Below, in pieces: positions 1 through 27,982 of a DNA stretch of 27,982 nucleotides. Below the pieces are notes generated by a model. It made no database searches. It was not told the DNA's origin and was given only the letters and a program-made list of their open reading frames with translations. The position numbers and the translations under genes were made by a program. The DNA comes from a virus: positions 1 through 27,982 of the IMG/VR virus record IMGVR_UViG_3300025131_000316; one strand, written 5' to 3'. The number at the start of each line of letters is the position of its first letter. Position 1 is the first letter of the stretch.

Positions 1-381
1 TGTAATATCAAACCATTGAGTTGTGTCTACCGTCCATTGATCTACACCTGTACCATTCACATCATCTATGTCTCGTTCTACAGGGTAGAGTGTTACTGTA
101 ACAATATCTCCATATCCATTCTCTAGGTCACCGCCTTGATACTCTTCCCCTAAGATAGAATCCTCTGTGTAGATATTAACATCTATGCAGTTACTACAAT
201 CAGTAGGATGCCTGCTATTATGCAAACTTCCCCACCAATCACTTTCTCTACCTTCATCTTCCCATCTATTGTATTGCTCTACTAAGTCAAGCATATCAAT
301 ACATTCAGGTAACCATCCAGTATCATGTTCTTTCAAATCTTCTGTTGTTGGTAAGTATGTATAAGTACCTGTCAATGTCAT
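1..381 (-). CDS. Hypothetical protein, 3' end outside window
   Basis: The frame is open from ATG at 381 to the window edge (127 codons, no stop reached). The start overlaps the stop of the upstream gene by one base (TAATG), which indicates translational coupling. The protein is acidic and rich in W, D and E, with two cysteines in DCSNC near residue 64. I recognise no family. It is the last visible member of the leftward early-type operon. Confidence 0.75.
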   Translation of the reverse strand, partial: MTLTGTYTYLPTTEDLKEHDTGWLPECIDMLDLVEQYNRWEDEGRESDWWGSLHNSRHPTDCSNCIDVNIYTEDSILGEEYQGGDLENGYGDIVTVTLYPVERDIDDVNGTGVDQWTVDTTQWFDIT

Positions 382-794
382 TAAGCAACCTCTTGCATTT
401 CTTTACGAGCGTCTTTAATTTGTCGAATAGCTTTCTGTGAATCCTCTCTTAACATACTAGCTAATTTACTCTTCCATTTTCTAAGAGTTATCTCTGACAC
501 ATTAGTCTTCAATCCAATGTGGAACTCTACATCAGTATATGATGGCATGGTGTATTTACCTGTTGAAGTATCTTGTAAGAATCCTCCAACTACTTTCTCC
601 CACTCTATCAATCTCATTGTAAATTCATCTAAGTTCTTTTTAGTTATCTCTCTCATACCAAGGAACAGAGTTGCCCATATAAGACAGTCTGTAATTGGAT
701 TAAGTTTTGTTACAATTTCTCCATCCTCTTCTTCTTCCACCCAACATAATTCTTTAACATTTTCTATTGCTGTTATATCCCAATTCAATGACAT
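381..794 (-). CDS. Hypothetical phage protein (137 aa)
   Basis: Starts MSLNWDITAIENVKEL and is coupled to both neighbours by TAATG overlaps. The C-terminal third (after about residue 100) is basic and predicted helical (KWKSKLASMLREDSQKAIR). The middle contains a moderately hydrophobic stretch, CLIWATLFLGM, too short and polar-flanked to call a membrane segment. Family not recognised. Confidence 0.8.
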   Translation of the reverse strand: MSLNWDITAIENVKELCWVEEEEDGEIVTKLNPITDCLIWATLFLGMREITKKNLDEFTMRLIEWEKVVGGFLQDTSTGKYTMPSYTDVEFHIGLKTNVSEITLRKWKSKLASMLREDSQKAIRQIKDARKEMQEVA

Positions 795-1033
795 TACTTT
801 ACCTCTTCTGGTATTTCTACTGTTGAATATAATTCTTCTGGAAACATATATAAGTTATCTCGTATGTATTTCATATCAGAAATATTACTGACTTCTCTAT
901 ATGGAACTGGAACTTTCTCAAGTTCTTTAATCGCATAGTGTAAAGCCTGTCCTAAAATATAGTTTCCTCTAAGACTCTCTGCAAACTCTATAGCTTCATG
1001 TAGTTCTTTGGTACTACTTGCATCTCTCCCCAT
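794..1033 (-). CDS. Hypothetical phage protein (79 aa)
   Basis: Starts MGRDASSTKELHEAIEFA after a clear AAAGGAGAT ribosome-binding site 6 bases upstream. Mostly alpha-helical by composition, with no cysteines and no membrane segment. The stop is fused to the next start (TAATG). Part of the leftward small-gene operon; function unknown. Confidence 0.8.
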   Translation of the reverse strand: MGRDASSTKELHEAIEFAESLRGNYILGQALHYAIKELEKVPVPYREVSNISDMKYIRDNLYMFPEELYSTVEIPEEVK

Positions 1034-1044
1034 TGTAATCTCCT

Positions 1045-1371
1045 TTAATTATTGGGTTGTATATTTGAAAACCTACCGTCTTGTGACGCTCCGCCAGTAT
1101 AACACCACGAATCGAAACCGTCAACTCCTGTACAAGCAGAGGGTAATTCATTATAAATGAAAGAACATATGTTCTTAATTATACTGATATGGTTAGAATC
1201 ACCTCTGCTCATAGCAGACATAAGATTGTTTTTAATACAGGCTTCTAAGAATCCACCTGTAGCAATACCATATTCAAAGTATTTTTGGAATGCTCCCTTA
1301 CAGCAATCACACTCCAATGAATCATAGTTCAGTTTTTCTATGTATGTTGGGAACTGTAAATTGTTAGCCAT
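1045..1371 (-). CDS. Cys-containing hypothetical protein (108 aa)
   Basis: Starts MANNLQFPTYIEKLNYD behind a CTAGGAGA ribosome-binding site. It has a CDCC cluster near residues 20-23 and further cysteines at about 45, 68, 80 and 89, so a metal site or disulphides are possible but not demonstrated. It is the first protein gene downstream of the tRNA. Family not recognised. Confidence 0.75.
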   Translation of the reverse strand: MANNLQFPTYIEKLNYDSLECDCCKGAFQKYFEYGIATGGFLEACIKNNLMSAMSRGDSNHISIIKNICSFIYNELPSACTGVDGFDSWCYTGGASQDGRFSNIQPNN

Positions 1372-1391
1372 TATATTCTCCTAGATTGTTT

Positions 1392-1479
1392 TGGTAGGGT
1401 GGGTAGGATTCAAACCTACGAACCTAATTAAAGGGACAGTTTTACAGACTGTTGCATTTACTCACTCTGCCACCACCCT
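1392..1479 (-). tRNA. tRNA-Tyr (anticodon GUA), CCA encoded
   Basis: An 88-nt type II cloverleaf reads on the minus strand. The acceptor AGGGTGG pairs fully with CCACCCT. The anticodon stem ACAGT/ACTGT encloses loop CTGTAAA, giving anticodon GTA. There is a long variable arm, and the T arm GTAGG-TTTGAAT-CCTAC is intact. Discriminator A is followed by CCA in the DNA. The long variable arm fits bacterial tRNA-Tyr. It lies between two protein genes and probably shares their transcript. Confidence 0.93.
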
Positions 1480-1488
1480 ATATGTATA

Positions 1489-1779
1489 TTACCAAGGCAA
1501 GTCATTTTTTTCATCATAGTATGAGTCAGGTAGTTCATAGAATGGTTGAACATCTAAAGACTCGTTTGTGATAGGAAACTTTATTCTTTTCACAAAGTCA
1601 AGATACTCCCAACTCTTTTCTACAAGGTCTTTAGCATCCTTCAGTCCTATGAAGTATTTATCCCTAACTGCTTTAATAGCATTGATCTTCCTATCTCTAT
1701 CCATGTCATCTAGTTCAGACATTAGTTCTTCAAGATGAATAGATGGAACATATACTTGTTTCGCCTCTCGTAAAATCAT
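1489..1779 (-). CDS. bL12 (L7/L12) C-terminal-domain-like protein (96 aa)
   Basis: The start ATG at 1779 was chosen because AAAGGAG lies 9 bases upstream; a longer frame to 1833 would include promoter sequence. Residues 31-55 (KINAIKAVRD...GLKDAKDLVEK) closely follow the signature of the ribosomal protein bL12 C-terminal domain (typically KxxVIKAVRxxTGLGLKEAKDLVE), the part that recruits translation factors to the ribosome stalk. The N-terminal dimerisation domain of real bL12 is absent, and the C-terminal tail is unrelated and acidic. Transcribed from the promoter at 1824-1853. The family resemblance is clear; a role at the ribosome is inference. Confidence 0.75.
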   Translation of the reverse strand: MILREAKQVYVPSIHLEELMSELDDMDRDRKINAIKAVRDKYFIGLKDAKDLVEKSWEYLDFVKRIKFPITNESLDVQPFYELPDSYYDEKNDLPW

Positions 1780-1823
1780 AACCCCGATCTCCTTTGTTAA
1801 TGGGTGGTTTTTCGACTTGCCAA

Positions 1824-1853
1824 ATATTAGCACGATTCGTAAAAATTTGTCAA
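1824..1853 (-). promoter_or_regulatory. Sigma70-type phage promoter P1
   Basis: On the minus strand: TTGACA (1853-1848), an 18-bp spacer ending in TGC (extended -10), and TAATAT (1829-1824). The -35 box contains the TGA stop of the upstream gene. The spacer carries the near-palindrome ACGATTCGT also found at 10736-10754. The first transcribed bases (TTGGCAAGTCGAAAAAC) recur at two other promoters. Confidence 0.8.
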
Positions 1854-2137
1854 GCCCCTAGAGTATTACCTACTCCTATATATACATTTTCATCAATCAA
1901 AGCATTACGTGGATATGTCCACAAGTATTCTTGTATTCTTTGTTTAGGATATACGTGTCTTTTATTTATAAGAGTGTGTGTAAAGTTCTGTTTCTTAAAG
2001 GATTCTTTACAGGTTCTATCTGCACAACAATGTATTAACATATCGTCTACAGGTATTGCTGTACTAGTTTTCCACTCACAGATATAACAGGTTCCAAATT
2101 TATTGGTTGTTGTTAATCCTTTGAATACTGAATTCAT
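1850..2137 (-). CDS. Cys/His-rich hypothetical protein (95 aa)
   Basis: ATG at 2137 overlaps the upstream TGA (TGATG); a GTG one codon earlier is also possible. CYIC near residue 18, then HCCADRTC near residue 38 and several later histidines resemble a zinc-binding knuckle. The remainder is basic. The stop lies inside the -35 box of promoter P1. Nucleic-acid binding is plausible; no named family recognised. Confidence 0.75.
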   Translation of the reverse strand: MNSVFKGLTTTNKFGTCYICEWKTSTAIPVDDMLIHCCADRTCKESFKKQNFTHTLINKRHVYPKQRIQEYLWTYPRNALIDENVYIGVGNTLGA

Positions 2138-2427
2138 CACGCTAACCTCTCTATATAAATTGGTGTTCCTTCTCCCATGTATGCCCCAATGATATTATAT
2201 TCAAACCATTCAATGGCACTTATCCAAGGATCATCTTCTTCCTCAAACTGTCTCGCTAATATCTCAAGCATCTTCTCATAATCATATGCAATTACTGGTG
2301 ATGACCCAAAACTATTAGCAATGCCAAGTATAGCATCCTCAAATTCTGTTGGGTCAGAACCAACAAATAACATTTCTTCTTCGTTCATATCTGCAAGTTC
2401 ATTGATCTGTTCTACTTTACTAACCAT
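2137..2427 (-). CDS. Acidic hypothetical phage protein (96 aa)
   Basis: Starts MVSKVEQINELADMNEEE after an AAAGGGG ribosome-binding site. Strongly acidic, with an EEEDDPWISAIEWFEYN segment near residue 60. No cysteines or membrane segments. TGATG coupling to the next gene. Function unknown. Confidence 0.8.
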   Translation of the reverse strand: MVSKVEQINELADMNEEEMLFVGSDPTEFEDAILGIANSFGSSPVIAYDYEKMLEILARQFEEEDDPWISAIEWFEYNIIGAYMGEGTPIYIERLA

Positions 2428-2430
2428 AAC

Positions 2431-2508
2431 TTACCCCTTTAATAACCATATTATTAATACTAAAGTGAATGAAATGATTGCCCATTTCAAATGATTTATT
2501 TCATCCAA
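2431..2508 (-). CDS. Possible membrane micropeptide (25 aa, TTG start)
   Basis: TTG at 2508 is preceded by GAAGGAG at 9 bases and opens a frame of 25 codons: a short charged N terminus (DEINHLK) followed by WAIISFTLVLIIWLL, a plausible single membrane helix, and a basic end. It overlaps the tail of the previous gene by 8 bases, and its stop falls within the ribosome-binding site of the next. The unusual start keeps confidence low, but it matches the pattern of other micropeptides here. Confidence 0.4.
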   Translation of the reverse strand: MDEINHLKWAIISFTLVLIIWLLKG

Positions 2509-2683
2509 AGTTATTCACTCCTTCATCAGTTGTTTCCTTTCTGAACTCAGGTATGGATAAGTTTATACCAACACCATCCTCAATGTCAAATCGGTAGAAC
2601 CAATCAGGAGTGCAATGTTTATCTAACAGTTGTTCAAGTTCTTCTAAGAAGGCTTCCAACTGTTCATGTTTATCGGTAACCAT
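2501..2683 (-). CDS. Hypothetical protein (60 aa)
   Basis: ATG is fused to the stop of the DUF1281-like gene (TAATG). The N-terminal half is a helical EQLEAFLEELEQLLDKH segment; the rest is mixed. Function unknown. The small size and coupling suggest an accessory partner of its upstream neighbour. Confidence 0.7.
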   Translation of the reverse strand: MVTDKHEQLEAFLEELEQLLDKHCTPDWFYRFDIEDGVGINLSIPEFRKETTDEGVNNFG

Positions 2684-3333
2684 TATAGATACCCTGCCAT
2701 TTCCATACCATCTTCTCTAAAGAACCAACTAATGTGTACATCAGGGAACTTGTCTCGTAAGAACTCACAGATAGGTTCAGGTGGACTCCATGCAGTATCA
2801 AAGTCATACCTTAACATCCAACCATCATCTTCTAAGTATGGCTCACTAGCATCCCACTTAGTTCCCCAATGCTCACAAGACCAATCATACCAGTTATCTG
2901 CACCGTATGTTCTTTCAAGGTAACTAGCATATTCTCTAGTCATAGCTTGTGCTACTACTTGTTTTCCATAGAAACTCTGAGCCTTCTCTGAACCATAGTA
3001 TTCTTTAATATACTCATCTAATTCTTCCTGAGTATCATAGATTCTAACAGGAGAACCTGTATGCTCTATCTCTTTAGGCATAGGTAATATAGAACGGAAA
3101 CTAAAATGTTGTCGTTGTTTATCACAAGAGTCTTTAAATTCCTCTTCCCCACAGTAGTCAGGATTGTTTTTATATTCTCCCCAAGGGGCTTCCGTAGCAT
3201 CTTTATTAACTACCCATATCTCTTGTCTACCACACTTGTCATGATACCACTCACCATAACAATACTCTTTAAACTCTTCTAATTTATCTTCATCACCAGT
3301 TACTGTTAGTTCATTGTTACACCAATTAGGCAT
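2683..3333 (-). CDS. DUF1281/Api92-like protein
   Basis: 216 aa. It shows the hallmarks of the Api92/DUF1281 phage and plasmid family: N-terminal MPNWCNNELTVTG, a central LPMPKE, then YDWSCEHWGTKWDA near residue 148, TAWSPPEPICEFL near 180 and a C-terminal EDGMEMAGYL. The family has a ferredoxin-like fold and no established function. The full length is present. It overlaps the upstream gene by 8 bases, so it is co-translated with it. Confidence 0.85.
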   Translation of the reverse strand: MPNWCNNELTVTGDEDKLEEFKEYCYGEWYHDKCGRQEIWVVNKDATEAPWGEYKNNPDYCGEEEFKDSCDKQRQHFSFRSILPMPKEIEHTGSPVRIYDTQEELDEYIKEYYGSEKAQSFYGKQVVAQAMTREYASYLERTYGADNWYDWSCEHWGTKWDASEPYLEDDGWMLRYDFDTAWSPPEPICEFLRDKFPDVHISWFFREDGMEMAGYL

Positions 3334-3517
3334 TGTTCATCTCCTCATTATATATGTTTGATCCTATAATTGTTAAATCTAATATATCATCTGATGAATC
3401 TATATGTTCATAACCCAATTGAAATAATAGGTTATCCCATGTAGTCTCATTCATTTCAAGTTTTTTCAAATATACGTGAGTATCTGATCCCATTTGATCT
3501 TTAACTACTCTTACCAT
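3326..3517 (-). CDS. Hypothetical protein (63 aa)
   Basis: Starts MVRVVKDQMGSDTHVYLKK with AAGGAA just upstream, inside the end of the preceding gene (17-base overlap). Mixed alpha/beta composition, no cysteines. Function unknown; it sits between two coupled small genes. Confidence 0.7.
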   Translation of the reverse strand: MVRVVKDQMGSDTHVYLKKLEMNETTWDNLLFQLGYEHIDSSDDILDLTIIGSNIYNEEMNNA

Positions 3518-3707
3518 TTTTCCTTACTCCTGATTCATAATCAATTTCATAAATACTAAGTATCTCTACGTCTGAATCATATATGACAATAGGATCATAA
3601 CGGAGATTATCCATAGCTTTACCTACAGCTTCATCTTCATTATCTACATCATATATCTGATCTGTATATGTACCTAATATTCTATACTCTACATCATAAT
3701 GTTTCAT
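3501..3707 (-). CDS. Acidic hypothetical protein (68 aa) downstream of structured leader
   Basis: ATG at 3707 (MKHYDVEYRILGTYTDQ) was chosen because AGAGGATAAATAC precedes it; the longer frame to 3764 would run into a structured RNA. Rich in D and Y, no cysteines. The start lies 24 bases downstream of a predicted pseudoknot-like RNA (3732-3842), so translation may be controlled by that structure. Function unknown. Confidence 0.7.
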   Translation of the reverse strand: MKHYDVEYRILGTYTDQIYDVDNEDEAVGKAMDNLRYDPIVIYDSDVEILSIYEIDYESGVRKNGKSS

Positions 3708-4069
3708 GTATTTATCCTCTAATAAGTATATGGACAAGGGACGGTGGCATGGCTCTTGAAACAATTCGCCTAGTAAGACCCATGAAATTCAATACAACTG
3801 CCGTCCTTTCCTTTTTAGTAAAGTTGTCTTACTACCTTGCCCATGAATTACTGTGTTATGTATTAGTGTTAAGAACGAGGTGAGACAATGTTCTTATGGA
3901 TATTGAGTGTCCCTTCCATTAATCAGCAGTCCATTACTGAAATCTTCCCCTGACACCGACAGGGCTTAACACTATTTTATAAGGTTCTCAGTCTTCCGAA
4001 ATCTGACTGAGTATTACATTGTTGAATCCCCCCATAAAGGGGTTGTCGGAATATTACCTTAGTACCCAA
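3708..4069. other. 362-base non-coding structured stretch
   Basis: No convincing gene on either strand; the 71-codon plus-strand frame lacks a ribosome-binding site. Read on the minus strand it is full of complementary arms: CTCAGTC/GACTGAG (4011-3987), CCCTG/CAGGG (3964-3948), AAGAAC/GTTCTT (3895-3871) and the nested helices at 3842-3732. A GGGG hairpin at 4042-4028 has no U-run. This density of helices in an otherwise gene-packed genome suggests a functional RNA, either a small RNA or a long structured leader. No known RNA family recognised. Confidence 0.5.
3732..3842 (-). promoter_or_regulatory. Predicted pseudoknot-like cis-regulatory RNA
   Basis: Minus-strand RNA. Bases 3842-3835 (GGGCAAGG) pair with 3739-3732 (CCTTGTCC, one GU). 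Bases 3834-3826 (TAGTAAGAC) are perfectly complementary to 3779-3771. Bases 3805-3801 pair with 3744-3740. The last two helices interleave, forming a pseudoknot. An alternative local hairpin (3834-3816) competes with one arm. The element ends 24 bases before the start of the 68-aa gene, the position expected of a riboswitch or translational regulator. Ligand and function unknown. Confidence 0.4.
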
Positions 4070-4294
4070 TTAATCAATAATCTCTTGGGCATCAGGTATA
4101 GTGTAGTTCTCCAATTCTTCCATAGCATCTTGAGCATCTTGTAAATATCCAAGAGCATCTTCAAGAGAATCCTTTTTGTCTGATAATGTTGACATCAAAT
4201 CCTCTATAGCGTATCTCTTTTCCTCTAGCCCTGTATGGGCATTATCTGCTTCATCAACTACTCGTCTAATCTCTTCGATCATATCGGATAACAT
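4070..4294 (-). CDS. Coiled-coil hypothetical protein (74 aa)
   Basis: ATG at 4294 (MLSDMIEEIRRVVDEA) is chosen for the AAGGAGAGG upstream; a longer in-frame start at 4351 lies within promoter P2. The protein is acidic and almost wholly heptad-like helix (residues about 1-65: EEIRRVVDEADNAH, SDKKDSLEDALGYLQDA). First gene behind P2. Function unknown. Confidence 0.75.
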   Translation of the reverse strand: MLSDMIEEIRRVVDEADNAHTGLEEKRYAIEDLMSTLSDKKDSLEDALGYLQDAQDAMEELENYTIPDAQEIID

Positions 4295-4341
4295 ATCTGT
4301 ACCTCTCCTTGTGAACTTCGCTTCGTTTTTCGACTTGCCGT

Positions 4342-4370
4342 ATTTTTGCACAACGCCAACAGCTTGTCAA
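4342..4370 (-). promoter_or_regulatory. Sigma70-type phage promoter P2
   Basis: TTGACA (4370-4365), 17-bp spacer ending TGC, -10 AAAAAT (4347-4342). The -10 is weak but the extended TG is present. The initial transcribed bases CGGCAAGTCGAAAAACGAAG match promoters P1 and P3. It lies just after the stop of the upstream gene. Confidence 0.7.
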
Positions 4371-4377
4371 GTCCCCC

Positions 4378-4608
4378 TCATTTTGCAGGGGTATTGGCAG
4401 TTTCATTACTAATACCAAATAAGGGACGTTTATCTGTAAGGTTCATAATAAAGTCTAATACCTCAAACAAATCTTCAAACTCTTCTTCTTGAGTTATATA
4501 AATTTTAATTTTATCTGATAAGACTCTAACTGAAATCTTTCCTTTATCTGTAACGGTAATCCAATTACCTTGATCATCTGGTTGAAATACTATTCCTTCT
4601 TCTACCAT
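4378..4608 (-). CDS. Hypothetical protein (76 aa)
   Basis: Starts MVEEGIVFQPDDQGNW, fused to the upstream stop (TAATG). Beta-rich N-terminal half (NWITVTDKGKISVRVL, KIKIYITQ) followed by an acidic helix EEEFEDLFEVLDFIM. No recognised family. Confidence 0.75.
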   Translation of the reverse strand: MVEEGIVFQPDDQGNWITVTDKGKISVRVLSDKIKIYITQEEEFEDLFEVLDFIMNLTDKRPLFGISNETANTPAK

Positions 4609-4928
4609 TAATTAGGATTGTCATATAGTTTTGTTATCTCCAACAAACTATTTCTATGCTCCCCTGTTATGAAGTTTGTTTCTTCAATAGTCCATAATTT
4701 AAAGGGATCATTCTTAGCTTTTTCTTTATCTGCTTTTATTATTTCTTTTGCATAATCATAAGCAAACATATTAAAGAATGAAGCTGTTGTACTTTCAATT
4801 AACCAATCAGGAACTCCATACGGTAACTTATTTCTTACGGTCATAACAGCCATATTATAATCATTAGGGAAAAAAGGTTTTAACATCTCATCCCAATCTT
4901 CCATTGAATCTTGTTCAGGGTCTAACAT
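4608..4928 (-). CDS. Hypothetical protein (106 aa)
   Basis: Starts MLDPEQDSMEDWDEMLK behind AGGAGGAATTGT. Helical and acidic N terminus, aromatic centre, basic KADKEKAKNDPFK near residue 70. No cysteines or membrane helices. Function unknown. Confidence 0.75.
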   Translation of the reverse strand: MLDPEQDSMEDWDEMLKPFFPNDYNMAVMTVRNKLPYGVPDWLIESTTASFFNMFAYDYAKEIIKADKEKAKNDPFKLWTIEETNFITGEHRNSLLEITKLYDNPN

Positions 4929-4990
4929 ACAATTCCTCCTAAGTTGTTTAAGGGGCTTTTAGGCTTATCCCCATTGCAAGGCTTACCACT

Positions 4991-5019
4991 ATTTTAGAAT
5001 AACCATCCATCCTACCCAA
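4991..5019 (-). promoter_or_regulatory. Possible promoter with duplicated start region
   Basis: TTGGGT (5019-5014), 17-bp spacer, TAAAAT (4996-4991), followed by AGTGGTAAGCCTTG. Nearly the same downstream word (TAAAATAGTG, then TTAAGCCCTG) occurs inside the structured stretch near 3980-3960. It sits in a 120-base intergenic gap that otherwise shows no gene. Confidence 0.4.
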
Positions 5020-5048
5020 GTACCTTGTCATAGTTCACATTTGGTTTA

Positions 5049-5312
5049 TTAGTTCAGAATACTAAGAATCTGAACTGCATCTTCTTTATCTTCAATGCTG
5101 ATAGGCATCCTTCCTTCTGAAGTCTTACCCATTAAATAGCAATGAAAAGTCTTTGTTGAAGGATCGCCTTTAGCTGTCCCTCTAACCTTCAAATTGTATG
5201 TATCACTATTAATGAACTCTTTGGCAAGAGTCAAAAATCTTTCCCCTTTCTTTGTATTGGGAACTCTAAATATAACTTTCTTCTGTGCTTTTCCACTCAA
5301 CGTAGTAGCCAT
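5049..5312 (-). CDS. Hypothetical protein downstream of DUF932 (87 aa)
   Basis: Starts MATTLSGKAQKKVIFRVPN behind AAGGAGGACAGA. Basic, beta-rich, lacking cysteine clusters. Immediately follows the DUF932 gene with only 20 bases between, so probably functionally linked to it. It may also have its own TATAAT-type promoter in that gap. Family not recognised. Confidence 0.75.
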   Translation of the reverse strand: MATTLSGKAQKKVIFRVPNTKKGERFLTLAKEFINSDTYNLKVRGTAKGDPSTKTFHCYLMGKTSEGRMPISIEDKEDAVQILSILN

Positions 5313-5326
5313 TCTGTCCTCCTTAT

Positions 5327-5332
5327 ATTATA
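5327..5332 (-). promoter_or_regulatory. -10 box of TTNAGTATAATA promoter family
   Basis: TATAAT preceded by GTTAG and followed by A, with no recognisable -35. It shares the 12-base word TTNAGTATAATA with sites at 10787, 17967 and 18751. Located between the DUF932 stop and the 87-aa gene. Confidence 0.45.
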
Positions 5333-6388
5333 CTAACCTGTAACTAATTTGCGGGCTGTTGTAAATGCTCTTGCTTTGGCATCTGCCCTTGTACCAAAGA
5401 CTGCTGTACCTGAGTCTTTATGACCTCTGCGATAGTCTTCTGTTTCACAGACTGCTTGCCATATTGCCCAAGGTGTTTCTGCTAGGTTCGGGAACTCATC
5501 ATTGAAGACTGCGTACCTTTCCCTTGCCCCATCTCTAATCCTATCTACCCTTGCTTGTCTCTTCTCAAACTCTTCAACCTGTTTCTGTTTATCTTTCAAC
5601 AGAGTTGACCATATTGATGCAGGAACATTATCAGGAGTCAAGTCTTTTGACAGAGTTAATCTCTGTGGTTTAGATGCATCAGGGTAAGCTGATACAATAA
5701 CTTTCTCCATTTCTTTCTCATCTATTCTAACAGTAGATAGAGTATCCATTTCCTGTATTGCTTTATCTTTCGCAAGTGCTAGTTGATTGAATATTCCTAC
5801 ATACCATTCTGCGTCTGCCTCAATAGTTCTAGTATGCCTGAGTCGTACATTTACTTTGGACTGTGCTAGTCCTGCCGTTAATGTATTCTGACATACAACT
5901 CGTACTGGAGTAAAGGCTATTGACAAAGCCCCTCCACCATCACGGTGATCTGTTACAAGGTAATACAGTTGATGGTCTTCACCACATATTTCTGCATCCC
6001 CTGCATTAAGAGTCATAAATATTTTCTCTCCATATCCCAACGCCCCTATAGTTTCTACAGGATACTGTTCTGTAATAGGGTCAAGCATTGTAGCAAGTGT
6101 GGATGCCTGAATAGGTGTCCATTGTTTCCCTACAATAGAAAGAACTCTATACTGATCATCATCATCTACAGGTTCTCTCACTACCGCAAAGTCATTTGTC
6201 GGTATTAACTCTGTCCCTTCAGGTGTATCTATAGAAGCAACCACAGGGTGCTTTGCAATACGGAAGTCTATATTAGCTTTCACTACTGCCTCTGTCATAG
6301 TCATTGGTTCGTTAAATGTCTTACCTAGACCATGCCATGCTGGTTCTCTTCTTCCCAAGAACCTATCTCCAAATATAACTGCTGGCAT
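5333..6388 (-). CDS. DUF932 phage/plasmid-like protein
   Basis: 351 aa, full length. N terminus MPAVIFGDRFLGRREPAWHG followed by LGKTFNEPMTMTEAVVKA is the classical opening of the DUF932 / TIGR03299 family. The conserved middle VVCQNTLTAGL near residue 165 and the C-terminal ATTPWAIWQAVCE-like region (here ETPWAIWQAVCETEDY) are also present. The family is widespread in phages and plasmids, often near recombination genes, with unknown biochemical activity. A strong GAAGGAGG site fixes the start. Driven by promoter P3. Confidence 0.9.
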   Translation of the reverse strand: MPAVIFGDRFLGRREPAWHGLGKTFNEPMTMTEAVVKANIDFRIAKHPVVASIDTPEGTELIPTNDFAVVREPVDDDDQYRVLSIVGKQWTPIQASTLATMLDPITEQYPVETIGALGYGEKIFMTLNAGDAEICGEDHQLYYLVTDHRDGGGALSIAFTPVRVVCQNTLTAGLAQSKVNVRLRHTRTIEADAEWYVGIFNQLALAKDKAIQEMDTLSTVRIDEKEMEKVIVSAYPDASKPQRLTLSKDLTPDNVPASIWSTLLKDKQKQVEEFEKRQARVDRIRDGARERYAVFNDEFPNLAETPWAIWQAVCETEDYRRGHKDSGTAVFGTRADAKARAFTTARKLVTG

Positions 6389-6424
6389 AAAATTCCTCCT
6401 TCGCCTTCGTTTTTCGTTTGCCGA

Positions 6425-6454
6425 ATCTTACCACGCTGTAACAACGGTTGTCAA
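6425..6454 (-). promoter_or_regulatory. Sigma70-type phage promoter P3
   Basis: TTGACA (6454-6449), 18-bp spacer, TAAGAT (6430-6425). The first transcribed bases CGGCAAACGAAAAACGAAGG repeat those of P2. The promoter lies inside the 3' end of the 33-residue membrane peptide gene, whose TAA stop is part of the -10 box. Confidence 0.8.
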
Positions 6455-6529
6455 ATTTCGCCAAGACCAAAATAAAAATGTGCTAACCATCATGAGCATA
6501 ATATAAAATCTATCGTTTGTATATTTCAT
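6428..6529 (-). CDS. Membrane micropeptide (33 aa)
   Basis: ATG at 6529 follows AAAGGAGAAACT and overlaps the upstream TGA as ATGA. After a polar N terminus (MKYTNDR) the sequence FYIMLMMVSTFLFWSW is a plausible membrane helix, then a polar tail. The strong ribosome-binding site and stop-start overlap argue that it is real despite its size. Function unknown. Confidence 0.7.
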   Translation of the reverse strand: MKYTNDRFYIMLMMVSTFLFWSWRNLTTVVTAW

Positions 6530-6759
6530 AGTTTCTCCTTTAGTTGTTTAGTAATATCTAATAAGTCTTTACTTAATGTTCTAACGTCTATTGTAACATC
6601 TAATGTAGCTTTTGTCAAGTTTCTAATCTCTTCTGTAAGTTTGGCTATTTCTATATTAACTTTTAATATCTGTATAGTTTGTCTTAGTATAACGTAATTA
6701 ATGTATGTAAGAACTACTCCACCAAATATAGTTAATATAGGAAATATATAATCATCCAT
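6526..6759 (-). CDS. Membrane-anchored coiled-coil protein (77 aa)
   Basis: ATG at 6759 (MDDYIFPILTIFGG) overlaps the upstream stop as TAATG; the longer TTG-start frame to 6807 is less likely. Residues about 5-27 form one membrane segment. From residue 28 to the end is a long heptad-patterned helix (NIEIAKLTEEIRNLTKATL, then LSKDLLDITKQLKEKL). The layout resembles small phage inner-membrane accessory or lysis proteins, but nothing proves that role. Confidence 0.75.
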   Translation of the reverse strand: MDDYIFPILTIFGGVVLTYINYVILRQTIQILKVNIEIAKLTEEIRNLTKATLDVTIDVRTLSKDLLDITKQLKEKL

Positions 6760-6857
6760 TAAATTACTTCTATAAGATGTAAGAAAGTAATCCATACTCC
6801 AGAACAAATACCAATATTTGTTACAACGAGTATTCTATTCTTCGTTAATGTATTCAT
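6759..6857 (-). CDS. Membrane micropeptide (32 aa)
   Basis: ATG at 6857 is preceded by AAAGGAGGACAC, one of the best ribosome-binding sites in the window. Basic N terminus MNTLTKNR, then ILVVTNIGICSGVWITFLHL as a membrane helix. The stop is fused to the next start (TAATG), so it is coupled to the 77-aa membrane protein. Function unknown. Confidence 0.75.
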   Translation of the reverse strand: MNTLTKNRILVVTNIGICSGVWITFLHLIEVI

Positions 6858-6867
6858 GTGTCCTCCT

Positions 6868-7062
6868 TTAATACCTGTACTTATCTACTGCTCTTGCTAT
6901 ACGTTGTATATCATCTTTCCCGATTAATACTTTATCAGGTAATGTATTGTTTCCTTCTCTGTCTATTACCTGTAAATAGTATGCGTGTCTGAATGGTTCA
7001 TTACAATCTACTAATTCAATCTTACCACCATGCCATGCCCCCGAACTAATCTCCATCTTCAT
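6868..7062 (-). CDS. Hypothetical protein (64 aa)
   Basis: Starts MKMEISSGAWHGGKIELVD with GGGGGAG 6 bases upstream, inside the end of the preceding gene (17-base overlap). Beta-rich, ending DDIQRIARAVDKYRY. Its stop precedes the ribosome-binding site of the next micropeptide. Family unknown. Confidence 0.75.
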   Translation of the reverse strand: MKMEISSGAWHGGKIELVDCNEPFRHAYYLQVIDREGNNTLPDKVLIGKDDIQRIARAVDKYRY

Positions 7063-7240
7063 AAGTCTCCCCCATCATTGACTGATATTCATCCCATTGT
7101 GCTTCAAAATCTTCTGGATAAGCAGTCCAATTTTCTTTTAAACTATCTACAACTATATCTATTAGATCACTTGAATCCATTGATTCAATTAGAAAATTAG
7201 CTAACTCTTCCATCTTCTCGTCTTGTGTTGTCATTGTCAT
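7046..7240 (-). CDS. Acidic hypothetical protein (64 aa)
   Basis: Start MTMTTQDEKMEELANFL; AGGAGG lies 8 bases upstream within the previous gene, which it overlaps by 44 bases. Strongly acidic and helical (SSDLIDIVVDSLKENW). No recognised family. Confidence 0.7.
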   Translation of the reverse strand: MTMTTQDEKMEELANFLIESMDSSDLIDIVVDSLKENWTAYPEDFEAQWDEYQSMMGETYEDGD

Positions 7241-7394
7241 TAACTACTTCCTCCTCGACATTTAATATTGATTCTACGTCTAGTCTTAATCTTTTAATCT
7301 TATCTCCTACGTGTTTACATTCATCAGCTAATCTATCTACATCATTTAGTATATCAAGAATCTCTGATTCAAGAACCCTTCTATTGCGATTCAT
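7197..7394 (-). CDS. Coiled-coil hypothetical protein (65 aa)
   Basis: Starts MNRNRRVLESEILDILND behind CTAGGAGGTCTT. Residues about 6-48 have heptad spacing of L/I/V (ILDILNDVDRLADECKHV, KIKRLRLDVESIL). First gene of the P4 transcript, with a 5' hairpin directly before its ribosome-binding site. Function unknown. Confidence 0.75.
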   Translation of the reverse strand: MNRNRRVLESEILDILNDVDRLADECKHVGDKIKRLRLDVESILNVEEEVVNDNDNTRREDGRVS

Positions 7395-7404
7395 AAGACC
7401 TCCT

Positions 7405-7422
7405 AGCGGTTTTCCAACCGCT
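7405..7422 (-). promoter_or_regulatory. 5'-end stem-loop with GNRA-type tetraloop
   Basis: AGCGGTT-GGAA-AACCGCT, a perfect 7-bp stem, begins about 5 bases after the -10 box of P4 and ends immediately before the AGGAGG of the next gene. A hairpin at the very 5' end of an mRNA is a known way to protect it from RNase E/RppH-type decay. Confidence 0.7.
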
Positions 7423-7427
7423 CGTAA

Positions 7428-7456
7428 ATACTAGCGTTTTTGAAAAATTTTGTCAA
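7428..7456 (-). promoter_or_regulatory. Sigma70-type phage promoter P4
   Basis: TTGACA (7456-7451), 17-bp spacer, TAGTAT (7433-7428), preceded by AGGGC as at the other members of the family. It follows directly after the TAG of the small zinc-ribbon gene. Confidence 0.8.
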
Positions 7457-7459
7457 GCC

Positions 7460-7564
7460 CTATTGCTTTCTCTGTTTCCTTTCACAAACATAACATATCT
7501 TATGACCTTTCTTTATATTTAATTTCACTCCGCATTTGCATTTGCTCCAAGTTCTTCTTGCCAT
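7460..7564 (-). CDS. Small zinc-ribbon-like protein (34 aa)
   Basis: ATG at 7564 (MARRTWSKCKCGVKLNIKK), with GGAGG 4 bases before it; an adjacent upstream ATG at 7567 is an alternative. A CKC pair at residues 9-11 and CYVC at about 24-27 in a very basic chain suggest a single zinc site and nucleic-acid binding. Sits between a terminator and promoter P4. Confidence 0.65.
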   Translation of the reverse strand: MARRTWSKCKCGVKLNIKKGHKICYVCERKQRKQ

Positions 7565-7579
7565 CATACCTCCGTAGAC

Positions 7580-7609
7580 AAAAAGAAGGGGCTATAAAGC
7601 CCCCTCTTA
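7580..7609 (-). terminator. Rho-independent terminator
   Basis: On the minus strand a G-rich stem (AAGAGGGGGCT with AGCCCCTTCTT, loop TTAT) is followed by TTTTT. It lies after the 168-aa gene and before the small zinc-ribbon gene. The opposite strand lacks a U-run, so it acts leftward. Confidence 0.85.
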
Positions 7610-7631
7610 ATGGTGTTTTGTTATTCTATTG

Positions 7632-8138
7632 TTATTCTATTTCTTTCTCGTCTGATTCAGGTACAGGTTCAGGTGTATCTAATCCTTCAATACCTGTAAG
7701 TAATCTTGAGAGTAAATCGTTTTGAGTCTCCTTTTCTAAATCATCTGCAAATAGTAGTCTAGAAACTTTGACTTTTAGATTGTATCCTACTGGTTCTTCT
7801 CCTACTTTAATAAATGAGGAAGCCACTTCCCGAATCATGTATAACTCAGAGTGGTCTACCGTTATTGTATATGTATCTTTATTTGTCTGTGGATCAGTTG
7901 TTGCTACGACTGCCCTTCCTACCTTTTCAATTAAATCCATTGGTACTGGAATTCCTGCCGTCTGTTGAGTTGGGCGTAGACTCGATACATAACTACCCCC
8001 TCTGCCACTATCAGGCATATCCTGTTCTATCATTAACGTCATACTATCATCTAAGAACAACGCTTCATTACGAGTTAGATTTAATTCTAAGTCTGAAAAG
8101 GGATTGCTTTTAATATCTTCTATGTCGTAATCATCCAT
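7632..8138 (-). CDS. Conserved phage hypothetical protein (168 aa)
   Basis: Start ATG at 8138 (MDDYDIEDIKSNPFSDL) is supported by GGAGG 10 bases upstream; the frame also runs to 8165. It contains LNLTRNEALFLDDSMTLMI near 30 and IPVPMDLIEKVGRAVV near 70, then beta-rich sequence and an acidic Pro/Glu tail (TPEPVPESDEKEIE). The opening resembles small T7-like and marine phage proteins of unknown function. Followed by a terminator. Confidence 0.8.
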   Translation of the reverse strand: MDDYDIEDIKSNPFSDLELNLTRNEALFLDDSMTLMIEQDMPDSGRGGSYVSSLRPTQQTAGIPVPMDLIEKVGRAVVATTDPQTNKDTYTITVDHSELYMIREVASSFIKVGEEPVGYNLKVKVSRLLFADDLEKETQNDLLSRLLTGIEGLDTPEPVPESDEKEIE

Positions 8139-8142
8139 ATAG

Positions 8143-8265
8143 TTAAGTCCTCCAAGCCCTATCACAGCGAGAGCAAATTAGTTTACTTATATCACGAGTC
8201 ACCAAAACCATCTTGTAATTGTGTCCTCTAAATCCACATACGAATATCTGTTTAATTATCTTCAT
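8143..8265 (-). CDS. Small zinc-binding protein, DUF1660-like (40 aa)
   Basis: ATG at 8265 with AGGAAGAACTTT upstream, overlapping the preceding gene by 14 bases. The pattern VCGFRGHNYK ... LICSRCDRAW (Cys, GH, then CxxC) resembles the DUF1660 prophage family of mini zinc fingers. The stop lies within the ribosome-binding site of the next gene. Family assignment is tentative. Confidence 0.6.
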   Translation of the reverse strand: MKIIKQIFVCGFRGHNYKMVLVTRDISKLICSRCDRAWRT

Positions 8266-8422
8266 AAAGTTCTTCCTGTTCAGCTTTCCTTAACTCTTTT
8301 TGCAGCCGGGCAAATGAGATTTTTTCCTGCGAGTCTTTGTTTCCTCGCTCTCTAAAATACCTGTCCTGCTTTTTATTTTTATTTCTCTTGGTTAGTTTCC
8401 TATCTCGGTTCTGCCACTTCAT
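8252..8422 (-). CDS. Very basic small protein (56 aa)
   Basis: ATG at 8422 (MKWQNRDRKLTKRNKNKK) overlaps the stop of a three-codon minicistron (ATGA). About one third of residues are K or R in the N-terminal half, with an acidic end (EQEELYEDN). Nucleic-acid binding is plausible from charge alone. No family recognised. Confidence 0.65.
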   Translation of the reverse strand: MKWQNRDRKLTKRNKNKKQDRYFRERGNKDSQEKISFARLQKELRKAEQEELYEDN

Positions 8423-8430
8423 AGTGCCAT
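8419..8430 (-). other. Three-codon minicistron (Met-Ala-Leu-stop)
   Basis: ATG GCA CTA TGA directly follows AAGGAGGAACAC, the ideal spacing for that ribosome-binding site. Its stop overlaps the ATG of the basic 56-aa gene as ATGA. The real gene may therefore be translated by termination-reinitiation. A single-base assembly error is an alternative. Confidence 0.45.
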
Positions 8431-8440
8431 GTGTTCCTCC

Positions 8441-8656
8441 TTATAGTCTATCAACATGTTCCTTCACCTCTAGTATATTATACTCTAGTAAAGCTATCTT
8501 ATCATTCAATTCTTGTATATCTGCTGACAGTCTTAGGACAGAATCCATAACGTCTCTATTCAGAGTAAAGTCATGGGAATGTATAAATTGCTCTATGCTA
8601 TCTATCCTTTGATTAAACTGTTCAGCATACATCATCATTTGTTCGGTTACACTCAT
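8441..8656 (-). CDS. Coiled-coil hypothetical protein (71 aa)
   Basis: MSVTEQMMMYAEQFNQRID; ATGA overlap with the upstream gene. Almost entirely heptad-like helix (SADIQELNDKIALLEYNIL). It contains an internal GAGTATAATA word (-10 at 8482-8477) that may be a promoter for the following genes. Function unknown. Confidence 0.75.
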   Translation of the reverse strand: MSVTEQMMMYAEQFNQRIDSIEQFIHSHDFTLNRDVMDSVLRLSADIQELNDKIALLEYNILEVKEHVDRL

Positions 8657-9024
8657 ATACCTTTCCCCCTTTTAATAGTCCTTCTCCGCCTCGTAGAGCG
8701 TTTTTTACCTGTCCATAGTCTCTGACTACCACCTAGAAATTCTAAGCAGTTTTTAATGTGTCCTACGGTATGGTCATAGAAAATGTTCTCAGGGTTTCGT
8801 GACTGATCAGAAACCCATCCCCAACTATCTACAGACCAAATAATAGGGTTCCCCTCAAAGTCAGTAGTCTCAAGTAAGAATGATTTCCGTCTACGGAGTA
8901 GACTAGTAATTCTTTTCTCAACACCCTTCTGTCTTTTCTTATTGGGATACCATTGCAGGGTAGGTTTAACCCAAGGTGTATACTCTGAGTTTCCAATCGG
9001 TATATGTTCTTCTTCGTGAGTCAT
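8653..9024 (-). CDS. Basic hypothetical protein (123 aa)
   Basis: Starts MTHEEEHIPIGNSEYTPW after TAGGAGATTAGA. Tryptophan-rich middle (IIWSVDSWGWVSDQ) and an Arg/Lys-rich C terminus (GKKRSTRRRRTIKRGKG), suggesting contact with nucleic acid. No domain recognised. Confidence 0.75.
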   Translation of the reverse strand: MTHEEEHIPIGNSEYTPWVKPTLQWYPNKKRQKGVEKRITSLLRRRKSFLLETTDFEGNPIIWSVDSWGWVSDQSRNPENIFYDHTVGHIKNCLEFLGGSQRLWTGKKRSTRRRRTIKRGKGI

Positions 9025-9039
9025 TCTAATCTCCTACTA

Positions 9040-9360
9040 CTACCAACCACTCTTTTCTATATTAAAAGTGGAGATGAATTCATTCTCTTCTTTAGTCCTA
9101 GCATTAACATATTGTTCTTTATTAATTACTTCATAATCTGTAAACTCCCAATCTTCATTAACAGAGTCTACACCGTAATCCCATGTCCTATCAAACAAGT
9201 CAAAGTCAGAGTCTTGAATCTTTTCTATCGAACCATCCATATACATTTGATACCCTTTAGGGTTTCCTTCCTCATCAAAGACATCTGGATAATTGTCTGA
9301 ATCTATATAACTGTAGTAGGTTGCCATACTAGTGGCTCTAATCCTATAGTATTTACTCAT
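9040..9360 (-). CDS. Hypothetical protein (106 aa)
   Basis: MSKYYRIRATSMATYYSY; 8-base overlap (ATGAGTAA) with the upstream gene and an AAAGGAG site 6 bases before the start. Acidic, rich in Tyr and Asp (DSDFDLFDRTWDYGVDSV). No cysteines. Function unknown. Confidence 0.75.
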   Translation of the reverse strand: MSKYYRIRATSMATYYSYIDSDNYPDVFDEEGNPKGYQMYMDGSIEKIQDSDFDLFDRTWDYGVDSVNEDWEFTDYEVINKEQYVNARTKEENEFISTFNIEKSGW

Positions 9361-9589
9361 CTGTTTTCTCCTTTACTTCTAAGTCATCAGCATCTATATC
9401 ATTACTCATGTGCCATTGACCATTCATAACTTTAATATTAACATCAGCGTGTAACTTATGCAACTCTTTTCTTAACGAACCATTTATTAATCTATGTTGT
9501 TCATTAGTATCAGAAAGTTCTTTTACTCTACTCTTTAAATGTTCTACTTCTCTTTGTAGAGCGAAGACCATTTCTTCATATGATGACAT
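9353..9589 (-). CDS. Coiled-coil hypothetical protein (78 aa)
   Basis: MSSYEEMVFALQREVEHL; AAAGGAGAATCTT upstream, 14-base overlap with the preceding gene. Residues 3-45 have leucine-rich heptads (VEHLKSRVKELSD). Function unknown. Confidence 0.75.
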   Translation of the reverse strand: MSSYEEMVFALQREVEHLKSRVKELSDTNEQHRLINGSLRKELHKLHADVNIKVMNGQWHMSNDIDADDLEVKEKTDE

Positions 9590-9854
9590 AAGATTCTCCT
9601 TTGGTCTGTAATTCTGTTATACTATTTTTATTTATCATTCTCCATCCTTGATTCTGCATATCATATACAGTCATTAGCTGTCGTGATGCAGGATCATATT
9701 TCAAACCAGTACCATTAACATCCTTGCTAACTCCTAGTCTACCAATTAATTTTCTCCATTCTCCTGTAGTTCTCTTACGAAATACTACAGAGAATATCTT
9801 TCCTTCGCTTTCCTCAATCTTTATTACTGCTTCTTCTAAACTAATCTTCTCCAT
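9576..9854 (-). CDS. SH3-like beta-barrel phage protein (92 aa)
   Basis: N-terminal helix MEKISLEEAVIKIEES, then KIFSVVFRKRTTGEWRKLIG, RLGVSKDVNG and a C-terminal LMTVYDMQNQGWRMINK followed by ITELQTKGESYVII. This order (KFFSVxFxKRTTGExR ... VYDMQxxGYRxIN) is what I associate with small phage proteins annotated as SH3-barrel-fold, often near DNA metabolism genes. The assignment is from memory of the motif. Start fixed by TAGGAG. Confidence 0.7.
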   Translation of the reverse strand: MEKISLEEAVIKIEESEGKIFSVVFRKRTTGEWRKLIGRLGVSKDVNGTGLKYDPASRQLMTVYDMQNQGWRMINKNSITELQTKGESYVII

Positions 9855-9862
9855 TCTTTCTC

Positions 9863-9964
9863 CTATTGTTGTGCCATTTGATGAATTGAACCGTCACACG
9901 TTGCCATGATTAGTCCTATAAAAATCATCATTATAATAAAACCTACTGGATTCGTAATCGCCAT
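9863..9964 (-). CDS. Membrane micropeptide (33 aa)
   Basis: ATG at 9964 behind AAAGGAGGTGTTT, a near-perfect ribosome-binding site. After MAITNPV, GFIIMMIFIGLIMAT is a membrane helix, followed by a polar CDGSIHQMAQQ tail; the Cys after the helix is not in a lipobox context. Own promoter at 9989-10017. Function unknown. Confidence 0.7.
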   Translation of the reverse strand: MAITNPVGFIIMMIFIGLIMATCDGSIHQMAQQ

Positions 9965-9988
9965 AAACACCTCCTTTACTTTTTGTTA

Positions 9989-10017
9989 ATTTTAACATAA
10001 AGTTTGGGAAGAATCAA
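9989..10017 (-). promoter_or_regulatory. Putative promoter for the micropeptide operon
   Basis: TTGATT (10017-10012), 17-bp spacer, TAAAAT (9994-9989). As at P1, the -35 box contains the TGA stop of the upstream gene. Without the conserved start region of P1-P3. Confidence 0.5.
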
Positions 10018-10484
10018 CGAGCCATTCTTGCTTTTGGATGACGTAATTTACGAGCCTTCTCTATTTTCATATTTGTTCGCCAACGTCTATCTGTTCTGAA
10101 TGTTCTTGGAGAAGTAATCTTCAGGGCTTTGTTAAATCCTCTTCCGTGAAAGTTTCCCTCTAAGTCACATAGAACTTGAATAACATGGGCTAGTTCATGC
10201 CTTGCTGTTTTCTTTGTTTCTTGTTCATCTACAAGTATCCAAGAAGAGAATTGAATTACAGGGTCAGCTATTGTATTGCCAATTGTTCGTCCTGCTGTTA
10301 CTACACCACAGGTATCTCTTTCTTCTACTATAGGACATCTATCCTTAATCTGTTTATAATGATCAGGGTGTGTCTCTGCCTTCATAAAATCTTGAATCTT
10401 GTTACTATAAAATCTATCTTCTATATACTTCTGTACCGTTTGTATCTTAATCTTGTCCTCCTTATGGAGTGCTGTATGTCTCAC
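10014..10484 (-). CDS. SprT-like zinc metallopeptidase domain protein
   Basis: Contains HELAH at residues 96-100 and the third zinc-ligand motif HGRGF at 113-117, the SprT/Spartan arrangement (HExxH...HGxxF). The C terminus is basic (KIEKARKLRHPKARMAR). SprT-like domains in phages are usually small and of unknown substrate; eukaryotic Spartan cleaves DNA-crosslinked proteins. The start is uncertain: the full frame begins with GTG at 10484, but a strong AAGGAGG lies inside it, 5 bases before an in-frame ATT at 10451. Overlaps the upstream gene by 23 bases with the GTG start. Confidence 0.85.
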   Translation of the reverse strand: MRHTALHKEDKIKIQTVQKYIEDRFYSNKIQDFMKAETHPDHYKQIKDRCPIVEERDTCGVVTAGRTIGNTIADPVIQFSSWILVDEQETKKTARHELAHVIQVLCDLEGNFHGRGFNKALKITSPRTFRTDRRWRTNMKIEKARKLRHPKARMAR

Positions 10485-10680
10485 GCCATTCTTGGGATGC
10501 TAAACGATCTACAGGCGGAAAGGGAGTTGGTTCTACCCCATTAAATAAATCCTTTACTACCTGTTTCGATCTTCCTAAAAAGTTTCCTTTAGTGACTTTA
10601 TTATAGGTTGCCCATGCCCCTACTGCTGAAATCACTACCAGACCTACTGCACCACCTACTACTAATTTTTTATTGTTCAT
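10462..10680 (-). CDS. Membrane-anchored protein (72 aa)
   Basis: MNNKKLVVGGAVGLVVIS: a short basic N terminus and a hydrophobic helix to about residue 25 (small-residue rich), then a basic, proline-containing soluble tail (EPTPFPPVDRL). Probably a signal-anchored or exported small protein. First gene behind promoter P5. Ribosome-binding site AAAAGGAG. Function unknown. Confidence 0.75.
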   Translation of the reverse strand: MNNKKLVVGGAVGLVVISAVGAWATYNKVTKGNFLGRSKQVVKDLFNGVEPTPFPPVDRLASQEWRETYSTP

Positions 10681-10727
10681 CTATCTATACTCCTTTTTAT
10701 TTATCTAGGGCAAAACTTGATGCTCCC

Positions 10728-10757
10728 ATCTTAGCACGATTCGCTACGATTCGTCAA
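10728..10757 (-). promoter_or_regulatory. Sigma70-type phage promoter P5 (divergent region)
   Basis: TTGACG (10757-10752), 18-bp spacer ending TGC, TAAGAT (10733-10728). It opens the long leftward early-type operon. The spacer contains two copies of the near-palindrome ACGATTCG(T/C). Confidence 0.75.
10736..10754. promoter_or_regulatory. Candidate tandem operator
   Basis: ACGATTCGC (10736-10744) and ACGATTCGT (10746-10754) start exactly 10 bp apart, one helical turn, and lie between the -35 and -10 of P5. ACGA-T-TCGT is an inverted repeat around a central base. A third copy is in the P1 spacer (1832-1840). The arrangement fits a repressor site; no repressor gene is identified in the window. 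Confidence 0.5.
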
Positions 10758-10786
10758 GCCCCCTATGATATTTTACTAGAATTGAG

Positions 10787-10792
10787 TATAAT
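10787..10792 (+). promoter_or_regulatory. -10 box of rightward promoter
   Basis: TTGAGTATAATAGT on the plus strand, 18 bases before the start of the HNH gene. No convincing -35 at 17 bp. Same word family as sites at 5327, 17967 and 18751. Together with P5 it makes a divergent promoter region. Confidence 0.6.
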
Positions 10793-10810
10793 AGTTTAGG
10801 AGGTCTATAT

Positions 10811-11176
10811 ATGTTTATGAGAAAAATGGGAGGAATCCCTGTACAAACTAAATACGATATTCAAAAGACTCGCCCCATGTCAGATTACTTTGAGGGTAAA
10901 GCCCCAATGCAATCAGATAAATTAAAAATACGTTTAATTAATGAGGGCTATCTTGATGAGGAATGTACTATATGTACAAGATCACAATGGTATGGTGACC
11001 CCATACCTTTACAATTAGATCATATCAATGGTGATAATGATGACAATAGACTAGAGAATCTTAGATTGCTCTGCCCTAATTGCCATGCACAGACACCACA
11101 ATATAGATTGAAGAATGAGTTTAAGGATTCGACTCATTCCAATAGAGAAAAAGAAAATCCTAACACAGATCAATAA
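10811..11176 (+). CDS. HNH endonuclease
   Basis: 121 aa, first gene of the rightward operon, behind TAGGAGGTCTATAT. Zinc pair CTIC (52-55), the catalytic core LDHINGDNDDNR (69-80) and the second zinc pair CPNC plus His (88-92) form a complete HNH (beta-beta-alpha-metal) nuclease. The N-terminal 50 residues are basic and may bind DNA. It could be a homing nuclease or have a role in host or phage DNA cleavage; being next to the divergent promoter and far from the terminase favours a free-standing nuclease. Confidence 0.88.
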   Translation: MFMRKMGGIPVQTKYDIQKTRPMSDYFEGKAPMQSDKLKIRLINEGYLDEECTICTRSQWYGDPIPLQLDHINGDNDDNRLENLRLLCPNCHAQTPQYRLKNEFKDSTHSNREKENPNTDQ

Positions 11177-11191
11177 GGAGGTAATTCCAAG

Positions 11192-11434
11192 ATGAACCCT
11201 ATTGCAATAATGAATATGGCTATGCTATACTTTAAATTAAATGCTGGACAATCAGCTAAAGCAAAAGCTATACTAAAAGAAGGTATTGATGTAATAACTG
11301 TTATGAGTTCTGCTATGAAAGATAATAAAATTACAATGGCAGAGAAGAAAGCTTTGGTTAAAGAGCTTCGTGAATTTAGTAAAGTAGCAATTGACACACT
11401 TGAAGCTATCACTATTCCAGAACCAAAGAAATAA
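11192..11434 (+). CDS. Helical hypothetical protein (80 aa)
   Basis: MNPIAIMNMAMLYFKLN behind AAGGAGGTAATTCCAAG. Amphipathic helices throughout (AKAKAILKEGIDVITVM, MAEKKALVKELREFSK). No membrane segment of sufficient hydrophobic length. Sixteen bases after the HNH stop, so co-transcribed. Function unknown. Confidence 0.75.
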   Translation: MNPIAIMNMAMLYFKLNAGQSAKAKAILKEGIDVITVMSSAMKDNKITMAEKKALVKELREFSKVAIDTLEAITIPEPKK

Positions 11435-11629
11435 TTGCATTGGTTAAAGAACTACAAGAGTCATAGCAAGCAAGGATACTGCTGTATCTGTGGTTCCAAG
11501 ACTAATATGATGATAAATAATATAGATTATCTCTGTTCAGGGTTTGGAATGGGGGGATTTAATCCCGGTTCCGATGCGTTTTGTTTGGGTAAGTACCCCA
11601 AAATTAGACTTGATAAGAAAGAACATTAG
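11435..11629 (+). CDS. Small Cys-containing protein (64 aa, TTG start)
   Basis: TTG directly abuts the upstream TAA; ribosome-binding signal is weak (AAAGAAA), so translation probably depends on coupling. GYCCICGSKT near residue 20, then YLCSGFGMGG and FCLG give a possible zinc ribbon. No family recognised. The start is the least certain part. Confidence 0.6.
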   Translation: MHWLKNYKSHSKQGYCCICGSKTNMMINNIDYLCSGFGMGGFNPGSDAFCLGKYPKIRLDKKEH

Positions 11630-11637
11630 GAGGGGAT

Positions 11638-11805
11638 ATGTCTTCAACTAAAACTTATATTATAGAAATTGAATATCCTGCAAAGGAAACACTTAAAATA
11701 GAGGCATTAAGTGGGGCATGGGCAGAGATTATAGCGACAGAGAAATGGGAAGCGGAACGTTCTGAACCAATTAAAATAATTAGTGCGAAGGAGGAAAAGA
11801 AGTAA
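11638..11805 (+). CDS. Hypothetical protein (55 aa)
   Basis: ATG at 11638 behind TAGGAGGGGAT. MSSTKTYIIEIEYPAKETL, then an amphipathic helix and a Lys/Glu-rich end. Its stop abuts the start of the next gene (TAATATG). Function unknown. Confidence 0.7.
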   Translation: MSSTKTYIIEIEYPAKETLKIEALSGAWAEIIATEKWEAERSEPIKIISAKEEKK

Positions 11806-11806
11806 T

Positions 11807-12082
11807 ATGATGTGGCGATGGACTGCTTTAATAACCTACCTCGTCATTTGTATCTATGACTTTATGGTAGTGCCTATCTATTACGGGGTAGCTAGGATGG
11901 GACTTGACCTAGCGGACTACATGTCTCATCTGCAAGCTATTGACGATCCGCTAGTCCAGATGGAGTACCTCAAGAAATTAGTCAGTCAACACGAGCCATT
12001 TACTCTGAAGGGTGGTGGACTATTCCACCTAGCCTTTGGTGCTTTATTAACGGGTAGTGTATTTGGAAAGGATAAAGATTAG
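11807..12082 (+). CDS. Putative holin
   Basis: ATG at 11807 (MMWRWTALITYLVICIYD), GGAGG within the end of the preceding gene. Residues about 5-27 are a membrane helix. A polar linker (DPLVQMEYLKKLVSQHEP) is followed by TLKGGGLFHLAFGALLTGSVFG, a second hydrophobic segment whose GGGLFHLAFGA motif I associate with phage holins (3TM/GTA-like). Holins permeabilise the inner membrane at lysis. No endolysin is visible nearby, which leaves the call tentative. Confidence 0.6.
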   Translation: MMWRWTALITYLVICIYDFMVVPIYYGVARMGLDLADYMSHLQAIDDPLVQMEYLKKLVSQHEPFTLKGGGLFHLAFGALLTGSVFGKDKD

Positions 12083-12100
12083 AAACATTGGAGGATAGTG

Positions 12101-12247
12101 ATGGAAGAAACAAAAGAAAAAGAATTAATGTGTACTAATAAATATTGTTATGTACATAAGGTATTACAAATAATATCTGAAGATCGAGAAGAGATATGTC
12201 ATAATTGTGGATTTGATTTAAAACCTTGGAAGTCGCATAAGAAGTAA
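12101..12247 (+). CDS. Zinc-ribbon micropeptide (48 aa)
   Basis: ATG at 12101 behind TTGGAGGATAGTG. Two Cys pairs, MCTNKYC (11-16) and CHNCG (about 33-37), separated by about 17 residues, fit one structural zinc ribbon. Basic C terminus KPWKSHKK. Last gene of the rightward operon; its TAA directly abuts the stop of the convergent gene. Confidence 0.7.
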   Translation: MEETKEKELMCTNKYCYVHKVLQIISEDREEICHNCGFDLKPWKSHKK

Positions 12248-12448
12248 CTAGGCGTTTCCGCATTGACAGTTGTCTCCACAAGGGCAACCGCTATCATACA
12301 TATCCATAACTAGATCAGCTACACAAGTAATACATTCACAAGTGTCTAATTCACATTCACATCCTTCTTCACAAATACACTCTATTTCACATTCACAACT
12401 CATTCGATTTCTCCAAAGATTGTTTGCTTGTCGTCTAAAGGTTGTCAT
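12248..12448 (-). CDS. Metallothionein-like Cys-rich protein (66 aa)
   Basis: Thirteen cysteines, all after residue 17, mostly in Cys-X-Cys pairs (CECEIECICEEGCECE, later GCPCGDNCQCGNA). This spacing and the near absence of aromatic residues in those clusters are typical of metallothioneins, which chelate Zn, Cd or Cu through cysteine thiolates. A basic N-terminal leader (MTTFRRQANNLWRNR) precedes the first cluster. Overlaps the second Cys-rich gene by 14 bases. Metal binding is inferred from pattern, not homology. Confidence 0.7.
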   Translation of the reverse strand: MTTFRRQANNLWRNRMSCECEIECICEEGCECELDTCECITCVADLVMDMYDSGCPCGDNCQCGNA

Positions 12449-12584
12449 TTTTCTCTTCTCGCATAATCAAATATATTTGCATATCATCACAGTCTGTACA
12501 TTTACATTCAAGATCACAATTACAGTATTGAATTGCCCAACAAATACAGATACCACCAATACGGCAGGAACACATCTTACTCAT
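12435..12584 (-). CDS. Second metallothionein-like Cys-rich peptide (49 aa)
   Basis: ATG at 12584 overlaps the end of the 58-aa membrane protein by 8 bases; an ATG three codons later is possible. Nine cysteines within the first 35 residues as CSC, CIC, CNC, CKC and TDC, then a Cys-free tail. The same CXC grammar as its downstream neighbour suggests a duplicated or cooperating metal-binding pair. Confidence 0.65.
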   Translation of the reverse strand: MSKMCSCRIGGICICWAIQYCNCDLECKCTDCDDMQIYLIMREEKNDNL

Positions 12585-12753
12585 TCTCTAGAACTTTAAG
12601 TGATACGCCTCCTAAGAATCCAAAAATGCCACCGATAACGGCAGTAACAATTTCTGTTGCTTCCATTTTATACCCCATCCATAAAGCGAATACGCTAAAT
12701 ACCGTGGCACATATAATGGCAACTAATATCTGTGGTCTTAATTTTCCTATCAT
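12577..12753 (-). CDS. Two-helix membrane protein (58 aa), holin-like
   Basis: ATG at 12753 behind AGGGGGAAGAA and overlapping the upstream TGA (ATGA). MIGKLRPQ then ILVAIICATVFSVFALWMG, a short charged turn and IVTAVIGGIFGFLGGVSL: two membrane helices with a basic N terminus and acidic C terminus (LENE). The size and layout resemble class II holins, but a different membrane role is equally possible. Confidence 0.7.
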   Translation of the reverse strand: MIGKLRPQILVAIICATVFSVFALWMGYKMEATEIVTAVIGGIFGFLGGVSLKVLENE

Positions 12754-12866
12754 TTCTTCCCCCTATATTCTCGGAACTCTAGACGTTCCCAATACTGTAT
12801 GGACTCATCAAATCTTTGAGGTTTTAATTTCTTTCGCAGCTTACTAACCCACTTAAATATTAGCAC
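12750..12866 (-). CDS. Basic micropeptide (38 aa, GTG start)
   Basis: GTG at 12866 starts directly after the protease stop; GGAGG is 5 bases upstream, inside the protease gene. MLIFKWVSKLRKKLKPQRF is strongly basic and amphipathic; the tail is ESIQYWERLEFREYRGKK. ATGA overlap with the following gene supports translation. Function unknown. Confidence 0.65.
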   Translation of the reverse strand: MLIFKWVSKLRKKLKPQRFDESIQYWERLEFREYRGKK

Positions 12867-14333
12867 CTATTCCTCCTCTTTTTCTTTTATCGGCTGCTTA
12901 ATCCAAGCAGTAATCGCCTCTCCTACATTTCCATTATATGGTTGTACATAAGGTTGTTGCATAAATTCAGAAGGAACTTCAATATTATTTACCTTCATAT
13001 CCATAAAAGAAAAGAACTCTTTAGTTAAAGACTTTGCTTTAGCCTTTCCTCTATCGGAATGTTTGAAGGTACAGAGGTCATCATCATGCTTTGCCCCTAG
13101 ATGCTGCCCCGCTTCGTTCACTTGCCACGGAGGTTTGTTATTGATAGGTAACCCTATCTCATCTGTTTCCACCTCTACAACAGGCGTATAGCGTACTGAT
13201 TCCAAAGGTTGTTCTGATGGGAATCCATATTCTCTCAATAGTTGATGATGTTCCGCTACTCTACCTTCATAGTTATTAAGTGTTGTATCTCCATGACCAG
13301 CTGCTAAAGGGTCATGACTCTTTTGTTTTTTAAGAATGTCTGTAAAAACATCCATTGTCTTTTCGATCTTTGCTCCAGTTCCGGGATGTTGGGCTTCATA
13401 TTCTTCAGAGTATGTTCGTTCCTCTTTCCCTTTAACAACCCCATGCTCAGTCTCCGACTGAACTTCGCTGTGATCCCATTCCGTCACAGGTTTATTTAAT
13501 GATAACCAGTTATCAAAAGACTTCTTAAAATCTATATCTCCTTGAGTTTCTACTATAACATCTACATCAGGAAGAAGGCAACTACCATCTACACAGCTTT
13601 GTGTAGGGCGACCACTTCCACTTTTAAGTAGATCAAATCCAGCACCTTGATTAACTCCCTTCTCACAGATAGTTACTTCAGCTAGTTCCATATCATCTAC
13701 TTGCATGTAAGGCATTAATCCTTTCTGCATGTTCTGTACTTTTGTAGCAGACCCTGCAATACTATAAGATTTTAAACGCCCTTCATTAACTTGATCCCGT
13801 ACTTTTTCTGCTATACGAGTGTCATCTCTTAGTTCACAAATAAAGAATAGTCCTTTACCATCTACACCACTCTTAAATATTTGTCCCCCTTTGTTTATAT
13901 ATGCGGGTAATGCCCAACCAACTTGTACATCAGAATGTAATACCATTGTATTTCTAGTACGAAAGTTTGCCATATACTTTGTAAAAGCTTTTTCCATAGC
14001 TTCTGTTGTTACCATATGCCCTTCCCGATCAATAATTTCTACGGAAGCTGGGCCTCCAACAACCATTGGTTCGGTAGCTTCAAAGTTAGATACTGCTTCA
14101 GCATACTTTGGAGCATCTGGAAACGCTCTATGCAAAGTCATAATCTCTGCCTGTGTAGCAAGTCCTGCTTTAAATAACCGCATATATTCATCTAAGGCTC
14201 CTGCAATATCTTCTAAAGAGACTCTACCATTCTGTTGTTTCTCTAGAAAATTAATAGACGCATCATCATGTACCCAAGTATAAAAGTCTCGGTTACCGTG
14301 TTGTTCCCATGAAGTCTTAGTTAAAGTAGTCAT
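12867..14333 (-). CDS. Prohead protease (XkdF-like serine protease) with long C-terminal extension
   Basis: 488 aa from the TAATG-coupled ATG. Residues about 85-240 carry the prohead-protease-like core: VGGPASVEIIDREGHM, then MVLHSDVQVGW (His133), a beta-strand ICELRDD, and LKSYSIAGSATK (Ser191, the likely nucleophile), followed by LAEVTICEKGVNQGA. Such proteases mature the scaffold and capsid inside the procapsid. The roughly 245-residue C-terminal half has no recognised domain. Its order, downstream of capsid and scaffold rather than before them, is unusual but the module is intact. Confidence 0.85.
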   Translation of the reverse strand: MTTLTKTSWEQHGNRDFYTWVHDDASINFLEKQQNGRVSLEDIAGALDEYMRLFKAGLATQAEIMTLHRAFPDAPKYAEAVSNFEATEPMVVGGPASVEIIDREGHMVTTEAMEKAFTKYMANFRTRNTMVLHSDVQVGWALPAYINKGGQIFKSGVDGKGLFFICELRDDTRIAEKVRDQVNEGRLKSYSIAGSATKVQNMQKGLMPYMQVDDMELAEVTICEKGVNQGAGFDLLKSGSGRPTQSCVDGSCLLPDVDVIVETQGDIDFKKSFDNWLSLNKPVTEWDHSEVQSETEHGVVKGKEERTYSEEYEAQHPGTGAKIEKTMDVFTDILKKQKSHDPLAAGHGDTTLNNYEGRVAEHHQLLREYGFPSEQPLESVRYTPVVEVETDEIGLPINNKPPWQVNEAGQHLGAKHDDDLCTFKHSDRGKAKAKSLTKEFFSFMDMKVNNIEVPSEFMQQPYVQPYNGNVGEAITAWIKQPIKEKEEE

Positions 14334-15262
14334 TATGTTAATGTGTATCCCCAAACTACTCCGCTAACTGTTGGTGTTCCTGATGCAGAGATTACTGAAA
14401 CCTTCTCCCTAAAATCTAGGGGCCAGTTAGTTTCTAGTGTTGCTCCTGCTAAGACAGGGATTCCAGCAGTAGCAGATGCTGTTGTATCTAAACCTACGTA
14501 CACAATCTCGCCAGCTGAACTAGATTCGTTTGTTATTTTAATCCCTCTAATCTTAGACATTGCTGGACGTTTAACAGAAGTAGACGCATTAGCAGTTCCT
14601 GTCCATTCATAATTAATTCCTTGATTACCATCTACATAAGTAGAAACAGTATTTACATCTTCTCGTACTTCAAACATGATCTTATCAACGTAGTAATCTA
14701 TATTATGTTGCGATCCCGTGGTTACATAAATTCTATATTGCGCCCCTGCGGTTGTTGCAGCAACTGTATAAGCAGCAGTAATTTGTCTAAATGAAGTTGC
14801 TAAGTTATCATTTCCTGATGTAGCGAGTACAGTTGTTCCTGCCAAATCTCGTATCTCTATTTTTACATTTCCTGAAGCTGATGCTCCACGATGTTCACAT
14901 TGAACTGTTATATATTGATCATAAGTACTAAAGGGAAGGGCTGGTGATGTCCAATAAAACCCTTCTCCTGCCCCGCTATTACCGGGATTTATTAGAAGAG
15001 AGGCTGCTCCTGTAGCTGCTTGAGCAGTACTGCGGGCAGCGGCGGCCCCCGTTGCTGTATACATTGTCACATCCGTAGCCTCAATACTTGGGTTTGTTAC
15101 CCAATTTGTTGCTACCTCTCCTTTACCAGCACTAAGTAAAGTACTAGCTGATGTGGAAAGTGCCTGTCTAAAGGGTTGGTATTTAGTGATCGAATGTACA
15201 GACTGCCTAGTGCTAGAATCTACCTCAAATTCTTTAATGTCTGTATGCCGTTCATTTGCCAT
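14333..15262 (-). CDS. Structural protein with jelly-roll/CBM-like domain, probable capsid decoration
   Basis: 309 aa, Ala/Thr/Ser-rich and low in Lys and Cys, like a virion surface protein. Residues about 50-200 (NWVTNPSIEATDV, GFYWTSPALPF, YITVQCEHRGASASGNVKIE, FRQITAAYTVAATTAGAQYR) follow the beta-sandwich pattern of carbohydrate-binding modules used in phage fibres. The C-terminal 80 residues (IRGIKITNESSSAGEIVYVG onward) resemble a small beta-sandwich attachment domain. Position between capsid and protease suggests a head decoration or fibre; assignment inferred. Confidence 0.65.
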   Translation of the reverse strand: MANERHTDIKEFEVDSSTRQSVHSITKYQPFRQALSTSASTLLSAGKGEVATNWVTNPSIEATDVTMYTATGAAAARSTAQAATGAASLLINPGNSGAGEGFYWTSPALPFSTYDQYITVQCEHRGASASGNVKIEIRDLAGTTVLATSGNDNLATSFRQITAAYTVAATTAGAQYRIYVTTGSQHNIDYYVDKIMFEVREDVNTVSTYVDGNQGINYEWTGTANASTSVKRPAMSKIRGIKITNESSSAGEIVYVGLDTTASATAGIPVLAGATLETNWPLDFREKVSVISASGTPTVSGVVWGYTLT

Positions 15263-15277
15263 ATTGGGTTCCCCCTG

Positions 15278-15538
15278 TTATTTAATTATCCGAACCATTC
15301 CAAAAATAGCTGAAAGAATTACTGTAGTGTGTAAAGCTAGTATGCCCACTACTCCAGTTATCCATTTAGCCCCAAGGAATCTACTTCGCCAATTTTTAAT
15401 TTGATCTATATCTTCATCCATTCGATCTAACTTGGAACAAATATTCTCCGTTAAAACTGAGTGGGTTTCTATGTAATTATCTAATCTCTCCATATAAACT
15501 GCAAGTTTAATGTTTAAATCTTCTGTTACTTGTGTCAT
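15278..15538 (-). CDS. XhlA-like membrane protein (86 aa)
   Basis: The N-terminal 50 residues form a heptad helix (LNIKLAVYMERLDNYIETH, KLDRMDEDIDQIKNWRSR), followed by ITGVVGILALHTTVILSAIFGMV, a membrane segment. An amphipathic coil followed by a C-terminal membrane anchor is the layout of hemolysin XhlA and related phage lysis accessories. Its ribosome-binding site is weak, so it may be translated by coupling to the 11-codon leader just before it. Confidence 0.65.
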   Translation of the reverse strand: MTQVTEDLNIKLAVYMERLDNYIETHSVLTENICSKLDRMDEDIDQIKNWRSRFLGAKWITGVVGILALHTTVILSAIFGMVRIIK

Positions 15539-15541
15539 GGG

Positions 15542-15577
15542 TTACCCCAACGCCTTTACTAAAATAAGTATATCCAT
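15542..15577 (-). other. 11-codon leader ORF
   Basis: ATG at 15577 has TAGGAGGCAACGAT upstream, far better than the site before the XhlA-like gene. It encodes MDILILVKALG and stops 3 bases before that gene. Possibly a leader controlling its translation, or a vestigial membrane peptide. Confidence 0.4.
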
Positions 15578-15594
15578 ATCGTTGCCTCCTATGT

Positions 15595-15630
15595 AAAAGG
15601 GGGGCAGAGCCGTGAGAAACTCTACCCCCG
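15595..15630 (-). terminator. Rho-independent terminator after major capsid gene
   Basis: On the minus strand GGGGG-T-AGAG pairs with CTCT-G-CCCCC around a TTTCTCACGG loop, followed by CTTTTA. It lies 13 bases after the capsid stop and may partially attenuate transcription into the downstream decoration and protease genes, raising capsid mRNA over them. Confidence 0.8.
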
Positions 15631-15642
15631 ATTAGTTTACGA

Positions 15643-17001
15643 TTAGGCGTTTAGATCGCCAATTTTTGCTTGAACCCAAATGTTCTTTACTCGCATTTCA
15701 CCCATTGTATAGAGTAGACCCCTAACAACGAGAGCATTGGCGGCAAAGTAGTCACGGTTCTCTACGTATTGCGTAGGTTGTGCGACTGCCATTTCAATAT
15801 AATCTGTGTCCAAAACATAAATGTTTGATCCTAGAACAGCATCGTTAGAAGCTATTGACTTAGGAGTATCCGCATCTGGTAGAATTGGAATTCCCATGTA
15901 AGTAGCTAGAACCAGACCAGTTCGTGTACCGGGGAATGTTCTCTCCGATCCGACTCCGACCTGATATTCTTCCTGTCCCATATACCTCTGATTGGAGTTA
16001 AGCAATCTTTCCAATCGGAAATACTGATCGTGACCCATAAGAATTAACTTAGGCTCACCACCATTCTCTCTGATTTTCTGAATAGCTGTATCAATCATGG
16101 TTAGTGTAAGATCACGCCCTGTACCATTGTTCATGCTGACAGAAGCAGCGGCGTTCCAACCACCAGCAGTTCTGGCGGCAGAGATGTCATAAGCACCAGT
16201 AGAAACAGGCACTCCGCCTGCATCTGCACCGTCTTCACTTACAACGTCATCAATAGAAGTAAATCCTGCTCTACTGACAACGAAAGCAGCGTCACCATCA
16301 ACAGGGGTCTGAGCAAAGGTTTCGCCTGTAAAGGTTACAACCCCTCCAGAAACGCTGTCTACAGTCAAACCTGAGTCGTTAATAACTGCTGAAGCAGATG
16401 TGTCATAAAGTGCTATTTTGTCACCAACCCTAAAGTGCGTTCCATAAGATGTTGGAACAGTAATTGTTGCGTTGGTTGTGTTAGAACCAGCTGATAAAAT
16501 AGAAGCTGATCCTGCAAGTAGTTCTGTGTTAATTTCTTTTACGTGGTCGATCTGAGCATTTTCGTTTTCCAACGCCAGAACGTCCCCAATACCGCCTTCA
16601 AGTTGAGCGGTAAAGACGGATTTGACCGATGCACCAAAGGTGGTCGATACTATTCTCGGTAGAGAACTAACCGTCTCAATATTGGAAATGTCTACAGTTG
16701 GTAGGTTACCTGTCTCTGTAACAGGTCGGGATCGTCCAGAACCTCTGTCTGTCCTTACCCTCCAACCAGCTGTATTGCCCCATACTACACGGGGAATAGC
16801 GTTAAAGAAACGAGTTTGGTTGTTCAGAGCCTGCCACACTTTTCGTCCATAAGTTGTGTTAAAAATCCCGGTGGCGGTATCAACTGTGAATGGAGTACCT
16901 ACTCCAGCACCTGACTTCATAAAATAGTCAGGGCCGAACACAGAAGAATAAAGTCCACGCTGGGACTGCGAAATATATTCCGCAAGTGATGGATTTGCCA
17001 T
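15643..17001 (-). CDS. Major capsid protein (HK97-like)
   Basis: 452 aa. An N-terminal arm (MANPSLAEYISQSQRGLYSS), then an E-loop-like region with WRVRTDRGSGRSRPVTETG, a Thr/Ser/Val-rich insertion at about residues 165-245 (ITVPTSYGTHFRVGDKIALY ... TGETFAQTP), and a conserved-looking P/A-domain part with ILMGHDQYFRLERLL, MGIPILPDADTP and the terminal strand GEMRVKNIWVQAKIG. The insertion is likely an I-domain. Flanked by scaffold upstream and terminator downstream, with a strong GAGGAGG site. Fold assignment is from pattern and context. Confidence 0.85.
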   Translation of the reverse strand: MANPSLAEYISQSQRGLYSSVFGPDYFMKSGAGVGTPFTVDTATGIFNTTYGRKVWQALNNQTRFFNAIPRVVWGNTAGWRVRTDRGSGRSRPVTETGNLPTVDISNIETVSSLPRIVSTTFGASVKSVFTAQLEGGIGDVLALENENAQIDHVKEINTELLAGSASILSAGSNTTNATITVPTSYGTHFRVGDKIALYDTSASAVINDSGLTVDSVSGGVVTFTGETFAQTPVDGDAAFVVSRAGFTSIDDVVSEDGADAGGVPVSTGAYDISAARTAGGWNAAASVSMNNGTGRDLTLTMIDTAIQKIRENGGEPKLILMGHDQYFRLERLLNSNQRYMGQEEYQVGVGSERTFPGTRTGLVLATYMGIPILPDADTPKSIASNDAVLGSNIYVLDTDYIEMAVAQPTQYVENRDYFAANALVVRGLLYTMGEMRVKNIWVQAKIGDLNA

Positions 17002-17029
17002 TAAATTCCTCCTCGTTTATTTATTAAAA

Positions 17030-17854
17030 TTAGTTGATCAATTCTCTAGGAAGCCCATCAGTCTCTCCTGCTTCTAGGCGATACTGTATGTTCCTAAGTT
17101 CTTGATACGACATGTCCATTAGCTGATCAACAGTATCTACTACTGAGTCAGCACTCTTCTTTAGTGGTGTAGAACCGTCTACACCTAGCCCTATCTGAGC
17201 ATCCTTTTGGATAACTTTAGGGGCTACAAGACCTGTCTCTTCTCTGAAGCCCATCTTTCGTAATCGATCTTCGGCTTCAGTTTGTACGGCTTTCGCCATG
17301 TTTGCCTCATAATCAGCGATTTGCTTTTTGAGGTCATCTAATTGCTTTTCCATACTCTTCTCTTCTACCATGTCATCGTCTTCGTCCTCGCCATTCCCTG
17401 CTTTATACATTCCGCCTTTCTCCTCGTCTTCATCAACGATCTCTTCAGCGGAACCTTCGTCTGCCTTTTCCATGTCATCCTCGTCCTCATCTTCCATTGC
17501 AGCCTTCAACATTGCTTGAATAGTTGCTTGCTGGTCTTTGATGTCGGACTTAATATTTACTGCTTTCTCTGCATCAGCTGCGCCTGCGGCGGATTTGCCT
17601 GCGGATCGAACCTTAGTTCCATCTACATCCAAACCATTATCAGCCTTCAACATAGCAGCGACTTCGGTAGCAACAGCTTTAACAAGGTCTGCTTTTTCAG
17701 CAGCCTGTGTTTTTTCCATTTCCTCTTGCTCCTCGTCTTCGTCTTCCTTGGATAGTCTGTAGTCCATTTTTTGTAGAACTTCTGCAACAGCAGCTAGAGC
17801 CAAGTTAGTACCTTCCATCTGTTTTTCAACTCTATCGAGTACTTCATCTGCCAT
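17030..17854 (-). CDS. Scaffold protein
   Basis: 274 aa, extremely acidic with D/E runs (EDEDEEQEEMEK near residue 40 and others near 125 and 155), a central coiled coil (EKQLDDLKKQIADYEANMAK) and Ala-rich helices. It lies directly upstream of the major capsid gene, the classic place and composition of an internal scaffold. Transcribed from a probable TATAAT promoter about 115 bases upstream, giving a leader in which I see no gene. Confidence 0.8.
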   Translation of the reverse strand: MADEVLDRVEKQMEGTNLALAAVAEVLQKMDYRLSKEDEDEEQEEMEKTQAAEKADLVKAVATEVAAMLKADNGLDVDGTKVRSAGKSAAGAADAEKAVNIKSDIKDQQATIQAMLKAAMEDEDEDDMEKADEGSAEEIVDEDEEKGGMYKAGNGEDEDDDMVEEKSMEKQLDDLKKQIADYEANMAKAVQTEAEDRLRKMGFREETGLVAPKVIQKDAQIGLGVDGSTPLKKSADSVVDTVDQLMDMSYQELRNIQYRLEAGETDGLPRELIN

Positions 17855-17966
17855 AGTGTTTACCTCCTATTTGGTATAAACTTTTGCACTAGCAGTTGGT
17901 CTAAGCCACTTCCGACTACCAGTAATTATAAAAATATGTAGTTTAACTATAAAACCACTCTAATTT

Positions 17967-17972
17967 ATTATA
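17967..17972 (-). promoter_or_regulatory. -10 box upstream of scaffold gene
   Basis: TTTAGTATAATAAAT on the minus strand in the 142-base gap before the scaffold. No good -35. It belongs to the TTNAGTATAATA word family and could be a middle or late promoter driving scaffold and capsid. Confidence 0.5.
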
Positions 17973-17996
17973 CTAAAGTTATAGAAAAATCCTACG

Positions 17997-18212
17997 CTAT
18001 TCGGATATTTCCTCTACTATTTCCCCTTTTGTTAGGCGTAGAATGTCATTTCTAAAGTCGTATAGAGGAACCTGTATAAGTTTCTTTAATTTCTCACATT
18101 GGTTACCTTCAGGAAGAGACGCTTCTACTAAATCAAGTACCTTTCCAACCATACGAGAATGTCTCGCAATAATAAATTCTTGCTCCGCTGTTACCTTTGT
18201 TACATCTACCAT
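17997..18212 (-). CDS. Conserved head-region hypothetical protein (71 aa)
   Basis: MVDVTKVTAEQEFIIARHSR; AAGGAGAG upstream. Helical, with KVLDLVEASLPEGNQCEKLK and YDFRNDILRL. Lies between the 157-aa protein and scaffold. Probably an assembly partner, but no family or activity can be named. Confidence 0.75.
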   Translation of the reverse strand: MVDVTKVTAEQEFIIARHSRMVGKVLDLVEASLPEGNQCEKLKKLIQVPLYDFRNDILRLTKGEIVEEISE

Positions 18213-18249
18213 AGTTTTCTCTCCTTCATTTCTCTAGAACCTTACTATT

Positions 18250-18723
18250 TTAAAGACTGTCTTTAATTGCTTGCTTTAGAATTTCATTAAAGGAATCTCC
18301 TAAGAAATTATCTTCATAAGCTTTAGTAAAAAATTTCGATCCTCCAATACTTGGAGTATTTTGTGCCATATACCAATTACCTTTTCGTGTTTTTATTGGT
18401 TTCCAGCCATTGTATTCTCGTATTTGATCTTTAACTTGTATTGTCCTCCCGGATTTTAATTTTCGTGTATGTCGTCTTACTCTTTGTTTGTATATACCGA
18501 TAATAGGTCGCCCTTCTTTCCCTCCATCAAGGTCTGTAACGCTAGGATCACGAAATCCAACCTCAATATCGTCTGCGCCTATTTGTATATATGCAGAGTC
18601 TTTGGGTATTTGATCTGCGTAATCAGGATAGTTCTGCACCATATCAATATACATTTTTTGGGCAGCTGTTTTTAAAGCTGCCTTTGTTGCTTGATGTAAT
18701 ATCTGTGCCGATAAAGCTACCAT
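18250..18723 (-). CDS. Hypothetical head/neck-region protein (157 aa)
   Basis: MVALSAQILHQATKAALK after AAGGAGATATTT. N-terminal amphipathic helix, then a mixed domain with a basic RVRRHTRKLKSGRTIQVK segment and the end FNEILKQAIKDSL. The length and helix-basic-domain order recall HK97-gp10-like tail-completion proteins, but the similarity is too weak to assert. Its own -10-like box precedes it. Confidence 0.7.
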   Translation of the reverse strand: MVALSAQILHQATKAALKTAAQKMYIDMVQNYPDYADQIPKDSAYIQIGADDIEVGFRDPSVTDLDGGKEGRPIIGIYKQRVRRHTRKLKSGRTIQVKDQIREYNGWKPIKTRKGNWYMAQNTPSIGGSKFFTKAYEDNFLGDSFNEILKQAIKDSL

Positions 18724-18750
18724 AAATATCTCCTTATACCCGTATATAAT

Positions 18751-18756
18751 ATTATA
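18751..18756 (-). promoter_or_regulatory. -10 box overlapping end of phosphoesterase gene
   Basis: ATTCAGTATAATATTA on the minus strand, overlapping the stop codon region of the upstream gene and 28 bases before the start of the 157-aa gene. No clear -35; same family as 5327, 10787 and 17967. Confidence 0.45.
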
Positions 18757-20053
18757 CTGAATTAATCCAGATTTCAGGAATAATGTCTGTAAACTTACTT
18801 TCTATATCATCATAACGATTTAAATATAAAGTTTCTTTACCTACGCAACCGTATTTCGGATGCCAATATGTTACAATTTGTTTTGGTGGAGTAAATACTT
18901 GTAGTCTCTGTAAAGCAAATTCATCACCACCTTTCATCGTACCACAAATATGAATCTCTCCTGTTCCAATATCGTACTCATCAACTCTATGGAAATGCCC
19001 TAACATAACAGAATCAAAATGATCAGGGATAGCTGTGTTACTATTATCTGCTGCTCGTCCATATTCAAATACTGAACGCATTTTAGCAATTGTATTCATA
19101 ATAGTTGTTCCTGATCCCGCTCCTGAAATAGCGTCCCCATGCATCATCAATACTTTTCTATCATATACATCGAATGATGTAGCAAAACTACGAGGAATCT
19201 TAAAAGTTATATTCTTTTGATTAGCACAAAATGCAGCAACCCATTGATATAACATATAATCCCAATCCATATACTTGTCTTTCATTGGTGGTTTCCTAGT
19301 CATTCTACCATGATTACCTACAACACATGGCACTTCAATTTCTTGGAAGTGTGGTGCGAAAAACATTATAGCTTGGGCAATTAAGTTTGCCCCTCTAATC
19401 ATTTGTCCCATACAATGATCAATATTACTCCTAGCTAACTCTTCATGAATATCTCCACTAATCATATCTCCTAACATAGGAACAATTAGTTTATTAACTG
19501 GAGCAATGTTTCGTCTTAATTCAACGAGGTTGTAAACTGATTCAGCCCAACCACTTAATCGTTTGTTGAATATATCTATATCATATTGATTTAAACCAAT
19601 CATTTGATCAGCTTTTACAAAATCTCCTACGTGAGTATCTGTAAGTGGAGCAACTACAATCTGATCTGTGTTACTTTTCCCTTTGTTTATTGGGGGTTTT
19701 GGTATCTTAACTGCTTTAAAAGCAGGCACTAAATCTTGAATTATCTCTTCTACTACATCTTTTCTTGCTTCTCTTTTGGAAGATTGTTCATACATCTTCT
19801 TCCAATAAACTGATTCAGCCTTAAAGGTTTGAAGTTTTTTATCTATCTTTAAACGTTCTTTAGAAGAATCTAATACATCGTCACTCTCTTCTATCTCAAA
19901 TTCGGAAAGGATGTCTTTGTCGTGCCAACGTTGAACCGTTGTTCGATGAACTTCCACGCCGTATTCTTCTAGTATCCACCTCGCTATTCCCGTCCATGTC
20001 TCTCCTGTCGCTCTCTTTCTTCCTATTTCTAATCTTGCCTGTTCTGGAATCAT
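18752..20053 (-). CDS. HTH-metallophosphoesterase fusion
   Basis: 433 aa behind AAGGAGGACTT. Residues 1-45 (ARWILEEYGVEVHRTTVQRW) form a helix-turn-helix of the homeodomain-like type; 60-110 is a linker helix. From about 130 on the calcineurin-like phosphoesterase motifs are complete: DTH (139-141), GDMISGD (195-201), GNHGR (246-250), MHGD (304-307) and GHFHR (352-356). Such enzymes cleave phosphoester bonds with two metal ions. An HTH fused to it, sitting among head genes, suggests a DNA-directed function; substrate unknown. Confidence 0.85.
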   Translation of the reverse strand: MIPEQARLEIGRKRATGETWTGIARWILEEYGVEVHRTTVQRWHDKDILSEFEIEESDDVLDSSKERLKIDKKLQTFKAESVYWKKMYEQSSKREARKDVVEEIIQDLVPAFKAVKIPKPPINKGKSNTDQIVVAPLTDTHVGDFVKADQMIGLNQYDIDIFNKRLSGWAESVYNLVELRRNIAPVNKLIVPMLGDMISGDIHEELARSNIDHCMGQMIRGANLIAQAIMFFAPHFQEIEVPCVVGNHGRMTRKPPMKDKYMDWDYMLYQWVAAFCANQKNITFKIPRSFATSFDVYDRKVLMMHGDAISGAGSGTTIMNTIAKMRSVFEYGRAADNSNTAIPDHFDSVMLGHFHRVDEYDIGTGEIHICGTMKGGDEFALQRLQVFTPPKQIVTYWHPKYGCVGKETLYLNRYDDIESKFTDIIPEIWINSV

Positions 20054-20180
20054 AAGTCCTCCTTACCTGTAATGTAATTACCTTGCCACATGTAATACAT
20101 GACAAGTCTTGATCTGCGTTTACACGCATCTTACCTTCGCATTTGGGACACACTATAACAGAAAAATTATTTTCCGTCAA
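19896..20180 (-). CDS. Zinc-ribbon ORF overlapping the phosphoesterase start (94 aa)
   Basis: TTG at 20180 overlaps the end of the preceding gene by 14 bases. CPKCEGKMRV and CITCGKVITL (residues about 11-36) form a complete four-Cys zinc ribbon. The ribbon ends almost exactly where the phosphoesterase begins, and the remaining 55 codons run out of frame through that gene as basic low-complexity sequence. Either a short ribbon protein with a read-out tail or a ribbon domain joined to the phosphoesterase by +1 frameshifting. No strong ribosome-binding site. Confidence 0.55.
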   Translation of the reverse strand: MTENNFSVIVCPKCEGKMRVNADQDLSCITCGKVITLQVRRTYDSRTGKIRNRKKESDRRDMDGNSEVDTRRIRRGSSSNNGSTLARQRHPFRI

Positions 20181-21246
20181 GTGCTTTATCTTTCATTAAC
20201 TGTAATATGGCATTGGAAACTGGATGTATGGGCTGATCATCTTCTTTTGCTATATTATATAAGTGACCCATAGCTTTCTCAAATTCAGTATCATAATACT
20301 CATCGTCTTCATCCTCAACATCTAAACGTGCCGTTCTTTTTAGGTCATCAGTATTATCATAAGGCCCCCATGCCATTGGTTGTTTTGATAAGGCAAAAGC
20401 CCTACTTTGTCCTACACTATTATCGGGGAGAGAGCCTTCACCACCTGTGGGTGGGTTTGCGTTTTCTTCCATTGAATTCCTCCTCTTCTTATCTTGATCT
20501 GACAATATCTTAATTTTATTTTCCATATCTCTTTGCTCTGCTAATACAGCACTTTCAGAAGGTAAGTCACCTGTTCTCTCTACAGGTTTTTGTAAATCAT
20601 CTTCATCTTGTTTTAACAACCATTCTACTAATTCTAGTCCAGCAGACTTCTTAACTGCCTTTTTAGTAGGTGATCCATCTGTTAAATACACCCCTAACTT
20701 TTCAACTCCACTTCGTTTCTTCTTGCTTTTTGCTTCCCGTTCTCCATAGGTTGGAGAGAAGATTCCTGCATTAGTTGATGTGAATACGGTTCCTCCAAAG
20801 GAACTCCCACTACTATCACCCCCGTCACCTTCTTTATGTAGATGCTGATGTGAATGAGCGACAGGATGTTGGGGTTTACGCTTTACTTCTTTTGGATCAT
20901 CGTTAACATACGGAGGACTGCCTTTTGTATTTTCTTGTGGGGCTTTCCTGTAGTTCCGTTGTTCTGGATGTAAATAAGATTTATCTTTTAGAAGTTTTGC
21001 AGTAGGAGTATCTTCTGTCCAATCAAGTCGTTTTCTACGAGTTTTATCTCGTGGTGGGTAAGATGGATGATTTGTTAAAGGTCGTTCTACTAAATGTGGT
21101 TTTTCCCCTTCTAAGATTTGACCAATTTCTGTTTTTGCAAATCCAGCAGCGTGGGCTGCTCTTGCAACTTCTTCTGCCTTCTTTTTAGATTCAAAAGGCC
21201 CTTGACTTCCCCAATACCATTTACCATCTTTTTCTTTAATTGGCAT
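20167..21246 (-). CDS. Accessory head protein with KWYWGSQGPF domain (359 aa)
   Basis: TAATG-coupled to the portal. The first 36 residues (KDGKWYWGSQGPFESKKKAE then EVARAAHAAGF) match a small module found in phage head proteins, commonly at ends of portals or proteases. The middle is disordered, with Lys/Pro-rich parts and a His cluster (HPVAHSHQHLH). The C-terminal third is acidic. Probably an assembly or cargo factor; no activity can be assigned. Confidence 0.65.
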   Translation of the reverse strand: MPIKEKDGKWYWGSQGPFESKKKAEEVARAAHAAGFAKTEIGQILEGEKPHLVERPLTNHPSYPPRDKTRRKRLDWTEDTPTAKLLKDKSYLHPEQRNYRKAPQENTKGSPPYVNDDPKEVKRKPQHPVAHSHQHLHKEGDGGDSSGSSFGGTVFTSTNAGIFSPTYGEREAKSKKKRSGVEKLGVYLTDGSPTKKAVKKSAGLELVEWLLKQDEDDLQKPVERTGDLPSESAVLAEQRDMENKIKILSDQDKKRRNSMEENANPPTGGEGSLPDNSVGQSRAFALSKQPMAWGPYDNTDDLKRTARLDVEDEDDEYYDTEFEKAMGHLYNIAKEDDQPIHPVSNAILQLMKDKALDGK

Positions 21247-23207
21247 TAGGCTTCGTCTTCATCGTCATAAGAACCGTCTTCAAAAGGATTATTTCGTCCT
21301 GCTGGTTGATATGATACACTAGGATTCGTATCTTTATTATTATCTAATCGAGCAAAGGTAGCTTTCTCCACAGAAAGAACACTTCCTGCTCCTCCAAGGT
21401 CAGCTACATAATGAACACCTTCATTAGTAAACCAAAGCTTCTTGGCATCTGGAGATAGTTCTTTAACTATTGGAGCAGTAAAACCTTTCTCTAAAAGTGA
21501 TCCAATCCATGTTTTTGATAAGGCATTCTTTTTATCCTTACGCAATCCTAACATACGTTCAGAAGCTTTTCGTTCTCTTGCTTCTGCGTACTCATCTATA
21601 TCACGTTCTTCACCGGGAAGTTTCATGGAAGCGTCCGGGGTTATTCCCCCTGTTCGTCCATTGTACTTTCCTTCAGCTTTTAGTAACATTGCTTGCATAG
21701 GCATTCCACCACCTTCACCACCTTCTGCTTGTTGTTCCATTTGAAGTTGTTGCATTTGGAATTGTTGTTCTTGTTGGGCAACTTCCATAGCTTGTGCTTC
21801 GCCTGCCATTTCAGCAGATGGAACCATGTCACCAGAGATCATGAACTCAGCATCTTCTATAGGAACACCTTCCTCTTTTAAGGATACCGTAAAACCTAAT
21901 CCTGCAAAAGCGGTTACAATTTGCGCCCTTTGTTGAATAAAACTAAGTTTAGTTGCTTCTGCTTTTTCTTCAGGGTTAGGTAAATCTAATGACCAATCAG
22001 TAATTCCGAATGCATCTAATAGACGAGGGAATACTTTCTCTTGAAACATTCTTTGATCTGCTTCAACAACACGACTCATAACAACTAATTGTTGTGTTTG
22101 CGTAGATAATCCTCCAAAAGCTTCAGGTGCGCCCTGCCATGCAGGAGTAACACCCCACATAGATGCAATTCTTTCTCGTATCTCTTCCCTAACAGGGAGA
22201 TAATCCATCTCTTGTAAGGTATGGAATAGTCTTACAAGGTCTACTCGACCCCGTTGACTTCTAGCAGATACTGCTACCATAGGTATATAGTTAGGGTCTA
22301 CACGAGTTTGTGCTGCTATATGCGCCCGTTCTCGGCGTAGTGATTCGGGATCATCTGTTGTAACCATTAACATAGAAGCAGGCATCTTTCTTTCAAAGAA
22401 ATACCTATATAGATTTTTATCCATTCCAATAAGAGTTAATGTCTTTTCAAATATAGTAAGTAATGGACTCCACCCATAAGTTTCCGATGGAGAAAATTTA
22501 GACATGTGAATAACTTCATCATCAAATAAATAAATATGCTGATTCCTGTGATAATATTTATACATGACCGAATACATTTCCAATCCGCAGTCGGGTTCAG
22601 TACATTTTCCTCTGGACTCATGGAGTTCTTCTCGATGGATCGGACATATAAAATGTGCGTTTTTCGGTAAGCCAGCAACGTCAAGGTCGAATTCGACCAA
22701 GGCTGGATTGAGTCTTCGTACTTCTTTAACTTTGGATCGAAGTTTTCCGTCTTCTCCATGTTTATATTCCTTATGTAAATATAAAAAACCGTCATCAATT
22801 GAATTCACATCAAAATGGAACTGTTTTAATACTTCTTCTAAAGACTGATCAAATATATTACAGTCCACTAAAAATTTATCAAATCTATCTTTTTGTTTTT
22901 CATCAGGACGATCAACTTTAGGTTTCCAAATAATGCCTCTTCTAAAAACTTCTCCAGTAATATGATTTAAAGGGGTTCGTACTTCTTGTACTGTCATACA
23001 GACTGTCTGTAAATCTTGAACTAATTGTTGTCTGTACGCCATTTGATGACGTACCCAAGTATTAACTACATGATCTAGTCCAATAGTGGGGGCTTCACCT
23101 GTATCCCCCGCCGATTTCATTAGAGACATCATATTTACTTGCTCATTAAGATTAATTAATGATTGAGCAAACTGTGGTACTTCGGGTAAATATTCAGATA
23201 ATTTCAT
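21246..23207 (-). CDS. Portal protein
   Basis: 653 aa. Portal features: N-terminal wing region, TPLNHITGEVFRRGIIW near 80, IDDGFLYLHKEY near 137, DDEVIHMSKFSPSETYGWSP near 230, then the stem and clip region IRERIASMWGVTPAWQGAPE near 345. It builds the dodecameric DNA channel at the capsid vertex. Residues 188-207 carry a Cys/His insertion (C188, H191, C202, C207), possibly a zinc site. A Gln/Met-rich tract follows residue 480. It follows the coiled-coil gene with no intergenic space. Confidence 0.88.
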   Translation of the reverse strand: MKLSEYLPEVPQFAQSLINLNEQVNMMSLMKSAGDTGEAPTIGLDHVVNTWVRHQMAYRQQLVQDLQTVCMTVQEVRTPLNHITGEVFRRGIIWKPKVDRPDEKQKDRFDKFLVDCNIFDQSLEEVLKQFHFDVNSIDDGFLYLHKEYKHGEDGKLRSKVKEVRRLNPALVEFDLDVAGLPKNAHFICPIHREELHESRGKCTEPDCGLEMYSVMYKYYHRNQHIYLFDDEVIHMSKFSPSETYGWSPLLTIFEKTLTLIGMDKNLYRYFFERKMPASMLMVTTDDPESLRRERAHIAAQTRVDPNYIPMVAVSARSQRGRVDLVRLFHTLQEMDYLPVREEIRERIASMWGVTPAWQGAPEAFGGLSTQTQQLVVMSRVVEADQRMFQEKVFPRLLDAFGITDWSLDLPNPEEKAEATKLSFIQQRAQIVTAFAGLGFTVSLKEEGVPIEDAEFMISGDMVPSAEMAGEAQAMEVAQQEQQFQMQQLQMEQQAEGGEGGGMPMQAMLLKAEGKYNGRTGGITPDASMKLPGEERDIDEYAEARERKASERMLGLRKDKKNALSKTWIGSLLEKGFTAPIVKELSPDAKKLWFTNEGVHYVADLGGAGSVLSVEKATFARLDNNKDTNPSVSYQPAGRNNPFEDGSYDDEDEA

Positions 23208-23654
23208 TTATTGCTCCCTACCTAGATTTGTCATATCCTGCATCGATACTAATTTTAGAATTGAGTTCATTGCTTTTTCCTTCAGTTCATAATCTTTTGA
23301 ATAAGAAGTTTCCCTAATCACTTGGGATTTCTCTTCTTCCAAAGCTGTAATTTTTGTATTTAAATCTTGTATTTCTTGGTCTTTTTCTAGGAGTTCAGCT
23401 TCAAATTCAGCTGCTCCTGTTCCATAAGTAGCATTTGCTAAGATGCCTAATCGCCCCGCTTCTTTAATAAGGGCTATAAATTCCCCTTCAGTTAACACTT
23501 TAACTGCGGGATTCTCATCATCTATATCATCTTCTAAATCTATATTTTTTAGACCATCACTCCAACTATCCAATATCCTCCATGTCTGTGTCGTATCATC
23601 TTTCATTGCTATATACTGTACTTCTCTATCTCTTAACATATTTCCCATAACCAT
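23208..23654 (-). CDS. Coiled-coil hypothetical protein upstream of portal (148 aa)
   Basis: MVMGNMLRDREVQYIAMK behind AAAGGAGAGTAAAGT. N-terminal mixed domain with an acidic DLEDDIDDENP, then a coiled coil at about 80-115 (LLEKDQEIQDLNTKITALEE). Its stop directly abuts the portal ATG. Probably an assembly partner; no family recognised. Confidence 0.75.
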   Translation of the reverse strand: MVMGNMLRDREVQYIAMKDDTTQTWRILDSWSDGLKNIDLEDDIDDENPAVKVLTEGEFIALIKEAGRLGILANATYGTGAAEFEAELLEKDQEIQDLNTKITALEEEKSQVIRETSYSKDYELKEKAMNSILKLVSMQDMTNLGREQ

Positions 23655-23685
23655 ACTTTACTCTCCTTTTACTTTTTTAGATGCA

Positions 23686-23700
23686 GGATCACCTCCTTTA
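23686..23700 (-). promoter_or_regulatory. Extended anti-16S (super Shine-Dalgarno) sequence
   Basis: TAAAGGAGGTGATCC is complementary to the conserved 3' end of bacterial 16S rRNA (GGATCACCTCCTTTA) over 15 bases. It begins with the glutaredoxin stop codon and has no start codon at usable distance; the next gene has its own site 25 bases later. Possibly a ribosome stand-by site. Confidence 0.5.
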
Positions 23701-23925
23701 CGCACCAAAAGTTTTTGCTAATACTCCGGGGCTATACCCCACTACCACTCTATTTCCCTTCACTACAACGGGGGTTGTGCGGTAACCTTGTTGTACTAAC
23801 TCTTTTAAATATTTGTCATTCGTAGAAACGTTTCGTTCCTCAAAATCTATTGAGTTATTTCGCAACCAAGACTTAGTTGCCATACAAGGCCCTCACCCGT
23901 TAGATGTATATATTATTGTACTCAT
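23698..23925 (-). CDS. Putative selenocysteine glutaredoxin (in-frame UGA in UGPC motif)
   Basis: From ATG at 23925 the frame reads MSTIIYTSNG, then TGA at 23895-23893, then GPCMATKSWLRNN and on to FEERNVS, TTPVVV and the end: 75 residues with TGA as U11. The part after TGA is clearly a glutaredoxin/NrdH-type thioredoxin fold lacking only beta-1 and the first catalytic Cys. Both are supplied exactly by the 10 codons before TGA (YTSNG-U-GPC). The cis-Pro loop (TTP) is present. A SECIS-like hairpin follows. ATG abuts the previous stop (TAAATG). Adjacent nrdJ suggests it reduces the ribonucleotide reductase. Sec incorporation is inferred. Confidence 0.85.
23862..23880 (-). promoter_or_regulatory. 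Candidate bacterial SECIS element
   Basis: GCAACTAA-GTC-TTGGTTGC: an 8-bp stem (one GU pair) with a GUC loop. It starts 12 nt after the UGA, placing the loop 20 nt downstream, within the 16-37 nt range and with the loop G expected of bacterial SECIS hairpins bound by SelB. It is inside the coding region, as in bacteria. Confidence 0.7.
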
Positions 23926-24030
23926 TTATGTATTTATTACTCCTATCATGATTGTTGTTACCAAACTTAAAATGGCGATAAGGACTGCTAGTTGAATTAA
24001 CAGTCCCCATATATCTGAATTCCAACCCAT
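23926..24030 (-). CDS. Membrane micropeptide upstream of selenoprotein (34 aa)
   Basis: ATG at 24030 with AAAGGTGA upstream. MGWNSDIW, then GLLIQLAVLIAILSLVTTIM as a membrane helix and a short tail. Its TAA directly abuts the ATG of the glutaredoxin-like gene, so the two are likely co-translated. Function unknown. Confidence 0.65.
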   Translation of the reverse strand: MGWNSDIWGLLIQLAVLIAILSLVTTIMIGVINT

Positions 24031-24040
24031 TGCATCACCT

Positions 24041-25408
24041 TTACTCGTTGGTTAAAGTACTTGTAGGTGCAGCAGTAACGACTTCAACGTTGTCGCTTAC
24101 ATTCCAATTGGCAGCTGTTACACTTTGATGTATCTTGAATTCCTTAGTAGCAAATCCATCTGAGACACCAGCGTTACCACCACCACCTATTTCATTAAGT
24201 TTTATAGTTAATGTGCCGATTTTCATTCGGTCAAATACACATGCGCCCCCTTCAGTAAATAAATTTGAAAGGGTTAGTTTATCTATTTTCCCATTTTTAT
24301 TGCTGGTTGGGGCATCGATATGTATCCTATCATATGATCCGCCCGAAGTGACCATCGCTTCAGCCTGATGATGTCCACCACCGACTGCCCTCATTCTTGA
24401 GGTTCCCGGTGATTGATTAATTGATTGCCCGTCTGAGGCGTTTCCAATTACGTTAATCGTATGCGCCGTAATATTATCGAAATACATAAACGTACATCTC
24501 GACTTCTCGATCAGTAATTCGCCCACCTCTAGAAAAGTAGGGACTGCATTCTCTCCAGCTACTACTGTTCCACCAATCAATACTGCTGTAGCCGCAGCCG
24601 CAGTACCACCCGCAGAAGTATGTGCTGATGAAGGTATCGCAGACCCGGTATAAACCGTACCTACTGTTACATTCTCTATTTTAATTTCTCTTACTGGAGT
24701 GTCTGCTAAGACTATTCTTAACGTATTATCTTCTTTGTTTTCCTTTCTCCACGCTAGTTCTTGTTCTAGAGTTGCAGAAGGGTTCTGGGCAGGGGCAGCA
24801 TAAATGCCTGAATCTCCATTTGTAAATGATCGATCTGCAAGAACTGTTTCATTAACTACGACACCAGTACCCGCCGTACCGCCAAGTGCTAACAAGCCTA
24901 TAGCCATTTGTGGACTTAGCCCCATCATTCTCAAGAAGGAATAAGGAGACATTATGATTTTAAAGGCTGTCTTCCATTTTGCTGACTCAGCATTTAAATA
25001 TTCTATTTTAACCAGCAGCCAATTTCTCCATATAGTTACTTTTTTATATATTGTTATGGGCGATTTAAGAATTGCAGAGGGTTTAAAATTAGATAAGTGT
25101 AGAATAAACCCAGCTAAAATTAATCCCACAGAACCACTAATTGACCACAGCAAATTCGCTTGTAATAAAACTATTCCATCAAAAAGTTCTGTTGCCAAAC
25201 TCATCGATATATAAGGAGTAATAGCAGGAATAGGATTTATATATGATACAAATAATCCAAGGCTACCTAACCCTAATAAAAGTGTAGTATTTATCATCCC
25301 CAAAACCGTAGCTATCCGTTTAATAGGTATCTTAAACCTCGGAAATTTAATTGTTGGCAAAGCTATTTTAGGCATGGAAAACTGGGGTTTAAAAAATTTT
25401 TTAAACAT
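24041..25408 (-). CDS. Membrane-anchored beta-rich protein (455 aa)
   Basis: ATG at 25408 (MFKKFFKPQFSMPKIALP) with AAGGAGGTATCAT; a longer frame to 25426 lacks a site. A basic Pro-rich N terminus is followed by about three membrane helices (VLGMINTTLLLGLGSLGLFV, a segment around LLWSISGSVGLILAGFIL, and MAIGLLALGGTAGTGVVV near 165-185). The C-terminal 250 residues are Gly/Thr/Asn-rich beta sequence resembling a beta-helix or fibre domain (FDNITAHTINVIGN, KIDKLTLSNLF, KIGTLTIKLNEIGG). Function unknown; possibly a membrane-linked virion or injection component. Confidence 0.7.
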   Translation of the reverse strand: MFKKFFKPQFSMPKIALPTIKFPRFKIPIKRIATVLGMINTTLLLGLGSLGLFVSYINPIPAITPYISMSLATELFDGIVLLQANLLWSISGSVGLILAGFILHLSNFKPSAILKSPITIYKKVTIWRNWLLVKIEYLNAESAKWKTAFKIIMSPYSFLRMMGLSPQMAIGLLALGGTAGTGVVVNETVLADRSFTNGDSGIYAAPAQNPSATLEQELAWRKENKEDNTLRIVLADTPVREIKIENVTVGTVYTGSAIPSSAHTSAGGTAAAATAVLIGGTVVAGENAVPTFLEVGELLIEKSRCTFMYFDNITAHTINVIGNASDGQSINQSPGTSRMRAVGGGHHQAEAMVTSGGSYDRIHIDAPTSNKNGKIDKLTLSNLFTEGGACVFDRMKIGTLTIKLNEIGGGGNAGVSDGFATKEFKIHQSVTAANWNVSDNVEVVTAAPTSTLTNE

Positions 25409-25441
25409 ATGATACCTCCTTACCAACTATGTTCTCTATAT

Positions 25442-25470
25442 ATTATACTAGAAAACTTTAAATTATGCAA
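25442..25470 (-). promoter_or_regulatory. Promoter at end of nrdJ
   Basis: TTGCAT (25470-25465), 17-bp spacer, TATAAT (25447-25442) preceded by TCTAG. The -35 lies in the last codons and stop of nrdJ. It would transcribe the membrane protein, selenoprotein and portal genes. Confidence 0.6.
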
Positions 25471-27352
25471 TCTCACAAGCACTCCAATCACAAGAAAGGC
25501 ATTTATGACAACCTGATTCATAGATAATCTGGGGATTCTCACAACATTCAGCCTCTATTTTATTACTTTTTGTACCTTTTACTAGAATTTCTTGTTCTCG
25601 ACTCCCCGCTCGATAGACCGTAATCCCTTTACATTGCATTGTCCATGCTAACATATATGTATCATAAACATCTTCTATCGTAGATTCGTTTGACATATTA
25701 ATAGTTTTTGATATTCCTGAATCCACATGTGCTTGAAAGGCTGCTTGCATTAAAACATGTTCAGCAGGAGTTAGTTCGGGTGATGTAATAAAAATTTCTT
25801 TTACATCATCAGGAACATCATCTCGATCTTGTAAATTACCGCCTTCAGCCAGATATTCCATAAGATCATCCGAATAAAAACCACGGTTTATTGCTTCCCG
25901 TGTAAAATATAAATTAGTATAAACTAATGTTTGGGCTATTCCTGTCTCTTCCTTTAAAATATTTTGTTTTTTCCACGCTAATGCAAAAGTAGGCTCAATT
26001 CCTGATGAACAATCTGCCAACATAGAGATAGTTCCTGTAGGGGCAACAGTCATACGGCAAGCATTTCGATATACTTCAGTAATGGGATTAAAAGAACTTT
26101 CTTCCCATGCAGGAAAAGGGCCTCTTAATACACCTAATCGAAGCGATTCTTCATTCGCTACCTTAGTAATATAATCTATAAGCCTTGCTGCAATTTCTTG
26201 AGCCTTAGATGAATTATAGGCAACCTTTAATTGAATTAATAAATCAGCAAAACCCATAATCCCTACACCAATTTTACGTGTAGCTTTTGTCATAGTCTCA
26301 ATTTCAGAAGTCGCATAATAATTAGCATCAATTACGTTATCTAAAAAATGTACTGATAATTTAGTTACGGCTGTTAACCGATCCCACTTTATATTTTCTG
26401 TCCATTCTGTACTTGGGCCGTGCGTAATTAAACCCGATGCATCATAACTATTAGCATCACTATAAAATTTTGCAACGTTAATAGAACCTAAATTACATGA
26501 TTCGTTTGCTAACAATGGTTGCTCCCCACAAGGATTTGTAGCAATCATTTCCCCATATTCTTTAATTACTTTATTATCTTTATTAACTCTATCTAAAAAT
26601 ACTATTCCGGGTTCTCCATTTTTATGTGCGCCCTCACAAATCTTTTGAAATACTTCATAAGCATTTAATTTTCCTGCTAATTGATTTGTATGTGGGTCTA
26701 TTAAATTATAGACAAGTTTATTTTTTACACATTCCATAAAATGTTGATCAACACCAACACTAATATTAAAATTGTGTATATCACCTTCAGTTGATTTACA
26801 ATCGATGAACTCAAGTATGTCAGGATGGTATACCGACATAACTGCCATATTCGCTCCATCACGTTTACCTCCTTGGGTAACCATTGAAGAAACACTTGAT
26901 AGGACTTTAAGTACTTCAATAGGCCCACAAGCTTTTCCATGTGTTGTTTTAATGGCTGTTCCTTTGGGACGTAATTTCGATAAGGAAAATCCTGTTCCTC
27001 CACCGAACTTTTGAACCATTGCTGCGTCAGAAGCGGCTTTCATAATACCCTCCATGCTATCTTCTAAGGGTAAAACAAAACATGCTGATAACGTACCTTG
27101 CTTTGTTCCCGCATTCATTAATGTTGGGGAATTAGGAATAAACTCAAGTCGTTCCATAATAGTCAGGAACTGATTTTCCAGTAATTTCTTTTCAATCGGA
27201 AGCGTTAGATATTGATCTTCTACTTCAGCAATCGCTTTCGCTACCCGTTTAAATAAAGCATTTCCGTCTTCAACCGTTTCTCCTCGGTCATTTTTTAAAT
27301 AATACCTGTTCTTTGCAACCACCTCTGCGTGTGGTGCTAATGTTGTTGTCAT
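25463..27352 (-). CDS. nrdJ: Class II (adenosylcobalamin-dependent) ribonucleotide reductase
   Basis: 629 aa, full length, behind AAAGGAGGTTTACAT. Converts ribonucleotides to deoxyribonucleotides using a B12-generated thiyl radical. Visible signatures: FIPNSPTLMN (71-80), redox Cys91 in SACF, GGGTGF (117-122), NPCGEQPL (273-280) with the radical Cys275 and Glu277, partner Cys286 in ESCNLGSIN, PTGTIS near the phosphate site, and the C-terminal shuttle cysteines in GCHKCLSCDWSAC. No tyrosyl-radical partner gene is needed. Placed between terminase and portal, an unusual location for phage nucleotide metabolism. Needs a thioredoxin or glutaredoxin-like reductant. Confidence 0.97.
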   Translation of the reverse strand: MTTTLAPHAEVVAKNRYYLKNDRGETVEDGNALFKRVAKAIAEVEDQYLTLPIEKKLLENQFLTIMERLEFIPNSPTLMNAGTKQGTLSACFVLPLEDSMEGIMKAASDAAMVQKFGGGTGFSLSKLRPKGTAIKTTHGKACGPIEVLKVLSSVSSMVTQGGKRDGANMAVMSVYHPDILEFIDCKSTEGDIHNFNISVGVDQHFMECVKNKLVYNLIDPHTNQLAGKLNAYEVFQKICEGAHKNGEPGIVFLDRVNKDNKVIKEYGEMIATNPCGEQPLLANESCNLGSINVAKFYSDANSYDASGLITHGPSTEWTENIKWDRLTAVTKLSVHFLDNVIDANYYATSEIETMTKATRKIGVGIMGFADLLIQLKVAYNSSKAQEIAARLIDYITKVANEESLRLGVLRGPFPAWEESSFNPITEVYRNACRMTVAPTGTISMLADCSSGIEPTFALAWKKQNILKEETGIAQTLVYTNLYFTREAINRGFYSDDLMEYLAEGGNLQDRDDVPDDVKEIFITSPELTPAEHVLMQAAFQAHVDSGISKTINMSNESTIEDVYDTYMLAWTMQCKGITVYRAGSREQEILVKGTKSNKIEAECCENPQIIYESGCHKCLSCDWSACEIA

Positions 27353-27366
27353 ATGTAAACCTCCTT

Positions 27367-27982
27367 TTATCCTCTATGTCCACAATAAATACATAAATTT
27401 CGTTCTGGAACCCAAAACTCTTTTGTACATACTAACTCTTGACAATGCGGATTAGGTGGTGAGATCGTTACCTGTCCATCATCGGATGTCCAACGTAATG
27501 TTGGAACGCCATTCTCGTCTATTTCCTGTACGTTTAACTTATCGTCACGTTTACCATATAAGGTATCAGCAATTGAAACTTCTTGCTTTCTCTCAGGAAC
27601 TTCTCCCGGCGAGACAGCGTCTAACCATTCTGTCGCACTTCCTAAAGTAGTATATATATTTTGTTCTAGTTCATAAGCAGCTTGTGCTGCCATCGCTATT
27701 GAAAAGAATGCGTCACCATGACCCATAGGAGTCTCAGGAGCCTTCAATTCATTATTTACAGATAATATCTGTTGTCTTTGTCTTTCATCTTTTAATAGTT
27801 TAAGTCTATCATTCATTACATAAGTCTCAAAAATTTGAGCCATTGTATTCTTACTCTTCCTAGAGAAGGTCATAGGTCGCCACATATGTGCTAATCCACG
27901 ATCTTCTAATTCTCCACGAGTATTATCTATGTATCCTCGCATTATATCAAAGTTTTCTGCAATCCCATTTAGAAATTCAACT
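27367..27982 (-). CDS. terL: Terminase large subunit, C-terminal part
   Basis: The frame enters open from beyond the window edge (VEFLNGIAENFDIMRGYID) and continues to the stop at 27367; 204 residues are visible. APETPMGHGDAFFSIAMAAQ carries the GHGD motif typical of the C-terminal RNase H-like nuclease of large terminases, the enzyme that cuts and pumps DNA into the procapsid. The tail has a Cys cluster (C-x5-C ... CIYCGHRG) resembling a zinc finger. Followed 14 bases later by nrdJ. The ATG at 27942 is internal, not the true start. Confidence 0.82.
   Translation of the reverse strand, partial: VEFLNGIAENFDIMRGYIDNTRGELEDRGLAHMWRPMTFSRKSKNTMAQIFETYVMNDRLKLLKDERQRQQILSVNNELKAPETPMGHGDAFFSIAMAAQAAYELEQNIYTTLGSATEWLDAVSPGEVPERKQEVSIADTLYGKRDDKLNVQEIDENGVPTLRWTSDDGQVTISPPNPHCQELVCTKEFWVPERNLCIYCGHRG

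Follow-up and report, generated by a model that had tools for sequence, protein, structure and literature searches.

A putative selenocysteine-containing redoxin encoded near a class II ribonucleotide reductase gene in a tailed phage

The window analyzed here is the entire 27,982-base IMG/VR record IMGVR_UViG_3300025131_000316. The locus of interest includes a short redoxin gene (grx) with an in-frame TGA codon, a hairpin just past that codon, and neighboring genes that include a class II ribonucleotide reductase (RNR) and a portal protein. Profile matches also identify SU10-like capsid, head protease, and exonuclease genes in the window, and no near relative of the window was found among GenBank phages. 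The features discussed below are as follows.

1392-1479, minus strand: tRNA-Tyr (gta), 88 nt, with a long variable arm of bacterial type (ARAGORN)
21246-23207, minus strand: portal protein, used as a synteny anchor (phrog_18178, 8e-39; synteny)
23208-23654, minus strand: 148-aa protein, the conserved neighbor after grx (synteny)
23698-23925, minus strand: grx, predicted selenoprotein glutaredoxin (NrdH/YruB-like), 75 aa (translation, PF00462, AlphaFold2 model, fold matches, TGA in 38 other contigs)
23862-23880, minus strand: putative bSECIS hairpin, GCAACUA-AGUCU-UGGUUGC, loop at 23873-23869 (synonymous freezing, covariation, position relative to cellular SECIS)
23893-23895, minus strand: UGA codon, predicted selenocysteine (Sec) at residue 11, first in the UGPC motif (TGA/Cys orthology)
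23926-24030, minus strand: hydrophobic open reading frame of 34 aa, whose TAA directly abuts the grx ATG (sequence, translation)
24041-25426, minus strand: 461-aa protein between nrdJ and grx (translation, synteny)
25463-27352, minus strand: nrdJ, adenosylcobalamin-dependent class II RNR with a Cys-rich C-terminal tail, the proposed electron acceptor (TIGR02504, tree, identity)

The grx frame can be read directly from the minus strand: it opens with ATG at 23925, meets its sole internal stop, the TGA, at 23895-23893, and closes with TAA at 23700-23698, giving 75 residues. Exactly ten codons (MSTIIYTSNG) precede the TGA, which is followed by GPC, a TTP (cis-Pro) loop, and VVGY. The read-through product is MSTIIYTSNG-U-GPCMATKSWLRNNSIDFEERNVSTNDKYLKELVQQGYRTTPVVVKGNRVVVGYSPGVLAKTFGA, in which the resolving Cys14 of the predicted UGPC redoxin is intact. 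The initial annotation had proposed that a single in-frame TGA stands at the first catalytic Cys of a glutaredoxin CGPC motif, with ten codons ahead of it and an intact glutaredoxin frame with a cis-Pro loop behind it. Both claims held, the first on the evidence of the translation, PF00462, and the orthologs described below.

The Pfam glutaredoxin profile PF00462 matches residues 4 to 60 of the read-through product at 51.4 bits (cut-off, 22.9). An AlphaFold2 model built with 14 relatives in the alignment has a mean pLDDT of 95.3, and its best PDB matches are cGrx1 (7c10; TM score, 0.90) and Escherichia coli NrdH (1h75; TM score, 0.86), within a range of 0.86 to 0.91 for Grx/NrdH structures. 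The product therefore meets the criteria of profile cut-off, UxxC motif, TTP cis-Pro, and fold for membership in the glutaredoxins. The best NCBIfam family is NrdH (TIGR02194) at 59.8 bits, under the cut-off of 85.75, and UXX-star (NF041212) scores 57.2 bits, under its cut-off of 66; by these cut-offs, the window redoxin is neither NrdH nor UXX-star. From sequence alone, we infer that the product is of the NrdH/YruB-like type and not a classical GSH glutaredoxin.

Sec-containing glutaredoxins are known from bacteria and have been found in Sargasso Sea data, and UxxC Grx selenoproteins are listed in PMC13188914 and PMC1088965. The closest structural counterpart is cGrx1 of Clostridium oremlandii (7c10, dithiol form). 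Like cGrx1 and the other UxxC Grx selenoproteins, the window protein is a small PF00462 redoxin with a predicted Sec in a UxxC motif and a bSECIS-like hairpin just past the UGA; unlike cGrx1, to which it is 34% identical over the fold alignment, it is phage encoded, has a UGPC motif, and lies downstream of a class II RNR gene. It shares with NrdH the best family match, the fold, and an RNR neighbor, but Sec is predicted to replace the first Cys and the proposed partner is a class II rather than a class Ib enzyme. The UXX-star (seleno)proteins (NF041212, NF041211, and NF041114) are likewise bacterial glutaredoxin-like selenoproteins, but the window protein falls below their cut-offs and keeps its resolving Cys. 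The phage thioredoxin/NrdH-type redoxins of PHROG 22 are also phage-borne glutaredoxin-like proteins; the 216 GenBank phage records that match are all <60% identical, and Cys is present in each of the three unannotated records examined.

Scanning viral contigs at the protein level recovered 17 with TGA at the grx codon, at identities from 99% down to ~50%, and five (L019 to L023) with TGC or TGT at that codon, giving the motif CAPC or CSPC. A search with a DNA pattern that places no constraint on the residues downstream added 21 further UGA contigs. With the window, this amounts to 39 UGA contigs (38 others), many at ~42 to 60% protein identity, and five syntenic Cys contigs. The criterion for a selenoprotein gene, UGA where orthologs have Cys, is thus fulfilled; within the window's lineage the two forms are syntenic, and we regard this orthology as shown. 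The initial annotation had suggested this search for homologs with Cys or UGA at the codon and had named among its possible refutations an assembly error at the TGA, which is excluded by the identical TGA in the 38 other contigs, and homologs that all start at the internal ATG, which is not the case, as the Cys orthologs encode the upstream strand. The trees do not resolve the direction of change between Sec and Cys: the Cys phages group with the window, on long branches, in the redoxin tree but fall outside the Sec phages in the NrdJ tree.

Within the reach of each contig, 31 of the 39 Sec contigs, the window included, follow the order terminase-nrdJ-(461-aa protein)-grx-148-aa protein-portal; the 461-aa gene is missing from some of these and from the Cys contigs, which otherwise keep the order. 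Synteny with nrdJ is shown: in the window's lineage, nrdJ lies upstream of grx in all contigs that reach that far. The Cys contigs, as well as Sec contigs L165 and L172, have the two genes side by side (~50 nt); elsewhere grx lies further downstream. The window NrdJ scores 622 bits with TIGR02504 (cut-off, 399.95), and its Cys-rich tail ends ...SGCHKCLSCDWSACEIA. Translational coupling of the 34-aa open reading frame with grx is possible.

The 461-aa protein has no match in Pfam, PHROG, or NCBIfam, and its gene has no match at the corresponding place in the Cys contigs or in L165 and L172. Its C-terminal part is 92 to 100% identical among the window, L026, L040, and L159; because this far exceeds the identity of neighboring genes (~50 to 65%), recombination or exchange of this gene is suggested.

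The remaining eight Sec contigs form three further phage groups. The first is a single contig (L158) with a DNA polymerase, UvsX, and its own class II nrdJ ~1.5 kb upstream of grx, in a lineage separate from the window's. The second comprises six related contigs (L157, L161, L166, L171, L174, and L176) whose DNA polymerase A carries a fused uracil-DNA-glycosylase domain; the longest contig read also has a tail-fiber gene. The third, again a single contig (L162), encodes DnaB and polymerase A. At their grx loci, the second and third groups showed no match to the window's nrdJ. Hence, on sequence inference, UGPC Sec redoxin genes very probably recur in four phage groups, mostly marine.

The putative bSECIS hairpin begins 15 nt after the first base of the UGA, and its stem spans 15 to 33 nt from the UGA; the E. 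coli fdhF SECIS, itself confirmed, was used for orientation. The phage consensus is GCAACYA-AGUCU-UGGUUGC. The hairpin codons GCA, ACY, AAG, and TCT are each frozen in 14/14 Sec loci, compared with 35, 45, 25, and 27% in the phages' own usage, and ACA or ACG never encodes the Thr at the hairpin, though together they make up 55% of Thr codons. Invariant degenerate positions keep a single codon in three of four cases in the hairpin versus 1 of 14 in the rest of the gene (Fisher P = 0.019). The Cys orthologs instead read GCT ACG AAA TCT at this site, with the stem broken and the loop G lost. Among the phages, two pairs are compensated (e.g., C-G to U-A in L165), and 89.3% of cells pair. A hairpin directly downstream of the UGA with a conserved apical-loop G meets the SECIS criterion; the loop G is invariant in the phages, and the next U varies in some.

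Cellular UGPC redoxins of the SAR202 order of Chloroflexota (L104 to L139), described further below, resemble the phage form in the UGPC motif, length, and VTxIG..VVGY core, and they likewise have a UGA followed by a SECIS with a 7-bp stem and a 5-nt NGUNN loop. Their hairpin (GUGAAAG-NGUAY-CUUUCAC) differs in that the stem, GUGAAAG/CUUUCAC, is wholly different and lies one codon (three bases) further from the UGA. When phage and cellular hairpins are taken together, 95.6% of cells pair, five of seven pairs are changed on both sides, and covariation is 0.725 versus 0.29 for shuffled data (0/500 shuffles); no slid register exceeds 58.2% pairing. The register of this comparison was picked by hand, which biases it toward structure. 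The loop G-U is invariant in the phage and cellular comparison set. The host-type SECIS pattern had no exact match in the viral contigs, and a variant of it is carried by the L158 and L161 groups.

Folding energy is modest evidence on its own. Synonymous recodings reach the native value in 0.1 to 4.5% of cases at TTG-type loci and in ~31 to 36% at TTA-type loci, so single-sequence folding is only moderately unusual. Under a loose definition, a hairpin of ≥6 bp arises in 8 to 10% of recodings, and the Cys forms have one somewhere as well. We rely on codon freezing and covariation because the energy test is weak for each sequence and the loose hairpin finder fires on Cys forms. RNAalifold applied to a wider 89-nt region gave another pairing that includes the UGA bases and shows no covariation, and it was dropped in favor of the conserved downstream hairpin. 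An Rfam search for a known element returned only the tRNA. The check with a bSECIS predictor that the initial annotation had proposed is answered by a bSECIS-like hairpin that is present, constrained, and covarying.

In 23 phage records tested, mostly fragments, neither selB nor a tRNA-Sec above cut-off was found, and the simplest reading is therefore that the host does the decoding. The sole phage tRNA-Sec match, below cut-off, was the window's tRNA-Tyr, which ARAGORN reports as the only tRNA in the window; it found none in the relatives scanned. Across 84,980 genomes scanned with the phage redoxin profile, using patterns that require a Cys codon, a single relative was recovered, a Cys redoxin in a SAR202 Chloroflexota MAG. 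This MAG encodes selA (564 bits), selB (362 bits), and tRNA-Sec (65 bits), and of the 197 genomes of its order, 170 have selA above cut-off; the presence of Sec genes in the SAR202 order is thus shown. In many genomes of the order, a gene for a UGPC redoxin contains a single internal TGA, and scores against the phage profile reach 97 bits. This selenoredoxin is widespread in the order, and the two examples scanned match no NCBIfam family above its cut-off. The order also has a Cys/Sec paralog (L140 to L144), whose motifs include YSSNMCGACEMVK.

The window NrdJ is 58 to 61% identical to that of a SAR202-order subgroup and ≤49% identical elsewhere in the phylum sample (genomes of other phyla were outside this comparison), and it is 41.5% identical to the best GenBank phage. 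In the NrdJ tree, the phage clade falls inside the SAR202-order subgroup with 100/100 support. In the redoxin tree, the window-lineage phage forms make up a clade separate from the SAR202-order cellular redoxins (98/96). We infer that members of the SAR202 order are likely the hosts of these phages and that grx and nrdJ are both likely of SAR202-lineage origin. Four genomes (G784, G760, G225, and G756) have nrdJ genes among those closest to the phage's, yet no full selA; they may be Sec-less or simply incomplete. One could speculate that the Cys form in some phages mirrors Sec-less hosts.

Given these observations, we consider it very likely (probability, ~0.9) that grx, a gene of a tailed phage, encodes a genuine selenoprotein. 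Sec insertion itself is inferred, and there are no protein or selenium data. The initial annotation had proposed a probable phage-encoded selenocysteine glutaredoxin, and all sequence criteria tested support this; the refinements are that the product is NrdH/YruB-like, that a class II RNR gene of the phage is close to its gene, and that cellular Sec homologs exist. A host lacking Sec genes, which it had named as a refutation, is not what we see in the best-supported host lineage, though the host itself is inferred. In the proposed mechanism, the SelB of the infected bacterium, with tRNA-Sec, would bind the hairpin downstream of the UGA, and Sec would be inserted at residue 11 to give a UGPC redoxin with its resolving Cys14. 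Cys-rich RNR tails relay electrons to the active site, after which proteins of the thioredoxin or glutaredoxin type reduce them again. As a dedicated reductant of the phage RNR, the simplest reading, the grx product would reduce the C-terminal cysteines of NrdJ during deoxynucleoside triphosphate synthesis in infection, and we infer that Sec would lower the active-site pKa and speed exchange. That NrdJ is the substrate is likely, an inference that rests only on synteny with nrdJ.

The alternative that best survives is that grx encodes a selenoprotein that does not serve RNR and instead acts in general thiol or peroxide defense or in control of a host redox target, which remains possible. In its favor, the Sec redoxin is not adjacent to nrdJ in SAR202 genomes where both genes were located, the cellular forms match YruB, not NrdH, best among NCBIfam families, and no match to the window's nrdJ was found at grx in the L161 and L162 groups. 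Against it, nrdJ lies upstream throughout the window's lineage where contigs reach, directly adjacent in several, the separate L158 lineage has both genes within 1.5 kb, and the best match of the window redoxin is NrdH, though below cut-off.

It is also possible that the host is not SAR202, with the genes having been exchanged and the phages infecting another Sec-using marine bacterium. The portal was searched for in 393 genomes of the host class and not found, so the host link leans on nrdJ and the redoxin. The only GenBank phage matches of the portal are haloarchaeal tailed viruses (HCTV-5 group) at 27 to 30% identity, which also favors this alternative. The nesting of NrdJ within the SAR202-order subgroup and the presence of a cellular UGPC redoxin in that order argue against it, and an archaeal host is further opposed by the tRNA-Tyr, 88 nt long and of bacterial type, and by the bacterial kind of SECIS.

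That the UGA is a real stop, through sequencing error, a dead gene, or initiation at an internal ATG (23883) to give a 61-aa protein without the active site, is very unlikely. An ATG does lie right after GPC with GAGG ~8 nt before it, and translation table 11 calls only the 61-aa open reading frame. However, the TGA and the upstream frame are kept in the 38 other contigs while the protein diverges to ~50%, Cys orthologs at the corresponding locus read straight through, the upstream ATG of relatives has a strong Shine-Dalgarno sequence, and a frozen hairpin with an intact downstream frame is not expected of a dead gene.

Altered codes are used by some phages, but reassignment of UGA to an ordinary residue (e.g., Trp or Gly) is all but excluded, as TGA ends 8 of the 38 predicted minus-strand genes of the window, the large genes read without internal TGA, the aligned grx site shows only Cys or UGA in orthologs, and ARAGORN found no suppressor tRNA in the window or the relatives scanned. 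A first scan for conserved in-frame TGAs returned mainly frames that overlap real genes; after frames under other open reading frames were masked, grx was the only family-wide site (15 to 18 partners; U or C). The initial view that TGA is a normal stop here (including in genes at 2137, 6526, and 8653) and that reassignment is unlikely therefore held.

Cells are known to make selenoproteins, which have also been suggested for some animal viruses. In the open-access literature searched, we found no phage-encoded selenoprotein, only reports claiming phage tRNA-Sec genes, and a 2026 review of the prokaryotic selenoproteome does not mention phages or viruses; within that literature, the initial statement that no phage Sec thiol oxidoreductase was known also held. 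The protein described here is very likely of a known kind, but we found no report of it in this setting, and it is biochemically unproven. More such genes are probably hidden because standard annotation splits or shortens them.

A bolder reading, toward which the evidence leans only slightly, is that selenoproteins are a regular feature of several unrelated, mostly marine phage lineages, which would carry their own SECIS, use the SelB and tRNA-Sec of the host, and feed a phage B12-dependent RNR with a selenoredoxin. The SECIS sequence of the window's lineage is quite different from that of the likely host. Pairs of orthologs, Sec with a SECIS and Cys without one, offer a natural experiment on the gain and loss of Sec. 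If the bolder reading is true, exchange between Sec and Cys in phages would track the ability of the host to make Sec, and a phage dependent on host Sec would tie viral DNA synthesis to the supply of selenium and B12 in ocean bacteria.
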